Positions 1 through 64,000 of a stretch of DNA of 64,000 nt are shown one piece after another. Position numbers and translations under genes: made by a program. This DNA comes from Aquipluma nitroreducens (GTDB taxonomy: Bacteria; Bacteroidota; Bacteroidia; Bacteroidales; Prolixibacteraceae): NCBI RefSeq assembly GCF_009689585.1, contig NZ_AP018694.1:3959501-4023500 (forward strand), in the 5' to 3' direction. The stretch's first letter is position 1. Each line of letters starts with the position of its first letter. A model generated the notes under the pieces. That model was not told the DNA's origin. It saw nothing but the letters and a program-made list of their open reading frames with translations, and made no database searches.

Positions 1-1
1 C

Positions 2-634
2 TCCGGAATTCATCAGGATGGTGTGTTGAAGAATCGCGAAAACTATGAAATTATGGATCCTGCCGATGTGGGTATCAATGAATCGAGCATTGTCTTAACT
101 GCCCGCAGTGGTCGTGCTGCTTTAAGGCATCGTTTGGAAATCATGGGTTTTGAATTGGATAAAGAGAAATTGGATGAAGTTTATGAGCAATTTTTGAAAT
201 TGGCTGATAAGAAAAAAGACGTGAAGGATGATGATGTGGCTGCTTTGTTGGGGGATGCAACTCAGAAAGAACGTCGCATTAAGCTTGATTTCTTACAGGT
301 GGTTACAGGGAAAGGTCTGGTGCCAATAGCCAATGTGCGATTAGATATTTCCGGTGAAATACTTGATGCAACAGCTTCAGGAAACGGTCCGGTTGATGCA
401 GCCTTGAAAGCTGTAAAGAAAATAATTCACCGAAAGGTTGTTTTGGAAGAATTCCTGATTCAGGCCATAACACATGGAAGCGACGATTTAGGTAAAGTGC
501 ATATGCAGGTAAATCACGAAGGTGGAAATTACCATGGGTTTGGCGCCAACACAGATATCATTACGGCATCTGTTGAAGCTTTTCTGGATGCCATCAATAA
601 AATTCCGGGCGGAGTAAGGGCTAAAAAAGAGTAA
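2..634 (+). CDS. leuA: 2-isopropylmalate synthase, C-terminal part (5' end outside window)
   Basis: Condenses acetyl-CoA with 2-ketoisovalerate, the committed step of leucine synthesis, in the cytoplasm. The reading frame is open from base 2, so the gene begins upstream of the window and the catalytic TIM barrel is missing here. The first visible residues, SGIHQDG, are the substrate-binding loop that follows the barrel. A linker follows, then the LeuA regulatory (allosteric leucine-binding) domain, recognisable by the run [19 protein letters not shown] and the downstream [11 protein letters not shown] segment. It is the first of a run of leu genes on the same strand, 136 bases ahead of leuC. 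The downstream gap holds intergenic repeat sequence. Assignment is firm; whether it is feedback inhibited by leucine is inferred from the presence of the regulatory domain. Confidence 0.95.
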
Positions 635-770
635 AACCTCCACCGATCCCTTATCCTTTGCCGTCTGCTTTAGCTGACGGACATGATTTGAATAGAAATA
701 CAAATAACAATTTGCTGCGCCAAGTCCCCTCTCTTTTGGAGAGGGGTGGGGTGAGGCTAAAAAATAAATA
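635..770. repeat. Intergenic hairpin repeats between leuA and leuC
   Basis: The gap carries two back-to-back palindromes. One is CCGTC...GACGG at about 661-680. The other is CCCCTCTC-ttttg-GAGAGGGG at about 726-746, followed by a GTGGGGTGAGG tail. The second is of the kind of GC-rich hairpin often scattered between Bacteroidota genes; a related CCCCTTTAGGGG form is seen at about 17550-17575. It could also act as a weak intra-operon attenuator. No promoter was recognised. Confidence 0.6.
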
Positions 771-2171
771 ATGGAAGCAAAAACTTTATTCGACAAAATT
801 TGGGACTCGCATGTAGTGAAAGAGGTTGAAGGCGGCCCAAGTGTTTTATACATCGACCAGCATCTGATTCACGAAGTGACCAGCCCGGTTGCATTCCTTG
901 GTCTGGAGAAACGTGGATTGAAAGTGCTTCGTCCGGAGAAAACCGTTGCGACTCCCGACCACAACGTGCCAACGATTAATCAGCACCTGAGCATTAAAGA
1001 CGAATTGTCGCGCAATCAGGTTGAAATGCTGAAGAAAAATTGTGCCACTCATGGCATTGTTTATCATGGACTTGGAAGTGAAGGGCACGGCGTGGTTCAC
1101 ATCATTGGTCCTGAAATGGGACTTACCCAACCGGGAATGACCATTGTTTGCGGCGACAGTCACACATCAACTCACGGCGCTTTTGGGACGATTGCTTTCG
1201 GAATTGGTACCAGCGAAGTGGAAATGGTGTTTGCCAGTCAGTGCATCATGCAACCGAAGCCGAAGAAAATGTTGATCTCGGTAAACGGCAAGCTGAACAA
1301 AGGCGTAACAGCAAAAGACATTGCTTTATATGTAATCTCACAGATTTCAACTTCAGGTGGAACAGGCCACTTTGTTGAATTTGCTGGTTCGGCTATCGAA
1401 AGTTTATCGATGGAAGGTCGTATGACACTTTGTAACATGAGCATCGAATGTGGTGCGCGTGGTGGTATGATTGCTCCTGACCAAACGACTTTCGACTATG
1501 TAAAAAGTCGCCAGTTTGCTCCAAAAGGCGAAGCCTGGGATAAAGCGCTGGCTTACTGGAAAACATTGAAATCGGATGCCGATGCAGTATTCGATTCGGT
1601 TTACGAATTTGACGCAGCCAACATTGAACCGATGATCACCTTCGGAACCAATCCGGGAATGGGAATCGGTATTTCGAAGAATGTTCCAACCAGCGATGGG
1701 TTAGTTGGGAATGATAAGCTGACTTACGAAAAGTCGTTGAAATATATGGGTTACAACCAAGGTGACAAAATGGTCGGCAAGCAAATCGACTATGTTTTTG
1801 TAGGGAGTTGTACCAATGGACGAATTGAAGATTTCAGGGCGTTTGCGAATGCTGTTAAGGGCAAGAAAAAGGCGGATAACGTAACTGCTTGGATTGTACC
1901 CGGATCGCATGCTGTCGAAAAGCAAATCATTGCAGAAGGATTGGTCGAAATTCTGGAAGCTGCCGGATTCGAACTTCGTCAGCCCGGCTGCTCTGCATGT
2001 TTAGCAATGAACGACGATAAAATTCCGGAAGGAAAATATTCAGTTTCTACCTCGAACCGCAACTTCGAAGGCCGCCAGGGACCAGGCGCACGCACATTGC
2101 TTGCCAGTCCGCTAACCGCTGCCGCTGCTGCCGTAACTGGGAAGATTACAGATCCAAGAGAATTCCTCTAG
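771..2171 (+). CDS. leuC: 3-isopropylmalate dehydratase, large subunit
   Basis: Isomerises 2- to 3-isopropylmalate with LeuD, using a [4Fe-4S] cluster. The protein is 466 residues, the normal length for the family. Cluster ligands are visible: Cys347 in VGSCTNGR, and Cys407 and Cys410 in [10 protein letters not shown]. The [12 protein letters not shown] and [17 protein letters not shown] signatures of the aconitase superfamily are intact. The ATG at 771 fits the family N-terminus ([14 protein letters not shown]). Unlike the common leuC-leuD adjacency, an unrelated four-helix-bundle gene sits between it and leuD. Confidence 0.98.
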
Positions 2172-2220
2172 GAATCTTGAATAGAAGAGCTTGCATCAAG
2201 ATTTTCTTGACTTTTGAAAA

Positions 2221-2280
2221 TTCTAATATTCAAGAGTCTAACATTCAAGATTGTTTAAGTAACCTTCTAATATTCGAAAG
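2221..2280 (+). repeat. Short AT-rich direct repeats (TCTAATATTC type) upstream of the four-helix-bundle gene
   Basis: Three imperfect copies of TTCTAATATTCAAG occur at 2221-2234, 2236-2249 and 2265-2280. Two fused copies recur at 2684-2703 on the other side of the small gene. The motif belongs to a wider class of TCTAATATCT-like intergenic strings in this window, for example 18971-18994 and 48411-48434. These copies bracket the 113-residue gene and may mark its insertion. Confidence 0.55.
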
Positions 2281-2622
2281 ATGTCTGATTTGTCATCGTT
2301 TAAAGATCAATTAAAAAAGCGAACGAAGAAGTTTGCTCACGATTGTGTTAAGTTCTCGTTGAACCTTCCCAATGATCAACTTGGGCGGCACATAAGTGGT
2401 CAGTTAATACGATGTTCAACTTCAGTTGCTGCAAATTACAGAGCCTCATGCATTGCTCAAACAGTGCCCACGCTCATCAGTAAAATGAGTATTGCAATTG
2501 AGGAAGCAGACGAAAGTGAATTCTGGATCGAATTTGCGTTGGATGAAGGATTAAATTCAGATTCTAATGGTTTGGTTCTAATAACGGAAGCGCATGAAAT
2601 TGCTTCGATTTTAATAAAGTAA
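2281..2622 (+). CDS. Four-helix bundle protein (S23/IVP-like family)
   Basis: A 113-residue all-helical protein. It matches the small four-helix-bundle family first known from spirochaete 23S rRNA intervening sequences. The diagnostic stretch is present: QLIRCSTSVAANYRAS, then an ISKMSIAIEEADESEFWIEF segment. The family forms pentameric barrels; its cellular role is not established. Its position is odd: it interrupts the leucine operon between leuC and leuD, which normally lie together because their products form one enzyme. AT-rich direct repeats lie on both sides. Family call is confident; any functional link to leucine synthesis is doubtful, and insertion of a mobile-like cassette is the simpler reading. 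Confidence 0.88.
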   Translation: MSDLSSFKDQLKKRTKKFAHDCVKFSLNLPNDQLGRHISGQLIRCSTSVAANYRASCIAQTVPTLISKMSIAIEEADESEFWIEFALDEGLNSDSNGLVLITEAHEIASILIK

Positions 2623-2683
2623 AGAATGACATTACAAAACAACTCACACAAGTAGCTTTGTTTTCGGTCATTCTAGATTTAAG

Positions 2684-2703
2684 ATTCTAATATTCTAATA
2701 TTT
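2684..2703 (+). repeat. AT-rich direct repeat (two fused CTAATATT units) before leuD
   Basis: Two overlapping units of TTCTAATATT lie directly before the leuD start. They match the three units at 2221-2280 on the other side of the four-helix-bundle gene. Confidence 0.5.
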
Positions 2704-2708
2704 AAATA

Positions 2709-3296
2709 ATGGCTTACGATAAATTTACAACATTGACATCGCCGGCAGTTCCGCTGCCCATCGAAAATATTGATACTGATCAGATTATTCCGGCTCGTTT
2801 CCTGAAAGCCGTTGAACGCAAAGGTTTTGGCGATAACCTGTTTCGCGACTGGCGGTACGATAAAAGCAACCAGCCGATTGCTGATTTTCCGCTGAATCAG
2901 GCAAAGTACTCAGGTAAAATCCTGGTAGCAGGTAAAAATTTTGGAAGTGGTTCGAGCCGCGAACATGCTGCCTGGGCGATTTACGATTATGGATTCCGCG
3001 TGGTGGTTTCCAGCTTTTTTGCAGATATTTTTCAGGGAAATGCCTTGAACAATGGCATCCTTCCGGTGGTTGTATCACCTGAGTTTTTGGAGAAGATATT
3101 TTCGGCCATTTCAGCCGATCAGAATGCTCAGTTCGAGGTTGATCTTCAGAATCAGAAATTTACGATTTGTGCAAGTGGCGAATCGGCTGGTTTTACGATT
3201 AATCCCTATAAAAAACATTGTTTGACTAATGGTCTCGATGATATCGATTACCTGGTCAGCATGAAAGAAGAAATTGCAGCGTTTGAAGCGAAATAA
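2709..3296 (+). CDS. leuD: 3-isopropylmalate dehydratase, small subunit
   Basis: Swivelling domain partner of LeuC. The 195-residue length is typical. The N-terminal signature [19 protein letters not shown] is complete, as are the [13 protein letters not shown] substrate-binding loop and the [19 protein letters not shown] segment of the aconitase small-subunit fold. It starts at ATG 2709 after an AT-rich leader. It lies 538 bases after leuC rather than immediately behind it, because of the inserted four-helix-bundle gene, and is followed by leuA-like and leuB genes on the same strand. Confidence 0.98.
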
Positions 3297-3386
3297 ACAC
3301 ACAGAACACAAAGTTTCGCACACAGAACACCAAGTTGACTTTTTCATAGTGGTTTCTTTGTGTCCTTCGTGGTTAAATTAATTGTT

Positions 3387-4931
3387 ATGACAGGAAAAGT
3401 AGTTGAGGTTAAAAATCAGGTGATTAGTATTATGGATACGACATTGCGGGATGGAGAACAAACCTCCGGCGTGTCGTTTACGGACATGGAAAAACTGAGT
3501 GTCGCCCGTATTTTGCTGGAAGATGTGAAAGTTGACCGGATAGAAGTTGCCTCTGCACGCGTTTCTGATGGTGAATTTCTTGCGGCCAAACGGATAATGG
3601 AATGGGCAAAAGAGAGAGGCCATTTGCCGAAAATTGAAATACTTGGCTTTGTTGATGGCAAAATTTCGCTCGACTGGATTAATTCTGCTGGTGGGAAAGT
3701 CCTGAATTTACTTTGCAAAGGTTCATACAAGCATGTCACTCAACAACTCCGGAAAACTCCCGAGCAACACGTTGAAGACATTAAAAAGTCTGTTCAGTAT
3801 GCCGGTGAACTCGGAATCAGGGTGAATGTTTACCTCGAAGATTGGTCGAATGGGATGCGCAGTTCGAAAGATTATGTGCATTTCATGGTTGGCGAATTAC
3901 TCAAACTCAACATCAACCGTATCATGCTGCCCGACACTCTTGGCATTCTTGATCCGGACGAAACCTATGAGTTTTGCCGCGAAATGATTGAATCTTTTCC
4001 TGATGGACATTTCGATTTTCATGCACACAACGATTACGATTTGGCCTGCGCCAATGTGTTTCACGCCATCAAGGCCGGAATTCGCACGGTTCACACTACT
4101 GTAAATGGACTCGGCGAGCGTGCAGGGAATGCTCCACTTTCGAGTGTGATTGCTACCGTAAAAGATCACCTGAAAATGGAAACAAAGGTGAACGAATCGA
4201 TGCTTAATAAAATTTCCAGACTGGTCGAATCGTTCTCCGGAATCCGCATTCCAACAAATAAACCGTTGATTGGCGAATTCGTTTTCACGCAATGTAGCGG
4301 AATTCATGCAGATGGGGATAGTAAAAATAACCTATATTTTAACGACTTGCTTCCTGAACGTTTTGGACGTACCCGCGTTTATGCGCTTGGAAAAACTTCA
4401 GGGAAAGCCAATATCAAGAATAATCTGGAGGAATTGGGCATTGAACTCGACCCGGCAGCGTTGAAACTGGTGACAGATCGTATCATTGAACTGGGTGATC
4501 GCAAGGAAACAGTAACGATCGAAGATCTTCCATACATTGTTGCCGATGTACTTAATTCAGAAGATGAAGAAGCCGCGATTAAGTTGGTAAACTACGCATT
4601 GGCTCATGGAATGAACCTCAGGCCGTCAGCAACAGTGTGCATACAGATTAGAGGTGAAAAGTACGAAGCAAATTCTGCTGGTGATGGTATTTATGATGCC
4701 TTCATGAATGCTGTTCAGATGATATACAGTGAGTTAAATAAACCGCTTCCAAAGTTACTCGATTATTCAGTAACCATTCCTCCTGGAGGTCAAACCGACG
4801 CTTTAGTCGAAACCTTGATCACTTGGGAGCTGGACCGTGAATTCAAAACCCGTGGGCTTGATTCTGACCAGACAGCGGCAGCTATTAAGGCTACCATGCG
4901 TATGCTGAATTTGATTGAATCTAAGAATTAA
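3387..4931 (+). CDS. Alpha-isopropylmalate synthase family protein (second LeuA; possibly citramalate synthase-like)
   Basis: A second Claisen-condensing enzyme of 514 residues. The DRE-TIM metallolyase signature TLRDGEQT lies near residues 19-26, the metal ligands His212 and His214 are in FHAHNDYDL, and VNGLGERAGNAPL follows. A C-terminal LeuA regulatory domain is present (SVTIPPGGQTDALVET). I chose ATG 3387; an in-frame GTG at 3360 would add nine poorly conserved residues. A LeuA paralogue between leuD and leuB is a recurrent arrangement in Bacteroidota. Whether it makes isopropylmalate or citramalate cannot be settled by eye. The complete leuCDB set could process either product. Its stop codon overlaps the next start. 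Confidence 0.9.
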   Translation: MTGKVVEVKNQVISIMDTTLRDGEQTSGVSFTDMEKLSVARILLEDVKVDRIEVASARVSDGEFLAAKRIMEWAKERGHLPKIEILGFVDGKISLDWINSAGGKVLNLLCKGSYKHVTQQLRKTPEQHVEDIKKSVQYAGELGIRVNVYLEDWSNGMRSSKDYVHFMVGELLKLNINRIMLPDTLGILDPDETYEFCREMIESFPDGHFDFHAHNDYDLACANVFHAIKAGIRTVHTTVNGLGERAGNAPLSSVIATVKDHLKMETKVNESMLNKISRLVESFSGIRIPTNKPLIGEFVFTQCSGIHADGDSKNNLYFNDLLPERFGRTRVYALGKTSGKANIKNNLEELGIELDPAALKLVTDRIIELGDRKETVTIEDLPYIVADVLNSEDEEAAIKLVNYALAHGMNLRPSATVCIQIRGEKYEANSAGDGIYDAFMNAVQMIYSELNKPLPKLLDYSVTIPPGGQTDALVETLITWELDREFKTRGLDSDQTAAAIKATMRMLNLIESKN

Positions 4932-5650
4932 TGACTTATACCAAACAAAAATCATCTCCAGAAGCTATTCGGAATAACTTCGATCAACAGGTTGAGCGGT
5001 TTTCGAATCTGGAGACCGGACAAACAACCGCTGTCGATTCACCTTTGTGCATGGAGTTGGTAGCTCGGTCGGCTGCGTTACTTAATCCTGAAGCAACAAG
5101 AATCATGGATTTAGGCTGCGGCGGCGGAAATTACGCGGTAAAAGTATCGTCTTTCCTTCCTAATGTCGATTGTACTTTAGTTGATCTGAGTGCAAATATG
5201 CTTGTCAAGGCAAAGGAACGCGTTTCTGAAAATATCTCGGGCTCTGTTACAACCATTCAGGGCGATTACCGTGAAGTTGTGTTTGAAGAAAATTCGTATG
5301 ATGTGATTACTGCCGGAACTACACTTCATCATCTTCGCGAAGATCAGGAATGGGAATCGGTTTTTTTGAAAATCTACCGCGCGCTAAAAGTGGGTGGAAC
5401 ATTCTGGATCAACGACATTGTGTTAAGCGAAACCGATGAAATCAACCAAATGATGTTGGAGGGTTGGATTGGTGAAATGAGAAAGCACCACGATGAGGAT
5501 GAGGTTAAAATGTATCTGGGCCGTTACGAATCGGAAGATACCCCGCGTACCTTTAGTTATCAACTCGATCTGATGAAACAAGTTGGATTTTCGGAAACAA
5601 TAGTATTGCATAAACATTTTAATTTTGCAGCCTTCGGGGCAATCAAATAA
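4931..5650 (+). CDS. Class I SAM-dependent methyltransferase embedded in the leucine operon
   Basis: A 239-residue class I methyltransferase. Motif I (IMDLGCGGGNYAVKV) lies near residues 57-71, and the acidic residue ending strand 2 is in CTLVDLSANML. A TAGTTLHHL segment sits in the motif IV region, where the proton-poor HH is typical of UbiE-like enzymes. The ATG overlaps the leuA-paralogue stop (TAATG), so the two are probably translationally coupled. The substrate is unknown. Being between a LeuA paralogue and leuB suggests co-expression with leucine synthesis, but no known step of that pathway needs methylation. It is otherwise complete and shows no frameshift. Confidence 0.85.
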   Translation: MTYTKQKSSPEAIRNNFDQQVERFSNLETGQTTAVDSPLCMELVARSAALLNPEATRIMDLGCGGGNYAVKVSSFLPNVDCTLVDLSANMLVKAKERVSENISGSVTTIQGDYREVVFEENSYDVITAGTTLHHLREDQEWESVFLKIYRALKVGGTFWINDIVLSETDEINQMMLEGWIGEMRKHHDEDEVKMYLGRYESEDTPRTFSYQLDLMKQVGFSETIVLHKHFNFAAFGAIK

Positions 5651-5661
5651 CCCGATGTTTT

Positions 5662-5729
5662 AGTCATCCTGAACTTGTTTCAGGATCTGACTGAATTTCA
5701 ATAGACCCCGAAATAAATTTGGGGTGACG
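5662..5729. repeat. Intergenic double-hairpin repeat, copy 1 (TCATCCTGAACTTG family)
   Basis: Contains ATCCTGAA-cttg-TTTCAGGAT followed by CCCC-gaaataaattt-GGGG. The same pair of hairpins in the same order occurs at 6886-6953, and the first hairpin recurs inverted at 55634-55658. Copies 1 and 2 flank leuB as direct repeats. No open reading frame is associated. Confidence 0.8.
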
Positions 5730-5754
5730 AACGAAAAAATTAAAGACCAAAAAT

Positions 5755-6819
5755 ATGAAGTTAAAATTAGCCATTCTTCCCGGCGACGGGATCGGACCTG
5801 AAATTATTGATCAGGCCATGAAAGTAGTGAAAGTGGTTGCAGCCAAATTCAACCACGAGCTCGAATATGAATTTGCACTAACCGGTGCCTGTGCCATCGA
5901 CGAATTGGGTGCACCTTATCCCGATTCAACCCACGAATTGTGTATGAACGCAGATGCCGTTTTGTTCGGCGCCATTGGCGACCCAAAATACGACAACAAC
6001 CCGAAAGCGCCTGTTCGTCCGGAACAAGGTTTGCTGCTGATGCGCAAAAAGCTGGGATTGTATGCCAACATCCGTCCGGTAGTTACTTTTCCATCGTTGT
6101 TGCACAAATCACCACTTCGTCGCGAGTTGATTGAGGGTGCCGATTTCGTGGCTATTCGCGAATTAACCGGCGGTATTTATTTTGGCGAAAAAGGCCGGAA
6201 AGACAATGGCAACACGGCTTTCGATGTGTGCGAATACACTCGTATGGAAGTGGAACGTATTCTGAAACTGGGTTACGAATACGCCATGAAACGAAACAAA
6301 AAACTGACAGTTGTTGACAAGGCTAACGTGCTGGAAAGCTCACGTTTGTGGAGAGAAGTTGCTCAGGAAATGGCTCCGACTTATCCTGAAGTGACCACCG
6401 AATATATGTTCGTTGACAATGCTGCCATGCAAATTATACAGTGGCCTAAAAACTTCGATGTAATGGTTACCGAAAACATGTTCGGAGATATTTTGACCGA
6501 TGAAGCTTCGGTAATTACCGGTTCACTCGGTTTGTCGCCATCGGCTTCCATTGGAATTCACACTTCAGTATTTGAGCCAATCCACGGATCGTATCCACAG
6601 GCTGCCGGAAAGAATATTGCGAACCCTGTTGCCACCATTTTGTCGGCGGCCATGATGTTTGAATATGCATTCAACCTGATGGAAGAAGGCGCTATTATCC
6701 GCAAAGCGGTTGATGCTTCGCTCGATGCTAAAGTTGTGACTGTAGATATTTCAACAGAAAAACCATATTCTACTTCGGAAGTGGGTGACTGGATCGCCGA
6801 ATGGGTTGCTAAAAACTAA
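5755..6819 (+). CDS. leuB: 3-isopropylmalate dehydrogenase
   Basis: NAD-dependent oxidative decarboxylation of 3-isopropylmalate to 2-ketoisocaproate, the last committed leucine step before transamination. The 354-residue protein shows [10 protein letters not shown] at the N-terminus, [11 protein letters not shown] (substrate Arg/Tyr region), [16 protein letters not shown] with the catalytic Lys, and the metal-binding [11 protein letters not shown]. The adenosine-binding [19 protein letters not shown] signature is also present. It closes the operon and is followed within 20 bases by an intrinsic terminator. It is flanked by two direct copies of the 68-bp double-hairpin repeat. Confidence 0.98.
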
Positions 6820-6836
6820 GATTTTCAAATTATAGT

Positions 6837-6870
6837 GAAAGGCTCTTTGCGCAGGCAGGGAGCCTTTTTT
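6837..6870 (+). terminator. Intrinsic terminator of the leucine operon
   Basis: Stem AAAGGCTC / GGAGCCTTT with a GC-containing loop and a run of six T, starting 18 bases after the leuB stop. It marks the 3' end of the leu transcription unit. Confidence 0.85.
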
Positions 6871-6885
6871 GTATTCCAGTGTTGT

Positions 6886-6953
6886 GTCATCCTGAACTTG
6901 TTTCAGGATCTGCCCGGATTAAGCAACAGACCCCGAAATAAATTCGGGGTGAC
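6886..6953. repeat. Intergenic double-hairpin repeat, copy 2 (TCATCCTGAACTTG family)
   Basis: Same two hairpins as 5662-5729 in the same orientation. The distal arm differs by single bases but keeps pairing (CCCCGAAATAAATTCGGGG). It lies between the leu terminator and the convergent PPOX-like gene, where it could also reinforce termination. Confidence 0.8.
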
Positions 6954-6991
6954 TGGAATTATACGTTCTTCTATTTTGTTGAAACGTCAAG

Positions 6992-7378
6992 TTAAAGCAT
7001 TTGCTTGGCTTGATCAACCGTTACTTCCAGAACTCTGGTCAGGAATGAAAATTTTTCTTTCATAAAGTCGTATTCTTCACCGGAGGAAATGTATCTGGCA
7101 GCACCATTTACCAGAAATCCTGTTCCCGGATAATCTTTATATCCTAATACTTCTCTGGTTCCTAATGTAAGTTTTACCTGATTGTTTACATCCACATTTT
7201 TCTCTGTTTTCCGGAATCCGTAGGCTGGAATCAGAATTCGTTCATCTTCAGTGATAACCAGAAAGGAATTCCAAGTATTTACCACATGAGTTTCTACTCC
7301 CCATGAAACGATGGAAACAACGCCCTCATGTTTCAGTACTTCATGAAATTTTTCGGATAATTTTTTGTCTTCGCTCAT
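6992..7378 (-). CDS. Pyridoxamine 5'-phosphate oxidase-like FMN-binding protein
   Basis: A 128-residue split-barrel flavoprotein. The family pattern is seen in the order VSIVSWG...NTWNSFLVITEDERILIPAYG, then KLTLGTREVLGYKDYPGTGFLVNGAARY. This resembles the small PPOX/FMN-binding proteins that bind FMN as dimers rather than true PdxH, which is longer. The physiological electron donor and substrate are unknown. It is transcribed leftwards behind a Crp/Fnr gene; a good -7 box at 7418-7425 suggests its own promoter. The complete ORF ends convergently with the leu operon. Confidence 0.8.
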   Translation of the reverse strand: MSEDKKLSEKFHEVLKHEGVVSIVSWGVETHVVNTWNSFLVITEDERILIPAYGFRKTEKNVDVNNQVKLTLGTREVLGYKDYPGTGFLVNGAARYISSGEEYDFMKEKFSFLTRVLEVTVDQAKQML

Positions 7379-7417
7379 ATTCTTAATTTTTATGTGTTTT
7401 CAGATTATTTGTGACTA

Positions 7418-7425
7418 CAAAATTA
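7418..7425 (-). promoter_or_regulatory. Bacteroidota-type -7 box upstream of the PPOX-like gene
   Basis: On the minus strand the octamer reads TAATTTTG, a full match to TAnnTTTG, about 40 bases before the ATG. A TTTG lies upstream but only 14 bases away, shorter than the usual 19. Only the -7 element is convincing. Confidence 0.45.
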
Positions 7426-7471
7426 TCTGTTTCAGCGTTCAAAAAAATTAAACTGGTTTAAGAAACGAGGT

Positions 7472-8044
7472 CTATAAGTTCTTCTTTCTAAGTTCGCTCA
7501 CATATTGTGGGGTGAGTCCCAGGTAGGAAGCAATCATATATTGCGGGACACGCTGAACAAATTCCGGAAAAGAGTTGGAAAAGAGTTGGTAGAATTCCTC
7601 TTTTGACATTTCGTACATGTATTTTTGACGGAGTTGCGAGGCAGCTAAAGCCCGCTGCATAACCATCCGGAAATAGCGTTCCATTTGGGGAATTTCCCGT
7701 AGCATCGTTTCAAAAGATGAAGAACTAATTGCCAGAATCTCTGATTTTTCGACGGTTTGAATGAAGTAAGGTGATGGTTTGTGATCGATAAAGCTGAAAT
7801 GATCTGCCATCCACCAATGTTCTAAAGCAAATTGAGTAATCTGTTCGTTCAATTTGTTGTCGATAAAATACATTCGTAAACAACCTTTCTCTACGAAATA
7901 AATGGATTGACAAACCTGATTTTCTTTTAGTAAAAATTCCTTTCGCTTTAACTTAAGCGGAGTAATGTATTTTATTAAAAACGCAATTGACTCGTCATCA
8001 ATTTCAACGTATTTGCGGATATGATTGATGAAATTCGGATACAT
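7472..8044 (-). CDS. Crp/Fnr family transcriptional regulator
   Basis: A 190-residue regulator. The N-terminal cyclic-nucleotide-binding-like barrel is recognisable from LKRKEFLLKENQVCQSIYFVEKGCLRMYF and ISSSSFETML. The C-terminal helix-turn-helix is seen in VQRVPQYMIASYLGLTPQYVSELRKK. There is no Cys cluster at the N-terminus for an Fe-S centre, so an Fnr-type oxygen sensor is unlikely. Ligand unknown. This compact Bacteroidota form is common next to small flavoproteins or transporters. It may control the PPOX-like gene 94 bases downstream, which is inference from neighbourhood only. Confidence 0.88.
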   Translation of the reverse strand: MYPNFINHIRKYVEIDDESIAFLIKYITPLKLKRKEFLLKENQVCQSIYFVEKGCLRMYFIDNKLNEQITQFALEHWWMADHFSFIDHKPSPYFIQTVEKSEILAISSSSFETMLREIPQMERYFRMVMQRALAASQLRQKYMYEMSKEEFYQLFSNSFPEFVQRVPQYMIASYLGLTPQYVSELRKKNL

Positions 8045-8140
8045 CCAAGTGTTTTTTAGAGCAGAAAGGTATCAAATAACTGGCAAAATCAATTATTCAG
8101 GTTTTACTGAATTAAAATGGCGACGATTAAATAGGAAAAA

Positions 8141-8887
8141 TTAATTCACTTCGTGTGTTCCATCGGGCAAGTATTTCACCGTTGGTGGAACTTTTTTTAG
8201 GTTAAACAGGTCGTAGCTTTTTTTTAAATCGGCCCAAAGGCTTATTTTATCCTTGTTTTTGCTGTATCCTGTAATTAACCGGTTGTAAGTTTTATCTTCC
8301 AGCTTGGTGGGGTAAATGGCAATGTCAATTTCTTCCTGACCGGCATTATAGGCTTCGATGCAATAGACGAAAAGTTCTTTTATTTTCTCGTCGGTAATGG
8401 CAATACAGCCCGACGATTCGCAATTGCCATGAATGTAAATGAGATTGCCCAAGTGCCCACGAACACCACGAATGCTGTCGGATGCATTCGGATAATTGAT
8501 TCGCATCGAAAGGTAATATTTACTGTACGGATTCAATTCGTTGATGTGGTAAAATCCTTCAGGAACCTGCAAGTCGTGCGAACGGCGTTTAGGGCCAATT
8601 TCTCCTGAAATTTCACAAATCGGGATTTCTTTGATGAGCGTATAAGTCGAGTCGCAAATGTTCTTTCCCCACACTTCAACCTTCTTTTCGGTTTTGAAGG
8701 CGCGCAGGTAAATTCGTAGGCTATCGCGCGACAACGAGCGTTCCGACAGGGTTTTAATAACGGCTTTTTCTTTTGAAGAGTATGCCTCCCTGACCCGGGT
8801 GTAATTCAACTGTTTTTCGCGGAAAGTGCCTGGTGACGTTTCAAACAGCAAGGAAATCAGGGTGAAAATGATTAATATAAATCTCAT
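8141..8887 (-). CDS. L,D-transpeptidase (YkuD/YafK-type) family protein, exported
   Basis: A 248-residue periplasmic protein. Residues 1-19 form a signal peptide (MRFILIIFTLISLLFETSPG). The YkuD-type catalytic motif is clear: IYIHGNCESSGCIAI, with His in HG and the nucleophile Cys in GC. Upstream are VPEGFYHINELNPYSKYYLSMRI elements typical of the YafK/ErfK_YbiS_YhnG subgroup. Such enzymes cross-link or release proteins from peptidoglycan. The C-terminal 60 residues beyond the domain are uncharacterised. Monocistronic, with AT-rich sequence on both sides. Confidence 0.88.
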   Translation of the reverse strand: MRFILIIFTLISLLFETSPGTFREKQLNYTRVREAYSSKEKAVIKTLSERSLSRDSLRIYLRAFKTEKKVEVWGKNICDSTYTLIKEIPICEISGEIGPKRRSHDLQVPEGFYHINELNPYSKYYLSMRINYPNASDSIRGVRGHLGNLIYIHGNCESSGCIAITDEKIKELFVYCIEAYNAGQEEIDIAIYPTKLEDKTYNRLITGYSKNKDKISLWADLKKSYDLFNLKKVPPTVKYLPDGTHEVN

Positions 8888-9046
8888 AAGCGATCAAACA
8901 AAACTGGGCAAAAATAGTGTAAATCATTGAATACAGTTGACTCAATTTTTGAGTTTTTGTTTCAGGCAGCAGATTGTTTAATGTAAATTGAATAATGCCT
9001 TAGGCATATTAAGGCCACGAAACATGAACAGAACGGGTGTTTACTC

Positions 9047-9077
9047 TGGTTTAGTATGTGTTGAATTGATACATTTG
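9047..9077 (+). promoter_or_regulatory. Promoter of the thioesterase gene
   Basis: TACATTTG at 9070-9077 matches the TAnnTTTG -7 consensus exactly. The -33 position (19 bases upstream) reads CTGG, half a match to TTTG. Expected transcription start is near 9084, leaving a short leader before the ATG at 9100. Confidence 0.55.
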
Positions 9078-9099
9078 TTTTCTGAAAATTTCGATAATT

Positions 9100-9516
9100 A
9101 TGGATTACGTTTTTGAATTGGCATTTAAAGTTCGCGATTACGAATGCGATATACAGGGGATTGTAAACAACGCCGTTTACCAGAATTACCTTGAACATAC
9201 CCGCCATGAATTTTTGGAATTTGTTGGCCTGAATTTCGCCCGGATGCATGACGATGGCATTGATGCGGTAGTGATTCGTGTTGAGATTGACTACAAAGCG
9301 CCACTGAAAAGTGGCGACCAATTTGTTTGTAAAGTAAATGTGGCTCGCGAAGGCAACCTAAAGTTTGTTTTCCTGCAGGATATCTATCGTTTGTCCGATC
9401 AGAAACTGATGGTAAAAGGAAAAGTAACTGCCGTTTGCGTAAATAATCAGACTGGCCGTCCGGTTGCGCCCAAAGAACTGGTTGAGGTATTTGATCGATA
9501 CATTGACAAATTTTAA
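9100..9516 (+). CDS. Acyl-CoA thioesterase, 4HBT hot-dog family
   Basis: A 138-residue single hot-dog domain. Markers are FKVRDYECDIQGIVNNAVYQNYLEHTRHEFLEF, the YbgC/4-hydroxybenzoyl-CoA thioesterase active-site helix in which the Asp of the ECDIQGIVNN strand is catalytic, and the central VEIDYKAPLKSGDQF strand. It probably hydrolyses an acyl-CoA or acyl-ACP thioester; specificity is unknown. It has its own promoter and no operon partner. The start ATG is fixed by the upstream -7 box. Confidence 0.9.
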   Translation: MDYVFELAFKVRDYECDIQGIVNNAVYQNYLEHTRHEFLEFVGLNFARMHDDGIDAVVIRVEIDYKAPLKSGDQFVCKVNVAREGNLKFVFLQDIYRLSDQKLMVKGKVTAVCVNNQTGRPVAPKELVEVFDRYIDKF

Positions 9517-9589
9517 TGAGGGTTTCTCTTTGAGTGAAACTTTTATTTTTGTAGAAAATATTATTTTTGCAGTACTAAAACCATTGGAT

Positions 9590-9771
9590 GTTTAAAATTA
9601 CTTCGGATCGTGTGATGTAAATAACCCTGGGCGTTCCGCTTTCGGTTATTCCTTTAGTAAACTCAGGCCAGTTCCGGCTCGGGTTGTTTTCACGTCTTTA
9701 TTTTACACAAAAAGGCTGACTAGCGATGGATTTCGTTTGGCCGCTTTTAATCATTTAAAAATTTAAACATC
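9590..9771 (+). other. Structured leader / intergenic element before the methyltransferase
   Basis: A 180-base non-coding stretch with two consecutive imperfect hairpins. The first is AATAACC...GGTTATT (about 9620-9650). The second is AACTCAGGCC-agttcc-GGCTCGGGTT (about 9660-9686). An AT-rich tail leads to the ATG at 9772. The GC-rich words (GGGCGTTCCG, CCGGCTCGGG) resemble a repeat family common between Bacteroidota genes. A riboswitch was considered, but no known consensus was recognised. Confidence 0.4.
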
Positions 9772-10548
9772 ATGAGTAATACAGAGAATACATCTATACA
9801 CGAATTCGACTTTAGTTTAATCTGCGAATATTTTTCAAGTACCGAACGGCAAGGGCCCGGAAGTCCTGAAGCAACCATTAAGGCGCTAAGCTTTATCGAT
9901 CATCTGACCGACGAATCGCGCATTGCTGACCTGGGATGCGGAACGGGTGGACAAACCATGGTTTTAGGCCAGCATGCTCCCGGGCAAATAACCGGAATCG
10001 ACGTGTTTCCCGATTTTATCAGGCTGTTCAACCAAAACGCTGCGAAACTGAATCTTCAGGATCGGGTGAAGGGGATTGTCGGTTCAATGGATAACCTTTC
10101 TTTTCAGGAGGAAGGATTAGACCTGATTTGGTCGGAGGGCGCGATATACAACATTGGTTTTGTGCGTGGCCTGACTGAATGGCGGAAGTTCCTGAAAACT
10201 GGAGGCTTTGTTGCGGTTACTGAAGCATCGTGGTTTACCGACGAACGCCCTGAAGAAATTGAAAAATTTTGGATGGATGCGTATCCTGAAATTGACACGA
10301 TCCCCAATAAGGTTGCACAGATGCAAAAAGCCGGATATATTCCCGTTGCCACTTTTATCTTGCCCGAATATTGCTGGACCGAAAACTACCATGTTCCGCA
10401 AGTCGCTGTTCAGGACCATTTTCTGAAGAAGTATGCAGGTAACAAAATGGCTGAGGAATTCATCGGGTTCCAGCGCTATGAAGCCGAATTGTACACCAAA
10501 TACAAGGCTTATTACGGCTATGTATTCTATATTGGTAAGAAGATTTAG
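9772..10548 (+). CDS. Class I SAM-dependent methyltransferase
   Basis: A 258-residue class I methyltransferase. It has motif [18 protein letters not shown], the acidic residue of motif II in [11 protein letters not shown], and a motif IV region [15 protein letters not shown]. The [11 protein letters not shown] form is seen in a Bacteroidota subgroup related to UbiE/CmoA-like enzymes whose substrate is unknown. It lacks membrane segments and signal peptide, so it acts in the cytoplasm. It stands alone between a structured leader and a hairpin at 10561-10594. Enzyme class is confident; function is not. Confidence 0.87.
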
Positions 10549-10558
10549 GTTTTATTTT

Positions 10559-10594
10559 TCAACTGATCCGAGGACTCTAAGTCATCGGATCAGT
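10559..10594. terminator. Hairpin after the methyltransferase gene
   Basis: AACTGATCCGA...TCGGATCAGTT is an 11-bp perfect stem about 11 bases past the stop codon. There is no T-run after it on the plus strand, so termination may be weak. Confidence 0.5.
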
Positions 10595-10870
10595 TATCCA
10601 CTTCGCATATATAACTCTCAAGCAAAAAGAGTTAAATGTGGGGCAAAAAGCTCGGACGTTTCGTCTAAAAGCTCGGACGTTGAGGTTTAGAGAGGGAAGT
10701 TTAACTCTCGAAGAAGGAACGTTGCATCTTTTAGATGCATTGTAGCTACCCGGAGAAGCAAATTTCCCTCTTTTTGCAGCAACATCCCGACTCAGAGATC
10801 CAGTATTGCATGTTTGAAGTGGGTGGGGGTACTTTCGAAGTACCCTTTGTGAGTGACTCAAAATGCAGGC
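10595..10870. other. Hairpin-rich non-coding region between methyltransferase and MFS gene
   Basis: No credible gene. Seen directly: AACTCT-caagcaaaa-AGAGTT at about 10611-10632; a direct repeat AAAAGCTCGGACGTT twice at about 10647-10683; GCATC-tttta-GATGC near 10725-10740; and the perfect palindrome GGGTACTT-tcg-AAGTACCC at 10827-10845. Short open frames in it have no start context or family likeness. The last palindrome lies 25 bases past the MFS stop and may serve as its terminator, though without a T-run. Confidence 0.45.
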
Positions 10871-12040
10871 TTAGCTATTCTTGTAGTTTCGGTTGTACGG
10901 GCCGATTACTTTCATCCTGAAAAAGGCCAGTCCTGCAATGCACACCAGCGAACTCAGCAAGAATACGGCCTGAATTGAAATGTATTGGGCAATTAATCCG
11001 GAGACGATCATTCCGAGCCCCATACCCAAATCCAGCGCAGTGTAAAGCGTTGAGTTGGCAGCGCCACGGTTTCGGTCGTCGGCCAGGTTATTCACAATGG
11101 TTTGGAACGTTGGGAAAATTACGCCAATTCCAAAACCGATAATCAGCCCTGAGAGGTAAAATCCTGCCGCATTTCGCACCAAGGCCAGCAGCGGAAAACC
11201 GAAAATCATCAGGAGCAGGCAGAACGTTAAAATGCCAAGCGGTCCTTTCCGGTCGAATGTCTTTCCGGCGGTAAGGCGTGAAATGCCAATTCCGGCAGCG
11301 AAAATCAGGAAGAACAGCGAGGTGTTTTCGATGCCGATTTCGCGGCCAAACAGGGCGATAAACGAAAGCAGTCCGCCATAGGTGGTCATGATTACAAGCA
11401 GGTTGATCGATGGAAGTATCGATTTTCGGTGAAAGAGATTTCCCACGCTGAAATCGATTTCTTTTCGGGTTGTCAGTTTTCGGGGTAACCTGATGGAATA
11501 AGCAAAGATGAGACTCATCAGGCTAATGAACAGTGCCGACAGGAACAACTCGGAATATCCGCCGTGGTGAATGATGAATGCGCCAACTATGGGCCCAACC
11601 GACATGCCCATGGTGGTCGACAGTGAGAAATAACCAATTCCTTCGCCACGTTTGGCCGTTGGAATAATGTCAACGGCAATGGTCGATCCCGAAATGGTAG
11701 TAACGCCCCAGGTCAGTCCCTGGGCAAATCGCAGAAAAATAAGGGCAACGATGCTGAAAGCGATGAGGTATCCTGCAAACAAGCTGGTGTAAAAGATCAG
11801 GGCGAGTAGTAAAATGGTTCTTCGGCCAAATTTATCGAGCGCGAAACCCGAAAATGGCCTGATCAGGACTGATGCAATAGTGTAAGCAGCCAGAACAAGG
11901 CCAACCTGCGATTTTCCGGCGTGCAACTCGTTGACCAGATAAACAGGGAGTGCCGAAATGAGCGCATAATACGTGATGCACATAAAGAAATTCGACAATG
12001 TCAGGAGTATAAAATCGCGGTTCCATATTTTCTCGTACAT
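10871..12040 (-). CDS. MFS transporter (drug/metabolite exporter type)
   Basis: A 389-residue major facilitator with 12 predicted hydrophobic segments. The signature between helices 2 and 3 is present as GFALDKFGRRTILL. Helix 5 carries a glycine-rich motif C-like stretch (SVGPIVGAFIIHHGG), which is typical of antiporters that export drugs or sugars. Helix 4 carries LRFAQGLTWGVTTISGS. Substrate unknown. It is transcribed leftwards, divergently from ilvA, with about 215 bases between the two starts. Confidence 0.9.
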   Translation of the reverse strand: MYEKIWNRDFILLTLSNFFMCITYYALISALPVYLVNELHAGKSQVGLVLAAYTIASVLIRPFSGFALDKFGRRTILLLALIFYTSLFAGYLIAFSIVALIFLRFAQGLTWGVTTISGSTIAVDIIPTAKRGEGIGYFSLSTTMGMSVGPIVGAFIIHHGGYSELFLSALFISLMSLIFAYSIRLPRKLTTRKEIDFSVGNLFHRKSILPSINLLVIMTTYGGLLSFIALFGREIGIENTSLFFLIFAAGIGISRLTAGKTFDRKGPLGILTFCLLLMIFGFPLLALVRNAAGFYLSGLIIGFGIGVIFPTFQTIVNNLADDRNRGAANSTLYTALDLGMGLGMIVSGLIAQYISIQAVFLLSSLVCIAGLAFFRMKVIGPYNRNYKNS

Positions 12041-12191
12041 CGTTCCTGAACATTTAAATGAAGCCGCAAAGGTATTCTACTTTCAGTTGGAGTATCCTTG
12101 CACGTTTCCTGATTTAACGTGAAGCTAATATTCCGGGATTTGATTTTGTTCTTCTGTAAACTTTATCTGAAGGAAGCCTGTTTTTACAGCG

Positions 12192-12214
12192 AAAAACAGA
12201 TTATGTCTGTTTTT
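12192..12214. promoter_or_regulatory. Perfect 9-bp inverted repeat in the ilvA promoter region
   Basis: AAAAACAGA-ttatg-TCTGTTTTT is fully self-complementary and ends 5 bases before the ilvA -7 box. It therefore covers the -33 position, as an operator would. It could alternatively be a small terminator (the right arm ends in five T) for a transcript reading from upstream, but no gene precedes it on the plus strand. Confidence 0.45.
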
Positions 12215-12219
12215 GAAAC

Positions 12220-12227
12220 TATTTTTG
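12220..12227 (+). promoter_or_regulatory. -7 box of ilvA
   Basis: TATTTTTG matches TAnnTTTG exactly and is followed by CGC. The expected start lies near 12235, about 20 bases before the ATG. No TTTG is present at the -33 spacing; that position falls in the inverted repeat at 12192-12214, so an activator or repressor may act there. Confidence 0.5.
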
Positions 12228-12255
12228 CGCACCGATCAGAAAACAGAAAAACACC

Positions 12256-13518
12256 ATGTCACAACAGAAATCATATTACCCAACACTGCGTAGCATTACG
12301 TTGGCACAACTGAACCTGAATACCATTGTAGAAACGACTCCGCTTCAACGAAATACGAACCTTTCCAACCGTTACTCGGCGAATGTATTCCTGAAACGGG
12401 AGGATTTGCAGGTTGTTCGTTCGTATAAAATCAGGGGAGCGTACAATAAAATTTCGGGATTGACCGATGAGGAGCGTCTTCGTGGAGTTGTTTGTGCCAG
12501 TGCCGGAAACCATGCGCAGGGCGTGGCTTATTCGTGCCAGTTGTTGGATATCAAGGGCAAGATTTACATGCCAACTACCACGCCGAAGCAGAAAATTACG
12601 CAGGTTAAAATGTTCGGAAAAGATAAAGTCGAAGTGATTTTGGTTGGAGATACCTACGATGCAGCTTCGGATGCCGCACACCGCAACAGCGAAGAAACTG
12701 GCATGGTTTATATTCATCCGTTCGACGATCCACAGATTATTGAAGGACAAGCGACTTCAGGAGTTGAAATCCTTCAGGATTTTTCAGGGAGCATCGATTA
12801 TCTGTTTTTGCCCATTGGTGGCGGCGGTTTGGCTGCCGGGGTAGGAGCGTACTTCAAGCAAATCAGCCCGGGTACCAAAATCATTGGGGTCGAACCTGCC
12901 GGGGCGCCTTCGATGAAAATGAGCATCGAGAAGGGTGAAGTCACAACCTTGAATACTATCGATAAATTTGTTGATGGCGCCGCTGTTCAGCGTGTTGGCG
13001 ATCTCACATTTAAGGTTTGCCAGCAGGTTCTCGATGATATTGTGGCCGTTCCTGAAGGAAAAGTTTGCACAACGATCCTCGAATTGTATAATCAGGATGC
13101 GATTGTAGTTGAACCTGCGGGGGCGCTGGCTATTACGGCGCTCGATTTTTACCGCGAGCAGATTAAAGGGAAAAATGTGGTCTGCATGGTTTCTGGAAGT
13201 AACAATGACATTACCCGCACCGAAGAAATCAGGGAGCGCTCGATGCTTTACGAAGGGTTGAAACATTATTTTATCGTCCGCTTTCCTCAACGCGCTGGCG
13301 CTTTGCGCGATTTTGTTGATCAGGTTCTCGGGCCAAACGACGATATTACCATGTTCGATTACTCGAAGAAAACCAACCGCGAGCAAGGTCCTGCCCTGAT
13401 CGGAATTGAGCTTTTGGATAAAGATGATTTTCAGGGTTTGGTTCAGCGCATGGAAGCCAACGGGTTTCTGGCCGAATACATCAACGAACGACCCGATTTG
13501 TTTCAATTACTAATTTAA
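12256..13518 (+). CDS. ilvA: Threonine ammonia-lyase (threonine dehydratase)
   Basis: Deaminates threonine to 2-oxobutyrate for isoleucine synthesis, using PLP. The Schiff-base lysine is Lys58 in VRSYKIRGAYNK, the phosphate-binding glycine loop is in LPIGGGGLAAG, and VCASAGNHAQGVA lies between. The C-terminal third (from about residue 335, LKHYFIVRFPQRAGALRDF) is a single ACT-like regulatory domain. This makes it the 420-residue one-ACT form rather than the 514-residue enterobacterial form with two. Feedback by isoleucine is therefore plausible but unproven. It stands alone, divergent from the MFS gene. Confidence 0.95.
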   Translation: MSQQKSYYPTLRSITLAQLNLNTIVETTPLQRNTNLSNRYSANVFLKREDLQVVRSYKIRGAYNKISGLTDEERLRGVVCASAGNHAQGVAYSCQLLDIKGKIYMPTTTPKQKITQVKMFGKDKVEVILVGDTYDAASDAAHRNSEETGMVYIHPFDDPQIIEGQATSGVEILQDFSGSIDYLFLPIGGGGLAAGVGAYFKQISPGTKIIGVEPAGAPSMKMSIEKGEVTTLNTIDKFVDGAAVQRVGDLTFKVCQQVLDDIVAVPEGKVCTTILELYNQDAIVVEPAGALAITALDFYREQIKGKNVVCMVSGSNNDITRTEEIRERSMLYEGLKHYFIVRFPQRAGALRDFVDQVLGPNDDITMFDYSKKTNREQGPALIGIELLDKDDFQGLVQRMEANGFLAEYINERPDLFQLLI

Positions 13519-14110
13519 AAAGGATGATTTTATGTCCGTTGCCCAAAGGCGAGTGGCAAAGGAAAATGCAATCTCAACATTCGGGCAATATACTTTGCCG
13601 TTTTTTTCTCTGACAGACATAGAGGATTTTACTGTTGTGGGGAATTTTGATTTACGGCTTGCATAAGAAATCATAAATTCTTTTCCCTTGTCCATTTGCC
13701 GGAAGGGGCAAAAACAACGCAATGGTTTTTAAATAAAATATCTATCTGAAATGATATTCTTTGTGTTTTAGTTCTGCTTAATCGAAGCGAGTGGGCAGGC
13801 CGTCAAAACGCCCGGCTGAGGGTTCGTTTTGACAAGATTTTTGCTTACTTTTCATCGAATGGAAAAGTAAGAGCCAGTGCGGCTTGAGGACTGAAAAGTT
13901 TGAATAAATGTAGATCATCTTTTTTCTTCCCACACAGGATGGTGCGTACCTATTATCAATCCACCAATACGCCCTTGTTAACATCCAACACTTTCCCTTT
14001 TCCTTATTTCTCTTTCCTATATTAAACACAGGATACCAAAGGATACAAAACCACCCTGAAATTTGTTACTTTATCCCGAAATTAAAGAACTACTTTAAAA
14101 CTGACATACA
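13519..14110. other. 592-base intergenic region with two long inverted repeats
   Basis: No gene is convincing. Two palindromes are adjacent: GTCAAAACG-...-CGTTTTGAC at about 13804-13837, and CTTACTTTTC-atcgaat-GGAAAAGTAAG at about 13844-13871. They resemble the TTGAC / CAAAAAAG hairpin at 58705-58742 in layout (a TTGAC word beside a T-rich stem), suggesting a dispersed intergenic family. The remaining sequence is AT-rich and no promoter with both boxes was recognised upstream of the PHP gene. Confidence 0.45.
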
Positions 14111-15358
14111 ATGAACAATCAATCATTATTCGCCAGCTATCCGGGCAAACAAGCTTTGCTTCAAGACCTGAAAAGCAAAGGCGGACAGAAAGTGCTTCAG
14201 GTAAACGGGCATTTTCATACGCCCTTCTCGTTCAGTGCATTCACTGAAATTGAACAGCCGTTCCAGATGGCCGAGGCCGAAGGTGTTCAGGTACTTGGAA
14301 TCAACGATTTTTACACCACCGACGGATATGCCGAATTTGCCGAACTGGCGTTGAAATATAAAATCTTTCCGCTGTTCAACATCGAATTTATGTCGTTGCA
14401 GAAAGACCTTCAGGAAGCCAATGTTCGGGTAAACGATCCGGCCAACCCGGGCCGTACCTATTTCTCCGGAAAAGGATTGACCAGTCCGCTTGTTCTGGGC
14501 GGCGAACAGTTGAGGCTATTGGAACAGGTTCAGCACGAAAGCAACGTTCAGACTGCCGAAATGGTGAAGAAACTGAACGAATTGCTGGCTGAAATCCATG
14601 CCGGTTTTAGCTTCGACTTTGACGACCTGAAAGCCAAATATGCGAAGAACATGTTGCGCGAACGCCATATTGCTAAGGCATTGCGTATTGCCATCGACGG
14701 AAAATTCAGCAACCTTGAAGAAAAGAAGGCATTTTATACGCAGGTTTTCTCCGGGAAAGAAGTCAAATCGAAACTGACTGACGTTGCAGGTCTTGAAAAT
14801 GAGATCCGGGGCAGTCTGTTGAAGGCTGGTGGTCGTGCTTTTGTTCCTGAAGATCCGAAAGCATTTTTAAGTCTCGAACAGGTGAAAGACATTATTATTA
14901 CTGCAGGCGGAATTCCTTGCTACCCGGTTTTGCTCGACGATGCCAAAGGTAATTTTACCGATTACGAAGGTGACTTTGTGAAACTTTACGAGACTCTCAG
15001 AACCAAAGGCGTTTATAGTCTGGAGTTGATTCCCGGACGCAATACATTTGCCGTGCTGAAAGATTTTGTGACTTTCTTCCGCTCGAAAAACTTCCTGATC
15101 ACATTTGGTACCGAGCACAACACTCCTCAGCTCGATCCGGTAAAAGTTTCGTGTAGCGGAGGCGTCGAACTGGACGAAGAACTCGAACAAATTGGATTCG
15201 AAGGAGCCTGCATTATTGCGGCCCACCAATACCTGATTGCAAACGGCGAACAAGGTTATTTGAATGCCGATGGCGATGCCAAAACCAAAGAATACGATTC
15301 GTTTGTCGAATTGGGACAGGCCGTAATTAACCATTTTGTTGGAGAAAATATTCAATAA
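14111..15358 (+). CDS. PHP-domain metal-dependent hydrolase-like protein of the sugar cluster
   Basis: A 415-residue cytoplasmic protein with PHP (polymerase and histidinol phosphatase) signatures. The N-terminal HxHxxxS-type motif I is in NGHFHTPFSFSAF, followed by VQVLGINDFYTTDGYAEFAE, and the late metal-site motif FGTEHNTPQ is near residue 343. A helical insertion of about 130 residues separates the halves of the barrel. PHP proteins are usually phosphoesterases. Here the neighbours are an aldolase/dehydrogenase, a reductase and an FSA-like aldolase, so hydrolysis of a phosphorylated sugar or lactone is the likeliest role. This is inference. First gene of the cluster; 126 bases to the next. 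Confidence 0.75.
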   Translation: MNNQSLFASYPGKQALLQDLKSKGGQKVLQVNGHFHTPFSFSAFTEIEQPFQMAEAEGVQVLGINDFYTTDGYAEFAELALKYKIFPLFNIEFMSLQKDLQEANVRVNDPANPGRTYFSGKGLTSPLVLGGEQLRLLEQVQHESNVQTAEMVKKLNELLAEIHAGFSFDFDDLKAKYAKNMLRERHIAKALRIAIDGKFSNLEEKKAFYTQVFSGKEVKSKLTDVAGLENEIRGSLLKAGGRAFVPEDPKAFLSLEQVKDIIITAGGIPCYPVLLDDAKGNFTDYEGDFVKLYETLRTKGVYSLELIPGRNTFAVLKDFVTFFRSKNFLITFGTEHNTPQLDPVKVSCSGGVELDEELEQIGFEGACIIAAHQYLIANGEQGYLNADGDAKTKEYDSFVELGQAVINHFVGENIQ

Positions 15359-15424
15359 TGAATAACAAATATCGAACAAGAAATAAGAAATAAAAAACAA
15401 GAAAGTGGGGCAACCGGACAGTAT

Positions 15425-15482
15425 CATTGACATCGCCAGTCTAGTAACCCGAAACCCGAAACCCGTAACCCGAAACAAAACA
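15425..15482 (+). repeat. CCCGAAACCCG-type tandem intergenic repeat
   Basis: A run of ACCCGAA/ACCCGTA heptamer-like units ends at the start of the bifunctional aldolase gene. The same unit in opposite orientation occurs at about 51358-51390 between the DUF58 and moxR genes (TTTCGGGTTACG). Simple-sequence origin is likely. Confidence 0.6.
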
Positions 15483-15484
15483 TC

Positions 15485-17455
15485 ATGAAACCAGAAATTC
15501 AGGAATTAATCGAAATATCACAGTTCTACGGAAAGCAGAAAGATTTTGTCATTGCCGGTGGTGGCAATACCTCGTATAAAGACGAAAACCACATTTACAT
15601 CAAAGCCAGCGGACACAGCCTGGCAACCATTGGCAAAGACGGTTTTGCACAGCTCGACCGGAAAGGACTGCAACTGATCGCCGCGAAAACTTATTCCGAA
15701 GATGTGATGGAACGCGAAAATCAGATCAAAAACGATTTGTTGAACTCGCGGGTTCATCCTGAAAAAGGACAACGTCCGTCGGTAGAAACTTCGTTGCACG
15801 ATTTAATTGCCTTCCGTTTTGTAGTTCATACCCACAGTACCAAAGTGAACGGCCTGATGTGTGGCAAAGATGCCGAAAAGTGCACCGCCGAACTGTTTGG
15901 TGACGAAGTGGTGTACGTTCCTTATGTCGATCCCGGATACATTTTGTACAAGGAAGTGGAAACGCGCATCAATGCTTATCGCAGTCGGGTAGGGGCCGAA
16001 CCTCAGATCATTCTGTTGCAGAACCACGGAATTTTTGTGGCAGCCGACAACACTGCCGAAATCCATGAACTTTACACCAAGATAATTGCCAAGTTGGACG
16101 CTGCCATTGGCGAAATCGCGCCATTGGTGAAACTTCCGGTTGATCCGGTTGCCGCTAAAATCGTTCCGGCTATCCGTATGATGCTTTCGTCGAGCGGTCT
16201 GAAAACCTTGAAAGTCATAAATAACTCGTACTACGGACGTTTCCTTTCTTCGGAAACCGAATTTCAGAAAATTGCTTTGCCGTTTATTCCTGACGGAATC
16301 GTGTATTGCAATTCGTCGTTCGTTTATGCTGAATATGCTGGCGATGCGAATGCTTTACTGAATGACCTTTCCGAAAAAATAAAAACATACACCGAAACAC
16401 AGCCTAAAACACCGAAGATCATTTGCATCAAAGGAATCGGCTGCATTCTGGCGAACGACAATGCGCAAGCTGTTGCTACTTTGGAAGACGTGATGATGGA
16501 TACTTGTCTTGTGAGTCTGTATTCCGAAAAATTTGGAGGACAAAGCCCGATGACGCTGGAACAGGTTCAGTTTATCGATACCTGGGAAGTGGAACAATAC
16601 CGCAGCGCCATTGCAATGGGAGCTCCCACCGGACGTGTTGACCGCAAGATTGCCGTTGTTACCGGAGGCGCTCAGGGTTTTGGCGCCGGAATCGTTGATA
16701 ACCTGATGGCCAACGGAGCAAACGTGGTGATTGCCGATCTGAACGAAGAGCTGGGTGTGAAATTTGCCGAGTCGTTGAATGGCGGAAAAGGCAAAAACAA
16801 AGCCTACTTTGTGAAAGCCGATGTGTCGAACCCCACTTCGGTGGAGAACCTGATTTCCCAAACAGTTTGCGAGTTTGGTGGACTGGATATTTTCATTAGC
16901 AATGCTGGTATTTTGCGTGCAGGTGGACTGGAAGAAATGACTCCTGAAACTTTTGAGCTAATGACCAAAGTGAACTATTCGGCCTATTTCCTATGTGCCA
17001 AATATGCTTCGGCAGTGATGAAGCTTCAGAACAAATTTAAGCCTGATCATTTTACCGATATCATCCAGATCAATTCAAAATCGGGATTGAAAGGCAGCAA
17101 CAAAAATTTCGCCTATGCAGGTGGTAAATTCGGTGGAATCGGCCTCACTCAGTCGTTCGCGATGGAGTTGATGCCAGCTAAAATCAAGGTAAACTCGGTT
17201 TGTCCGGGCAATTTCTACGACGGTCCGCTTTGGGCCGATCCAGAGAAAGGATTGTTTGTGCAATACCTGAATGCCGGGAAAGTGCCAGGAGCTAAAACCA
17301 TTGATGATGTAAAACGTTTTTATGTGGCACAGGTTCCGGCAGGTCGCGGCTGCACGCCACTCGATGTGATGCGCGCCGTGTATTACATCATCGAACAGGA
17401 ATACGAAACCGGCCAGGCGGTACCCGTCACCGGTGGTCAAAATATGTTGAATTAA
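15485..17455 (+). CDS. Bifunctional class II aldolase / short-chain dehydrogenase
   Basis: A 656-residue two-domain enzyme. Residues 1-about 380 are a class II aldolase/epimerase domain; zinc ligands are seen in FVVHTHSTKVNGL and LLQNHGIF. Residues about 385-656 are an NAD(P)-binding SDR: nucleotide motif VTGGAQGFGAG, ISNAGI, catalytic Ser in QINSKSG, Tyr544 and Lys548 in FAYAGGKFG. This is the RhaD-like fusion known from rhamnose-type catabolism, where a ketose 1-phosphate is cleaved and the resulting aldehyde oxidised. No rhamnose isomerase or kinase is in the window, so the sugar is unknown. Start ATG 15485 fits the family. Confidence 0.9.
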   Translation: MKPEIQELIEISQFYGKQKDFVIAGGGNTSYKDENHIYIKASGHSLATIGKDGFAQLDRKGLQLIAAKTYSEDVMERENQIKNDLLNSRVHPEKGQRPSVETSLHDLIAFRFVVHTHSTKVNGLMCGKDAEKCTAELFGDEVVYVPYVDPGYILYKEVETRINAYRSRVGAEPQIILLQNHGIFVAADNTAEIHELYTKIIAKLDAAIGEIAPLVKLPVDPVAAKIVPAIRMMLSSSGLKTLKVINNSYYGRFLSSETEFQKIALPFIPDGIVYCNSSFVYAEYAGDANALLNDLSEKIKTYTETQPKTPKIICIKGIGCILANDNAQAVATLEDVMMDTCLVSLYSEKFGGQSPMTLEQVQFIDTWEVEQYRSAIAMGAPTGRVDRKIAVVTGGAQGFGAGIVDNLMANGANVVIADLNEELGVKFAESLNGGKGKNKAYFVKADVSNPTSVENLISQTVCEFGGLDIFISNAGILRAGGLEEMTPETFELMTKVNYSAYFLCAKYASAVMKLQNKFKPDHFTDIIQINSKSGLKGSNKNFAYAGGKFGGIGLTQSFAMELMPAKIKVNSVCPGNFYDGPLWADPEKGLFVQYLNAGKVPGAKTIDDVKRFYVAQVPAGRGCTPLDVMRAVYYIIEQEYETGQAVPVTGGQNMLN

Positions 17456-17489
17456 AAATGAAATGGCCATAACGGCACAAAGACACTAA

Positions 17490-17580
17490 GAACCTCCAAC
17501 CCCCTGAAGGGGGCTGTGAAATGGCAGAATTTCAATAAAACTGCAATCAAAAGTCCCCTTTAGGGGATTTAGGGGTAAAT
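17490..17580. repeat. GC-rich intergenic hairpin repeats (CCCCCTGAAGGGGG and CCCCTTTAGGGG)
   Basis: Two hairpins, CCCCCTGAAGGGGG near 17501-17514 and CCCCTTTAGGGG near 17555-17566, followed by GATTTAGGGGT. They resemble the element at 720-757 upstream of leuC and are typical Bacteroidota filler sequence. They separate the aldolase and the dehydrogenase gene. Confidence 0.6.
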
Positions 17581-17624
17581 AAAAATTTAGTGTAGTTGCC
17601 CTTTGTGGCAAAACAAAAAAAAAT

Positions 17625-18884
17625 ATGAAAACAAAAGCAGTTCGTTTATACGGAAAAGAAGATTTGAGACTCGAAGAGTTCGAACTTCCGGCCATCACAG
17701 CCGACGAGATTTTGGCAAAAGTAGTGTCCGACAGCATTTGCATGTCGTCGTACAAGGCAGCCAAGCAGGCTACCGATCACAAACGTGTTCCGAATGATAT
17801 TGCCGAAAACCCCATCATTATTGGCCATGAGTTTAGTGGCGAATTGGTCGAAATTGGCGAAAACTGGAAACACAAATTCAAGGCCGGACAGAAATTCTCG
17901 ATTCAACCGGCCATTTATTACGAAGAAGGTCCGGTGGGTGTGTTGAGCGCTCCGGGTTATTCGTACCAGTTTATCGGTGGTGACGCGACTTATGTGATCA
18001 TCCCGAAAGATGTGCTGGTTCAGGATTGTTTGCTGGCTTACGATGGCCCGGGTTTTTATCCTGCCTCGCTGGCCGAGCCACTTTCGTGCGTGATTGGCGC
18101 CATGCATGCCAACTACCACACCACTCCGGGTTCGTACATCCACAACATGGAAATTGTAGCCGATGGCAAAATGGCGATCCTCGCCGGCGTTGGACCAATG
18201 GGATTGGCAGCTATCAATTACGTGATTCACCGTGCCGACCGCAAACCTAAATTGTGTGTGGTTACCGATATTGATCAAACCCGTTTAGATCGTGCGGCTT
18301 CGATTTATACCGTTGCTGAAGCAGCCCAACGCGGTATCGAACTCGTTTACCTGAATACTAAAATTGAAGATCCGGTAGCCGAACTGAAACGTCTTTCCGG
18401 AGGAACTGGTTACGACGACGTATTTGTATTTGCTCCCGTGGCTCCGGTGATTGAGCAAGGCGATGCTATTCTGGCCTTCGACGGTTGTCTGAATTTCTTT
18501 GCCGGTCCATCCGATCAAAATCTTCAGGCAAAAATGAATTTTTACAATGTTCATTATGCCTATACGCATATCGTGGGAACTTCTGGAGGAAACACCGACG
18601 ATATGAAAGAAGCTATTGATGTGATGACGGCTGGTCTCGATCCTGCCGGATTGGTTACCCACATTGGCGGGCTGAACGCAGTGGCTGAAACGACATTGCA
18701 CTTGCCCAATATTCCGGGTGGAAAGAAACTGATTTATACCCATCTGGAAATGCCTTTGACTGCTATTGCCGATTTTGCTGAAAAGGGAAAGACAGAACCT
18801 TTATTTGCGAAACTGGCTGAAATCTGTGACCGTCATCAGGGATTGTGGTCGGTTGAGGCTGAAGAATATTTGCTGGCTAATTAA
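17625..18884 (+). CDS. Zinc-type alcohol dehydrogenase, L-sorbose-1-phosphate reductase-like
   Basis: A 419-residue medium-chain dehydrogenase. A GroES-like domain carries SICMSSYKAAKQ and the zinc ligands of IIIGHEFSGELVEIG. The Rossmann motif is ILAGVGPMGLAAINY near residues 186-200, followed by an Asp-type NAD(H)-preferring end of strand 2 (VVTDID). The four-Cys structural zinc lobe of ordinary alcohol dehydrogenases is missing and replaced by QPAIYYEEGPVG. This is a feature of the SorE-like sugar-phosphate reductase subgroup. It probably interconverts a ketose phosphate and a hexitol phosphate. The neighbours support a sugar role; the exact substrate is not visible. Confidence 0.82.
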   Translation: MKTKAVRLYGKEDLRLEEFELPAITADEILAKVVSDSICMSSYKAAKQATDHKRVPNDIAENPIIIGHEFSGELVEIGENWKHKFKAGQKFSIQPAIYYEEGPVGVLSAPGYSYQFIGGDATYVIIPKDVLVQDCLLAYDGPGFYPASLAEPLSCVIGAMHANYHTTPGSYIHNMEIVADGKMAILAGVGPMGLAAINYVIHRADRKPKLCVVTDIDQTRLDRAASIYTVAEAAQRGIELVYLNTKIEDPVAELKRLSGGTGYDDVFVFAPVAPVIEQGDAILAFDGCLNFFAGPSDQNLQAKMNFYNVHYAYTHIVGTSGGNTDDMKEAIDVMTAGLDPAGLVTHIGGLNAVAETTLHLPNIPGGKKLIYTHLEMPLTAIADFAEKGKTEPLFAKLAEICDRHQGLWSVEAEEYLLAN

Positions 18885-18889
18885 TATCA

Positions 18890-18994
18890 GTCATTAGTAA
18901 AGGGTCATTAGTCATTAGCGAAGATTTTTGCTAATGACCAATGACCTTTTACTTATTTTATCTTAAGTCTTTTGTCTAATATCTAAAATCTAGT
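18890..18994. repeat. Intergenic repeat mosaic (CATTAGTCATTAG palindrome and TCTAATATCTA string)
   Basis: AGGTCATTGGTCATTAGC-like arms face each other at about 18900-18952 (GGTCATTAGTCATTAGCGAA versus TTGCTAATGACCAATGACC), an imperfect inverted repeat. It is followed by TTTGTCTAATATCTA AAATCTAGT at 18971-18994, of which 22 of 24 bases match 48411-48434. A related TCTAATGACCAATGGC occurs at about 41163. Confidence 0.65.
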
Positions 18995-19026
18995 GTCTCT
19001 TTTTCCTCTGCTTACTTTTGATGCTT

Positions 19027-19034
19027 TACCTTTG
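19027..19034 (+). promoter_or_regulatory. -7 box upstream of the FSA-like gene
   Basis: TACCTTTG followed by CC matches TAnnTTTG exactly, 26 bases before the ATG at 19061. The -33 region is T-rich but lacks TTTG at 19-base spacing. It suggests the aldolase has its own promoter apart from the three upstream genes. Confidence 0.5.
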
Positions 19035-19060
19035 CCGCATAAACAATTAGAAACAAAATA

Positions 19061-19726
19061 ATGATTTACATGGCCGACACAGCCGATCTGGAGGAACTCC
19101 GTAAGCTGTATAGTTTTTTCCCGTTGGAAGGAGTTACCACAAATCCAACGATTTTACTTCATTCCGGATATAAACTCTCTGTTGCCATCGAAGGCATTCA
19201 GGAATTGGTTGGAACCGGAATGGTTCACGTGCAGATGATTTCCGGTGAGTCGGACGACATGGTGCGCGAAGCCAAAAAATACCGCAGTTATTTCGATTTT
19301 GGTGATAATTTTTATGCCAAGATTCCGGTTACAGCCAATGGTTACCGTGCCATGCGAATCCTGAAAGATGCCGGAATTAATGTTACAGCTACAGCAATTT
19401 TTACGCAGCAACAGGCTTTAGTGGCCATGAAAGCCGGTGCCGATTTTGTTGCTCCGTATGTAAGCCGTTTGGACAATATTTCGTCGCACGGAATTGAAGT
19501 GGTAGGTGATATTGTTGAAAATATTGCGTTATACGGATTGAATGGCAAAGTACTCGCAGCCAGTTTTAAAACCGTCGACCAGATTTACCGCGTGAGTATG
19601 GCCGGTGCACATTCGGCAACCATTGGACCAGAATTGTTGCATCAACTGATTAAACATCCAATGACTGATATTGGTGTGAAGCAGTTTGAAATTGATGCTG
19701 AAGGATTGTACGACATCGAGTTTTAG
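19061..19726 (+). CDS. Fructose-6-phosphate aldolase / transaldolase-like (FSA/TalC) protein
   Basis: A 221-residue class I aldolase of the small transaldolase type. The Schiff-base lysine is Lys87 in FYAKIPVT. GVTTNPTIL near residues 28-36 and NVTATAIFTQQQALVA are the other family signatures; length and spacing match E. coli FSA rather than the 310-residue transaldolase B. It would cleave or form a ketose phosphate with a dihydroxyacetone unit. With the reductase and aldolase upstream it completes a plausible hexitol or hexose degradation set. A sulfo-sugar transaldolase role is possible, but no sulfo-sugar genes are present. A terminator follows. Confidence 0.88.
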   Translation: MIYMADTADLEELRKLYSFFPLEGVTTNPTILLHSGYKLSVAIEGIQELVGTGMVHVQMISGESDDMVREAKKYRSYFDFGDNFYAKIPVTANGYRAMRILKDAGINVTATAIFTQQQALVAMKAGADFVAPYVSRLDNISSHGIEVVGDIVENIALYGLNGKVLAASFKTVDQIYRVSMAGAHSATIGPELLHQLIKHPMTDIGVKQFEIDAEGLYDIEF

Positions 19727-19801
19727 CAAGGAGCAAAGGGCGAAAAGCCTGAAGTAAAGAATGCTGAAAAGCGCGGACCGGAAACGGGAGACCGGATCAA
19801 T

Positions 19802-19839
19802 AAAAAGGATTTCACCTTCAAAGGGTGGAATCCTTTTTT
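19802..19839 (+). terminator. Intrinsic terminator after the FSA-like gene
   Basis: Stem AAGGATTTCACC / GGTGGAATCCTT with one G-U pair, loop ttcaaag, then TTTTTT. It ends the sugar cluster. Confidence 0.85.
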
Positions 19840-19945
19840 GTTTTGGAGAAACGATAAGATACTAACCGGTTTTTGTACCGTTCAACAAAAAATACCATTC
19901 AGCAAAAAATAATTCAATTTTTCTGTTGTTGAAGTGAACTTTTTA

Positions 19946-19953
19946 TACTTTCG
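19946..19953 (+). promoter_or_regulatory. -7-like box before the rhodanese-thioredoxin gene
   Basis: TACTTTCG has one mismatch to TAnnTTTG. TTG trinucleotides lie about 15-20 bases upstream. The predicted start near 19960 excludes any start codon upstream of 19960, leaving ATG 19964 or 19988. Confidence 0.4.
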
Positions 19954-19987
19954 TACGCTTAATATGAAAGCATATAGATTTATAGAT

Positions 19988-20701
19988 ATGAAAAGAATAA
20001 TTGCAATTTTGGTTTTTAGTTTAGGCCTTATTATTGACTTAAGCGCTCAGTCGGTAGAAAATGTGGATGCTGTAAAATTCAAGGATTTAATCGGCAAGGG
20101 AAATATGATTCTTCTCGACGTGCGTACGCCTGGTGAATATTCGCGGGGACACATTCAGGGCTCAACGTTGATCGATATTTCTGATCGCAATTTTGCATCA
20201 AAAGTAAGTATGTTGCAAAAAGACAAAACCATTTTAATTTATTGTCTGTCGGGAAGTAGGAGCGATGCTGCCGCTGGATACATGACTCGCCAGGGATTTA
20301 AGAAGATTTACACTTTGCAATACGGCATCATGACCTGGAATCGTCAGGGATTTCCGCTGGAGCAGAGTAATGAAATGGTGGCAAGCGCCGGCACAACCTA
20401 CACCGAACAATCGTTTGGTAAATTGCTGAAAGACAACAAGCTGGTTTTGGTTGATTTTCATGCCGTGTGGTGTGCGCCGTGCAAAGCAATGAGCCCGGTT
20501 ATCGATCAGGTTTCGGCCGAATTTAAGGGGAAAGCTAAAGTTGAAAAGGTAGATATTGAAGCCAATAAAGTCATTACAACAGCTTATCAGGTGCAGACAA
20601 TTCCCGGATTTGTGCTGTTTAAAGATGGCAAAAAAGTGTGGAGCTATAATGGTGTGATTAGCTATGCCGATCTTTCGGGTGTAATTAAAAAATATTTGTA
20701 G
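19988..20701 (+). CDS. Exported rhodanese-thioredoxin fusion protein
   Basis: A 237-residue protein from ATG 19988, chosen because it begins a clean signal peptide (MKRIIAILVFSLGLIIDLSAQ) and lies after the -7 box; ATG 19964 would add eight residues. The rhodanese domain covers about residues 22-110 with the active-site loop IYCLSGSRS, in which Cys is followed by the LSGSRS loop. The thioredoxin domain covers about 130-237 with WCAPCK, the redox CxxC, and the cis-proline in QTIPGFVLF. The pairing suggests periplasmic sulfur or thiol handling, for example sulfane-sulfur transfer coupled to disulfide reduction. It is monocistronic with a terminator after it. Confidence 0.87.
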   Translation: MKRIIAILVFSLGLIIDLSAQSVENVDAVKFKDLIGKGNMILLDVRTPGEYSRGHIQGSTLIDISDRNFASKVSMLQKDKTILIYCLSGSRSDAAAGYMTRQGFKKIYTLQYGIMTWNRQGFPLEQSNEMVASAGTTYTEQSFGKLLKDNKLVLVDFHAVWCAPCKAMSPVIDQVSAEFKGKAKVEKVDIEANKVITTAYQVQTIPGFVLFKDGKKVWSYNGVISYADLSGVIKKYL

Positions 20702-20739
20702 TTGTTGGGTTTGAAGGGGGATTCAATCCTAAAAATTGA

Positions 20740-20770
20740 AGGGCTTTCCTGATGGGAGGCTCTTTTTTTT
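20740..20770 (+). terminator. Intrinsic terminator after the rhodanese-thioredoxin gene
   Basis: AGGGCTTTCC / GGGAGGCTCT stem, with several G-U pairs, and a run of eight T about 40 bases after the stop. Confidence 0.75.
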
Positions 20771-20801
20771 GCTTTATCCATTCACTTTAGTGAACGGAAT
20801 T

Positions 20802-21692
20802 TTAAGCAGTTTTTTTAACCCCTTTTCGGCTGATGAGGTAAACACCCGTCAGGATTAAACCCATGCAAGCCAGGTGAAGTAAGGTTATTTTTTCGCCGTC
20901 GAGCACACCCCACATAATTGCAAAAATGGGGATGATGTAGGTAACCGATGAGGCTGCTACTGCCGACGAGTGACGAATCAGACTATTCATCAGCAACATA
21001 GCAAGAGCAGTACCAACAATTCCAAGTGTGGCAAGAGCCAGTAAATGAACAGGCCACGACGGATTGGCAGCCACTGCCTGTAAATTGGTAGTGAACAAAT
21101 ATGCCAGTGCTACCGGACCAATAAATAAAAAGGATAACGAAGTAACCTGAATCCCGGAAAGATGTGGCAATTTAGCTTTAATCTGATTGATGCTGATGGC
21201 ATAAAAACAGGTGGCCAGTACAATGTAGAACGCATAACTGTTAACCGTTCCCAGATGAAAACCGTCTCCGGCAAGGATTAGTCCGGTTGCGCCAGCCAGT
21301 CCAAGCGACAACCCAAGCACCTGCAACCAGCGGAAACCCGTTTTGTGAAAGAGCATCCCCACAATTAAAGTGAATACCGGGGTGAGCGAATTAAGCATAC
21401 CGGCCAGCGAACTGTCAATTTGCGTTTCGGCTTTCATAAACAGGAAGGCTGGAAAGAAACTACCGATGAAACCCGCAATCAGCAAGCTTTTTAAATCTTC
21501 TTTCCTGATGCTTTTTAAGTTGCGGATCGATAATGGAAGCAGTGCCAGCGAAGCCAGTAAGATGCGCAGCGCACCTGCCTGCTCGGGGCTGAAACTCTTT
21601 AGTCCGATTTTCATCAGAATAAACGAACTGCCCCAGATAAAGGCCAGGACCATCAAAATGGTCATTTGAAATCCGCGTTTTTCCCAAACCAT
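20802..21692 (-). CDS. EamA/DMT-family permease
   Basis: A 296-residue drug/metabolite transporter with about ten hydrophobic helices in two homologous EamA halves. The first begins LAFIWGSSFILMKIGL, and the second spans YAFYIVLATCFYAISINQIKAKL to the C-terminus, ending YIIPIFAIMWGVLDGEKITLLHLACMGLILTGVYLIS. The C-terminal basic tail SRKGVKK is cytoplasmic. Substrate unknown; members export amino acids, nucleotides or other metabolites. It is convergent with the rhodanese-thioredoxin gene. A downstream ATG at 21665 is an alternative start. Confidence 0.9.
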   Translation of the reverse strand: MVWEKRGFQMTILMVLAFIWGSSFILMKIGLKSFSPEQAGALRILLASLALLPLSIRNLKSIRKEDLKSLLIAGFIGSFFPAFLFMKAETQIDSSLAGMLNSLTPVFTLIVGMLFHKTGFRWLQVLGLSLGLAGATGLILAGDGFHLGTVNSYAFYIVLATCFYAISINQIKAKLPHLSGIQVTSLSFLFIGPVALAYLFTTNLQAVAANPSWPVHLLALATLGIVGTALAMLLMNSLIRHSSAVAASSVTYIIPIFAIMWGVLDGEKITLLHLACMGLILTGVYLISRKGVKKTA

Positions 21693-21964
21693 AAAGTGAA
21701 ATTTTTGAGGGCGGAAAGATAGGAGAAAAGTACGGGTAGAGAAAGCCTTATTTTACTTGAATTAACCTCAGTGGCATAGCAGGTGAATTGGCTACAAACC
21801 TTGTTTGCATTTTCATTTCTTCAAAATTGCATGACTGATTTTTTGCATCTGTTATAAAAAATGGGTTCGTACTGCTTAATAATCAAGTATTCTGTTGTAA
21901 ATTGGTAACAATTAAATCCGTTTTGATGAATTACTGAATTGACTAATTTTTAAAAGTAATCAGC

Positions 21965-22726
21965 ATGACTTCAACCAACGATAACGACGAGCTTTTACTC
22001 CAGATTCGGGCTTTTAAATCCGGCAAAGCCGATAGTCCCAGCGTACCAGTTAATGTGATTGTTCAGGAAGCCGACGACCTGTATCTTTGGTGTCAGGACG
22101 ATCAGGAACAACTAATTTTGGCAGGACTCGACTGGAATCAAGTTTCTCTTATTCCCGTTTGTGCCAAAATATGCCGCGAATTTCAGTCGCAGTGGCTTAA
22201 AAATTATAAATCGACTGATAAGGTTAAACTGGAATGGGACACCAAATCACCAGAAGCGCTGAACCTGCGCAGTGAATTGCTGCATGATTTTGGGTTTGCT
22301 TTCCGCAAGGACAAACAATTGCTTGCCCAAATAAAAGAAATAGCCCAGAAGCAAAGCCGTATCAGCTTGGTCCAGAGCCTGAATGATCTTTCCGAATTTG
22401 GGCGCGGACACATGGACTTGCTTGAGTCCATTAACTTTGACCCGTTGAAACTTGAACGAGCAGCCCGACTGGTTCCTGAAATGGCTGATCTGATAGCAAG
22501 AATAGAACGCAACAAAAAACTAAGCGACGAATCCAAAATAATGCGCGACCAGACTTATGCCTTCCTGAAACAATTGGTTGATGAAGTGCGAGTGTGCGGT
22601 AAATATAAATTCAGGGAGAATCCGGAACGACTGGCGGGTTACCTCAGCGATTACTGGAAAAGCAGAAACTCAGTCCGGGGGAAAAAATCATCACCAGAGG
22701 ACACGCGGAAAACAGTCAAAAAATGA
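21965..22726 (+). CDS. Conserved-looking protein of unknown function
   Basis: I do not recognise this 253-residue protein. It is soluble, with no signal peptide or membrane helix, and rich in charged helices. Residues 1-75 look alpha/beta (VIVQEADDLYLWCQDDQEQLILAGLDW). Residues 95-220 are long helices with regular hydrophobic spacing (FAFRKDKQLLAQIKEIAQKQ, ADLIARIERNKKLSDE). The C-terminus is very basic (RNSVRGKKSS...TRKTVKK), compatible with nucleic-acid binding. It lies 78 bases before a phased CTAG array, so a DNA-binding role at that array is a testable guess. GC content and codon use resemble the core genes more than the HNH operon does. Confidence 0.7.
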   Translation: MTSTNDNDELLLQIRAFKSGKADSPSVPVNVIVQEADDLYLWCQDDQEQLILAGLDWNQVSLIPVCAKICREFQSQWLKNYKSTDKVKLEWDTKSPEALNLRSELLHDFGFAFRKDKQLLAQIKEIAQKQSRISLVQSLNDLSEFGRGHMDLLESINFDPLKLERAARLVPEMADLIARIERNKKLSDESKIMRDQTYAFLKQLVDEVRVCGKYKFRENPERLAGYLSDYWKSRNSVRGKKSSPEDTRKTVKK

Positions 22727-22803
22727 GAATCTGTTTATTTCCGCTCCTGAAATATGACTGTCCGGGTTAAGAAATAATTTCCATTGTAGTAAAAATCAAT
22801 TAT

Positions 22804-23003
22804 CTAGTCGATATTTTTAATCATCTAGTTATAATTTATTATGTCTAGTCTAATTATTTTATTGTCTGGTTTAATTTTTAATATACCTTGTTTGACTAGG
22901 CATTCCAGAAGTCAGGCTAGTTATATGAAAAAGATGACTAGATCATTTAAATGATAACAAGAAATATCAAATAGTTTACTAGGCTTATAAAAAGTATGAC
23001 TAG
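22804..23003. repeat. Dyad-symmetric, 21-bp-phased CTAG array
   Basis: CTAG tetramers, usually rare in bacterial DNA, start at 22804, 22825, 22845, (CTGG 22866), 22896, 22917, 22938, (CAAG 22958), 22979 and 23000. Steps are 21, 20, 21, then 30 across the centre, then 21, 21, 20, 21, 21. Left units read TCTAGT(C/T), right units mostly GACTAG or TACTAG, that is, inverted. Each of the four left sites pairs with a right site around one centre at 22882-22883. Spacers are AT-rich and poorly conserved. The step equals two DNA turns, so all sites face one side of the helix. Function unknown. Confidence 0.8.
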
Positions 23004-23126
23004 CTATATTAAAACTAAATTTTGACACGGAAGAGAAGCCGAATCAGTATGCGGATATTGTGGGGATCAGCAAATGGAATTGCAGCGGACAGGCAATAAA
23101 AAACAACGATGTTGCAGGGGAGGTGG
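23004..23126. other. Non-coding stretch after the CTAG array
   Basis: A frame stays open across about 23024-23140, but it has no start codon, no recognised family and no promoter. It may be a gene remnant. Nothing else was seen. Confidence 0.3.
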
Positions 23127-23519
23127 CTAATCCAACTTCAATTCAGTTCTTGCTCCGCATTTCGGGCAAGTCGTTGGCTGATTTCCCATGAGATAAATAT
23201 CGAAATTCTTCATTTCTTCTAGTTTTGCTAGAAACGAATTGATTGATTCCATTTTCTTTTTTGGATTATCAATCTTATCAAGCATTTCTATGGAGTCGAA
23301 TTCATACCACGAATAATCATCCTCATATCGATTAGATTTAAACTTTTTAATACCCAAACAATCTGGGTAGAAAAATTCATGTGAGAAAAGATGTAGCTGA
23401 ATATTATACTCTATTACTTCGATGGAAAGCTGATCTGGATTTGTGAATATCTTACTTCCGAACTTTTTGTAGTTTCCTGAATCGCGGTACAGATAATTAA
23501 AACGGATAAACTCATTCAT
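23127..23519 (-). CDS. Unknown protein with C-terminal CPxCG zinc knuckle
   Basis: A 130-residue protein from ATG 23519; an upstream in-frame TTG at 23534 would add five residues. Not recognised as a named family. The first 90 residues are aromatic- and charge-rich (FIRFNYLYRDSGNYKKFG, YEDDYSWYEFDSIEML). The C-terminus has a single CPKCGARTELKLD, half a zinc ribbon, which might dimerise around zinc or be a ribbon remnant. It lies 74 bases downstream of an HNH endonuclease gene on the same strand and is equally AT-rich. The two are probably co-transcribed and co-inherited. Confidence 0.65.
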   Translation of the reverse strand: MNEFIRFNYLYRDSGNYKKFGSKIFTNPDQLSIEVIEYNIQLHLFSHEFFYPDCLGIKKFKSNRYEDDYSWYEFDSIEMLDKIDNPKKKMESINSFLAKLEEMKNFDIYLMGNQPTTCPKCGARTELKLD

Positions 23520-23593
23520 GGCTTTTCTAGCCAAAGAAAGGTAGTATAGAAATGAAAGTCAACGGACTATGAGTCACGTTTTAGTTTTTCTAA

Positions 23594-24496
23594 TTATACT
23601 GCGTTTTTGAAATTTGTATACCTAATATGCAGCCAATCTCTATTAGGCCTTGAGGTCACAGATTTTGGTAATATTAACTTATTGCCATGCATTTGCTGAA
23701 TCCCAAATTTTAGCATTGGACCATCAATTTCGTTCAGTATATCTTCCCTGACATGGATAAGATAGTCTGGCGTAATACCTATAATATTATTATCAAACGC
23801 TGCATGATGAATTTTACACAGAGAAATTCCATTGGTGACAGCAGCTCTACCCAAGCTACTATCCTCTATTATATGAGCAGCATCCAATAATTCTCTATGT
23901 TTTAACGCACAAATCGCGCAGTGGTCTCTATAGGCATTTAATACCATTTCTCTAAAAGTCGATTGATGTAACCTCTGAATCATTTGTCTTGTGGCATATC
24001 TACGCTCAACTTCATTTGGCTCATTCACCGCATCGAAATCGTTATAAATAGGATAAGATTTTGCATCAGCTTCAACAATAAAACTAAGATTTTGTATATC
24101 ATCCTCAACAATAAACACAGGCCAATTTAGCAGATACTTACCTTTCGAAACCTCGTGCATGTAAATAAGTGGAACTTTATTTCTCATACATTCTCTGAGA
24201 CCTACATTAACCCAATCATTTGGATTATTCCCCTTATACCTATATTTAATTCTACTATCAGAAATAAATTCATCATCATAAATACTTTCTGCTCTGGACT
24301 TTATTGTAATTGGATATTGCATCTGTTTTGGTTTCCAAATTCCTTGCTGACCAGAGAGGACAACTTGTTCGTTATTGAAATAAAAGTCATTAGCCAAGAC
24401 TTTTGTCGGAAATACAGAATCAGGATATTGAGGAAGCAAAGAATTTAACCAGTCAAAAACTGACATTCGAATTTTAAGGCTTTTTAAATCTTCCAT
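23594..24496 (-). CDS. HNH endonuclease, putative restriction-type (COG3440-like)
   Basis: A 300-residue protein. The HNH fold is at residues about 195-250: CAICALKHRELLDAAHII, then GISLCKIHHAAFDNN. It has two Cys before and one after, and the His residues of AAHII and KIHH are at the nuclease metal site. The N-terminal 190 residues form a substrate-recognition-like region resembling the PUA/SRA-type halves of predicted restriction endonucleases of this family. That part of the assignment is tentative. No methyltransferase is adjacent, so modified-DNA (type IV) restriction or another anti-mobile-element role is more likely than a classical restriction-modification pair. Markedly AT-rich. Confidence 0.82.
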   Translation of the reverse strand: MEDLKSLKIRMSVFDWLNSLLPQYPDSVFPTKVLANDFYFNNEQVVLSGQQGIWKPKQMQYPITIKSRAESIYDDEFISDSRIKYRYKGNNPNDWVNVGLRECMRNKVPLIYMHEVSKGKYLLNWPVFIVEDDIQNLSFIVEADAKSYPIYNDFDAVNEPNEVERRYATRQMIQRLHQSTFREMVLNAYRDHCAICALKHRELLDAAHIIEDSSLGRAAVTNGISLCKIHHAAFDNNIIGITPDYLIHVREDILNEIDGPMLKFGIQQMHGNKLILPKSVTSRPNRDWLHIRYTNFKNAV

Positions 24497-24697
24497 GTTA
24501 CTATTTGATTAGGCTTATGGCTAGTTTCTTAGATAAACAAATGTAGTTAATCTCAATTCGTTATTGTACTCAAAATACATTAATAATCATATTTTTTCTA
24601 AATGTAGGTAGAATGTAAATTATGTTGTAGCTCCGTATTTCTTTGGTGTGTACATCGGTCATGCCGGTAAAGTTAGTGAATACCCGAAATTTCAGGC
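24497..24697. other. AT-rich upstream region of the HNH operon
   Basis: About 200 bases of AT-rich sequence holding the presumed promoter of the HNH gene. No gene, repeat or perfect promoter consensus was found. Confidence 0.3.
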
Positions 24698-24702
24698 AAA
24701 AA

Positions 24703-24737
24703 AAATACCGGATACGATTTGGTTATCCGGTATTTTA
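24703..24737 (-). terminator. Terminator of the small secreted protein gene
   Basis: AAATACCGGATA-...-TATCCGGTATTT is a 12-bp perfect stem, flanked by an A-run on the left and T-run on the right on the plus strand. It can act in both directions. It lies 36 bases past the stop of the minus-strand gene. Confidence 0.8.
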
Positions 24738-24772
24738 AGAGCTGTTAAAAGCTCTGTTGGCAATGGGCTGGT

Positions 24773-25240
24773 TTATTGTTTGTCGAGCAGGTAGGTTTCC
24801 GACATTTCGCCCATCGACGATGCTGCATTCAGTCCCACCTTCAGGTTGTTTTCAGCCATCTGGAAAACTTCTTTCATAGTTGCTTCGCCCCCGTCCTGTG
24901 CTGGCATTTTGCTCGAAATGGTCAGCGTTTGCCCGTCTTCCGACCAAACCGCGGTTGATGTTTTCTTGCTGTTCATCCATCCCACATTTACGCATTCCTT
25001 TCCATCGAGACTAAATTTGTCTTTGGTTACGTAATCCGTGCCCTGAAAATTACCATACTTTTCCACCACGAGAGTGTCCGCTGTTTGGGTTACAATCATT
25101 TGGATTGGAGCCAGGCTGAACTGTTCGAACAGGGTGCTTTTTTCGTTGTTCAGTTTCCAGGTTCCCGAAAAATTAATTCCCTCGCCCATGCTAGTCAGGG
25201 TGAGCATTGAAAGAGCCAATAAGTAAAAGAGTTTTTTCAT
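24773..25240 (-). CDS. Small secreted lipocalin-like protein of unknown function
   Basis: A 155-residue exported protein. The signal peptide is MKKLFYLLALSMLTLTSMGEG, and NFSGTWKLNNEKSTL starts the mature part. The alternating beta-strand pattern (VTQTADTLVVEKYG, STAVWSEDGQTLTISSKM) with the SGTWKLN opening is shared with many uncharacterised Bacteroidota proteins with a predicted lipocalin or beta-barrel fold. No lipobox Cys. Ligand unknown. Monocistronic between two AT-rich gaps with a clear terminator. Confidence 0.7.
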   Translation of the reverse strand: MKKLFYLLALSMLTLTSMGEGINFSGTWKLNNEKSTLFEQFSLAPIQMIVTQTADTLVVEKYGNFQGTDYVTKDKFSLDGKECVNVGWMNSKKTSTAVWSEDGQTLTISSKMPAQDGGEATMKEVFQMAENNLKVGLNAASSMGEMSETYLLDKQ

Positions 25241-25380
25241 TTCGTTAAGTTTTAGGTTGTGAATATAAAAAAAATGCGTGATACGAACTTATTGTTTTTA
25301 AGAAAGTTCTCAAAGGTATAAACGCATATTCCTGACAAAACAAGTTGATGGTAATTGTCGTTTGTTTTGCATTTCATAGC

Positions 25381-25688
25381 ATCAATTAACGGACTTATCG
25401 GTTTAATAGTTCTTTACAACATGATACGATTTGGCCAAAGCGGTTTTAAACCTGAAAGGTTTTAATTTGAATAACTACCGGTTGTAACCGATGGAAGCAA
25501 GCCTATCAAGACGAGAACCCTGAAAGGGTTCAATATAAATCAGTTGAACCCTTTCAGGGGTCTGGTCAAGTCGTTGCGTTGTCCCCGCACTTCGTACGGG
25601 GTTATTCAAATTTAGCCACTTCGTGGCTGAAAAAATGTTAGTACAAGATTCACTGAAATTCAACTAACCTATAGTTCCGTTAATTAAT
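25381..25688. mobile_element. MITE-like element with imperfect terminal inverted repeats and internal palindromes
   Basis: The termini 25381-25402 and 25667-25688 are inverted copies matching at 18 of 22 positions around a shared AATTAACGGA core. Inside are stacked palindromes: ACCTGAAAGGT, ACCGGTTGTAACCG, AACCCTGAAAGGGTT, its inverse TGAACCCTTTCAGGG, CCCCGCACTTCGTACGGGG and AGCCACTTCGTGGCT. No transposase is inside. A 62-codon minus-strand open frame across the palindromes looks spurious. Such clusters recur between genes in many Bacteroidota; whether the terminal repeats define a transposable unit is inference. Confidence 0.55.
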
Positions 25689-25931
25689 ATCAGGTAATAT
25701 TTCTTGCCAAATACTTAGCCGTGTTTTTTTTGAATTGTGTAATAGCCGTTAAACTTTCAACGTTTAAACGATAATTCGTGGCTTATTTTTAGGTTTGAAT
25801 CGGTGAGTGCCCATAAATAACAATTTTTTACTGAATCTGAAAACCCTTTCTTATACAAATTCCGAGTTCTATAGCATACAATGAAGTGTACATTTATACG
25901 CTTATTAATGGGCATTTATATCTATTGTGTA

Positions 25932-25939
25932 TATATTTG
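25932..25939 (+). promoter_or_regulatory. -7 box of the small membrane protein gene
   Basis: TATATTTG followed by CAC is an exact TAnnTTTG match, 21 bases before ATG 25960. It lies downstream of an in-frame GTG at 25927, ruling that GTG out as the start. Confidence 0.6.
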
Positions 25940-25959
25940 CACAAACAAAAATTGCAAAA

Positions 25960-26193
25960 ATGAGTGGAAGTGGTAGAAGAGTATACGATCAAGTAATGAC
26001 CATCTTTGGAACAGCAATGGTCTTTTTTTATCTGGGGTTGGCCTATATTTTGCTTTTCTCGACCATGTTCAGTTATGTTGATGTAACGCTTAGAACATTT
26101 TTTGCAATTCCTTTTTTGCTTTATGGTGTTTATCGTGCTATTGGTTCTTACCGAAGGATTAAAGAAACCTTTTTTGAAAGGGATGAAGAATAG
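25960..26193 (+). CDS. Small two-helix membrane protein of unknown function
   Basis: A 77-residue protein, MSGSGRRVYDQVMTIFG..., with two hydrophobic helices at about residues 15-37 and 44-60. The C-terminus is charged (RRIKETFFERDEE). The start is fixed by the -7 box just upstream. No family recognised beyond small conserved Bacteroidota membrane proteins with a similar SYRR-IKE tail. Alone, with no operon partner. Confidence 0.7.
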   Translation: MSGSGRRVYDQVMTIFGTAMVFFYLGLAYILLFSTMFSYVDVTLRTFFAIPFLLYGVYRAIGSYRRIKETFFERDEE

Positions 26194-26695
26194 AGTTTCA
26201 TTTTCTTTCGATGATTAAATTGGTCCCCGCCGATTTAACGATCACTTGGTGCAAATTTGGGATAATTTAAACTTTTGTGACAACGACCAGACTCACAAAG
26301 GGAAATGCTATCGTTCTCAGGCAACCATCAAGTCATAAATTGGGTACCCGAAAAAAAACAAGTTTAAAGGATGGAATGTGTTTTCCTAACTTCGTGGCTA
26401 ATCGGACGACCGTGTATAAATGACGCAATGAAGCAGTGTCAGTAGAGTAATAATTGTCTGAAAATAAGTGGAGTGAAAAGTGCTCAAATAATTGTAAGCG
26501 AAATTGTCGGATATGGTATAATTCTTGTTGAAAAATTAACAAATGAATAAAATCGTCTTCGAAATGTTAACTTTAATTGAATTTAATCTTAATTTTTGAT
26601 AGCGATTTATACTGTTTTTATTTAAAAATCAAAGCGCGAAAAAAAAAAAAATATTTAAGAATGTTGTTTTTTTTTGCCCTATAACGAATTTGATT
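26194..26695. other. AT-rich non-coding region upstream of the PstS-like operon
   Basis: About 500 bases without a credible gene, repeats or strong hairpins. It ends in poly-A and poly-T tracts (about 26637-26675) that probably bend DNA upstream of the operon promoter. Confidence 0.4.
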
Positions 26696-26706
26696 TATTA
26701 TTATTG
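26673..26706 (+). promoter_or_regulatory. Candidate promoter of the PstS-TPR-ExbBD-TonB operon
   Basis: TTTG at 26673-26676 is followed by TATTATTG at 26699-26706, with one mismatch to TAnnTTTG. The spacing is 22 rather than 19 bases. The expected start is around 26713, before the ATG at 26738. Confidence 0.4.
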
Positions 26707-26737
26707 CAACGAATTTTCAACCTTTGGTAGCTTGTAA

Positions 26738-27706
26738 ATGAAAATGTCAGGAACATATAAGTATTTGCGGTCGATCATCTTAATAAGCAGTAGTGCACTG
26801 ATTATGTTGATGATTGCTATAGCATGTTCAAACCGGACTGGCAATAAGATTACCGAAACTCCAACAAGTGGGAGTATTCATATTTTAGCCGACAGCTCAT
26901 TTCAGCCAATTGTTGATGCTGAGATTTCTACTTTTACTGGTTTGTACAGGTATGCTCATATTACACCAACTTATGTTACTGAAAACGATTTAATTTCTGC
27001 CTTTCTGGATGATTCGGTAAAAGTGGTTGTTACAGCATGGGAGCCAAGCGCGAAGCAAAAGGAATTACTTTTAAATACGCAGATTGTGGTCAGAACAACT
27101 GCCGTTGCCTATGATGCGATTGCACTGGTTCTTAATAAGGAAAATAAGGACTCTCTTTTGACCTATGACAATGTGAATGATTTGTTCACTGGTAAATTAA
27201 ACGATTGGAAGTCGATTAATCCAGCCTCAGATTGCGGTAAAATGTCGACTGTGTTTGACAATGAAAAATCGACAAATATCCGATATTTCAAAGAAGAGTT
27301 TAAACTTGAAGGGCAATTACCTTCCAGTTTTTATGCGGTTAAGAGTAATGAAGAGGTTATTGATTACGTTAGCAAAAATAAAGGTGCAATTGGTTTGGTA
27401 AGTGTGAACTGGATCTGCGATAAAGAGGATTCGACCATGCGTGCTTTTTCGAATAAAATAAAAATTGCTGCAATTTCCCAAAAATTTTTGGAAAAGGGAT
27501 CTTATTTTCTCCCTGTTCAGGGGTCGATTTACGATAAAAGTTATCCTTTTACCCGGAAGATCAACCTTGTTTCGCGAGAAAGTTTTTCAGGACTTGGTTC
27601 CGGTTTCGTCAGTTGGTTTTCATCGGAACAAGGACAGCGAATTGTTCTTAAATCAGGTCTGGTTCCTGCAACAATGCCCATTCGACTAATACAATTCAAA
27701 AAATAA
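26738..27706 (+). CDS. PstS-like substrate-binding lipoprotein
   Basis: A 322-residue lipoprotein; the lipobox is MIAIAC with the acylated Cys at residue 30. The mature part has the type 2 periplasmic binding protein layout of phosphate-binding PstS: SIHILADSSFQPIVDAEISTF, VTAWEPSAKQ, and an AIGLVSVNW strand near residue 217. PstS in other bacteria works with an ABC permease. No pstCAB genes are here; instead it opens an operon with TPR, ExbB, ExbD, ExbD and TonB. The ligand may be phosphate or another anion and it may feed a TonB-dependent system; both are inferences. Stop and next start are 18 bases apart. Confidence 0.82.
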   Translation: MKMSGTYKYLRSIILISSSALIMLMIAIACSNRTGNKITETPTSGSIHILADSSFQPIVDAEISTFTGLYRYAHITPTYVTENDLISAFLDDSVKVVVTAWEPSAKQKELLLNTQIVVRTTAVAYDAIALVLNKENKDSLLTYDNVNDLFTGKLNDWKSINPASDCGKMSTVFDNEKSTNIRYFKEEFKLEGQLPSSFYAVKSNEEVIDYVSKNKGAIGLVSVNWICDKEDSTMRAFSNKIKIAAISQKFLEKGSYFLPVQGSIYDKSYPFTRKINLVSRESFSGLGSGFVSWFSSEQGQRIVLKSGLVPATMPIRLIQFKK

Positions 27707-27724
27707 TTTTTAATATAATCAGAT

Positions 27725-29920
27725 ATGATCACTCCTTTTTTTAAGAAAACTTTTTTAATCCTTGCGCTGATTGTGATTAGTGGTGTCGCAGGATTAAAAG
27801 CACAGACATTGGACGAAGCGATTACCGCAATGAACAATGAACGATATGATAAAGCTGATGAGATTCTTCAGGATCTGGCAAAGAAATCAGCAAGTAGTAA
27901 AATTTATTATTTGCTAGGCGAAAATACATTATTGAATTTCTTTGCTGATACGATCTCCAACTCGCAAAAAGCTGTTATGGCTGAGGCCAAAGGCTTATTT
28001 GATAAAGGAATTGCCCTAAATGCCAACGATCCATTCAACTATATTGGATTAGCAAAAGTTGCCTCATACAGTGGTGATCAGCAATCAGCTACACAAATGA
28101 GATTGAAAGCAAAAAGTTTTTTGCTTCCATATAAAAAGGTTACAAAAATCCCCAATGCAGCTGATTACGCCCTTACTTTGGCAAAATTAGCCGAGTCGTA
28201 CATCGTATTTGATAAAGTTGATACCACAATGGCTTTGCCTTTAGTTCGTGAAGCTTTAACAATTGACGAGAAAAACCCAACCATCTATATTATAGCCGGA
28301 GATATTTATTTGTTAGTGAATAATGGTTCTCTTGCGATTCGGAATTACAACAGAGCTCAGGATTGTGATCCACAATCACCTATCGCTAACATGAAAATCG
28401 GCTATATCTATTTTAAAGGTCGTAATTTAATGGCTGCTATTCCTTATTTCGAACAGGCTATCGCATTGAACAAAAATTATGCTCCTGCTTACCGTGAGTT
28501 GGGTCAGCTTTATTCTATGGCTGGAAGGTTTAAGGAATCCAAAGAAAATTTCGAAACATATTTAACTTTAACCAATCAGAATGTTCCGGCAAAGATTCGT
28601 TATGTAAACGCTCTTTTCTATTCGAAAAATTATGCTGAAGTAGTTAAGAATGTTGAAGACATTTTTGCAGTGGATAAATCGAGAACATATTTGAACCGTG
28701 TTGCCGGATACTCATGTTACGAGCAAGGTGATTATGCAAAAGCCCTGACCTACATGAATAATTTATTCGCTCAACTTCCTGCCGACAGAATCCTGAAAAA
28801 AGATTACATCTACTATGCACGCATCATTATGAAGAATAATGAGGACTATGGTAAAGAGTTGGGCGATCTTGAAAAAGCTAAAGCTGACTTGGCTAAAGTT
28901 CAGGAAAAGAATGAAGCTTTGAAAGGTGCAGCAAAAGAAAAGGAAAAAGTGAGTGAAGAACCATTGGTTGCTAAAATAGCTGAAATTCAAAAAAGTGTTG
29001 ATGCTTCAGAGAAAGAGCTTGACAAAGGTTATGATGCATACGAAAAAGCAATTACTTTTGGTGAAGAAGATACTTATTTGATCCAGGAAAAGGCTAGAAA
29101 TTTATACAATCAGAGACGTTACTCTGAAGCTGCAGCTAATTGGGAACGATTAATTGCTAAAGGAAAGAATAGTGAGGAAAACTATCTTCAGATTGGAAAA
29201 GCATACTATCAAGGTAAAGATTTTGATAAAGCAGAGGTAATATTTAAAGATATGACAGAAAAGTTTCCTGATTATATTCCAGGTTACCAGTGGGCTGCCA
29301 ACAATGCTGCTGCCAAAGATCCGGATTCGAAACTGGGACTTACAAAACCTAGATTTGAAGCTTTGATCGCAAAAGCAGCTACCGATTCGGTTAAATATTC
29401 TGAAGAAATTTTTAATGCCTTACGTTTTCTGGGATACAATGCCCTTCAGGCTGATAGGAATGATGAAGCAAAGGCCTACTATAACAGGATGTTAAACCTT
29501 GATCCAAATAATAAGGATTTTCAGGTTAAAGCATTGAGTTCGTTAAATACACTTTACATGACTACCGGAGAATATGGCAAGGCTCTTGAATATGACAATA
29601 AGATTCTTGCTATTGAGCCAGGCAACGGAGCTGCTAAGGCAAATATTCAATACATTCAGGCATTACAATCAAGCGCTAAACCCAAAGCCAATCCAAACGA
29701 AATTTCGGGTGTCATTAAAGATGAATCAGGAACACCAATTGCCAGTGCTTCAGTTCGGGTAAAAGATACTGCTGCCGAAGCATGGACTAATGCAAAAGGT
29801 GAATACCGGTTTACGATGCCTGAAGCTTCAACGACTCTTGTAATTAGTGCCAACGGCTATACAACTAAAGAGGTGGCGGTGACAAAGAGTAGGGTATATA
29901 ATTCAACACTTAGTAAGTAA
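27725..29920 (+). CDS. Exported TPR protein with C-terminal carboxypeptidase-regulatory-like domain
   Basis: A 731-residue protein. Signal peptide MITPFFKKTFLILALIVISG...KAQ. Multiple tetratricopeptide repeats span about residues 30-660, with helical pairs such as YIIAGDIYLLVNNGSLAIRNYNRA and NYLQIGKAYYQGKDFDKAEVIF. A coiled-coil-like stretch lies near residues 380-440 (LEKAKADLAKVQEKNEALKG). The C-terminal 75 residues are a CarboxypepD_reg-like beta domain (SGVIKDESGTPIASASVRVKD, then GEYRFTMP). It may scaffold the TonB machinery or surface complexes. The ORF is intact and lies between the PstS-like and exbB genes. Confidence 0.87.
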   Translation: MITPFFKKTFLILALIVISGVAGLKAQTLDEAITAMNNERYDKADEILQDLAKKSASSKIYYLLGENTLLNFFADTISNSQKAVMAEAKGLFDKGIALNANDPFNYIGLAKVASYSGDQQSATQMRLKAKSFLLPYKKVTKIPNAADYALTLAKLAESYIVFDKVDTTMALPLVREALTIDEKNPTIYIIAGDIYLLVNNGSLAIRNYNRAQDCDPQSPIANMKIGYIYFKGRNLMAAIPYFEQAIALNKNYAPAYRELGQLYSMAGRFKESKENFETYLTLTNQNVPAKIRYVNALFYSKNYAEVVKNVEDIFAVDKSRTYLNRVAGYSCYEQGDYAKALTYMNNLFAQLPADRILKKDYIYYARIIMKNNEDYGKELGDLEKAKADLAKVQEKNEALKGAAKEKEKVSEEPLVAKIAEIQKSVDASEKELDKGYDAYEKAITFGEEDTYLIQEKARNLYNQRRYSEAAANWERLIAKGKNSEENYLQIGKAYYQGKDFDKAEVIFKDMTEKFPDYIPGYQWAANNAAAKDPDSKLGLTKPRFEALIAKAATDSVKYSEEIFNALRFLGYNALQADRNDEAKAYYNRMLNLDPNNKDFQVKALSSLNTLYMTTGEYGKALEYDNKILAIEPGNGAAKANIQYIQALQSSAKPKANPNEISGVIKDESGTPIASASVRVKDTAAEAWTNAKGEYRFTMPEASTTLVISANGYTTKEVAVTKSRVYNSTLSK

Positions 29921-29997
29921 TACAATTGGAATCAACAAAATAACAATAGAGATTCAATAATAATAATAATTATTTAACCACAAAAAACTATTAAAAA

Positions 29998-30813
29998 ATG
30001 AGTAAAAATTCTTCATCATTCAAAGCTAAGTTCGAAGCAGTGTTCGCTTCCGGAGCAATCATTATTTCATTTTTGATCGCGTATTTACTTTTCACCAACC
30101 TTATGGGTGATCCAGTTAATTTCGAAGGTGGAAATCCAAAAGGACACCCACTACCTGGTAATTATATGGGTATGCTTTACAAAGGTGGACCAATTGTTCC
30201 TGTTTTGATGACATGTATTTTAGTTCTTTTGATTTTCGTAGTGGAACGTTTTATCACTTTGAAAAAAGCTCAGGGAAAAGGTAGCTTGGATGCATTTGTA
30301 GCAAATATCCAGACTTTAACAGCTAAGGATAAAATCGAAGAAGCTATTAAAGCTTGTGATGCACAAAAAGGTTCTTTGGCTAACGTAACTAAAGCAGGTT
30401 TGGAACGTTACAGAGATCTTGAAAATGACAAAACTTTGGAAAAAGATCAGAAAATCACTTCGATGAAACAGGCTTTGGAAGAAGCTTCTGCGTTGGAATT
30501 ACCAATGTTGTCTAAAAACATGGTTATTCTTTCAACTCTTGCTTCTATCTCAGTATTGATCGGGTTGATTGGAACAGTACTTGGTATGATCCGTGCTTTC
30601 TCTGCACTTGCTCAAGCTGGTGCTCCTGATGCTTTGGCTTTGTCAGCCGGTATTTCTGAAGCTTTGATCAACACAGCTTTCGGTATCTCTGGTTCTACCT
30701 TTGCTATTGTTTTCTTTAACTTTTTCTCATCAAAAATTGACGGTTATACTTTCAAGATTGATGAAGCAGGATTTAGCCTTACTCAGACCTTTGCCGCATC
30801 AATCAGAAAATAA
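29998..30813 (+). CDS. exbB: ExbB/TolQ/MotA-family proton channel protein
   Basis: A 271-residue inner-membrane protein. There is one helix near residues 14-33, one near 67-87 (IVPVLMTCILVLLIFVVE), and a later pair around residues 175-250. The conserved ExbB block is ASISVLIGLIGTVLGMIRAF...ISEALINTAFGI, which lines the proton path. The cytoplasmic domain between (KAQGKGSLDAFVANIQTL...) is longer than in E. coli. With the two ExbD and TonB it forms the motor that energises TonB-dependent outer-membrane transporters. Confidence 0.93.
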   Translation: MSKNSSSFKAKFEAVFASGAIIISFLIAYLLFTNLMGDPVNFEGGNPKGHPLPGNYMGMLYKGGPIVPVLMTCILVLLIFVVERFITLKKAQGKGSLDAFVANIQTLTAKDKIEEAIKACDAQKGSLANVTKAGLERYRDLENDKTLEKDQKITSMKQALEEASALELPMLSKNMVILSTLASISVLIGLIGTVLGMIRAFSALAQAGAPDALALSAGISEALINTAFGISGSTFAIVFFNFFSSKIDGYTFKIDEAGFSLTQTFAASIRK

Positions 30814-30859
30814 GTCTGGGTTTAATTCTTTTGGTTTATTTAAAATTTAAAATTATCGC

Positions 30860-31498
30860 ATGCCAAAGATTAAAATGCCAACCAAGTCGCCCCATATCGA
30901 TATGACGCCGATGGTGGATTTGTTTTCTCTGCTGCTAACATTTTTCATGTTGACATCAGTATTCACTCCCCAAGAACCGGCTCCTGTCGATACTCCATTT
31001 TCTGTATCTGAAAAACCTAAACCTGATGCTGATATCATGACAGTAGTGATGTCTGCTGACAACAGGGTGTTTTTCAATGTGGATAATGGTAGGGATACAA
31101 TTCTGCATTTTCGGCCCCAGATTCTTAAAGCTATGGGTGAGAGATACAATATTGTATTCACACCGCAGGAACTGCGGACATTTGAGAAATATAGTACTTC
31201 ATTGGGTGTAAATATACACGACATGAAGAAATTCCTTGCTGCCAAAGACTCTAAGGAAAGAGAACAATTTGAGAAAGGCATTCCTCACGATTCTATTGAT
31301 AACCAGTTTGGTTATTGGGTGCTTTATACTCGTCAGATTAATCCTTCTGTTCAGGCTTTGATCAAAGGTGATAACAACGTTGAATATCCCCTTGTAAAAA
31401 AAGTATTGGATGTTCTTCAGGATTATAATGTCAACAGGTTTAGCTTGATCACTAGCCTTGAGGACGTGAAGGTTACATCAACTGAAGCTAAAAAGTAG
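30860..31498 (+). CDS. exbD: ExbD/TolR-family protein, first copy
   Basis: A 212-residue protein with a short N-terminal tail, one membrane helix (residues about 13-35), and a periplasmic domain. The key residue is the Asp in HIDMTPMVDLFSLLLTFFM; this membrane-embedded Asp carries protons. It is longer than E. coli ExbD (141 residues), with an extra periplasmic segment. The second ExbD follows after 4 bases, suggesting translational coupling and an ExbD heterodimer with ExbB. Confidence 0.92.
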   Translation: MPKIKMPTKSPHIDMTPMVDLFSLLLTFFMLTSVFTPQEPAPVDTPFSVSEKPKPDADIMTVVMSADNRVFFNVDNGRDTILHFRPQILKAMGERYNIVFTPQELRTFEKYSTSLGVNIHDMKKFLAAKDSKEREQFEKGIPHDSIDNQFGYWVLYTRQINPSVQALIKGDNNVEYPLVKKVLDVLQDYNVNRFSLITSLEDVKVTSTEAKK

Positions 31499-31502
31499 TA
31501 TT

Positions 31503-32165
31503 ATGGCAGAGATTATACAAGAGGAAAAAGGAAAAGGGGGAAAAAAACGCCCAAAGAAAGGCAATCCCCATATGGATATGACCCCAATGGTTGACCTTAT
31601 GTGTCTGCTGTTGACGTTCTTCATGCTTGTAGGTGCATTTAGCAAACCCAAGGTTATGGAAATTGTTTTGCCTGAGAAAATCAAGAAAAACGAAAAGGTT
31701 GATCCGCCAAAAATTGCGGATAGCCGTACTCTAAACATTATTTTGGGTCCTAACGACAAAGTTTTCTGGTATCCAGGAAAAGCTGAAGCTGGAATGCCTT
31801 TACAGGTTTCTGATTTTAGCGCTAAAGGAATCAGGGAAGTGTTGTTGGATAGAAACCGGGCACTCTTCAAAAAGATTGAACAGTTCCAACAAGATGTTAT
31901 AACCGGTAAATTGAATATTAAACAAGATTCTTTGGCCAACGCTATTAAGCAGTTGAAAAAAGACGATGATACCGGTCCTATCGTATTGATTAAGTTCTAC
32001 AAAACAGCAAAATATAAAAATTTCGTTGATATCATTGACGAGATGTCTATTGTAGGAATTGCTCGATACATTCTTGTTGATATCAACTGGATTGAACAAG
32101 GCATGGTTGAAGCTGCTCTCAGAGGGCAAACTCAAACTGCTGCCGCTCCCTTAACTCAAAAATAA
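31503..32165 (+). CDS. exbD: ExbD/TolR-family protein, second copy
   Basis: A 220-residue ExbD with the same membrane Asp motif (HMDMTPMVDLMCLLLTFFMLV). Its N-terminal cytoplasmic extension is rich in Lys (EEKGKGGKKRPKKG). Sequence outside the membrane segment is only loosely alike between the two ExbD. This suggests an old duplication and specialised heteromers. It ends 12 bases before tonB. Confidence 0.92.
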   Translation: MAEIIQEEKGKGGKKRPKKGNPHMDMTPMVDLMCLLLTFFMLVGAFSKPKVMEIVLPEKIKKNEKVDPPKIADSRTLNIILGPNDKVFWYPGKAEAGMPLQVSDFSAKGIREVLLDRNRALFKKIEQFQQDVITGKLNIKQDSLANAIKQLKKDDDTGPIVLIKFYKTAKYKNFVDIIDEMSIVGIARYILVDINWIEQGMVEAALRGQTQTAAAPLTQK

Positions 32166-32177
32166 AGAACGATACGT

Positions 32178-32957
32178 ATGGTACAAAATAATCAATTCAT
32201 TCCAACTTTCGACGACATAGTCTTCGAAAATAGAAATAAGGAATATGGAGCGTATCAAATACGGAAAAAGTACAACCGTGTTGTTCTGATTTCTACTCTG
32301 ATCGGTTGTGCGATCATTGCTTCTGCTGTTATTATTCCTTACATTAATGCAAGTCGAAATGCTTCGCATAAAATGCGGGATGCTAAAGAAGTAATTGCAG
32401 AAATGTCCAATGACCTTCAGACGGAAGCCGCTCCACCACCACCACCACCACCACCACCACCACCATCTGAAGTTCAGACTGTTGTGAAGTACGTGGCTCC
32501 AGTTGTTGTTGATTCAGTTAAAGTTGAAGATGAAAGTAAATTAATGATCTCCGACGAACAAGTAGCAACTACTGAAAATAAAGCTGCTGTGGAAATTGTG
32601 GAACAAAAACGTGAAGAAGTTGAACCAGTGCAAAAAGAGGAAGAAGTATTTGTTGTTGTAGAAGAAATGCCGGAATTTCCGGGTGGCGTAAAAGCTTTAC
32701 GCCAGTATCTTGCTACTGCAGTAAAATACCCTGTTATTGCTCAGGAAAATGGTATTCAAGGAAAAGTGTATGTTAATTTTGTTGTTAACAAAGACGGCTC
32801 TGTATCGAATGCTAAAATCGCCAGAGGTGTTGACCCATCTCTTGATGCTGAGGCATTACGAGTTGTTTCAACACTGCCTAAATGGAGACCTGGAAAACAA
32901 AGAGGAGCCCCTGTAAGGGTTTCTTATACTGTTCCAATTAGCTTTAAATTGGAGTAA
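32178..32957 (+). CDS. tonB: Energy transducer TonB
   Basis: A 259-residue TonB. The N-terminus is the Bacteroidota form FDDIVFENRNKEYGAYQIRKKYNR before a membrane helix (residues about 36-56). A proline stretch of eleven consecutive Pro follows, encoded by an uninterrupted CCA repeat at 32433-32465. The periplasmic linker is acidic/basic, and the C-terminal TonB domain runs EMPEFPGGVKALRQYL...GKVYVNFVVNKDGSVSNAKI...VSYTVPISFKLE. It delivers ExbBD energy to outer-membrane receptors. Last gene of the operon; a strong terminator follows. Confidence 0.95.
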   Translation: MVQNNQFIPTFDDIVFENRNKEYGAYQIRKKYNRVVLISTLIGCAIIASAVIIPYINASRNASHKMRDAKEVIAEMSNDLQTEAAPPPPPPPPPPPSEVQTVVKYVAPVVVDSVKVEDESKLMISDEQVATTENKAAVEIVEQKREEVEPVQKEEEVFVVVEEMPEFPGGVKALRQYLATAVKYPVIAQENGIQGKVYVNFVVNKDGSVSNAKIARGVDPSLDAEALRVVSTLPKWRPGKQRGAPVRVSYTVPISFKLE

Positions 32958-33000
32958 GAAAGTTTCTATTACGACTTTCTGAATTTCAATATTCATATAA

Positions 33001-33037
33001 AAGAGCCGTTTACAGCGATGTGAACGGCTCTTTTTTT
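33001..33037 (+). terminator. Intrinsic terminator of the TonB operon
   Basis: AAGAGCCGTT-...-AACGGCTCTT with a T-run of seven, about 40 bases past the tonB stop. It lies just upstream of the IS66 insertion point. Confidence 0.9.
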
Positions 33038-33144
33038 ATCTGAATACGAGATTGTATGTTTTTTTTGTAAGCATTCGCTGAAGTGCGTCAACTAATTTTG
33101 CATGTCAGTCTATAAGTTTGCTTTTTACTTCAAAGACAAACGAC

Positions 33145-33510
33145 ATGTATAATGAGAAAAAATTCCGGGCCATCTATGACGAGTTTCTGGCATCGGGCCT
33201 GACCATTCGGGATTATTGCGCCAATCAACAAATGAATGAGGCTAAGTTCTATTATTGGCAACACAAGCTAAAAGGACTATTGCCACCTAAAAGTGGATTT
33301 ATCCCGGTGGTTTTTGAGAATGGTGGGCAAGCCCAGTCGTCGCGGGTTCCAGCCCCGGTGCAGGTACAATCGACAACCTTTTCAACATCGGGAGCCAGAC
33401 CCCAAACCATCTCCTGTGAGATTAGCTATCCGAATGGGGTGTGTTTAAAGCTGAACGGTTTGCCCGACCCACAGATATTACGGTCGCTGTTGGTTTTAAC
33501 GCGCCGGTAG
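33145..33510 (+). CDS. tnpA: IS66 accessory protein TnpA
   Basis: A 121-residue helix-turn-helix-type accessory protein of IS66. It begins MYNEKKFRAIYDEFLASGLTIRDYCANQQMNEAKFYYWQHK, matching the family N-terminus; an upstream in-frame TTG at 33118 adds nine unlikely residues, so ATG 33145 is preferred. It stimulates transposition together with TnpB. Its stop precedes the tnpB start by one base. Confidence 0.88.
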   Translation: MYNEKKFRAIYDEFLASGLTIRDYCANQQMNEAKFYYWQHKLKGLLPPKSGFIPVVFENGGQAQSSRVPAPVQVQSTTFSTSGARPQTISCEISYPNGVCLKLNGLPDPQILRSLLVLTRR

Positions 33511-33511
33511 G

Positions 33512-33871
33512 ATGTTCAGCCTCACTTCGTCAATGCGGTATTACCTGTATTCGTACCCAACGGATATGCGCCGGAGTTTTTACACCCTGAGCGGAATGGT
33601 GACCAACCAGATGGGGCGCAACGTGCAGGACGGGGATGTTTATATCTTTATCAACCGCCCGTGTACCAGCATGAAAATCCTGCACTTGGAATGCGGTGGT
33701 TTGGTGATCTATCACATGAAACTGGAATCGGGCAGTTTTAAACTACCGGTTTTTGATGAAAGTACCAATACGTTTCAAGCCAGCTGGCAGGAGTTGATGC
33801 TGATGGTACAGGGTACCTCACCGGATGGAAAAATGAATAAAAAAAGATGGGAAAAACCTTCGAAACAGTAG
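33512..33871 (+). CDS. tnpB: IS66 accessory protein TnpB
   Basis: A 119-residue protein of the IS66 Orf2 family. Visible signature: YLYSYPTDMRRSFYTLSGMV and DVYIFINRPCTSMKILHLECGGLVIYHMKLE, corresponding to the usual DMRKSFDGL...RRRDRIKLLYWDRDG element. No in-frame stop. Required for efficient transposition in the family; mechanism unknown. Confidence 0.9.
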   Translation: MFSLTSSMRYYLYSYPTDMRRSFYTLSGMVTNQMGRNVQDGDVYIFINRPCTSMKILHLECGGLVIYHMKLESGSFKLPVFDESTNTFQASWQELMLMVQGTSPDGKMNKKRWEKPSKQ

Positions 33872-33942
33872 ATTTTACTTGGTTTTTAACTTGTCTATAC
33901 GGTTGATATTTAGTATCTTCAAGCCATCAAAAGCAAGTAAAA

Positions 33943-35625
33943 ATGACAGTTGAAGAAGAGGGTTTTTTACAGCAAATTCTGGAAGAACGTGACCGGCTTT
34001 TTAGGGAAACTTCCAGGCTTAAAAGTCAACTTTCCAACTTTGAAAACTTCGATTCAGAAAGATCCACTTACCAAAAACAAATTGTCGGAAAAGACCAGCT
34101 GATTACCGAAAAAGATCGGGCAATCAGCCAACTGGATGAAACAATTAACAAGCTGAAACAACAGATAGAGATGCTCCAGCGAAGGATCTGGGGCAAATCC
34201 AGTGAACGGTATATCAATGAGGATCCCCTGCAACGAAAGCTCGATTTTGAGGGACTTGACCTGCTTCCGGAAGAAAAGGAACTTGCAACCAGTGCCAAAG
34301 AGGAGATCGAAAAGTACAAGACCATCCGTGTTATAGAGGTAAAGGAGAAAAACCATCCGGTACGCAAACCGCTGCCCGAAAGTCTACCGAGAGAAGAAAC
34401 CCACATTTATCCACAGCACATTGAACTCGAGAATTGGATAGAACTGGCTCCGGAAATTACAGAAGTTCTGGAACGCGAATCTGCCAGATGGTATGTGCGC
34501 CGGATCATCCGCCACAAATATGCGTTGAAAGATAAAAGCCAGGATGTGGAAAAGCAAATCATTACAGCTCCCATGCCCGTACTTCCCATAGCAAAAAGCT
34601 ATGCCGGGGCAAGTGTTTTGGCTGATATTATCATCGACAAATATGTGAACCATCTTCCTTTCTATCGTCAGATCCAGATGTTCAAACAACAGGGTATATC
34701 CATTGCACCTGCAACCATTAACGGCTGGTTTCAGGATGTAGCCGACCTGATCAGGCCTACTTATTACCGGTTAAAGGAGCTGGTGCTGGCTTCGGATTAT
34801 ATACAGAGCGATGAAACAACGATCCCGATTATAAATAACGAAAAGCACACCACGATAAAAGGATACATCTGGATGATCCGTGCGGTTATGGACAACCTGG
34901 TCTTTTTTCATTACGACCACGGTTCCCGGGCACAAAAGGTCGCACTGCAATTGTTTAAGGATTTTCAAGGCGTAATCCAGACCGATGGTTATGCCGTTTA
35001 CGATATTTACGAAAACAAAAAGGGCGTTCTGCCCATTGGGTGCTGGGCTCATGCCCGGCGTAAATTTGAAGAGGCTTTGGCAGAGGACAAAGTCAGGGCT
35101 TCTTATGCGCTGGAGCAAATAGGACTGCTCTATCAGGTGGAGAGGCAAGCCGATCAGCAGCAACTCTCTTATGACGAGCGCGCCGATCTTCGTTCCCGCT
35201 TGGCTTATCCTATTATGGTAGCCTTCGAAAAATGGCTGCTAAATGAATACCCCAAAGTTTTGCCCAAAGGGCGTATCGGAAAGGCTATCCGCTACACCTA
35301 TAACATTTACCACAAGTTGACCCGATACCATTTGGATGGTCGGTTGAAAATTGACAACAATCTCGGAGAAAATGCTATCCGTCCAATTGCCCTAGGCCGG
35401 AAGAATTGGTTGTTCTGTGGAAACCACGATGCAGCCGAAAATGCAGCAATCATGTATTCCATGCTGGGCTGTTGCAAGGCAAGCGAAGTAAACTTCCGCG
35501 AGTGGCTGGTATACTTTCTGAATAACATCCACAATTACGATAACGATTACAGCAAGGATCTGGCCGAATTACTTCCACACAACTTCAAACTTCAAAACCA
35601 GATTTGTAACAGTTCCATCTCCTAA
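33943..35625 (+). CDS. tnpC: IS66 family transposase TnpC
   Basis: A 560-residue DDE-type transposase. The N-terminus has a coiled coil (residues about 15-80, alternating Gln/Glu/Leu) and the QRRIWGKSSERY motif. A central catalytic part includes YIQSDETTI (first Asp) and FQGVIQTDGYAVYD (second Asp). CWAHARRKFEEAL and IDNNLGENAIRPIALGRKNWLFCGN contain the third acidic residue and the C-terminal IS66 signature. Complete, with the expected length of about 510-560. A run of AT-rich sequence separates it from the right terminus. Confidence 0.95.
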   Translation: MTVEEEGFLQQILEERDRLFRETSRLKSQLSNFENFDSERSTYQKQIVGKDQLITEKDRAISQLDETINKLKQQIEMLQRRIWGKSSERYINEDPLQRKLDFEGLDLLPEEKELATSAKEEIEKYKTIRVIEVKEKNHPVRKPLPESLPREETHIYPQHIELENWIELAPEITEVLERESARWYVRRIIRHKYALKDKSQDVEKQIITAPMPVLPIAKSYAGASVLADIIIDKYVNHLPFYRQIQMFKQQGISIAPATINGWFQDVADLIRPTYYRLKELVLASDYIQSDETTIPIINNEKHTTIKGYIWMIRAVMDNLVFFHYDHGSRAQKVALQLFKDFQGVIQTDGYAVYDIYENKKGVLPIGCWAHARRKFEEALAEDKVRASYALEQIGLLYQVERQADQQQLSYDERADLRSRLAYPIMVAFEKWLLNEYPKVLPKGRIGKAIRYTYNIYHKLTRYHLDGRLKIDNNLGENAIRPIALGRKNWLFCGNHDAAENAAIMYSMLGCCKASEVNFREWLVYFLNNIHNYDNDYSKDLAELLPHNFKLQNQICNSSIS

Positions 35626-35725
35626 GCCTCTCAAAGTTCTCCGAACATTTTAGAGAACCTCTGAAAGTGGGTTGCTGGTTTTCTAAGAAAATATAACGGA
35701 GTTTACCGAATGCTTACTTTTTTTT

Positions 35726-36242
35726 AATGTTGTTGTCGGGCGTATTGTTTAAAGAATTGAATTAATGGCATACAAATGGAATTCATATGGTCAAATGCTA
35801 TGCGTGTCGATTTCAGTTCATGCTCGATTTGTTGTTGATTGATCTGTATCTCAGAGAACAATGATGCAAGGCAGTTTAATGAAGTCTGAAACTCTTTGAG
35901 CCTTTCTATAAATCTTGATTATTCGCGTTCTGTTTATCTCTTTGTTTCACTCGAAAGCAATTTATAAGTAAATTACTGCTTCCCAGAAAATCTGTCTATA
36001 AATAGCTGTCATCCTGAGCAGAACAAAGAATCTTGGATTTTTAAACGGACACCAATATAAATGAATATTTATTGTTGGTATTATGAATGGCCTGTGTTTC
36101 TATAATGCTTTCAGTTGGCGGCATAAAAATAGGCCAGATCGCATCATTCGTTATTCGGAATGTGTGGATCTGACCTTAATTTTTAGAATTGGCAAATACA
36201 GTCTGCTACTTTTGCAGCTAGTTCATTTTAAATGATACCATC
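35726..36242. other. AT-rich intergenic region right of IS66
   Basis: No gene. At 36008-36019 a truncated TCATCCTGAGC string resembles the start of the 5662 repeat family. Before the IS66 insertion this stretch and 33038-33058 formed a single region between the TonB operon and the peptidase gene. Confidence 0.45.
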
Positions 36243-38306
36243 TTATTTTAATTTTCCTACAGCAATTTCTGTGGCTTTTAGAATGGCTTCATTCGATAGC
36301 GGTTCGCCAACGGCTTGCTTCATCCACTCGTTAGGTGTAAGCTGACCTAATGCAAATATACGCAGTACTTCAGGTGCAAACTCGTGCGTTTTAAAATGTT
36401 CTTCAAGTTGAAAATGTATGAGGTGCCCAAATGCATAATTGGGCAGGTACATGGGTGAATTGATCATGTGTGAATAGATACCCAGTATAGTTTGGTCTTT
36501 CATTCCAAAAACTGGCGCATAATACGTATTCCAAACGTCTTTACTAATTTCAATTACGGCATCTCTCAAGTCTGATGCTGTGCTATTTGGATTGTCATAC
36601 AGCCATTGCCACATTTTCATGTCAACCATCGAAACTCCCATGATTTCGTAAACCGACCAGAAAATATCAAGTGTTTTCAGGTATTCTTTCTCCGGATCTG
36701 TATTTTTCATATTAAGTAGAAACAGGTCCCGCTCCTGAAAAACAAAGGCGAGTGCTTCAGTAAATGCGGTGTTCGGAACTCCATTGATCATGTAATTTGG
36801 CACGTTATTCAACGAGATGGTTTGTTCCACATTGTGACCAAACTCGTGAACCGCGATATTATATCCTTTATAGTTCATACCGGTTGCTGGAATTCGGGTG
36901 CGCAGATGGGCTTTTTCTGCTTTCATGGATGCACCCCAGGCATGGCCCGAACCTCGTGCCGGATCTACTGAAACCCGTGATGAAATAAAGTCTGCTTTTT
37001 CTTTGGTGAATCCCAGTTTGAGAAGGATGTTGCCTAAATCAGCCTCCAAAGCTTTTGCGTTCGGATACTTTTTTTCAGTGATTGCATTCAGGCTTTCTTC
37101 GTTGATTGAACTTCTTGCCTTAAACCCATCGTACCAGATGTCCCACGGAGATAAGTCTCTCCCGAGCCGTTTCTTAATGATTTCAGCAACTTCCTTTACC
37201 TGAGCTGAACTTAAAAATTCGTTGAATAGTTTCTGAACTTCGGGTTGTGGAATTTGCATACCAACAGAAAAGGCTCGTTGAATGGCCGTTGGCATGGCCG
37301 GTTCATACTTGTCGAATGCCTGATAAACATGAAAATTATTCAGGATTTGTTGGTAGCGGCCATCGATTTCAGGTTCAGCTTCGGTCTTTGTTCCTGAAAC
37401 GAATACTTCGTTGGTTGCCGGATTCCAATCTTGTTTTCCGGAGTTGATTACCATTTTGGGGATTGATTGATCGACAATCCGCTGCATAATCTGGTAGATT
37501 AAAGCCTGTTTTTTTAACCCAACTTCCTTGTTGGCATAATTGGCTTTGATTTCATCGCGAAGGTTCCAATGGCTCAATAGAACCATGTTTTCCGGAAAAA
37601 GCTTTTGGTTGTCATCATTCAGAATGTTGCCCATGTATATATTGTAATCGGCGATGTAGGCATCACCTTCGGCAGCTACTTTCGAGGCTTGCTGAATCAA
37701 TTCAGAAGGTACCCGGGAGCTAAATACATCGCCCAAACGAGCATAACCCCATTGTAGCGGAGTCCAGTTTGCTCCTGAGATGTTTTTTTCTTCGGTGGTA
37801 TAATACGGAAAATTAAGAGCCACAATGAAAGCTATTTTGTTGTCGTAAAAATCGTTTATCATGTGGGCGCCCGGGTTATAGGCAGCAAATTGCGCATCGA
37901 TTGGCAGTACTTCGCCTTTCATCAGTTGAACATTCTCCTGCATATCCAAACTTAATTTGTTGAAATGTCCGTTCAGCGATTCCAGGTATTCAGCGAACCG
38001 ATAAAATGAAGCTTCTTTTTGAGCAGGATCTGCCAGGTAGTTTTCGCTACAGAATTTAACGAAATCCTCACTAGTTCCGTCATTGTCGCGCCAAAGTGAT
38101 GCCGCATGTCTAACACCTTTTTCTATCAGGTCAGATTTATTACCCTCCATTTTGTTGCTGATTTCTTTAACTGCATCGGCAACGGTGGCTTCAGTAATTC
38201 CTGAAGGTGTTGGTGTACTTTGTTTCTTCGGAGTTGGCTGACAAGCTGTAGTCATAATAACACAGGCTAAAATAAAAATAGAGTTTCTAATCATATGTGT
38301 AATCAT
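36243..38306 (-). CDS. Exported zinc metallopeptidase lipoprotein (HEFGH type)
   Basis: A 687-residue lipoprotein; the lipobox gives acylated Cys near residue 22 (IMTTACQP). Zinc site: VHEFGHNVEQ (HExxH) near residues 486-495, and a third ligand likely in the FTEALAFVFQERD helix about 28 residues later, the gluzincin pattern. The N-terminal 300 residues are helical. It resembles M3/M2-type oligopeptidases more than thermolysin, but I cannot name the family with certainty. It probably acts in the periplasm or on the inner face of the outer membrane. Alternative start ATG 38294 removes four residues. Confidence 0.82.
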   Translation of the reverse strand: MITHMIRNSIFILACVIMTTACQPTPKKQSTPTPSGITEATVADAVKEISNKMEGNKSDLIEKGVRHAASLWRDNDGTSEDFVKFCSENYLADPAQKEASFYRFAEYLESLNGHFNKLSLDMQENVQLMKGEVLPIDAQFAAYNPGAHMINDFYDNKIAFIVALNFPYYTTEEKNISGANWTPLQWGYARLGDVFSSRVPSELIQQASKVAAEGDAYIADYNIYMGNILNDDNQKLFPENMVLLSHWNLRDEIKANYANKEVGLKKQALIYQIMQRIVDQSIPKMVINSGKQDWNPATNEVFVSGTKTEAEPEIDGRYQQILNNFHVYQAFDKYEPAMPTAIQRAFSVGMQIPQPEVQKLFNEFLSSAQVKEVAEIIKKRLGRDLSPWDIWYDGFKARSSINEESLNAITEKKYPNAKALEADLGNILLKLGFTKEKADFISSRVSVDPARGSGHAWGASMKAEKAHLRTRIPATGMNYKGYNIAVHEFGHNVEQTISLNNVPNYMINGVPNTAFTEALAFVFQERDLFLLNMKNTDPEKEYLKTLDIFWSVYEIMGVSMVDMKMWQWLYDNPNSTASDLRDAVIEISKDVWNTYYAPVFGMKDQTILGIYSHMINSPMYLPNYAFGHLIHFQLEEHFKTHEFAPEVLRIFALGQLTPNEWMKQAVGEPLSNEAILKATEIAVGKLK

Positions 38307-38401
38307 AATTTGGTTTTGGAACTAGTGTGCTAAATTTCGAATTTTTAATAATTGAGAGTGTACCACGATAAAGAAGTTCCAAAATACCAAAAAAATTAGT
38401 A

Positions 38402-38420
38402 CCAAACATATGATGTTTGG
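38402..38420. promoter_or_regulatory. Palindrome upstream of the metallopeptidase gene
   Basis: CCAAACAT-atg-ATGTTTGG, an 8-bp perfect inverted repeat about 95 bases before the minus-strand ATG at 38306 and well away from the cupredoxin terminator. It could be a regulator site; no known operator matched. Confidence 0.3.
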
Positions 38421-38474
38421 CAGGAAGCAACGATTGGAAAAAGGGAACGAAACTTCTGGGATATGAAGTCTTAA

Positions 38475-38517
38475 AAAGACGAAAGTCCTTCTCTAATCAG
38501 ATAGGGAAGGACTTTCC
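38475..38517 (-). terminator. Terminator after the cupredoxin gene
   Basis: GAAAGTCCTTC-tctaatcagatagg-GAAGGACTTTC is a perfect 11-bp stem, 24 bases past the cupredoxin stop on the minus strand. T/A runs are short, so termination may rely on the stem. Confidence 0.65.
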
Positions 38518-38540
38518 AGAAAAGCTGGAAAAGCATTTCT

Positions 38541-39176
38541 TTATTGCTTTATAAACTTCAACACGTTTTTTTGATTTTCGGCATTGACTTCTATCAGATA
38601 AATGCCATTTCTGAAGAGACTGATGTCATACCGGAATGTTTCTTTGTTCTCCGAAAAGGTCTTTTCGTCGACAACAGAACCGGCTATGGAATAAATTTTC
38701 ACTGAATTAATGGTCTTGTAATTACTTGGAACAATTAGCTCAATGTATTCGCTTGCCGGATTTGGGTACAACCGTATTTTTTCGGTAACATCAGCCATGG
38801 TCTGACTTGAAGTAACTGTCTTTGGATTCACAATAACCTTCCCAACCATCCCCATACCAGCATGTGGGTCGCACTGGTAATTGTATGTGCCTGCAGTGTT
38901 GAAAACATATTCATATGTCCAAGCTGCGCCAACTTCGTTCCCAAAGGATGATGGATTGTTAGGAAATGTTGCTTGTTTCCCATTAACATTGTGCGATCCT
39001 TCATCGTTTTTCCAAACAACTTTATCTCCTACCGTAATTGTTAATTGCGATGGAGTAAAAACATTGCTGGTTACAGATACATTGTGAGTTGTCTGTCCTT
39101 TCAGATTTAGCGATAAAGCCAGAATAAAAATCAAGGCAAAACAGCTGCGAGTTTTGAAGGTAGAATTTGTTTTCAT
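38541..39176 (-). CDS. Secreted cupredoxin (plastocyanin/azurin-like) with type IX secretion sorting domain
   Basis: A 211-residue protein. Signal peptide to about residue 28 (FALIFILALSLNLKGQ). The type 1 copper domain spans residues about 29-118, with the first His in GSHNVNG and the Cys, His and Met of YQCDPHAGMGMVGKV. The rest is a C-terminal type IX sorting domain: IRLYPNPASEYIELIV, KIYSIAG, GIYLIEV...FIKQ. It is therefore exported across the outer membrane and anchored or released. It probably moves electrons to a periplasmic or surface partner. Both domains are clear; the electron partner is unknown. Confidence 0.92.
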   Translation of the reverse strand: MKTNSTFKTRSCFALIFILALSLNLKGQTTHNVSVTSNVFTPSQLTITVGDKVVWKNDEGSHNVNGKQATFPNNPSSFGNEVGAAWTYEYVFNTAGTYNYQCDPHAGMGMVGKVIVNPKTVTSSQTMADVTEKIRLYPNPASEYIELIVPSNYKTINSVKIYSIAGSVVDEKTFSENKETFRYDISLFRNGIYLIEVNAENQKNVLKFIKQ

Positions 39177-39437
39177 TGGCTGTTAATTTGGAGTAAATGT
39201 TAAACGCTATCGATATTAGTAACACACGGTAAATCAGTTTGTTTATAGTAAGAGACAAAATAGTCTTAATTTATTTTACTGAATTTTTTGTTTTTATAAA
39301 ATACCAATAAATACGGGTATTTCATGAAACTTTTCTTTGCCTGAAATATCGACTTTGGTTTATCAAGACTGTGGGTTTAGTTCCTTTTTTAGAACGAATC
39401 TAAATACGAACCTTTTATTTAAAAGAAGATTAATGCA
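39177..39437. other. Divergent promoter region between cupredoxin and iorA
   Basis: AT-rich, about 260 bases. It includes AAATACC-aataaatac-GGGTATTT at 39299-39322, an imperfect inverted repeat. No gene was seen. The iorA promoter lies at its right edge. Confidence 0.4.
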
Positions 39438-39468
39438 GTTGTTTTACAACCGGAATGAGCTAATTTTG
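39438..39468 (+). promoter_or_regulatory. Promoter of iorA
   Basis: GTTG at 39438-39441, 19 bases, then TAATTTTG at 39461-39468: the Bacteroidota -33/-7 arrangement with one mismatch at -33. It implies a start near 39475 and so supports ATG 39500 over the in-frame TTG at 39479. Confidence 0.65.
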
Positions 39469-39499
39469 GTTTCGATTTTTGAAACTTAAATTACTGACT

Positions 39500-41095
39500 A
39501 TGCAAAAGCATTTGTTTCTGGGGGTAGAAGCCATCGGACAGGGAGCCATTGATGGCGGAATGTCGGGCGTTTACGCTTATCCCGGTACACCTTCCACTGA
39601 AATAACCGAATTCATTCAGGACAATCCTATTGCTGAAGAACGAAATATTCACCGAAAATGGTCGGCCAATGAGAAGACAGCTCTCGAAACCGCTTTGGGA
39701 ATGTCGTATGCCGGGAAACGTGTCATGTCGTGCATGAAGCACGTTGGATTAAATGTGGCTGCAGATATCTTTGTGAACGCTGCTATGACTGGTGTCAACG
39801 GAGGTCTTATTGTTACTGTTGCCGATGATCCATCGATGCACTCGTCTCAAAACGAACAAGACTCACGTTTCTACGGAAAGTTTGCCATGGTTCCGGTACT
39901 AGAACCATCTTCACAGCAAGAAGCTTACGACATGGCCCGCGATGGATTTGCTTTATCGGAGAAAACAAAAGTGCCGGTAATGCTTCGGATTACAACTCGT
40001 TTGGCTCATTCGCGTGCCGGAGTTGCCCGTAAAGAGGTTTTGCCCGAAAACGAACTGGTTATGCCGGCTGATCCTCGTCAGTTTATATTGCTTCCGGCCA
40101 TTGCACGTCGCAAATACAAAGGATTGCTCGATAGTCAGTCTTTATTCCTGAAACTTTCAGAAGAGTCAGAATACAACCGTTACGAAGAAGGAACAGATCA
40201 CAGTTTGGGTATTGTGGCTTGTGGAATTGCATACAATTACCTGATGGAACATTTTCCGGACGGGACCTGTCCGTATTCAATTGTTAAAGTTTCGCAATAT
40301 CCGCTTCCTGAAAATCACATCAATCGTCTCAACCGTGAATGCGATGAAATTTTGGTTCTGGAAGAAGGAGCACCAATGGTAGAGGAAATGTTGAAAGGCT
40401 TCTTTTCGAATGGAACACCAATCAAAGGCCGTTTAGATGGAACTCTGCCTCGTGATGGAGAATTGAATCCAGATCTGGTTGCCAAAGCGCTTGGCAAAGA
40501 GATGTTTGAAGGATTTGATATTCCTGAAGTTGTTGCCAATCGCCCGCCTGCTTTGTGCGTAGGCTGTGGTCACCAGGATGCCTATCTTGCCATGAATGAA
40601 GCCTTGGCTGATTATTCAAAGGGACGTGTATTTTCTGACATTGGATGCTATACTTTAGGAGCTTTGCCTCCTTACGAAACGATTTCGTCGTGTGTCGATA
40701 TGGGAGCTTCCATCACTATGGCTAAAGGAGCCGCCGATGCTGGTTTAATTCCGGCAGTTGCCATGATTGGCGATTCAACCTTTGCCCACTCCGGAATCAC
40801 AGGTTTGCTCGATGCGGTAAATGAAAAATCGAGCATTACCATTGTTATCTCCGACAACGAGTCGATTTCGATGACCGGTGGTCAGGATTCATCAGCTTTC
40901 GGAAGAATTGAATCGATTTGCATTGGCGTAGGAGTCGATCCGGCACACATTCACACCATTGTGCCTTTAAAAAAGAACCACGAGGAAATGGTTCGTTTGT
41001 TCCGCGAAGAATTTGCCTACGAAGGCGTTTCGGTCATTATTCCGCGTCGTGAGTGTATCCAGCGGGCCAGTAGCCGGAAGAGAAATAAGAAGTAG
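39500..41095 (+). CDS. iorA: Indolepyruvate ferredoxin oxidoreductase, alpha subunit, without ferredoxin domain
   Basis: Thiamine-diphosphate enzyme that oxidatively decarboxylates arylpyruvates to aryl-acetyl-CoA. 531 residues from ATG 39500. The pyrimidine-binding domain runs GVYAYPGTPSTEITEF, then IHRKWSANEKTALETALG. The TPP domain shows CVGCGHQDAYLAM, GDSTFAHSGITGLLDAVNEKSSITIVISDNES. It ends at PRRECIQRASSRKRNKK, where archaeal IorA carries two 4Fe-4S ferredoxin modules. The Bacteroidota-type form lacks them, so electrons must reach ferredoxin another way. Followed by iorB. Confidence 0.9.
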   Translation: MQKHLFLGVEAIGQGAIDGGMSGVYAYPGTPSTEITEFIQDNPIAEERNIHRKWSANEKTALETALGMSYAGKRVMSCMKHVGLNVAADIFVNAAMTGVNGGLIVTVADDPSMHSSQNEQDSRFYGKFAMVPVLEPSSQQEAYDMARDGFALSEKTKVPVMLRITTRLAHSRAGVARKEVLPENELVMPADPRQFILLPAIARRKYKGLLDSQSLFLKLSEESEYNRYEEGTDHSLGIVACGIAYNYLMEHFPDGTCPYSIVKVSQYPLPENHINRLNRECDEILVLEEGAPMVEEMLKGFFSNGTPIKGRLDGTLPRDGELNPDLVAKALGKEMFEGFDIPEVVANRPPALCVGCGHQDAYLAMNEALADYSKGRVFSDIGCYTLGALPPYETISSCVDMGASITMAKGAADAGLIPAVAMIGDSTFAHSGITGLLDAVNEKSSITIVISDNESISMTGGQDSSAFGRIESICIGVGVDPAHIHTIVPLKKNHEEMVRLFREEFAYEGVSVIIPRRECIQRASSRKRNKK

Positions 41096-41226
41096 GCAGT
41101 GCTCAGTCGCAGTTAACAGAAAAGGTCAATAGTCAGTAGAAAATTTCTTCCCTTTTTTCCTTTTCTAATGACCAATGGCTTGAAAATCAACTTTGAATAT
41201 TGAACTTTTAACTTTAGACAATAGAT
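41096..41226. repeat. Intergenic repeat strings between iorA and iorB
   Basis: The gap contains TCTAATGACCAATGGC-type and TTGAACTTTTAACTTT-type low-complexity strings. Related strings occur at 18890-18994 and elsewhere in the window. No gene or hairpin with a T-run was seen. Confidence 0.5.
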
Positions 41227-41808
41227 ATGAAATCAGACATTATATTAGCAGGTGTTGGCGGACAGGGTATTTTATCCATCGCAACAGCTTTGGGCGAAGC
41301 AGCTTTGGCCAATAATCTGCTTATCAAACAAGCCGAAACGCATGGAATGAGTCAACGCGGTGGAGCAGTCTATTCGCACATGCGCATTTCCGATCAGCCA
41401 ATTGCTTCCGATTTGATCCCCGGCGGATCGGCTGACCTTATTTTATCAGTTGAGCCTATGGAGTCGTTGCGTTACCTGCCATATTTATCGGAAACAGGCT
41501 ATTTGGTGACCAATACCACGCCTTTTGTTAATATTCCGAACTATCCTGCAATTGAGGATGTGATGGCTGAAATTCGCAAATTCCCAAGGTATATTGCGAT
41601 TGATGCTGATGCCATTGCCAAAGAAGTGGGGAGTACCCGTGCCTCTAATATGGTGATGCTTGGAGCTGCCTCTCCGTTTATCGACATTGAATTTTCGAAA
41701 ATTGAAGAAGGTATCCGTACTATTTTCGGACGTAAAGGCGAAGATGTTGTAAATATGAACCTCGAAGCACTTCGTCGTGGTCGGCATTTTGCCGAAGAAA
41801 ACCGTTAG
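41227..41808 (+). CDS. iorB: Indolepyruvate ferredoxin oxidoreductase, beta subunit
   Basis: The 193-residue gamma-type domain partner of IorA. Signature ILAGVGGQGILSIATALGEAAL is the pyruvate/ferredoxin-oxidoreductase gamma nucleotide-like loop. ETHGMSQRGGAVYSHMRIS and ADLILSVEPMESLRYL follow. It lies 131 bases after iorA. That gap holds AT-rich intergenic strings (TCTAATGACCAATGGC, AACTTTGAATATTGAAC) but no clear promoter, so both genes are probably one transcript. A terminator follows about 100 bases downstream. Confidence 0.92.
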   Translation: MKSDIILAGVGGQGILSIATALGEAALANNLLIKQAETHGMSQRGGAVYSHMRISDQPIASDLIPGGSADLILSVEPMESLRYLPYLSETGYLVTNTTPFVNIPNYPAIEDVMAEIRKFPRYIAIDADAIAKEVGSTRASNMVMLGAASPFIDIEFSKIEEGIRTIFGRKGEDVVNMNLEALRRGRHFAEENR

Positions 41809-41905
41809 GCCAATGGAAGATTGAACCCCGGAGGATGGGAAAAGTATCCGGCGACCAGTCTGCGTTTTCAGAAAAAAGAAACACAAATCAGTAATTAAAA
41901 TAAAG

Positions 41906-41950
41906 AAATCTCAATTCTTTTCAAGTTTGAAAGGATTGGGATTTTTTTTT
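41906..41950 (+). terminator. Terminator of the iorAB operon
   Basis: AATCTCAATTCTTT / AAAGGATTGGGATT with two G-U pairs, then nine to ten T, about 100 bases past the iorB stop. Confidence 0.75.
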
Positions 41951-42099
41951 GAAATGTTAGCCTCTGATTCCTAATTTGTACCATCATTTTGAAACATTCT
42001 TAATGAGTCTGCTGTAAAATTGGCTGGTATTAAGAACTGCACATTATTCTCTCCCGACCATATTTCTGAAATTCTTTTTTAACCTCTAAAAACGAATTC

Positions 42100-42621
42100 A
42101 TGCCAGTAAAAAAGCTTAAAACCTATCTTGATGAGGCTAATATCAAGTATTTGACAATTAGTCACTCCAGTGCCTTTACATCTCAGGATATTGCTGCATC
42201 AGCACATGTTTCCGGAAAAGAATTTGCTAAGACAGTAATGATCAAAATTGATGGAGTGATGGCTATGGCCGTATTACCAGCATCTTATCATATCGATTTT
42301 GATACATTGCGAAAAATTTTCGGAACAAAGTTCGTGACTCTGGCAACCGAACCAGAGTTTAAAGATCGCTTTCCTGATTGCGAACTAGGGGCAATGCCAC
42401 CTTTCGGCAATCTTTATGGTATGGATGTTTATTTGGCTGAAGCGCTTACGAATAATAAGGAAATTGCGTTTAATGCCGGATCTCATACCGAATTGATAAG
42501 ATTAAGCTATTTCGATTATCATCGACTTGTTAAACCACGGATTTTAAAGTTCTCGTGGAAACCAGTTTCTCTTCCGGCTGATCCCATGGAGCGGTGGAAT
42601 GGAGATTACATGCACAATTAA
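42100..42621 (+). CDS. YbaK/EbsC-family aminoacyl-tRNA deacylase-like protein
   Basis: A 173-residue single-domain protein. The trans-editing fold is seen from YLTISHSSAFTSQDIAASAHVSGKEFAKTVMIKIDG, with the catalytic-region Lys in GKEFAKTV, and GAMPPFGNLYGMDVYLAEAL followed by EIAFNAGSHTELIRL. These proteins hydrolyse mischarged tRNA such as Ala- or Cys-tRNA-Pro. The C-terminal 25 residues are an extension of unknown use. Single gene, convergent with fabI over a shared terminator. Confidence 0.85.
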   Translation: MPVKKLKTYLDEANIKYLTISHSSAFTSQDIAASAHVSGKEFAKTVMIKIDGVMAMAVLPASYHIDFDTLRKIFGTKFVTLATEPEFKDRFPDCELGAMPPFGNLYGMDVYLAEALTNNKEIAFNAGSHTELIRLSYFDYHRLVKPRILKFSWKPVSLPADPMERWNGDYMHN

Positions 42622-42630
42622 TTTTGATAC

Positions 42631-42667
42631 AAACAGAAAAACCGGCGACAAACCGGTTTTTCTGTTT
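42631..42667. terminator. Bidirectional terminator between the deacylase and fabI genes
   Basis: AAACAGAAAAACCGG-cgacaa-CCGGTTTTTCTGTTT: perfect 15-bp stem with A-run on one side and T-run on the other, in a 64-base gap between convergent genes. Confidence 0.92.
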
Positions 42668-42685
42668 CTTATTGCAGAGATAAGA

Positions 42686-43558
42686 TTAATCGAAAATGTG
42701 TTCGCCGCAAGGTTCATCGTTACCGCATTCACAGTCGCAGCCTAATCCTTTTTCGTATTGAGTCAGCGCCCTCATGCTCATACCCATCGAAGAGAATCCT
42801 CCGTCGTGGAAAAGGTTCTGCATGGTTACTTTCTTCGTTAAATCGGAGAATAAGGAAATGCAATAATCGGCACATTCATCGCCGGTTGCATTGCCCAGGG
42901 GAGCCATACGTTCCGAGAAATCCATCAGTTTGTCCATTCCTTTTACACCGCTTCCGGCAGTGGTCAGGGTTGGCGATTGCGAAATGGTGTTGATACGAAC
43001 GTTTCTTTCGCGGCCATAAATGTATCCGAAACTACGGGCAATCGATTCGAGTAATGCCTTTGCATCAGCCATGTCGTTGTATCCGTAAAATGTGCGTTGT
43101 GCTGCAACATACGATAATGCGACAACTGATCCCCACTGATTTATGGCGTCCATTTTTCGGGCAACCTGTAATACTTTGTGGAATGATACAGCTGATACAT
43201 CCAACGTTTTCGAAAGATAACTGTAATCTAAATCACTGTAGTGACGCCCTTTTCTAACGTTTGGCGACATTCCGATTGAATGCAACACGAAATCGATTTT
43301 ACCTCCAAGGGCTTCCATCGATTGTTTGAAAAGATTTTCTAAATCTTCCACACTTGTAGCGTCAGCTTCAATGGCAATTGTGTTGCAAGCTTCAGCAAGT
43401 TGGGCGGTTTCACCCATACGCATTGCTACTCCGGTGTTGGTTAAGGTAAACGTAGCACCTTCTTCAAAAGCACGTTGAGCAACTTTCCAGGCAATTGAAT
43501 CGGCATTCAATGCTCCAAAAATAATTCCTCTTTTGCCTTTCAGTAAATTATAAGCCAT
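42686..43558 (-). CDS. fabI: Enoyl-[acyl-carrier-protein] reductase FabI with Cys-rich tail
   Basis: Final reduction of each fatty-acid elongation round. 290 residues; the FabI core is complete: GKRGIIFGALNADSIAW (NADH site), VLHSIGMS, and Tyr-x6-Lys in GYNDMADAKALL. The GERNVRINTISQSPTLTTAG region is also present. The last 20 residues are unusual: CDCECGNDEPCGEHIFD carries four Cys and a His. Ordinary FabI ends after the helix near residue 265. The tail could bind zinc or iron; this is only an inference. Transcribed toward the deacylase. Confidence 0.93.
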   Translation of the reverse strand: MAYNLLKGKRGIIFGALNADSIAWKVAQRAFEEGATFTLTNTGVAMRMGETAQLAEACNTIAIEADATSVEDLENLFKQSMEALGGKIDFVLHSIGMSPNVRKGRHYSDLDYSYLSKTLDVSAVSFHKVLQVARKMDAINQWGSVVALSYVAAQRTFYGYNDMADAKALLESIARSFGYIYGRERNVRINTISQSPTLTTAGSGVKGMDKLMDFSERMAPLGNATGDECADYCISLFSDLTKKVTMQNLFHDGGFSSMGMSMRALTQYEKGLGCDCECGNDEPCGEHIFD

Positions 43559-43581
43559 AGTTTAAAATTTATGAAATGAGA

Positions 43582-43621
43582 CCCGTGAATCGGGACGAAT
43601 TCCTCACCTGCATTAAGCAGG
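43582..43621 (-). promoter_or_regulatory. Hairpins in the fabI leader
   Basis: CCCG-tgaat-CGGG and CCTGC-attaa-GCAGG lie 25-65 bases before the fabI ATG on the minus strand. No FapR-like palindrome was recognised. They may simply be structured leader sequence. Confidence 0.35.
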
Positions 43622-43700
43622 CATGTGACCATTAAAAATCAAATTAATACTAACGATTAGATAACAACTATTACTTAAAATGGTTGCTAATTCATGCAAA

Positions 43701-43744
43701 TTAAAACAAATTGCCAGTCTGGTTGCGAAATCCAGACTGGCAAT
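43701..43744 (-). terminator. Terminator of the bat operon
   Basis: ATTGCCAGTCTGG-...-CCAGACTGGCAAT is a perfect 13-bp stem. On the minus strand it is followed by a T-rich tail (TTGTTTTAATTT), 21 bases past the batE stop. Confidence 0.85.
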
Positions 43745-43764
43745 TCTATAAAAATGATGATTTC

Positions 43765-44514
43765 TTAAATCCGTTCGACCGATTCAGTTAGCAGCCATCC
43801 TTTGTTCCCATCGGATAAACTGATTTCGACCCAATCGCCAAGTTTGTCAGTAATTCTAACTTTTAGACCTTCGTGGATGACAAACAAGTTGGTTCCTTTT
43901 TCAGATGGAGAGCTTTTTACAGTTACAGTGGGCTGCATCACAATGGCATAGGAATGATTGACCAACCTGCTTTTTTGTTTGGCCGCAAACGACCAACTAA
44001 AAATCGTGAACAAAATCAGAAAGCAACCCGACCAGAATGTAATCCGTTTGACCTCGCTGGTTTTAGCAAAGAAGTAAAATCCCATCATAGTTAAAAATAC
44101 GACGAAACAAATAATACTTATCACAGCCCACGTATCGGTGGTTTGGCTGTTTACAATTGCATTCCACCACCTGACGATAAATATTCCGGGTAATTCCTGA
44201 ATAGAATCGACTACTTTCTGGTTGGCCACCTGAAGATTAAATTCAACATCCTGATCGTCAGGCGCTAAAAGTTTGGCCCGTTCGTAATTCAGGATTGAAA
44301 GTGTATATTGTTTGGTTTTGTAATACGCATTTCCGAGGTTGAAATAGACTTCAGGCGACTCGATACCAGCCATTAAAATTTGGTTGTAACCATCAATGGC
44401 CTTTTGGAATTCCTCTTTGGCGTAATGTTCGTTTGCCTTCTGAATCAGATCGTTCTGTGCAAAAACTGTCGCAGTAAACAAAATCGCCAGTATTGTATAG
44501 ATTATTCGTTTCAT
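43765..44514 (-). CDS. batE: BatE: TPR and SH3-domain membrane protein
   Basis: A 249-residue protein, the last gene of the bat operon. Signal peptide to about residue 20. TPRs (YFNLGNAYYKTKQYTLSILNYERAKLLAPDD) are followed by two membrane helices at about 135-158 and 163-180. The C-terminal SH3-like domain is VTVKSSPSEKGTNLFVIHEGLKVRI...GKGWLL. The family is a component of the Bat aerotolerance machinery; its molecular activity is not established. It is followed by the operon terminator. Confidence 0.9.
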   Translation of the reverse strand: MKRIIYTILAILFTATVFAQNDLIQKANEHYAKEEFQKAIDGYNQILMAGIESPEVYFNLGNAYYKTKQYTLSILNYERAKLLAPDDQDVEFNLQVANQKVVDSIQELPGIFIVRWWNAIVNSQTTDTWAVISIICFVVFLTMMGFYFFAKTSEVKRITFWSGCFLILFTIFSWSFAAKQKSRLVNHSYAIVMQPTVTVKSSPSEKGTNLFVIHEGLKVRITDKLGDWVEISLSDGNKGWLLTESVERI

Positions 44515-44533
44515 ACTCTAAAATTTCAATTGT

Positions 44534-46378
44534 TTACTTGATTTGCTTTTCAAAAATTCCCATTACTTTGGCAGCCCCATCGTATATTTCTGTCATAGTT
44601 CCTGAAAATGCTGAAGGTGCGTATCGGGCAAATTCACAGTCGTCAATTATTTTCATTAATTCAGAAACTACATCCTGTTCTATCCCTTTATCAAGCAGGC
44701 TTGCCGCAGCTTTCTCCCTGTTCAGATCGGCTACCGGGATGGCTAATTTATCACTTAAATAACCCCACAAAGCTTTAATTACTGCTTCGTAGAATTTTTC
44801 GGCCTGGTTACTTTTCAGGAAGCCCGACGCTTCTTTTAGCCGTTTCAAGGCTACTTTGTTTGCTCGTTTATTTTTGACCAAAGTGAGATTTTTACTTTCC
44901 TCGATCTTTTTGCGATTAACTACATAGAAGACAGCAAATGCGAGCGTACTTAGGATGAAAATACTGTAAAACTCAATGGTGCCATAGAAGGTGCTTCCTT
45001 TAGGTTTCAATTGTGTTCTGTTTTGTTTGATGTATCGGATGTCTTTTCCGATCATTTTTACATCCTCTTTGGAATACGAATTGACCACTCCTGAATTCTG
45101 GTCGTCTTTCCCTTTTTCGATCTTGATGTTGAACGCTTCGGTCGATTTAGTCACGAATTGGCGGGTCGATGGATTGAAGGATACAAACTGAACTGCTGGT
45201 ATCGTGAAGTTTCCGGCATATCGCGGAATAAATAAGTATTCGAAAGTAACAGAACCGCTCATCCCGTTGTCGCTGGCCATGGTTTTGTCAGTCGTTTTGG
45301 GTTCGTAAGCTTCAAAATCCTGAGGCAATTCAATTTTGGGCGGATTTATCAGATTGAGGTTCCCGGTTCCTGAAACGGTTAATTTCAGAGTCATGGCCTC
45401 GTTCGATTTGGCTGTAGTTTTGTCCAATGTTCCGGAGAAAGTGAAATTACCAACTGCTCCGTTAAAATTAGCCGGTTGGTTGGGCAAATCTTTTACATTA
45501 ATGGTTACCGGATCGCTCACTACTTTTGCTTTTACAACGCGGTAGTTGTCAAAAAAATCGTCAAAAAAACCTTGTTGCTGGCGAACTCTTTGCCGAACCA
45601 GACAGGTAATCTCGAACGGATCGATGCGGATATTCCCGGTTTGTTGTGGGAACAAAATGGTCTTTTTGAGAATACCTACCTGATAGATTTTGCCGTTGTA
45701 AACTTCGCGTGTAAAATTAACCTGAGTTGGGACATCAATGTCTTTGGTCCAGAATCCTTCGTACGATGGCAGTTTTACGTCGTCAAATCCATTTAACGGA
45801 ACATTCTGACTGATGTATAATTTTACAGTCGACAGAATTTGTTCTCCTTTTGATACATTGGTTTTATCGACGGCAACCCGAACAAACAGATTGTCTTTGC
45901 TAATATTGCCTGAAGGAGTATCGTCTTGCTGCTGTTGCGCATTTTGTTGCGACCCCCCTTGTTGTCCGGACGATTGTTGGGGCTGACCTTTAACAACCTG
46001 AATGTTCAGACTATTTGATTCGTATGTTTTTCCTCCAACTTTAATTGACGCAGGTCGTATCGAAAATTTCCCTTCTTTTTTAGCCCGAAGAATGAAAATA
46101 TAGGAAAAGCTTGATGTTTGCGTTGTTTTCCCATTTATGATTTGTATGCTTGAACTTTGCGAAGTGGATGGTCCCATTAAAACATCGAAATTCGACAAAT
46201 CGGGCAGCTGAAGGTCAGTGCCTCTTTCATTCAGTGTAAAGCCTAACCTGAATTGTTCTCCCATGGCAACCACTTCCGGTCCTTCCATGACGAATTGCGT
46301 GCTGTCGGCCATTGCAACAAGGCCAACCAGCATAAAAACCAATACTATTTTTATTTTTCTGATCATAGTTTTCTCCAA
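44534..46378 (-). CDS. batD: BatD: oxygen-tolerance-type membrane protein
   Basis: A 614-residue protein. Signal peptide MIRKIKIVLVFMLVGLVAMA. Repeated Ig-like beta domains cover residues about 25-430 (FVMEGPEVVAMGEQFRLGFTLNE, FNGAVGNFTFSGTLDKTTAKSNEAMTL). One membrane helix sits near residue 470 (IEFYSIFILSTLAFAVFYVV), and a cytoplasmic helical tail follows. A Gln/Gly/Ser-rich linker is at residues 130-150. The family is BatD/oxygen tolerance. It overlaps nothing; 140 bases separate it from batC. Confidence 0.92.
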   Translation of the reverse strand: MEKTMIRKIKIVLVFMLVGLVAMADSTQFVMEGPEVVAMGEQFRLGFTLNERGTDLQLPDLSNFDVLMGPSTSQSSSIQIINGKTTQTSSFSYIFILRAKKEGKFSIRPASIKVGGKTYESNSLNIQVVKGQPQQSSGQQGGSQQNAQQQQDDTPSGNISKDNLFVRVAVDKTNVSKGEQILSTVKLYISQNVPLNGFDDVKLPSYEGFWTKDIDVPTQVNFTREVYNGKIYQVGILKKTILFPQQTGNIRIDPFEITCLVRQRVRQQQGFFDDFFDNYRVVKAKVVSDPVTINVKDLPNQPANFNGAVGNFTFSGTLDKTTAKSNEAMTLKLTVSGTGNLNLINPPKIELPQDFEAYEPKTTDKTMASDNGMSGSVTFEYLFIPRYAGNFTIPAVQFVSFNPSTRQFVTKSTEAFNIKIEKGKDDQNSGVVNSYSKEDVKMIGKDIRYIKQNRTQLKPKGSTFYGTIEFYSIFILSTLAFAVFYVVNRKKIEESKNLTLVKNKRANKVALKRLKEASGFLKSNQAEKFYEAVIKALWGYLSDKLAIPVADLNREKAAASLLDKGIEQDVVSELMKIIDDCEFARYAPSAFSGTMTEIYDGAAKVMGIFEKQIK

Positions 46379-46517
46379 TATTCCTGATTCAAAATTGTTC
46401 CAAATTTAAATCTCCGCGCTGGAAGTTGCAAGTTCCTTTTGACAAACGTCCGACAGAGCACACACTATAGCCAAAGTGAAAACTCTCCGGACTTCTGTCT
46501 TCGGTCTCCCTACTTTT
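46379..46517. repeat. Intergenic repeat string between batC and batD
   Basis: Contains GACTTCTGTCTTCGGTCTCC near 46488, resembling the string at about 55707-55742 and its inverse at about 19775. It is a dispersed CCGGTCT/CCGGAAACGG-type filler. No gene. Confidence 0.5.
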
Positions 46518-47312
46518 CTACCAGTCCTTCTCAACCTTTTTCGATTCGGCTTTTAAGGCCTGAACCTTTTTTACTTTGTCCTGAATCTTTTTTTCATTAT
46601 TTTCTAATGCCTGCAACATTTGTTCGGCATTTTGTTTCGATATTTTATTCTGTTGCTGCTGCTGCTGTTTTTGATCTTTATTTTGCTGGTCTTTATTCTG
46701 TTTATCCTGATCCTTTTTCTGGTCCTTATTCTGATCTTTTTTATCCTGATCTTTATTCTTGTCTTTATCCTTATCCTTGTCCTTATCTTTGTCTTTATTT
46801 TTATCGTCCTTCTTCTTCTGATCCTGCTGCTTTTTCTTCATATTCATGGCATACAGCAGATTGTATTTGGTTTCCAGGTCATTTGGATTGTTGCGAAGTG
46901 CATCTTTGTAAGCAGCAATACTTTCATCCAGTTTATTCTTCATCAGAAGAGAGTTCCCCATGTTATGAAGAGCTCTGCTTTTTTCAACTTTATTGGTTGT
47001 TTTATCGGCAATCTCCTTGAATTTTTCTGCCGATTGATCAAACTTCTTCTGTTTATATAAAGCATTAGCGAGGTTGAAATTCCATTTGGTATCATCCGGC
47101 TTTTTCTCCAGCGCTTTGAGGTATTCAATCTCAGCCTTATTGAACTGAACCGTGTCGAGACGGCTGGTATCTTTCATCGCAGCCTCGTAGAATTTGTTTC
47201 CCTGTCTGACAAATTTGCGTTCGTTTTGAGCCTGACTTGCAGCAGCCCAAACCAACAAAAATAGGATCAGTATATATTTTCGTTTCATATCTCTTCTATT
47301 TTCTTTCTCCAA
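46518..47312 (-). CDS. batC: BatC: TPR protein with Lys/Asp/Gln low-complexity region
   Basis: A 264-residue protein. Signal peptide to about residue 28. TPRs at residues 35-150 (WNFNLANALYKQKKFDQSAEKF, SRALHNMGNSLLMKNKLDESIAAY). A long KDKDKD/QDKQNKDQ region spans residues about 155-235, and a helical end follows. This low-complexity region is typical of Bacteroidota BatC and makes the opposite strand look like a hydrophobic ORF. The N-terminal 17 bases overlap the batB end, so the two are translationally coupled. Confidence 0.87.
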   Translation of the reverse strand: MEKENRRDMKRKYILILFLLVWAAASQAQNERKFVRQGNKFYEAAMKDTSRLDTVQFNKAEIEYLKALEKKPDDTKWNFNLANALYKQKKFDQSAEKFKEIADKTTNKVEKSRALHNMGNSLLMKNKLDESIAAYKDALRNNPNDLETKYNLLYAMNMKKKQQDQKKKDDKNKDKDKDKDKDKDKNKDQDKKDQNKDQKKDQDKQNKDQQNKDQKQQQQQQNKISKQNAEQMLQALENNEKKIQDKVKKVQALKAESKKVEKDW

Positions 47313-48354
47313 ACAATTTGAAATTTTTCAGGTACTTGTTTTTTCGTTCAAGTATCAGGTAGTCAAGTAAAATCAGGAACAAGCCTAAGCCAATGAAATA
47401 CTGAAACTTATCATCGTAGTCAGCATAGGTCTGGGTTTCAAGCTCCGATTTTTCCATCTTGTTCACTTCGCTTAAAAGATTGTTTAACCCCACCTGCGCA
47501 TTATTTGCCCTGATGTATGCTCCTTTTCCTGCTTCGGCAATCTTTTGAAGCATTTGCTCGTCGAGTTTGGTTACAATTGTATTTCCCTGCCTGTCTTTAC
47601 GATAACTTTTTTGCCCGTTTCTGAATTCCGGAATTGGTCCGCCTTCAGGAGATCCCATTCCGATTGTATAAACTACGATTCCTTTTTTTGCTGCCTCAGT
47701 TGCTGCACCTATTGCATCATCCTCATGATTTTCCCCATCGGTAATGATGATCATGGCCTTGCTGCCTTCGAAAGTTGGACTAAACGATTTTATTCCCAGT
47801 TGGATGGCGGCTCCAATCGCAGTTCCCTGTGTTGGCACCATATCCGGACTAATCGAATTCAGGAATAATTTGGCAGAAACGTAGTCGGCGGTGATTGGGA
47901 GTTGTGTATAGGCATCGCCTGCAAAAACAATCAAACCGATTTTATCGTTGCTCAGTTTATCGACCAGTTGTGAAATGGCTCGTTTTGCACGCTCAAGCCT
48001 GTTGGGCTGAATATCTTCCGACATCATACTGTTCGAAACGTCAAGTGCGATCATCAATTCGATACCCTTGCGTTTTTCGGTTTTCAGTTTAGAGCCAAAC
48101 TGCGGACGTGCAATACCTATAATGATGCTCGTAAGCGCCATCAACAATACAATAAATTTTAGTATTGGCCTTCCTGTGCTGGCATTAGGCATCAGTATCG
48201 ACATAATTTCCTTCTGTCCGAATGAGGCCAACGCTTTCTTTCGCTTCATTCTGGAATACCAGAAAAAAACGATCATTACTGGTATGAGCAATAATGCATA
48301 TAAATATTCAGGATTTGCTATTCTAAACATGTCTTCAAATTTCGGCTTCGACAA
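47296..48354 (-). CDS. batB: BatB: von Willebrand A-domain membrane protein
   Basis: A 352-residue protein with helices near residues 12-32 and 60-78, and one near the C-terminus (FIGLGLFLILLDYLIL). The VWFA domain lies at residues about 85-280 with MIDAS motif ELMIALDVSNSMMSED and IIITDGENHEDD. It shares domain order with BatA and probably binds partners through the metal site. In the operon with moxR and DUF58. Confidence 0.92.
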   Translation of the reverse strand: MSKPKFEDMFRIANPEYLYALLLIPVMIVFFWYSRMKRKKALASFGQKEIMSILMPNASTGRPILKFIVLLMALTSIIIGIARPQFGSKLKTEKRKGIELMIALDVSNSMMSEDIQPNRLERAKRAISQLVDKLSNDKIGLIVFAGDAYTQLPITADYVSAKLFLNSISPDMVPTQGTAIGAAIQLGIKSFSPTFEGSKAMIIITDGENHEDDAIGAATEAAKKGIVVYTIGMGSPEGGPIPEFRNGQKSYRKDRQGNTIVTKLDEQMLQKIAEAGKGAYIRANNAQVGLNNLLSEVNKMEKSELETQTYADYDDKFQYFIGLGLFLILLDYLILERKNKYLKNFKLFGERK

Positions 48355-48448
48355 GCTCAGTCACCGGTTCTTTATTCACGAATACCGATGTCTGATATCT
48401 TAGCTATGTTTTTGTCTAATATCTATTATCTAGTACCTTTTTGTTTTT
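48355..48448. repeat. TCTAATATCTA string between batA and batB
   Basis: TTTGTCTAATATCTATTATCTAGT at 48411-48434 matches 18971-18994 at 22 of 24 positions, in the same orientation. Confidence 0.65.
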
Positions 48449-49441
48449 CTAAGGGATATTTCTGAAAATAGTTGTCTTCAGGAACATGCTCAACAGCAAG
48501 AGAAATGCGCCTGCGAGGGCATATTTCAGATACTGTTCCTCTTTTTTGCTGTATTCCTTGACATCGATTTTCGACTTTTCAAGTTTGTCTATTTCCTTGT
48601 AAATCTCGGTCAGGCTGGTGTTGTTTGTTGCTCTGAAATATTTCCCGTCGGTTGTTTCAGCTATTTTTTGCAAAGTGGGTTCGTCAATTTCAACTTTCAT
48701 ATCGCGAACCTGAACTCCAAATGGCGTTTGCATGGGGTAGGGCGCTGTGCCAATAGTTCCTATTCCAACGGTATATACCCTTATCCCGAATGTTTTAGCC
48801 AGTTCGGCAGCAGTTACCGGAGCTATTTCTCCACGGTTATTTACACCGTCGGTAAGCAAAATAATCACTTTGCTAATGGCATTGCTTTCTTTAAGCCGGG
48901 AAACTGCTGTTGCTAAACCGTTGCCTATCGCGGTTCCGTCTTCAATCATGCCACTTTCAATATTCCTGAAAAGGTTGATTACAGTGGCGTGGTCGGTTGT
49001 GAGCGGACATTGGGTGAAACTTTCGCCTGAAAATATGACTAACCCAATTTTATCGTTCGGACGACCTGAAATAAATTGAGTAGCTACGTCTTTTGCTGCT
49101 TCAATTCGGTTGGGTTGGAAGTCCATGGCTAACATCGAACTCGAAATATCAAGTGCAATCACAATGTCGATTCCTTCGGTGGTCACATTCTGCCAGCTAT
49201 TTGACGACTGTGGACGGGCCAATGCCAGTATCAGAAACGACATGCTCGATAGCAAAATTACGAAGACGCTGTGGCGGAAATAATATTTCCAGCTCTTCGG
49301 GATTTTTGCAAAACCCATATTCGAAGAAAACTGTATGCTGGCACCCATTTTCTTTTGTTGCCAGATGTACCATGCAATCATGGGTATCAAAAGCAGAAAC
49401 AGGTAGAAAAATTCGGGATTCTTATAACTCATTCCAATCAT
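48449..49441 (-). CDS. batA: BatA: von Willebrand A-domain membrane protein
   Basis: A 330-residue protein with two N-terminal membrane helices (FYLFLLLIPMIAWYIW and SVFVILLSSMSFLILALARP) and one at the C-terminus. The VWFA domain runs residues 90-280 with MIDAS motif DIVIALDISSSMLAMD, and VIILLTDGVNNRGE. It is similar to BatB. Expression with MoxR suggests a chaperone-assisted metal or complex assembly. Confidence 0.92.
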   Translation of the reverse strand: MIGMSYKNPEFFYLFLLLIPMIAWYIWQQKKMGASIQFSSNMGFAKIPKSWKYYFRHSVFVILLSSMSFLILALARPQSSNSWQNVTTEGIDIVIALDISSSMLAMDFQPNRIEAAKDVATQFISGRPNDKIGLVIFSGESFTQCPLTTDHATVINLFRNIESGMIEDGTAIGNGLATAVSRLKESNAISKVIILLTDGVNNRGEIAPVTAAELAKTFGIRVYTVGIGTIGTAPYPMQTPFGVQVRDMKVEIDEPTLQKIAETTDGKYFRATNNTSLTEIYKEIDKLEKSKIDVKEYSKKEEQYLKYALAGAFLLLLSMFLKTTIFRNIP

Positions 49442-49453
49442 TGTTTCATTCGG

Positions 49454-50482
49454 TTATTTTACATCTTTTATTTCTTCCGCAGATACTTCTTGCGATACAA
49501 CTGCTGTCTTTTCAGGAGCTTTTATTTCTTCTTTTTTCGTTTGATTGACGAAGAAATAGGCATTCATTAATGTCAGATTGTTGTCGTCGGTTAGCGGTGT
49601 GTACTTGGCAAACTTTACCAAATCAGCCAAACTCAGAATGTGCTGAAGCTGATCGCGTGTTTTTTCGTCGCACAAGTTTTTTTGCTGCTTAAAAATACCG
49701 ATTGTTTCGCTTGATGTCTGTTCCATGGCCGGAATGTCGAACCGGTTCTGAATGTATGTTCGGATGGTATCAGAAACTTCAGAATAGTATTGCTTAATTT
49801 TTTCCTGTTGCCATAATTTTTGTGTTTTAATCCGGTCGAGTTCGCGCAAGGCAACAATGTGAGCCGGTTCTGCCGGTTTTTCAGGCTTGACAAACAGCGG
49901 AACATTCTTTTTCTTCCAACGGATGTAGTAGAAAATGAAAAAGATGATGGCTGCCAGCAGGATAATGGCTAATATATATGGCATTACTTCTTTTAAAGTA
50001 ACAGGTGCTCCATAAACGGTTTTAATGTCAACAGGCCCTTTGGTTGTGTCTATTTTCATACCATGCACCTGAAACATCAATTCTCTGGTAGCTGCCGAAT
50101 CCAACAGTTGTCCATTTTTCATTCTGAAATAGAATGGTGGAATCTGGTGTCGGCCACTGTCAAACGAAGTAATTAAAAGACTTTGAGTCAGTCGTACCCG
50201 ATCTTTGTCATCGAGCTTGAAGGTGTCAATTTTTGAACGATTGACCACCTCAATCTTTGAACTGAATGTGTCGGGTATCTGCGGAAACTGAACATTGAGA
50301 TCTTTTGGTTTCTCGATTTCGAGGAGCATTTTAAGCTGGTCGCCAATGAGAATATGCGTTGAGTCGATACTTGCCTTAACGGTTACTTGTTGTGCCTGAA
50401 GCGTATGGATACTACCTGAAAGCAAAACAAAAAGTACGACGTATAACAAACTTTGCTTCATCTGAAATTTATTTTTATCCAC
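49454..50482 (-). CDS. Bat-operon membrane protein of unknown function (DUF4381-like)
   Basis: A 342-residue protein. Signal peptide at residues about 10-30. A beta-rich periplasmic part follows (KASIDSTHILIGDQLKMLLEIE), then a membrane helix near residue 172 (ILAIILLAAIIFFIFYY) and a cytoplasmic helical domain. The layout matches the unnamed gene between DUF58 and batA in many Bacteroidota operons. Its first eight bases overlap the end of the DUF58 gene. ATG 50461 is an alternative start. Confidence 0.75.
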   Translation of the reverse strand: MDKNKFQMKQSLLYVVLFVLLSGSIHTLQAQQVTVKASIDSTHILIGDQLKMLLEIEKPKDLNVQFPQIPDTFSSKIEVVNRSKIDTFKLDDKDRVRLTQSLLITSFDSGRHQIPPFYFRMKNGQLLDSAATRELMFQVHGMKIDTTKGPVDIKTVYGAPVTLKEVMPYILAIILLAAIIFFIFYYIRWKKKNVPLFVKPEKPAEPAHIVALRELDRIKTQKLWQQEKIKQYYSEVSDTIRTYIQNRFDIPAMEQTSSETIGIFKQQKNLCDEKTRDQLQHILSLADLVKFAKYTPLTDDNNLTLMNAYFFVNQTKKEEIKAPEKTAVVSQEVSAEEIKDVK

Positions 50483-51347
50483 GTTTTTTAAAGAGGCTGA
50501 TCAATGATTTTACATAGTCGTGGTTGGTGCTGATACTCACATAATCCACCCGGCTTCTTTTAAAACTGTTGTCAAGTTGTGCCGAAAGGTCCTTCCACCA
50601 TTTCCTGTATATCGATCTGGCCATCCGGTCCGAACTGTCGACCCAGGTATAACTGCCTGTTTCAGCATCTTTCAGTTTGATCATCCCAATGTTTGGCAGT
50701 TGAGTTTCGCGCTCATCGTAAATACGCAAAGCCACCACATCGTGCCGGTTATTGGCAATCGAAAGTGCATTTTCCAGATTATCTTCTTTTTGAATAAAGT
50801 CGGAAATCACAAAGGCAGTGCACCGTTTCTTAATGGCATTGGTAAAGTACCTGATCGCTCCTGAAATATCGGTTCCACGAGCCTGAGGCTCAAAATCAAT
50901 TAATTCGCTGATGATCCGCAGGATGTGGCTTCTTCCTTTTTTCGGGGGAATAAACTTTTCAATTCGATCGGAAAAGAAAATGACCCCAATTTTGTCGTTG
51001 TTCTGTATGGCTGAAAATGCCAGAACTGCTGCAATTTCGGTTACAATATTCTTTTTCAACTTATCCATCGACCCGAATTCGCGCGATCCGCTTACATCGA
51101 TCAACAGCATCACAGTTAATTCGCGTTCTTCTTCGTATATTTTAACGAACGGTTTATTGTAACGGGCAGTCACATTCCAGTCGATGTTTCGAATATCATC
51201 GCCAAACTGGTATTCACGAACCTCACTGAAAGCCATCCCACGTCCTTTGAATGCACTGTGGTACTCGCCCGCAAAAATATTACGGCTCAATCCACGTGTT
51301 TTTATTTCAATTTTTCGGACTCGTTTTAAAAGTTCGCTTGTTTCCAT
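50475..51347 (-). CDS. DUF58-domain protein of the bat operon
   Basis: A 290-residue cytoplasmic protein. Hallmark: EVREYQFGDDIRNIDWNVTARYNKPFVKIYEEERELTVMLLIDVSGS. The DxSGS MIDAS-like site shows the VWFA-type fold. It occurs with MoxR ATPases across bacteria and probably is its partner. Downstream of moxR by 155 bases containing TTTCGGGTTACG repeats. Stop overlaps the next gene. Confidence 0.9.
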   Translation of the reverse strand: METSELLKRVRKIEIKTRGLSRNIFAGEYHSAFKGRGMAFSEVREYQFGDDIRNIDWNVTARYNKPFVKIYEEERELTVMLLIDVSGSREFGSMDKLKKNIVTEIAAVLAFSAIQNNDKIGVIFFSDRIEKFIPPKKGRSHILRIISELIDFEPQARGTDISGAIRYFTNAIKKRCTAFVISDFIQKEDNLENALSIANNRHDVVALRIYDERETQLPNIGMIKLKDAETGSYTWVDSSDRMARSIYRKWWKDLSAQLDNSFKRSRVDYVSISTNHDYVKSLISLFKKRG

Positions 51348-51351
51348 TAAA

Positions 51352-51500
51352 TTTTCATGTTACGTGTTTCGGGTTACGTGTTTCGGGTTAAACATGCAAC
51401 TCACAACATTTACTTTTTTAACTTCCAGATTGCTATGGGTTGGTCTTTACGCGTTGGTCTTTTACTCGCAACCCGCAACTCACAACCCGAATCGTTTTTT
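51352..51500. repeat. TTTCGGGTTACG-type repeats between moxR and the DUF58 gene
   Basis: GTGTTTCGGGTTAC occurs twice at about 51364-51390, with related CAACCCGCAACTCAC strings near 51468-51490. These are the opposite orientation of the CCCGAAACCCG unit seen at 15425-15482. Confidence 0.6.
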
Positions 51501-51501
51501 T

Positions 51502-52497
51502 TTAAGGAACTTCAACTGTATTTAGAATTTCAGCAATAATTTCTTCGGAAGTGATGTTGTTTGCTTCGGCTTCGTAGCTTAAACCAATACGGTGACGCAT
51601 GACGTCGGGGCAAACAGCGCGCACATCTTCAGGAATCACATAACCGCGGCGTTTGATGAATGCAAAAGCTTTGGCGGCTTGTGCCAGACTGATACTTGCA
51701 CGGGGCGAACCTCCGTAGGTGATCATGTCGACATATTTGTCCAATCTATAGGCTTTCGGATCGCGGGTAGCAAATACGATGTCAACAATGTATTTCTGGA
51801 TTTTTTCGTCCATGTACACATCTTTCACCACTTCGCGGGCTTTAAGAATGTCTTCGGTGCGGGTAACTTTTGATGCAACCGGAAATGCTTTCATCAGGTT
51901 TTGCTGTATAATTAGCTTTTCCTCTTCTTTAGTCGGGTAATTAATAACCACTTTCAGCATAAAACGGTCGACCTGGGCTTCCGGAAGCGGATAAGTACCT
52001 TCTTGCTCAATTGGGTTTTGAGTGGCCATTACCAAAAATGGTTCCTGCAGTTTGTAGGTATTTTCGCCAATCGTGACCTGACGTTCCTGCATCGCTTCGA
52101 GCAATGCCGATTGAACTTTTGCAGGTGCCCGGTTAATTTCATCGGCCAATACGAAGTTGGTGAAAATCGGACCTTTCTTCACGATGAATTCCTCTTTCTT
52201 CTGGCTGTAAATCATGGTTCCCAACAAGTCGGCGGGAAGCAAATCTGGAGTAAACTGAATACGTGCAAATTTGGCATCGATACTTGTTGCCAGTGTGTTG
52301 ATGGCTAATGTTTTTGCCAATCCGGGAACTCCTTCCAATAAAATATGGCCTCCCGACAAAAGTCCAACTAAAAGACTCTCAACCAAATGTTTCTGACCTA
52401 CAATTACCTTGTTCATCTCCATGCCGATGATGTCGACAAACGAACTTTCTCTTTGAATTCTTTCGTTTAATTCGCGGATATCAACTGTTTGATTCAT
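51502..52497 (-). CDS. MoxR-family AAA+ ATPase
   Basis: A 331-residue ATPase. Walker A is HILLEGVPGLAKT, Walker B FVLADEINRAPAKVQSALLEAMQE, sensor 1 is in LVMATQNPIEQEGTYPLPEAQVDRF, and sensor 2 in SPRASISLAQAAKA. It heads the bat operon and is a chaperone-like partner of DUF58/VWFA proteins. A T-rich leader precedes the ATG at 52497; no full promoter consensus found. Confidence 0.95.
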   Translation of the reverse strand: MNQTVDIRELNERIQRESSFVDIIGMEMNKVIVGQKHLVESLLVGLLSGGHILLEGVPGLAKTLAINTLATSIDAKFARIQFTPDLLPADLLGTMIYSQKKEEFIVKKGPIFTNFVLADEINRAPAKVQSALLEAMQERQVTIGENTYKLQEPFLVMATQNPIEQEGTYPLPEAQVDRFMLKVVINYPTKEEEKLIIQQNLMKAFPVASKVTRTEDILKAREVVKDVYMDEKIQKYIVDIVFATRDPKAYRLDKYVDMITYGGSPRASISLAQAAKAFAFIKRRGYVIPEDVRAVCPDVMRHRIGLSYEAEANNITSEEIIAEILNTVEVP

Positions 52498-52673
52498 ATT
52501 TTTTTAGATAAAATGATTTATTTTCCAGTATTTTTTTTAGAGAACACGAAAATAAGCTATCCTTGCTTGAAAAAGGGTGAATTTTCGTTAAACTTTGTTA
52601 AGCTGTTCGCGCTCAAAAGGGCTGTGAAATTAATAAATTCAGCGATCTTTAACAGAATCTGGTTTCACTTTTT

Positions 52674-52681
52674 TATTTTTG
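52674..52681 (+). promoter_or_regulatory. -7 box overlapping a false TTG start of truA
   Basis: TATTTTTG matches TAnnTTTG. It covers the TTG at 52679 that would otherwise be the first in-frame start. It implies a start near 52688, leaving a very short leader before the TTG at 52697. Confidence 0.55.
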
Positions 52682-52696
52682 CCGAAAATCAATCCA

Positions 52697-53464
52697 TTGA
52701 CACAAAGGTATTTCATAGAACTGGCCTACAAAGGCACAAATTTCCACGGTTGGCAAATTCAACCCAATGCAGTTTCGGTGCAGGAATGCCTCGAAAAAGC
52801 GTTGTCGGTTATTACCCGTGAGACGATTGCAGTTACTGGCGCCGGACGGACTGATACCGGGGTTCATGCCAGTTATTTTGTTGCTCATTTCGACTCCGGA
52901 AAACTCAATCTCGATCATCCGGATTTTACGCATAAACTGAACAGTTTTCTGGGTAAAGACATTGTTATTTTTCAGGTGTCGAAAGTAACCACAGAAGCTC
53001 ATGCCCGGTTCGATGCCACTTCAAGAACTTACCAATATCACCTTAACCTGCGAAAAGATCCGTTTGCGTTGGAAACTTCCTGGTATTTTTTCAGTCGGCC
53101 CGATGTTGAACGTATGAACGAAGCAAGTCGCATTTTATTTGAATACACCGATTTTACCAGTTTCAGTAAATTGCATACCGACGTTAAAACCAACAATTGC
53201 AAAATTTATTGCGCCGAATGGACTCAGGAAAGTGCTAACATTGTTTTTACCGTGAAAGCCGACCGGTTTCTCCGGAATATGGTTCGCGCATTGGTTGGTA
53301 CCATTCTGGAAGTGGGCATTGGTAAAATTGATCTGAACCAATTCCGGAAAATTATTGAGCAGAAAGATCGCGGGGCAGCCGGTTTATCGGTTCCGGCACA
53401 TGGCTTGTTTTTAACTGATATTGAATATCCAAAGGAGATTTTTAACCGAAGATTTAAAGAATAA
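52697..53464 (+). CDS. truA: tRNA pseudouridine synthase A
   Basis: Makes pseudouridine at positions 38-40 of tRNA. 255 residues from TTG 52697 (MTQRYFIELAYKGTNFHGWQ). There is no ATG before the conserved region, and the other TTG at 52679 lies inside the -7 box. Catalytic Asp in GAGRTDTGVHA; DATSRTYQYHL and FLRNMVRALVGTILEVG are conserved. Complete. Confidence 0.93.
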   Translation: MTQRYFIELAYKGTNFHGWQIQPNAVSVQECLEKALSVITRETIAVTGAGRTDTGVHASYFVAHFDSGKLNLDHPDFTHKLNSFLGKDIVIFQVSKVTTEAHARFDATSRTYQYHLNLRKDPFALETSWYFFSRPDVERMNEASRILFEYTDFTSFSKLHTDVKTNNCKIYCAEWTQESANIVFTVKADRFLRNMVRALVGTILEVGIGKIDLNQFRKIIEQKDRGAAGLSVPAHGLFLTDIEYPKEIFNRRFKE

Positions 53465-53476
53465 ATAGAATTTGAA

Positions 53477-54094
53477 ATGATAACATTTACTGAACTTTAC
53501 GATAAAATATATCCCAATAATATACCATTGGATTCGGGTAGGTTTGTTCAGATGGTGGAATCTTCTAAAACAGATGTTTTGGCACTCGTCGATAACATTG
53601 AGCATGAAGATCGGTCAAAAGTGAAAAGATTTGTTGCCGATTATGCCATTAATCTGGCGAGTAAAGAATACACTAAGAATTCCTTGATTTTTCTAAATAA
53701 AGCTGTTGACTTATTTCAGAACGATGAAGCTTTTAAAGGGAATGATTTGCTGAATGATCCAATGTATGAATCGCTAATTTTGAATCGGGCTAAAACCAAT
53801 TATGTTCTGGACAATTTTAGGCGTGCACGGATTGATTTTAAGCTATTGCGGAATAAATTTGGTTCCAATGTTTTGTACCAACAGGGATACGATGCGTGTA
53901 TGGATAAGATACTGACGATATTTCAATGGATTACTCTTTCAGTTTTGGTGATCTCGATCAGTTCAATTTTACTGTTAGAACTTGAAGCTGGCATGAAAAG
54001 CTTAATGATAAGCGTGTTGGTTTTATCTTTAATTCTGTCAGCTGCGCTTAATTTTGTCCAACGGAAGAAAAGAAAAGAGCAAAATAAAGGCTGA
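53477..54094 (+). CDS. Membrane protein of unknown function with C-terminal helices
   Basis: A 205-residue protein, 12 bases after truA on the same strand, so probably co-transcribed. The N-terminal 140 residues are helical and TPR-like (DYAINLASKEYTKNSLIFLNKAVDLF, ESLILNRAKTNYVLDNFRRARIDFKLL). Two membrane helices follow at about residues 150-167 and 175-190, and the tail is basic (QRKKRKEQNKG). No family recognised. Confidence 0.75.
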   Translation: MITFTELYDKIYPNNIPLDSGRFVQMVESSKTDVLALVDNIEHEDRSKVKRFVADYAINLASKEYTKNSLIFLNKAVDLFQNDEAFKGNDLLNDPMYESLILNRAKTNYVLDNFRRARIDFKLLRNKFGSNVLYQQGYDACMDKILTIFQWITLSVLVISISSILLLELEAGMKSLMISVLVLSLILSAALNFVQRKKRKEQNKG

Positions 54095-54114
54095 ATTTTT
54101 CAACTCAGCCGCTC

Positions 54115-54183
54115 GCTGCCGCACGATTGTATCGTGTGGCATTATTTATTCTTTACCACGCGATGCAATCGCGCGGTAGCAGG
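54115..54183. repeat. Hairpin repeat GCTGCCGCACGATTG family, copy 1
   Basis: Outer arms GCTGCCGCACGATTGTATCG and GATGCAATCGCGCGGTAGC pair to about 24 bp (three G-U pairs and one mismatch in RNA). Each arm also folds on itself (CACGAT-tgt-ATCGTG; CGCGAT-gca-ATCGCG). This copy has a shorter loop than the other three. Confidence 0.8.
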
Positions 54184-54259
54184 AGATAGCAGGGGTGTGG
54201 TATTATTCAACAACAATAAGATTCCCGGAAATTCCTTTTCGTTCATCATACTCACCAAC

Positions 54260-54335
54260 GCTGCCGCACAATTATATCGTGTGTTGTTATTTGAAAACTA
54301 TTCTTTGCCACACGATGCAATTGCGCGGTTGCAGG
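54260..54335. repeat. Hairpin repeat, copy 2
   Basis: A more diverged copy (GCTGCCGCACAATTATATCG ... GATGCAATTGCGCGGTTGC). It ends 13 bases before the stop of the TonB-domain gene on the opposite strand, so it could act as that gene's terminator. Confidence 0.8.
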
Positions 54336-54348
54336 GGAAGATGCTTTT

Positions 54349-55203
54349 TTATTTACTTTCAGTCAAATCAAATCTTATCGGTAATGTCCAGACCGGATTA
54401 TATCTCATCCCATGTCTGTAAATTACATCCCATTCAGGTATCGACTTAACAACCCGAATGGCTTCGTTGTCATATAACTCATTTACTCCACGGACTACTT
54501 TCACTCGATCAATCTTTCCGTTTTCGTCTGATGAAACAATTTGAACATATACACATCGTTTTATGGTATCAGAGCCGGGCAAATTTTCACGTTTAATGCT
54601 TTTATAAATAAACTCCTTTAAAAGTTTTGGGTCGTCTTTGTATTTTGATTTTTTTGTCTTCGAGTTGTCCAGTGTTTTAATTTCTGATAGGGTGCCTTTT
54701 TCTAAAGTAAACTCTATTTCCGTTTCATAAATGCTTTCAAACGCATCATGAAAGTAATACAATAAATTCCCTTGTGGCGAAATCAATTTTTCGTTCACCC
54801 AGTCGGCTTTCACTTTTCCATTCTTAAATCTTTGAGGAAACAGAACTTTCAAATCAGCATATTCACTACCGATACTATCCTTATCAACTTCAGATTTAAA
54901 AGATACTGAAACTCCACGCATTGAAGTTGGGTAACAAGCATTCCGGATTTCGCAGAGGTATAATTCATTGTCAATTATTTCCCAGGTTGCAACATAATTT
55001 CTCCAACATGAAGTAAAAAAACATCCTCTGCTTCCAAATAATTCTTTGGGAGTAATCAAGTCTTGATTGGGAAATGAATTTAAGGGACAATTGTATAAAG
55101 AAAGAGTATCTCCTTTATAAATAATCAAATCCGGAATTTGAGCTGTCCCAAAAAGATTCATTGAAATCAATGAAAACAATAGTATAGTAAAAGTTATTTT
55201 CAT
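54349..55203 (-). CDS. Exported protein with C-terminal TonB domain
   Basis: A 284-residue protein. A signal peptide is seen (MKITFTILLFSLISMNLFG) rather than the inner-membrane anchor and proline linker of TonB. Residues 25-190 are an uncharacterised Cys-containing region (YNCPLNSFPNQDL, GSRGCFFTSCWRNYVATWEI, LCEIRNACYPTS). The C-terminal 90 residues are TonB_C-like (VYVQIVSSDENGKIDRVKVVRGVNELYDNEAIRVVKSIPEWDV). It may be a periplasmic decoy or stand-alone TonB-C protein. Flanked by hairpin repeats on both sides. Confidence 0.78.
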   Translation of the reverse strand: MKITFTILLFSLISMNLFGTAQIPDLIIYKGDTLSLYNCPLNSFPNQDLITPKELFGSRGCFFTSCWRNYVATWEIIDNELYLCEIRNACYPTSMRGVSVSFKSEVDKDSIGSEYADLKVLFPQRFKNGKVKADWVNEKLISPQGNLLYYFHDAFESIYETEIEFTLEKGTLSEIKTLDNSKTKKSKYKDDPKLLKEFIYKSIKRENLPGSDTIKRCVYVQIVSSDENGKIDRVKVVRGVNELYDNEAIRVVKSIPEWDVIYRHGMRYNPVWTLPIRFDLTESK

Positions 55204-55227
55204 TTATGTACTCTTTGCAGGCTCCTT

Positions 55228-55303
55228 GCTGCCGCACGATTGTATCGTGTGTTGTTATTTAAAAACTATTCTTTGCCACGCGAAGCAATCGCGCGGTAGC
55301 AGG
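55228..55303. repeat. Hairpin repeat, copy 3
   Basis: Very similar to copy 4 apart from single bases (CGAAGC versus CGATGC in the right arm). It lies between the TonB-domain gene start and the small membrane gene end. Confidence 0.85.
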
Positions 55304-55307
55304 GCTT

Positions 55308-55511
55308 CTAATTTTGCTGAATATCTTTTGGCACCTCTGCAGAGTCAACTGCATCGTTCTTTTTCGAAAATAGAATAATGATAACACCAATAATTGGCGA
55401 CAAAACCAGACAAAGAACAAAGCTCCAGGCATAGCCAATTTTACGATTTCTTCCAAGCAGAGCAACAAGAGCAGAAACGATTACATGAAAGACTAGTAAT
55501 ACTTGTTTCAT
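55308..55511 (-). CDS. Small two-helix membrane protein
   Basis: A 67-residue protein with helices at residues 1-18 (VLLVFHVIVSALVALLG) and 26-48 (YAWSFVLCLVLSPIIGVIIILF), joined by RNRKIG. The tail is KKNDAVDSAEVPKDIQQN. It resembles small conserved Bacteroidota membrane proteins of unknown function. Enclosed between repeat copies 3 and 4. Confidence 0.7.
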   Translation of the reverse strand: MKQVLLVFHVIVSALVALLGRNRKIGYAWSFVLCLVLSPIIGVIIILFSKKNDAVDSAEVPKDIQQN

Positions 55512-55549
55512 TTTGTTTAGGTTTTAAAAGTTAATATTTAGTTTTCCTC

Positions 55550-55625
55550 GCTGCCGCACGATTGTATCGTGTGTTGTTATTTAAAAACTATTCTTTACCA
55601 CGCGATGCAATCGCGCGGTAGCAGG
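55550..55625. repeat. Hairpin repeat, copy 4
   Basis: GCTGCCGCACGATTGTATCG ... GATGCAATCGCGCGGTAGC with the full-length loop. Immediately followed by the inverted TCATCCTGAACTTG-family hairpin at 55634-55658. Confidence 0.85.
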
Positions 55626-55633
55626 GGTGTTGG

Positions 55634-55658
55634 GATCCTGAAACAAGTTCAGGATGAC
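55634..55658 (-). repeat. TCATCCTGAACTTG-family hairpin, inverted single copy
   Basis: GATCCTGAAACAAGTTCAGGATG is the reverse complement of the first hairpin of the repeats at 5662 and 6886. It lacks the second hairpin. Confidence 0.75.
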
Positions 55659-55743
55659 AGGATCAATGACTTTTTAAACAACCTCAATAAAATACTGTAA
55701 ACTGCCTTCTGGCTTCCGTCTCCGGTCTTCTTTCTCCGTTCTT

Positions 55744-57783
55744 TTACCAGATTCGTACAATCAAACTATCGGGACGCCACATGCTGTCGCCTTCTTTTAC
55801 CCCGAATGTACGATAAAATTCAGGAATATTTGAGAGAGTGCCGATTACGCGGTATTTGGCTGGCGAATGTTCGTCGCTTTTTACCTGGTTGGCTATGGCT
55901 TCGGGGCGCATATTCATCATCCATGCCAGTGCAAATCCAAGGAAAAACCGTTCATCCGGAGTTTTACCTGCAATTATTTCCTGATCCCGATATTGTTTGG
56001 TTTTCTGGAAAGCCTGGTAACCCATAATGATTCCGCCCAAATCGGCAATATTTTCGCCCTGGGTAAGCTCGCCGTTGATGTGCAGGCTGTCAACCGGATT
56101 GTATTGGTTGAATTGTTTCACGATCATTTTTGTTTTTGCATAAAATTTAGTGCTGTCTTCGGCAGTCCACCAATTCTTCAGGTTACCTTCAGCATTGTAT
56201 TTGCTTCCCATGTCATCAAACCCGTGGGTCATTTCGTGCCCAAAAGTCGATCCGCCGATAATGGCATACAGAATGGCATCGTCGGCCATTTTGCGTTCGT
56301 AACCAGGTACAATAATGTTGCAGGCCGGAACCACAATCTCGTTATTCGACGGATTGTAATAGGCATTGTAGTTTTGTGGCTGCATGTCCCATTCGGTGCG
56401 GTCGACAGGCTTCCCAAATTTCGAAATGTTATAATTAAAGTGCCATTGGTTGGCATTGATTGCGTTTTGCGCATACGAATCGCGATTCACCTTTAGGCTG
56501 CTCAAGTCTTTCCATTTGTCAGGATAGCCCACTTTCATGATCATCGTTTCAAGTTTCGTTAAGGCCTTTTCTTTGGTTGCCGCGCTCATCCAATCCAGAT
56601 TCTGAATTCGCTCGGCATACACAGTTTTAACGGCATTCCCAATTTCGACCAGTTTTTCTTTGGTTCCCGCAGGCAAATATTCCGAAACATAAACCTGTCC
56701 GATCAACTCGCCCAGATAGCTGTCGGTTTGCTCAACAACTCTTTTCCAGCGCGGTTTTGGCTGCTGAACTCCACGCAGCGTTTGTGAATAAAAACCGAAA
56801 ACTTCAAGGTAAGTTTTATCGTCAAGATAAGAGGAAAGTCCTCGTGTAAGTCTGTATTTCAGGTAGTTTTTCCAGTCTTCGAGTGGAAGTTTTTTTAGAT
56901 TCGAATTTAATGCAGCAAGATATTCAGGCTGACCAACAATGACCGAATCTACTTTTTGAAGTCCGGTTTCCTGAAAAAAGACTTGCCAGTTAAAATTTGG
57001 CGTAGCCGTTTCCAGTTGCTGTGTCGTTAATTTGGTATAGTTTTTCAGCGGATCGCGGGTGTCTTCTTTTTTTCGCGAAGCCAATGCCAGCGCTGTTTCA
57101 AGTTTCAACTGATTGGCTGCGGCTGTCTTCGCTTTTTGCTGATCGTATCCCAAAATCCGGTACATGTTTTCGAGGTGCACCAGGAATTTTTCGCGAATCT
57201 GTATGGTTCGTGCATCTTTTTCAAAATAGTATTGCCTGTCGGGAAGGCTCAATCCACCTTGCCAGATATTCACCGCATTCTTGCTGCTAATCTTACTATC
57301 CTGCCAAATACCAAATCCAAACAGGGCCGAACTTGAACCCTTGAAAATAGAAGCTGTTGTTGCTGCAAGCTCACTGATGTCTTTGATCTGATCAATCCGA
57401 TCAAGGTATTTCTGAATGGCGGTAATCCCGTTCTTATTCAGGTTCATGCTGTCCATTCCCGAAAAATAGAAGTCGCCGATCTTTTGCTTGTTGCTTCCTT
57501 CTTCCGACTGGGTTAGGGCACTCGACTTACAGATTTTCAGAATCTGAGAATTTATCGTATCCTGAATCACCTGAAAAATACCGCAACTTTGTTCGCTTGC
57601 TGCGATTGGGTTTGCTTTAAACCAGTTTCCGTTGGCATATTGAAAAAAATCATTTCCGGGTTTTGCAGTTGTATCGATGTGTGCAACCAGAGGATCGGGC
57701 GCATGATCTTTCTTTACAGGTTGACAAGCATAAACTGTCATTAAAAAAACAGAACTTGAAAGGAATAATTGAATCGGCTTCAT
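55744..57783 (-). CDS. M13-family (neprilysin-like) metallopeptidase lipoprotein
   Basis: A 679-residue lipoprotein; lipobox VYACQP near residue 20. The M13 zinc motif HEMTHGFDDMG is near residue 515, the preceding NEIVVPACNI strand holds the family NAFY-like substrate residues, and the third ligand is in GENIADLGG near residue 577. The protein ends RPDSLIVRIW; the usual CxxW ending of neprilysins lacks its Cys here. It probably degrades peptides in the periplasm. Alone, divergent from the thioredoxin-like gene. Confidence 0.93.
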   Translation of the reverse strand: MKPIQLFLSSSVFLMTVYACQPVKKDHAPDPLVAHIDTTAKPGNDFFQYANGNWFKANPIAASEQSCGIFQVIQDTINSQILKICKSSALTQSEEGSNKQKIGDFYFSGMDSMNLNKNGITAIQKYLDRIDQIKDISELAATTASIFKGSSSALFGFGIWQDSKISSKNAVNIWQGGLSLPDRQYYFEKDARTIQIREKFLVHLENMYRILGYDQQKAKTAAANQLKLETALALASRKKEDTRDPLKNYTKLTTQQLETATPNFNWQVFFQETGLQKVDSVIVGQPEYLAALNSNLKKLPLEDWKNYLKYRLTRGLSSYLDDKTYLEVFGFYSQTLRGVQQPKPRWKRVVEQTDSYLGELIGQVYVSEYLPAGTKEKLVEIGNAVKTVYAERIQNLDWMSAATKEKALTKLETMIMKVGYPDKWKDLSSLKVNRDSYAQNAINANQWHFNYNISKFGKPVDRTEWDMQPQNYNAYYNPSNNEIVVPACNIIVPGYERKMADDAILYAIIGGSTFGHEMTHGFDDMGSKYNAEGNLKNWWTAEDSTKFYAKTKMIVKQFNQYNPVDSLHINGELTQGENIADLGGIIMGYQAFQKTKQYRDQEIIAGKTPDERFFLGFALAWMMNMRPEAIANQVKSDEHSPAKYRVIGTLSNIPEFYRTFGVKEGDSMWRPDSLIVRIW

Positions 57784-57920
57784 ATAAATTGGATTAAAAC
57801 GAATATGCTGATTGGTGTGTAAAATAGATTGTTCATTACAACGTTTGATTTTAAAATTCTCTTTTTGATCCTTTTTGCTTTGCTTTTGTTTGCATTAAAG
57901 AATCAACAAATTTATCAGTT

Positions 57921-58502
57921 ATGGCTTACACTTTACAAATCGGCGATCAGGCTTTTGACTTTAACCTGAAAGCTACCGATGGGAACTATTACGGACTCCG
58001 AGATTTTTCCGATTCCCGGATTTTGGTGGTGTTTTTTACCTGCAATCATTGTCCGTATGTTTTGGGTAGCGACGAGGTAACCCGCGAAACTGCTGAGAAA
58101 TTTGCATCCCAAGGCGTGCGCTTCATAGCCATTAATTCGAATAGCCCGAATACTTACGAGGAAGATAGTTTCGAAAATATGGTTTTGCGGATGAACGAGA
58201 AACGGTTTCCCTGGGTTTATCTTCACGATCAGACTCAGGAAATAGCGTTGGCATATGGCGCGCTGAAAACACCTCATTTTTACGTTTTTGATGAGAATCG
58301 CAAGTTGGTTTATACCGGACGTGCTGTCGATCAGCCGCGCGATGCCTCTAAGATCACCGTCAATGATCTGGATAGAACTTTGTCTGAATTGCTTTCCGAA
58401 AGAGCGGTTTCAGTTCCGGTGACCAACCCGATTGGATGCAACATCAAATGGGAGGGCAAAGAAAGACATTGGATGCCCCCGGAAGCCTGCGATCTGGTTT
58501 AA
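57921..58502 (+). CDS. Thioredoxin-fold (redoxin/AhpC-TSA) protein
   Basis: A 193-residue cytoplasmic protein; no signal peptide. [38 protein letters not shown] carries a CxxC redox site. This is the subgroup annotated as thioredoxin family protein, with a long [20 protein letters not shown]-like loop after it. [15 protein letters not shown] at the C-terminus is conserved in related proteins. Reductant partner unknown. Divergent from the M13 gene. Confidence 0.87.
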
Positions 58503-58823
58503 TCGTTCAATCTGGGGATGTAAATCTTCACGAATATTTGGCTTTATACCTGTAACTGATAAGAAAGCGCGACTGGCCTCGGCCGGTGAGCCGAAAAACA
58601 AGTGATGACGGCGTTAAAAAATCTTTTCTGTCTGAGCCGAAGGCGAGTTTAGAAGATTTTAGCCGCCAAACACAGGTTTTTCGTGCGAGGCGGGCGCAGC
58701 CTTGACCTTTTTTGAATCTTTTTTTGGGTCAAGACAAAAAAGGATTTGGGGATATGGGGCAACGCCCCAACGATTATAGTATTTAATCGCATAAATGGAT
58801 ATTCTTTAATCTTTTAAACATTG
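58503..58823. other. Intergenic region with hairpin-rich repeat sequence
   Basis: About 320 bases, no gene. CCTTTTTTG-...-CAAAAAAGG (about 58705-58742) is an inverted repeat containing a TTGAC/GTCAA pair. GGGGCAACGCCCC follows at about 58756-58768. It is similar in layout to 13800-13871. Dispersed Bacteroidota filler is the most likely explanation. Confidence 0.5.
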
Positions 58824-58854
58824 TTTCGGTATCCCGGGCTTTTTTGTAGTTTTG
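58824..58854 (+). promoter_or_regulatory. Promoter of the flippase gene
   Basis: TTTC at 58824-58827, 19 bases, then TAGTTTTG at 58847-58854: exact -7 with one mismatch at -33. It argues that translation begins downstream of about 58861. Confidence 0.6.
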
Positions 58855-58886
58855 AGAATACAAATCGAATCAACCTTGTCAATAAA

Positions 58887-60197
58887 TTGCCTGTAAAATT
58901 TAAAGTTACCCAGATTTCTGCACTGCAGATCTTTCAGCTTTTGCGTTATTCGACACTGATACTTATCGGAGTCGTTTTTACGAAGTCCGCATTGTCAACA
59001 TCCGAAATCGGGCAATACGAAACATTTTTATTTTTGGCTGGTGCGGTAAGCTTCTTCTGGCTAAACGGATTGATTCAGGGATTTCTACCTACATCGGGCA
59101 AACCTTCATCCTCACGCAAATCATCCGATTTATTCAATGTTTTTTATCTGCTGATGGCATTTTCAATACTTTCAGCGCTTTTCATTTTACTCTTTGAGCA
59201 TTCTATTTCAGGCGTTTTGCTGAAAGGTTCTGAAATTCCTTTTTTGAAATATCTGCTGGTTTATTTGCTATTCACTTCACCTTCAGGTCTTGTTGAATAT
59301 ATTTATCTGATCCGGAATGAAGGGAAAGGAATGCTTGTTTACGGAATTGTTTCGTATGCGTTGATGTTGCTTTTAGTTGCGATGCCGCCAATCTTCGGGT
59401 TAAATATCGAATACAGTTTAATCGGATTAGTCTTTAGTTCGGTATTTCGTTTCGTTTGGCTGTTGGTTCTGTTGTTCCAGTATTCAAGTCCGGCTTTTAA
59501 TCAGGTCTTTATCCGGAAACACTTAAAAAGTGCTGCGCCACTTGTGTTCTCCATGTTTTTAAGCGGATCAGGCCAATACATCGATGGATTTATTATTTCG
59601 CGATATTTCGATAGCGCCACTTTTGCCGTTTTTCGGTTTGGCGCCCGCGAGTTGCCCTTGGTTCTTTTATTGGCTAATGCTTTTAGCGCATCGATGTTGC
59701 CCGGTTTTGCCGATCAGTCGAAGTTGAAATCTAATCTCGAAGTCATAAAGCAAAACTCACAGAAACTTGGAATTTGGTTATTCCCTTTATCCGGAGTCCT
59801 GATGTTGATGTCGCATTGGGCATTTCCTGTAATTTTCAATGTCAACTTTGGTGGAAGCGCTACTATATTTAATATTTATTTGTTGTTAATCGTTAGCCGG
59901 TTAGTTTTCCCGCAAACCATCCTGATTGGCCTTCAGAAAAACAAGGCAATTATGGGAGCATCGTTCCTCGAAATTATTCTGAATGTGGCTTTCAGTATTT
60001 TGTTTATGCAGTTTTGGGGGTTGGCCGGAGTTGCCTACGGAACGGTTTGTGCGTATGCCTTTGAGAAGCTGATATTAATGGCTTTTGTGAAGAAAATATG
60101 TGGTTTTGGTGTTTCTGCCTATTTAAATCTGAAACAACATTTGCTTTATTCGTTACTTTTGGCGGTTCTATTTTATGTCGTCGAGTTTTTAATTTAA
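58887..60197 (+). CDS. Oligosaccharide flippase / polysaccharide biosynthesis membrane protein (MOP family)
   Basis: A protein of about 436 residues with about 12-14 hydrophobic helices, like Wzx-type flippases: LLRYSTLILIGVVFTKSALSTSEIGQYETFLFLAGAVSFFWLNGL at the N-terminus. No ATG precedes the conserved region. TTG 58887 is chosen because it lies after the predicted transcription start; TTG 58821 lies before it. Substrate unknown; no glycosyltransferases adjoin it, so this is an isolated envelope-lipid flippase rather than part of a capsule locus. Confidence 0.82.
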   Translation: MPVKFKVTQISALQIFQLLRYSTLILIGVVFTKSALSTSEIGQYETFLFLAGAVSFFWLNGLIQGFLPTSGKPSSSRKSSDLFNVFYLLMAFSILSALFILLFEHSISGVLLKGSEIPFLKYLLVYLLFTSPSGLVEYIYLIRNEGKGMLVYGIVSYALMLLLVAMPPIFGLNIEYSLIGLVFSSVFRFVWLLVLLFQYSSPAFNQVFIRKHLKSAAPLVFSMFLSGSGQYIDGFIISRYFDSATFAVFRFGARELPLVLLLANAFSASMLPGFADQSKLKSNLEVIKQNSQKLGIWLFPLSGVLMLMSHWAFPVIFNVNFGGSATIFNIYLLLIVSRLVFPQTILIGLQKNKAIMGASFLEIILNVAFSILFMQFWGLAGVAYGTVCAYAFEKLILMAFVKKICGFGVSAYLNLKQHLLYSLLLAVLFYVVEFLI

Positions 60198-60215
60198 CCT
60201 TTTGCTTTGTATCCT

Positions 60216-60926
60216 ATGGATATTATTATTGATGACCCGATTCGCGAACAGGAATTTCGCCAGATACTGACCAAAATACGTTTGGCTAAAAACGGCGAAA
60301 CAGTCGATCAGATGAAAAAACATGGTCTGGTCTATAAAATGAATTGGGGCGTTTCAATCATTCAACTGCGCGAGATCGCATCTCAATTTGATCCCAATCA
60401 TTTGCTCGCTCTCAAGTTGTGGAACAAACAATGGCGCGAAACCATGATTCTGGCTGCCATGCTTGACGTTCCGAAGGAAGTGACCGAAGAGCAGATGGAT
60501 TACTGGACAAAAAGTCTGGAAACTGCCGAAATTGCTGAAGCCCTGAACACATATCTTTGGGCAAAAACCAAATTTGCCTTTATAAAAGCATTGGAATGGT
60601 GTCGTGGAAAGAAACATTTGGTGCGTTTTACTGGTCTTCACCTGATGGGACGGCTTGCTCTGACTGAGAAGTCGGCTATGGACGAGTTTTTTGAACCTTT
60701 CTTCGACATACTGTCACCTTTGGCAAAAGATCCGAATTTGAAGCAGATTTTTTATCGTTCGTTTATTTTACTCGGAACAAAGAGCAAAACAATGAACGAA
60801 AGAGCTATTCTGTTTGCAGAAGGGTTGAAAGAGATTGATTCAGAGGAAAGTGGAGTTTTAGCTGAGATGATTCTTTCAGAACTCAAAAGTGAGTATGTAC
60901 AGGATTTATTTGTTAAGAATACTTAA
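60216..60926 (+). CDS. DNA alkylation repair (AlkD-like) HEAT-repeat protein
   Basis: A 236-residue all-helical protein, here started at ATG 60216. Pattern: HEAT-like helices such as NHLLALKLWNKQWRETMILAAMLD, WTKSLETAEIAEALNTYLWAKTKFA and LTEKSAMDEFFEPFFDIL. The family includes AlkD, which removes 3- and 7-alkyl purines. The aromatic and Asp residues needed for base excision cannot be aligned by eye. Ten bases separate it from the upstream stop, so it may be co-transcribed with the flippase gene. Confidence 0.75.
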   Translation: MDIIIDDPIREQEFRQILTKIRLAKNGETVDQMKKHGLVYKMNWGVSIIQLREIASQFDPNHLLALKLWNKQWRETMILAAMLDVPKEVTEEQMDYWTKSLETAEIAEALNTYLWAKTKFAFIKALEWCRGKKHLVRFTGLHLMGRLALTEKSAMDEFFEPFFDILSPLAKDPNLKQIFYRSFILLGTKSKTMNERAILFAEGLKEIDSEESGVLAEMILSELKSEYVQDLFVKNT

Positions 60927-60953
60927 CTGAGAACGGATTTCAGCAAGTCTGAT

Positions 60954-60961
60954 TAATTTTG
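60954..60961 (+). promoter_or_regulatory. -7 box of the Bax-inhibitor-1-like gene
   Basis: TAATTTTG is an exact TAnnTTTG match, 43 bases before the ATG at 61004. No TTTG at the -33 spacing. Confidence 0.5.
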
Positions 60962-61003
60962 GTATAGTTTTTATGTATTAAAACGAAATTTAAATTTTAA
61001 ACA

Positions 61004-61777
61004 ATGGATATTACAAAATCATCGAATCCCGTATTTGGGAAGAACATATTTAGTCAATCAGCAATCAATACTGAAGACGGGGTGATGACCGTGAACGGAA
61101 CAATCAATAAAACCGGGTTAATGTTGCTGATTGTTATTTTTGCTGCCACGTTTACCTGGCGTAAGTTTTTTGGTGCAATCGATCCGGCCACTCCGGGCGT
61201 TATGCCTTCAGGAATCATGGTCTGGACAATGGTTGGTGCGATTGGAGGTTTTATTACTGCACTGATTACTACATTCAGTCCACGCCGCGCTGCCATGACT
61301 GCTCCAATTTATGCCGTTTTCGAAGGTTTGTTCCTTGGAGCAATTTCGGCCATGTTCGAAGCCATGTATCCCGGATTGGTTATGCGTGCAGTTTCGCTTA
61401 CATTTGGCGTATTCTTCATTATGCTTCTACTTTATCGTTCAGGAACTATTCGTGCTACTGATAAATTCAGGACAGTAATTTTTGCCGCAACAGGTGGTAT
61501 TGCGCTGGTTTATCTGGTAAGTTTTATCGCCGGAATGTTTGGTGCCAATTTAGGTTTTATGTACGGAAATGGAATGATGGGAATTGGATTTAGCCTTGTT
61601 GTAGTCGTAATTGCTGCACTCAATCTGATTCTCGATTTCGACATGATTACACGTGGCGCCAATGCGATGGCTCCAAAATACATGGAATGGTATGGTGCAT
61701 TTGGCCTGATGGTTACTTTAATTTGGTTGTACCTTGAAATGCTTCGTTTGCTTTCCAAATTATCGAGCCGGAATTAA
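61004..61777 (+). CDS. Bax inhibitor-1/YccA family membrane protein
   Basis: A 257-residue protein with a soluble N-terminal tail of about 35 residues and seven hydrophobic helices. It shows TAPIYAVFEGLFLGAISAMFEAMYPGLV and an ALNLILDFDMITRGA segment near residue 210, where the acidic residues are the presumed pH-sensing pair of BI-1 proteins. Bacterial YetJ-type members conduct calcium in a pH-dependent way; here the role is inferred. Followed by a terminator. Confidence 0.9.
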   Translation: MDITKSSNPVFGKNIFSQSAINTEDGVMTVNGTINKTGLMLLIVIFAATFTWRKFFGAIDPATPGVMPSGIMVWTMVGAIGGFITALITTFSPRRAAMTAPIYAVFEGLFLGAISAMFEAMYPGLVMRAVSLTFGVFFIMLLLYRSGTIRATDKFRTVIFAATGGIALVYLVSFIAGMFGANLGFMYGNGMMGIGFSLVVVVIAALNLILDFDMITRGANAMAPKYMEWYGAFGLMVTLIWLYLEMLRLLSKLSSRN

Positions 61778-61807
61778 TTTTCAGGAGCATAAAAATTAAA
61801 AATATTC

Positions 61808-61832
61808 AACAGGGGCTTCGGTCCCTGTTTTT
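61808..61832 (+). terminator. Terminator after the Bax-inhibitor-1-like gene
   Basis: AACAGGG-gcttcggt-CCCTGTT followed by T-rich tail, about 30 bases past the stop. Confidence 0.85.
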
Positions 61833-61931
61833 GTTTGATAGATTAAATGTATTACTTTCGGAACGTTATTTTATCCTGAAAATACTGGATATTCAGACAT
61901 CAAAATCATCTGATTAATAATTGAATAAGAT

Positions 61932-63101
61932 ATGATACTCATTGAAGTTACCGATTCAAAAACCAAGAAGCAATTCCATAAAGTGCCACATTTGATCTAT
62001 AAAAACGATCCGAATTGGGCATGTCCGTTGGAAACGATGGTTGAAGATGTATTCACTCCTGCAAAAAATCCATCATTTAAAACTGGTGAGGCTTGCCGCT
62101 GGATATTAACCGATGAAAGTGGTCAATTACTGGGGCGGATTGGAGCCTTTTTGAATCTGAAGAAAGTGCATACCTTCGAACAGCCAACCGGGGGATGTGG
62201 TTTTTTTGAGTGTGTCAATGATTTTGATGCCGCTAAAATGTTGTTTGATGCCTCGCGTGATTGGCTGAAAGAGCGTGGAATTGAAGCCATGGATGGGCCA
62301 GTCAATTTTGGGGAAAATTACATGAACTGGGGACTTCTTGCTGACGGGTTTGTTCATCAGGGTTTTGGGATGCCTTATAATCCTGCCTATTACGTCGATT
62401 TGTTTAAAAAATACGGATTCGAAGTTTATTTTAAGCAATTCAGTTACCATCTCGATTATTCTAAGCCTTTTCCGGAGCGCTTCTGGAAAATTGCCGGGTG
62501 GGTGGCGCAAAAACCGGGTTACACTTTCGAACATTTCTCGTTTGACAAGACCGAAAAATTTGTTGACGACTTCTGTTACATTTACGATGAAGCATGGCGT
62601 TTTCATGGACATTTTGAACCCCTCGATAAAGATGAAATACGCGATTTTATCAAAACGGCTAAAGCCATCATCGATCCAGAGATGATCTGGTATGCCTATC
62701 ATGATGGAGTTCCAATTGCCCTGTTTGTTATGATTCCGGACATCAACCAAATCCTGAAAAAGCTGAATGGTAAAATGAATTTCATTAATATTCTGAAATT
62801 TCTGTATTATAAACGTAAAAGGATAATGACCCGAACCCGTATCTTAATTATGGGCGTGGTGCCAAAATATCAGAAATCGGGTATTGAGTCAGCAATTTTC
62901 TGGCATCAGGATAAATTAATGAAGCATAAGCCTGAGTACAAAGAGGTTGAATTGTCGTGGGCTGGTGATTTTAATCCCAAAATTATGGCGCTTTATAAGT
63001 CTGTTGGGGGTGTTGAGGCGAAAACGCATTACACCATGCGGTATCTTTTCGATCGCACGAAACCATTTAAAAGAGCCCCAATTATTGGGTTGGAAGATTA
63101 A
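61932..63101 (+). CDS. GNAT-fold-like protein (N-acetyltransferase related)
   Basis: A 389-residue cytoplasmic protein. The C-terminal half has a GNAT-like run RTRILIMGVVPKYQKSGIESAIFWHQDKLM, matching the acetyl-CoA pyrophosphate loop (QKSGI) of the fold. The N-terminal half shows GRIGAFLN and FFECVNDFDAAKMLFDASRDWLKERG. The two-domain layout is that of an unassigned family sometimes annotated as GNAT-like YghO proteins. Substrate unknown. Single gene. Confidence 0.72.
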   Translation: MILIEVTDSKTKKQFHKVPHLIYKNDPNWACPLETMVEDVFTPAKNPSFKTGEACRWILTDESGQLLGRIGAFLNLKKVHTFEQPTGGCGFFECVNDFDAAKMLFDASRDWLKERGIEAMDGPVNFGENYMNWGLLADGFVHQGFGMPYNPAYYVDLFKKYGFEVYFKQFSYHLDYSKPFPERFWKIAGWVAQKPGYTFEHFSFDKTEKFVDDFCYIYDEAWRFHGHFEPLDKDEIRDFIKTAKAIIDPEMIWYAYHDGVPIALFVMIPDINQILKKLNGKMNFINILKFLYYKRKRIMTRTRILIMGVVPKYQKSGIESAIFWHQDKLMKHKPEYKEVELSWAGDFNPKIMALYKSVGGVEAKTHYTMRYLFDRTKPFKRAPIIGLED

Positions 63102-63134
63102 ATTTTAAAAATAAGGAATTTATAAAAAGAAATA

Positions 63135-63165
63135 TTTGGAAATTACATTCCTATATGTAACTTTG
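63135..63165 (+). promoter_or_regulatory. Strong Bacteroidota promoter of rpmE2
   Basis: TTTG at 63135-63138, exactly 19 bases, then TAACTTTG at 63158-63165. Both boxes match the consensus perfectly, as expected for a ribosomal protein gene. It is the best evidence in the window for the phylum. Confidence 0.85.
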
Positions 63166-63200
63166 CAAGCCGTTAAAAATACAAAGTAAAGAGACTAAAA

Positions 63201-63464
63201 ATGAAAAAAGGGATACATCCAGAAAATTATCGTACTGTTGCATTCAAAGATATGTCAAACGGTCATGTTTATATAACCAAATCAACTGTTAACACAAAAG
63301 AAACAGAATTGGTTGACGGAGTTGAGTACCCGGTGATCAAACTTGAAATTTCAAGTTCATCTCACCCATTCTACACTGGAAAAATGAAATTGGTTGACAC
63401 CGCAGGTCGTGTTGATAAATTCAATAACAGATTTAAAAAGACTCAGGAAATCAGAAATAAATAA
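63201..63464 (+). CDS. rpmE2: 50S ribosomal protein L31 type B
   Basis: An 87-residue L31. MKKGIHPENYRTVAFKDMSNGHVY, then EYPVIKLEISSSSHPFYTGK and GRVDKFNNRF. The CxxC zinc ligands of type A are absent, defining the zinc-independent type B. Strong promoter and terminator make it a single-gene unit. Confidence 0.96.
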   Translation: MKKGIHPENYRTVAFKDMSNGHVYITKSTVNTKETELVDGVEYPVIKLEISSSSHPFYTGKMKLVDTAGRVDKFNNRFKKTQEIRNK

Positions 63465-63485
63465 TTTTTGGTTTGATAAAATATT

Positions 63486-63515
63486 AAAAGCTTCGCATTG
63501 GCGAGGCTTTTTTTG
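63486..63515 (+). terminator. Terminator of rpmE2
   Basis: AGCTTCGC-att-GGCGAGGCT stem, one G-U pair, then seven T. Confidence 0.85.
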
Positions 63516-63674
63516 TTTTATAATACCCTATTGTGCCAACATTGATCCATCATTTCCTGAACTGACAAAAGGAATCAGGAACTATCTATATTCCCGATTC
63601 TCCTCGTTAAATTCATGGTATTTATGGTTTGGCATGGCTATTGCAAAATTCAGCACATCTATTTCTGATTGATC

Positions 63675-63706
63675 TTTGTCGGTCAGGATGTCAGTTGTAA
63701 ATGTTG
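63675..63706 (+). promoter_or_regulatory. Candidate promoter of lon
   Basis: TTTG at 63675-63678, 19 bases, then TAAATGTTG at 63698-63706; the -7 box is imperfect. No heat-shock inverted repeat (CIRCE) was seen before lon. Confidence 0.4.
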
Positions 63707-63735
63707 AATATCATATAGACAGAAAATTATAAACT

Positions 63736-64000
63736 ATGCAAAATATACTTATTCCCAGCTTAATGGATGATGAAAATGAGTTTATTCCAATCTTAAGTGA
63801 TGGGGATGATTCTGAATTAACCAATCTTGATGTTCCTGACATTTTGCCAATTTTGCCTTTGCGCAATACGGTAATGTTTCCGGGAGTTGTAATGCCAATT
63901 ACTGTAGGAAGACAAAAATCACTTCAGTTGGTACAGGAAGTGTACCGTGGAAATCGTTTGCTTGGAACTGTTGCTCAGAAAGATGGTAGCATTGACGATC
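63736..64000 (+). CDS. lon: ATP-dependent protease Lon, N-terminal part (cut by window end)
   Basis: The first 88 codons of Lon. ATG 63736 starts MQNILIPSLMDDENEF; the LON substrate-binding domain follows with PILPLRNTVMFPGVVMPITVGRQKSL and GNRLLGTVAQKDG. The acidic N-terminal extension of about 38 residues before the domain is common in Bacteroidota Lon. ATPase and protease domains lie beyond the window. Confidence 0.95.
   Translation, partial: MQNILIPSLMDDENEFIPILSDGDDSELTNLDVPDILPILPLRNTVMFPGVVMPITVGRQKSLQLVQEVYRGNRLLGTVAQKDGSIDD

Follow-up and report, generated by a model that had tools for sequence, protein, structure and literature searches.

The window (the whole stretch of 64,000 nucleotides from Aquipluma nitroreducens analyzed here) contains an A/T-rich intergenic array of phased CTAG motifs that follows a gene encoding a 253-aa protein. 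Two further genes lie beyond the array (Table 1). An earlier note had placed it before an HNH operon, which is misleading because that operon is encoded on the other strand and runs toward the array. What the same note had described as CTAG tetramers and near-CTAG units at 20- to 21-bp steps is real, with every CTAG position correct. The array consists of 11 units, of which eight are exact CTAG and three are close variants (CTGG, CTTG, and CAAG), and these units form two mirrored arms of five and six. Their orientation is set by the flanking bases, which give CTAGTC on the left and GACTAG on the right; read outward from the dyad, the left-arm units are thus also GACTAG-like. The dyad symmetry that had been proposed holds, but its center had been placed half a unit off, at 22882.5, an error that arose because the array is periodic. 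A center at 22893.0 pairs all five left units with right units (22887/22896, 22866/22917, 22845/22938, 22825/22958, and 22804/22979), and the sixth right unit, at 23000, lies beyond these pairs. The inner step between the two arms is 9 bp, which by eye resembles that of most two-armed relatives (about 7 to 12 bp depending on the hexamer chosen, with a few at about 30).

Table 1. Features of the array locus (window coordinates)
Feature	Position	Strand	Basis
Gene for 253-aa, predicted all-helical protein, founder of the family studied	21965..22726	+	ORF; AlphaFold2 model
Hypervariable basic C-terminal tail, residues 227-253, after conserved Tyr226	22643..22723	+	Tail similarity tracks core
Tail residue 9 (Asn235)	22667-22669	+	Comparison of residue 9 with base
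Left arm, 5 CTAGTC-like units	22804..22892	-	CTAG 22804, 22825, 22845; CTGG 22866; CTTG 22887
Dyad center	22893..22893	.	All five left units mirrored by right units
Right arm, 6 GACTAG-like units	22894..23003	+	CTAG 22896, 22917, 22938, 22979, 23000; CAAG 22958
Gene B, 135-codon ORF, convergent neighbor	23127..23534	-	ORF; same spot in relatives
HNH_2 nuclease-like gene, convergent neighbor	23594..24496	-	Domain match, neighbor survey

CTAG is scarce in this DNA, as had been supposed, with 30 occurrences in the 64-kb window versus 96.4 expected from shuffles. Its density at the array is far above that of the rest of the window, since eight CTAG within 200 bp have a Poisson probability of 1.2e-14 if CTAG were as dense as outside the array and of 1.3e-9 at the shuffle density. 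The whole genome (5,712,279 bases) contains the phased triplet CTAGN16-17CTAGN16-17CTAG at two places, which are the two arms of the window array, and a reversed control pattern at one. L136, the closest relative carrying the gene (protein 76% identical), also has the array, with some of its cores changed. Alignment of the two arrays shows 80% identity in core columns and 58% in spacers, while a control in which the cores were slid gave a mean of 61% and a maximum of 70%.

The 253-aa protein matches no Pfam family at E<=1 and nothing in PADLOC at E<=0.01. An AlphaFold2 model built with 32 sequences consists of helices only, with a mean pLDDT of 88.8, and displays two long helices of 50 and 55 residues, residues 243-253 having a pLDDT under 50. 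A Foldseek search with this model returned nothing at E<=0.001. By profile, relatives of the protein occur in 49 of 140 genomes from the taxonomic family of the host, with up to nine matches per genome, in 16 of 393 genomes drawn from the order, and in one of 395 drawn from the class, this last being the genome of A. nitroreducens itself. Species genomes, when scanned, yielded 35 loci, most of them in Prolixibacteraceae and related Bacteroidota. Named hosts include species of Draconibacterium, Mangrovibacterium, Maribellus, Mariniphaga, Tangfeifania, Marinifilum, Ancylomarina, and Labilibaculum, alongside metagenome-assembled genomes (MAGs). MAGs assigned to other phyla, under names that may be wrong, also carry the gene: Aminicenantes (four loci), Deltaproteobacteria (three), and KSB1, Neomarinimicrobiota, and Chitinispirillaceae (one each). 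Downstream arrays are found in this group too, with eight exact units in L168 (KSB1), 15 in L149 (Aminicenantes), and nine in L151 (Deltaproteobacteria). The 253-aa gene is a member of an unnamed helical family that is patchy in Bacteroidota and sporadic in other phyla. No relatives were found in viral contigs, nor in plasmids or phages, which were searched with one query each.

Do arrays accompany this gene elsewhere? Among 134 loci with the gene, 126 distinct ones were kept, and an array was called when a flank exceeded all 99 dinucleotide shuffles with a period of 20 to 21 bp. Such a phased array lies downstream of the gene in 113 of 125 distinct loci (a count that includes the gene fragments L016-L018, which were left out of the core-protein comparisons), upstream in 11 of 123, and on either side in 114 of 126. 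Of 195 control stretches on the same contigs, all lying beyond about 2.6 kb from the gene, two gave a signal. The loci without a signal are L030, L049, L051, L063, L064, L072, L075, L121, L123, L126, L134, and L135. Arrays that were absent or unphased in close relatives had been named as what would refute the original reading, and this is not what is seen. The phased array recurs, but the same core does not, since the motif differs in many relatives, and CTAG itself is therefore private to this lineage. Broken copies of the family gene occur at L017 and L018 (G030) with phased arrays still adjoining, so arrays can outlast the gene.

The phasing is evident when loci are pooled. In the 450 bp downstream of the gene at 123 loci, identical words are paired 869 times at 20 bp and 1727 times at 21 bp, over a background of about 40 to 155 away from the harmonics, which themselves appear at 40-42 and 60-63 bp. 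The upstream flank shows a small excess at 21 bp (228 versus about 100). Among 76 loci that have four or more exact units, there are 187 steps of 20 bp, 396 of 21, 15 of 22, and four of 19, giving a weighted mean of 20.73, with locus means ranging from about 20.0 to 21.3. Within each 21-bp unit, a core of about 6 bp is conserved, and an A/T-rich patch (74%) lies about 10 bp, or about one turn, from the core center. Many loci display two mirrored arms (for example L044, L045, L081, and L131) and others a single arm of up to 21 units (L027).

Cores vary from locus to locus, including CTAG, TAACTC, AACAGG, GCAGGA, CCCGGG, CCATGG, TACTCG, TATCCG, GATGGG, TGCGGA, CGAAGG, TGCGAG, and GAGAAC, and this variation follows the protein. 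Across the 70 loci that had sufficient units and encoded a complete protein, core similarity correlates with protein identity (Mantel 0.32, reached by none of 999 permutations). Over all 2,415 pairs, the partial correlation with the core is 0.159 for the tail given the body (reached by one of 999 permutations) and 0.208 for the body given the tail (none of 999). Among 263 close pairs, in which bodies are more than 60% identical, the picture is dominated by the tail. Its partial correlation with the core is 0.617 with body identity fixed, while the body given the tail adds nothing (-0.073). Likewise, windows of 20 columns ending before the tail reach at most 0.157, and the three windows over the tail give 0.243, 0.478, and 0.485. 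These correlations carry no simple P value because pairs of related loci are not independent. Close pairs with very similar tails (similarity >=0.7) share the core in 28 of 29 cases (0.97), and close pairs with unlike tails in none of six. A natural swap is provided by L033 and L032, which are 91% identical but have unlike tails and the cores AACAGG and TGCAAA, while L122 and L124 have both similar tails and similar cores. Tail and array thus vary in concert, which would give every locus a protein-site pair of its own.

Part of this covariation appears to lie at a single position. The comparison was made on 30 loci with at least five in-phase CAGG, from which L031 was dropped for its two-residue tail, leaving 29; L032 was counted, although its core had been called as TGCAAA on the other strand. 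Of 14 loci with Asn as the ninth residue of the tail, 13 have A as the majority base before CAGG and one has G. With any other residue the majority base is G in 14 of 15 and A in one (G with His in eight of eight, with Lys in four of five, and with Arg in two of two). Major-groove readout would lead one to expect just such contacts, Asn pairing with A and His, Lys, or Arg with G. Fisher's exact test gives 2.9e-6 but takes no account of relatedness among the loci. A quick tree of the bodies, with tails removed, calls for at least 11 changes of the base and at least 10 of residue 9, and random pairings into five independent pairs on well-supported branches give means of 4.6 concordant, 0.0 opposite, and 0.3 without difference (sign test, median p 0.0625). 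The rule was derived from these same data, and independent checks are few. The sole independent fit in the CAGG class is L168, the KSB1 MAG, whose tail ends in RRHR and which has G in eight of eight in-phase CAGG. In the TGCGAG class, Asp9 goes with C in L129-L131, with which L274 (Asp9, CCTCGC) agrees. Asn9 in that class goes with A in L132 and with G in L127 and L128, so the rule is not strict. The window protein, which is not in the tally, agrees with it: Asn235 is matched by an A before the C of the outward core GACTAG.

Phased arrays are also found beside other protein families. The NCBIfam model PQLLE (NF052641) matches the 253-aa protein at 19.3 bits (E 0.00072), under its cut-off of 80, and 33 of 42 members of the window family at E<=1, with a best value of 7e-8. 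By hhalign, the window family aligns with PQLLE over 200 columns with a probability of 95.6 and E 1.3e-8, the PQLLE side consisting of 12 sequences found with the model, some below cut-off. Profile-profile comparison of PQLLE with a second array family, of 235 aa, gives a probability of 99.1 and E 2e-18. PQLLE is therefore, as judged from these profiles, a distant homolog of the window family and a clear homolog of the 235-aa family; a third family, of 117 aa, has no detectable homology. Across 17 loci found with the PQLLE model, eight of which are over the family cut-off, there are 201 pairs at 21 bp versus 19 per distance, mainly upstream. The 235-aa family, at 30 loci, has 564 versus 25 upstream and 204 versus 20 downstream, the latter largely due to L225 and L229. 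The 117-aa family, at 23 loci, has 472 versus 12 downstream; both these families were picked because arrays had already been seen beside the query copies. As a control, the flanks of 14 EamA loci gave 26 versus 13 upstream and 14 versus 9 downstream. PQLLE thus resembles the window family in profile homology and in the phased arrays beside its loci, but differs in that its arrays are mostly upstream and in 21-bp steps. The word PQLLE was not found in the papers searched.

At the level of sequence, the phasing, the pairing of array with gene, and the covariation of tail with core are established. From these we infer that the phased array is very probably bound, as double-stranded DNA, by the 253-aa protein whose gene it follows. 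The reading that the 126 distinct loci best support is the one proposed in the earlier note, in which binding sites recur along one face of the helix and belong with the neighboring gene. The protein would be a sequence-specific binder of double-stranded DNA, with the adjoining array as its set of sites. A unit spans about 21 bp, or two helical turns, and would offer a GC-richer core and an A/T-rich patch about one turn away, so that protomers could sit side by side on one helix face. Runs of protomers would oligomerize to coat the array, and many members, including that in the window, would form two runs heading in opposite directions from a central dyad. The core would be read by the hypervariable C-terminal helix and basic tail, with position 9 (Asn235 in the window) reading one base, A for Asn and G for His, Lys, or Arg. 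The resulting complex might limit its own expression and/or pair or anchor DNA. Taken as a whole, this explanation (binding to its own array, reading of the core by the tail, and a self-contained complex) appears likely to us. Among possible roles, the one we tentatively favor is that the self-contained nucleoprotein complex exerts an iteron- or plasmid-centromere-like control of its own locus, which is a less secure proposal than the binding. An architectural role, or a role against other elements, is possible.

Could the array instead act as RNA? It would then be cotranscribed with the gene, and the protein would bind repeated RNA motifs or a long hairpin, a reading that can be likened to type III toxin-antitoxin RNAs. 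The mostly downstream location of the arrays would suit it, as would folding, since the window array folds better than shuffles (z -3.63, with none of 200 shuffles as good) and 33 two-armed arrays have a mean z of -4.9. However, two-armed arrays fold because mirrored arms do so by construction, and 26 one-armed arrays show no excess folding (mean z +0.35, single arrays down to -3.7). Moreover, two arms would present different RNA sequences to one protein, the steps alternate between 20 and 21 bp, the arrays of PQLLE relatives are mainly upstream, and Rfam gave no match at gathering score. We consider an RNA function unlikely, the array period being compatible with B-form DNA. Nor do we favor an operator array controlling a neighbor such as the HNH operon, which seems very improbable despite the intergenic, A/T-rich setting. 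Promoter-like matches in the stretch number eight versus 5.4 (SD 2.1) in shuffles, which is no clear excess. Among 71 loci, 35 have a convergent next gene, 31 a codirectional one, and five none nearby, so the array is no element of a fixed neighbor's promoter. An HNH gene of this kind lies beside only five of 96 loci, while the constant partner of the array is the protein gene itself.

A functionless minisatellite might have been generated by slippage next to a rapidly evolving gene, and expansion through duplication is indeed suggested by 41-bp, two-unit periodicities and by the arrays of related families, which step strictly by 21 bp. Yet cores are more conserved than spacers between diverged loci (L136 and other alignments), the arms are mirrored, the core covaries with the protein tail, and this gene has the array by it in 113 of 125 loci, all of which make an absence of function hard to believe. 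Equally doubtful is a mobile element of which the array would be the end or attachment site and the protein a recombination accessory factor. The patchy distribution of the gene speaks for it, as does the fact that relatives carry differing gene-array modules at a single chromosomal spot, but searches of viral contigs and, with one query each, of plasmids and phages found no relative, no recombinase was recognized by eye in the 25 largest neighbor clusters, and each gene has one array rather than a pair of ends.

Known systems offer partial parallels. In plasmid replicons with iterons, such as P1 incA beside repA, repeated sites adjoin the gene of the protein that binds them. The window family shares sites about two helical turns apart beside the gene, but is chromosomal, occurs in several copies in some genomes, has mirrored arms, and gave no plasmid match with the one query searched. 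A Rep initiator was rejected by sequence, as the 253-aa protein matches no Pfam family at E<=1 and no Rep-type domain appears in the 25 families listed of the 28 Pfam families matched by 42 members. In plasmid centromeres with ParR, omega, or TubR, phased direct or inverted short sites are coated by an oligomeric small protein. The window locus is similar in its phased direct and inverted short sites, but the predicted model of its protein contains helices only, with no ribbon-helix-helix or winged helix seen. Visual inspection of the 25 largest ORF clusters from 96 loci revealed no partition motor (ParA, ParM, or TubZ), and one ATPase-like cluster lies near three of these loci. A partition adaptor is conceivable but not indicated by fold or neighbors. 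A type III toxin-antitoxin system was rejected, given arrays that are downstream, one-armed arrays without excess RNA structure, and no Rfam match at gathering score, and so was a CRISPR or guide array, as only about 6 bp of each 21-bp unit are conserved, which provides no long conserved repeats, and the 253-aa protein has no PADLOC match at E<=0.01. The TAACTGA heptamer repeats of Beggiatoaceae, found also in five Bacteroidetes, are likewise short and intergenic, but differ in being contiguous, of one heptamer, and in many places, with no partner gene named in the parts of the report consulted (PMC4679880).

These results point to an undescribed family of bacterial DNA-binding modules. Our literature search gave no description of such modules, which is weak evidence of novelty as subscription papers fell mostly outside its coverage. 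It is plausible, although we stop short of calling it probable, that there is a whole class of chromosomal one-gene modules with at least two unrelated kinds of helical protein, each using a private, helically phased array as its address. In one branch, the C-terminal tail would read this address by a simple residue-to-base code (Asn-A, His/Lys/Arg-G, and perhaps Asp-C) that evolution respells together with the array. If true, such modules would be natural, readdressable DNA-coating systems, and an unannotated protein superfamily would acquire a function that can be tested, namely assembling in a sequence-specific way on its own DNA. The dozens of matched protein-array pairs, some of them close pairs differing mostly in tail and core, make a protein-DNA recognition code directly testable. 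This would also account for phased intergenic repeats in Bacteroidota that are easily overlooked or taken for other repeat arrays.

As for the neighboring genes, gene B is also found at the same chromosomal spot in relatives bearing other array modules, and both it and the HNH_2 gene are probably beside the array incidentally. An HNH_2-type gene, which in the window lies within the interval 23127-24496, recurs beside the array modules L088, L097, L100, and L158 (five of 96 loci) and perhaps marks a shared insertion spot. The spot in the window lies between EamA and lipocalin-like genes (21692-24773) and is variable in the genus, with other modules there of the 235-aa type (L207 and L212) and of the 117-aa type (L208). 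In relatives, this interval holds differing HNH-like genes and, in L208, a 659-aa ATPase-like gene, and L212 has a two-gene pair at 7673-8373 that is HigBA-like by eye. Members of a short-tailed branch of the window family (L082, L084, L086, L092, L095, L096, L098, which is the place of L163, and L159) adjoin genes that by eye are nucleotide-sugar or polysaccharide genes, with two recurrent epimerase-like clusters among their neighbors. Finally, the 21-bp arrays at L208 (6000-6434) and L212 (5600-5881) fall in open frames of 7-residue repeats, and gene callers may annotate such frames over arrays of the related families as proteins.
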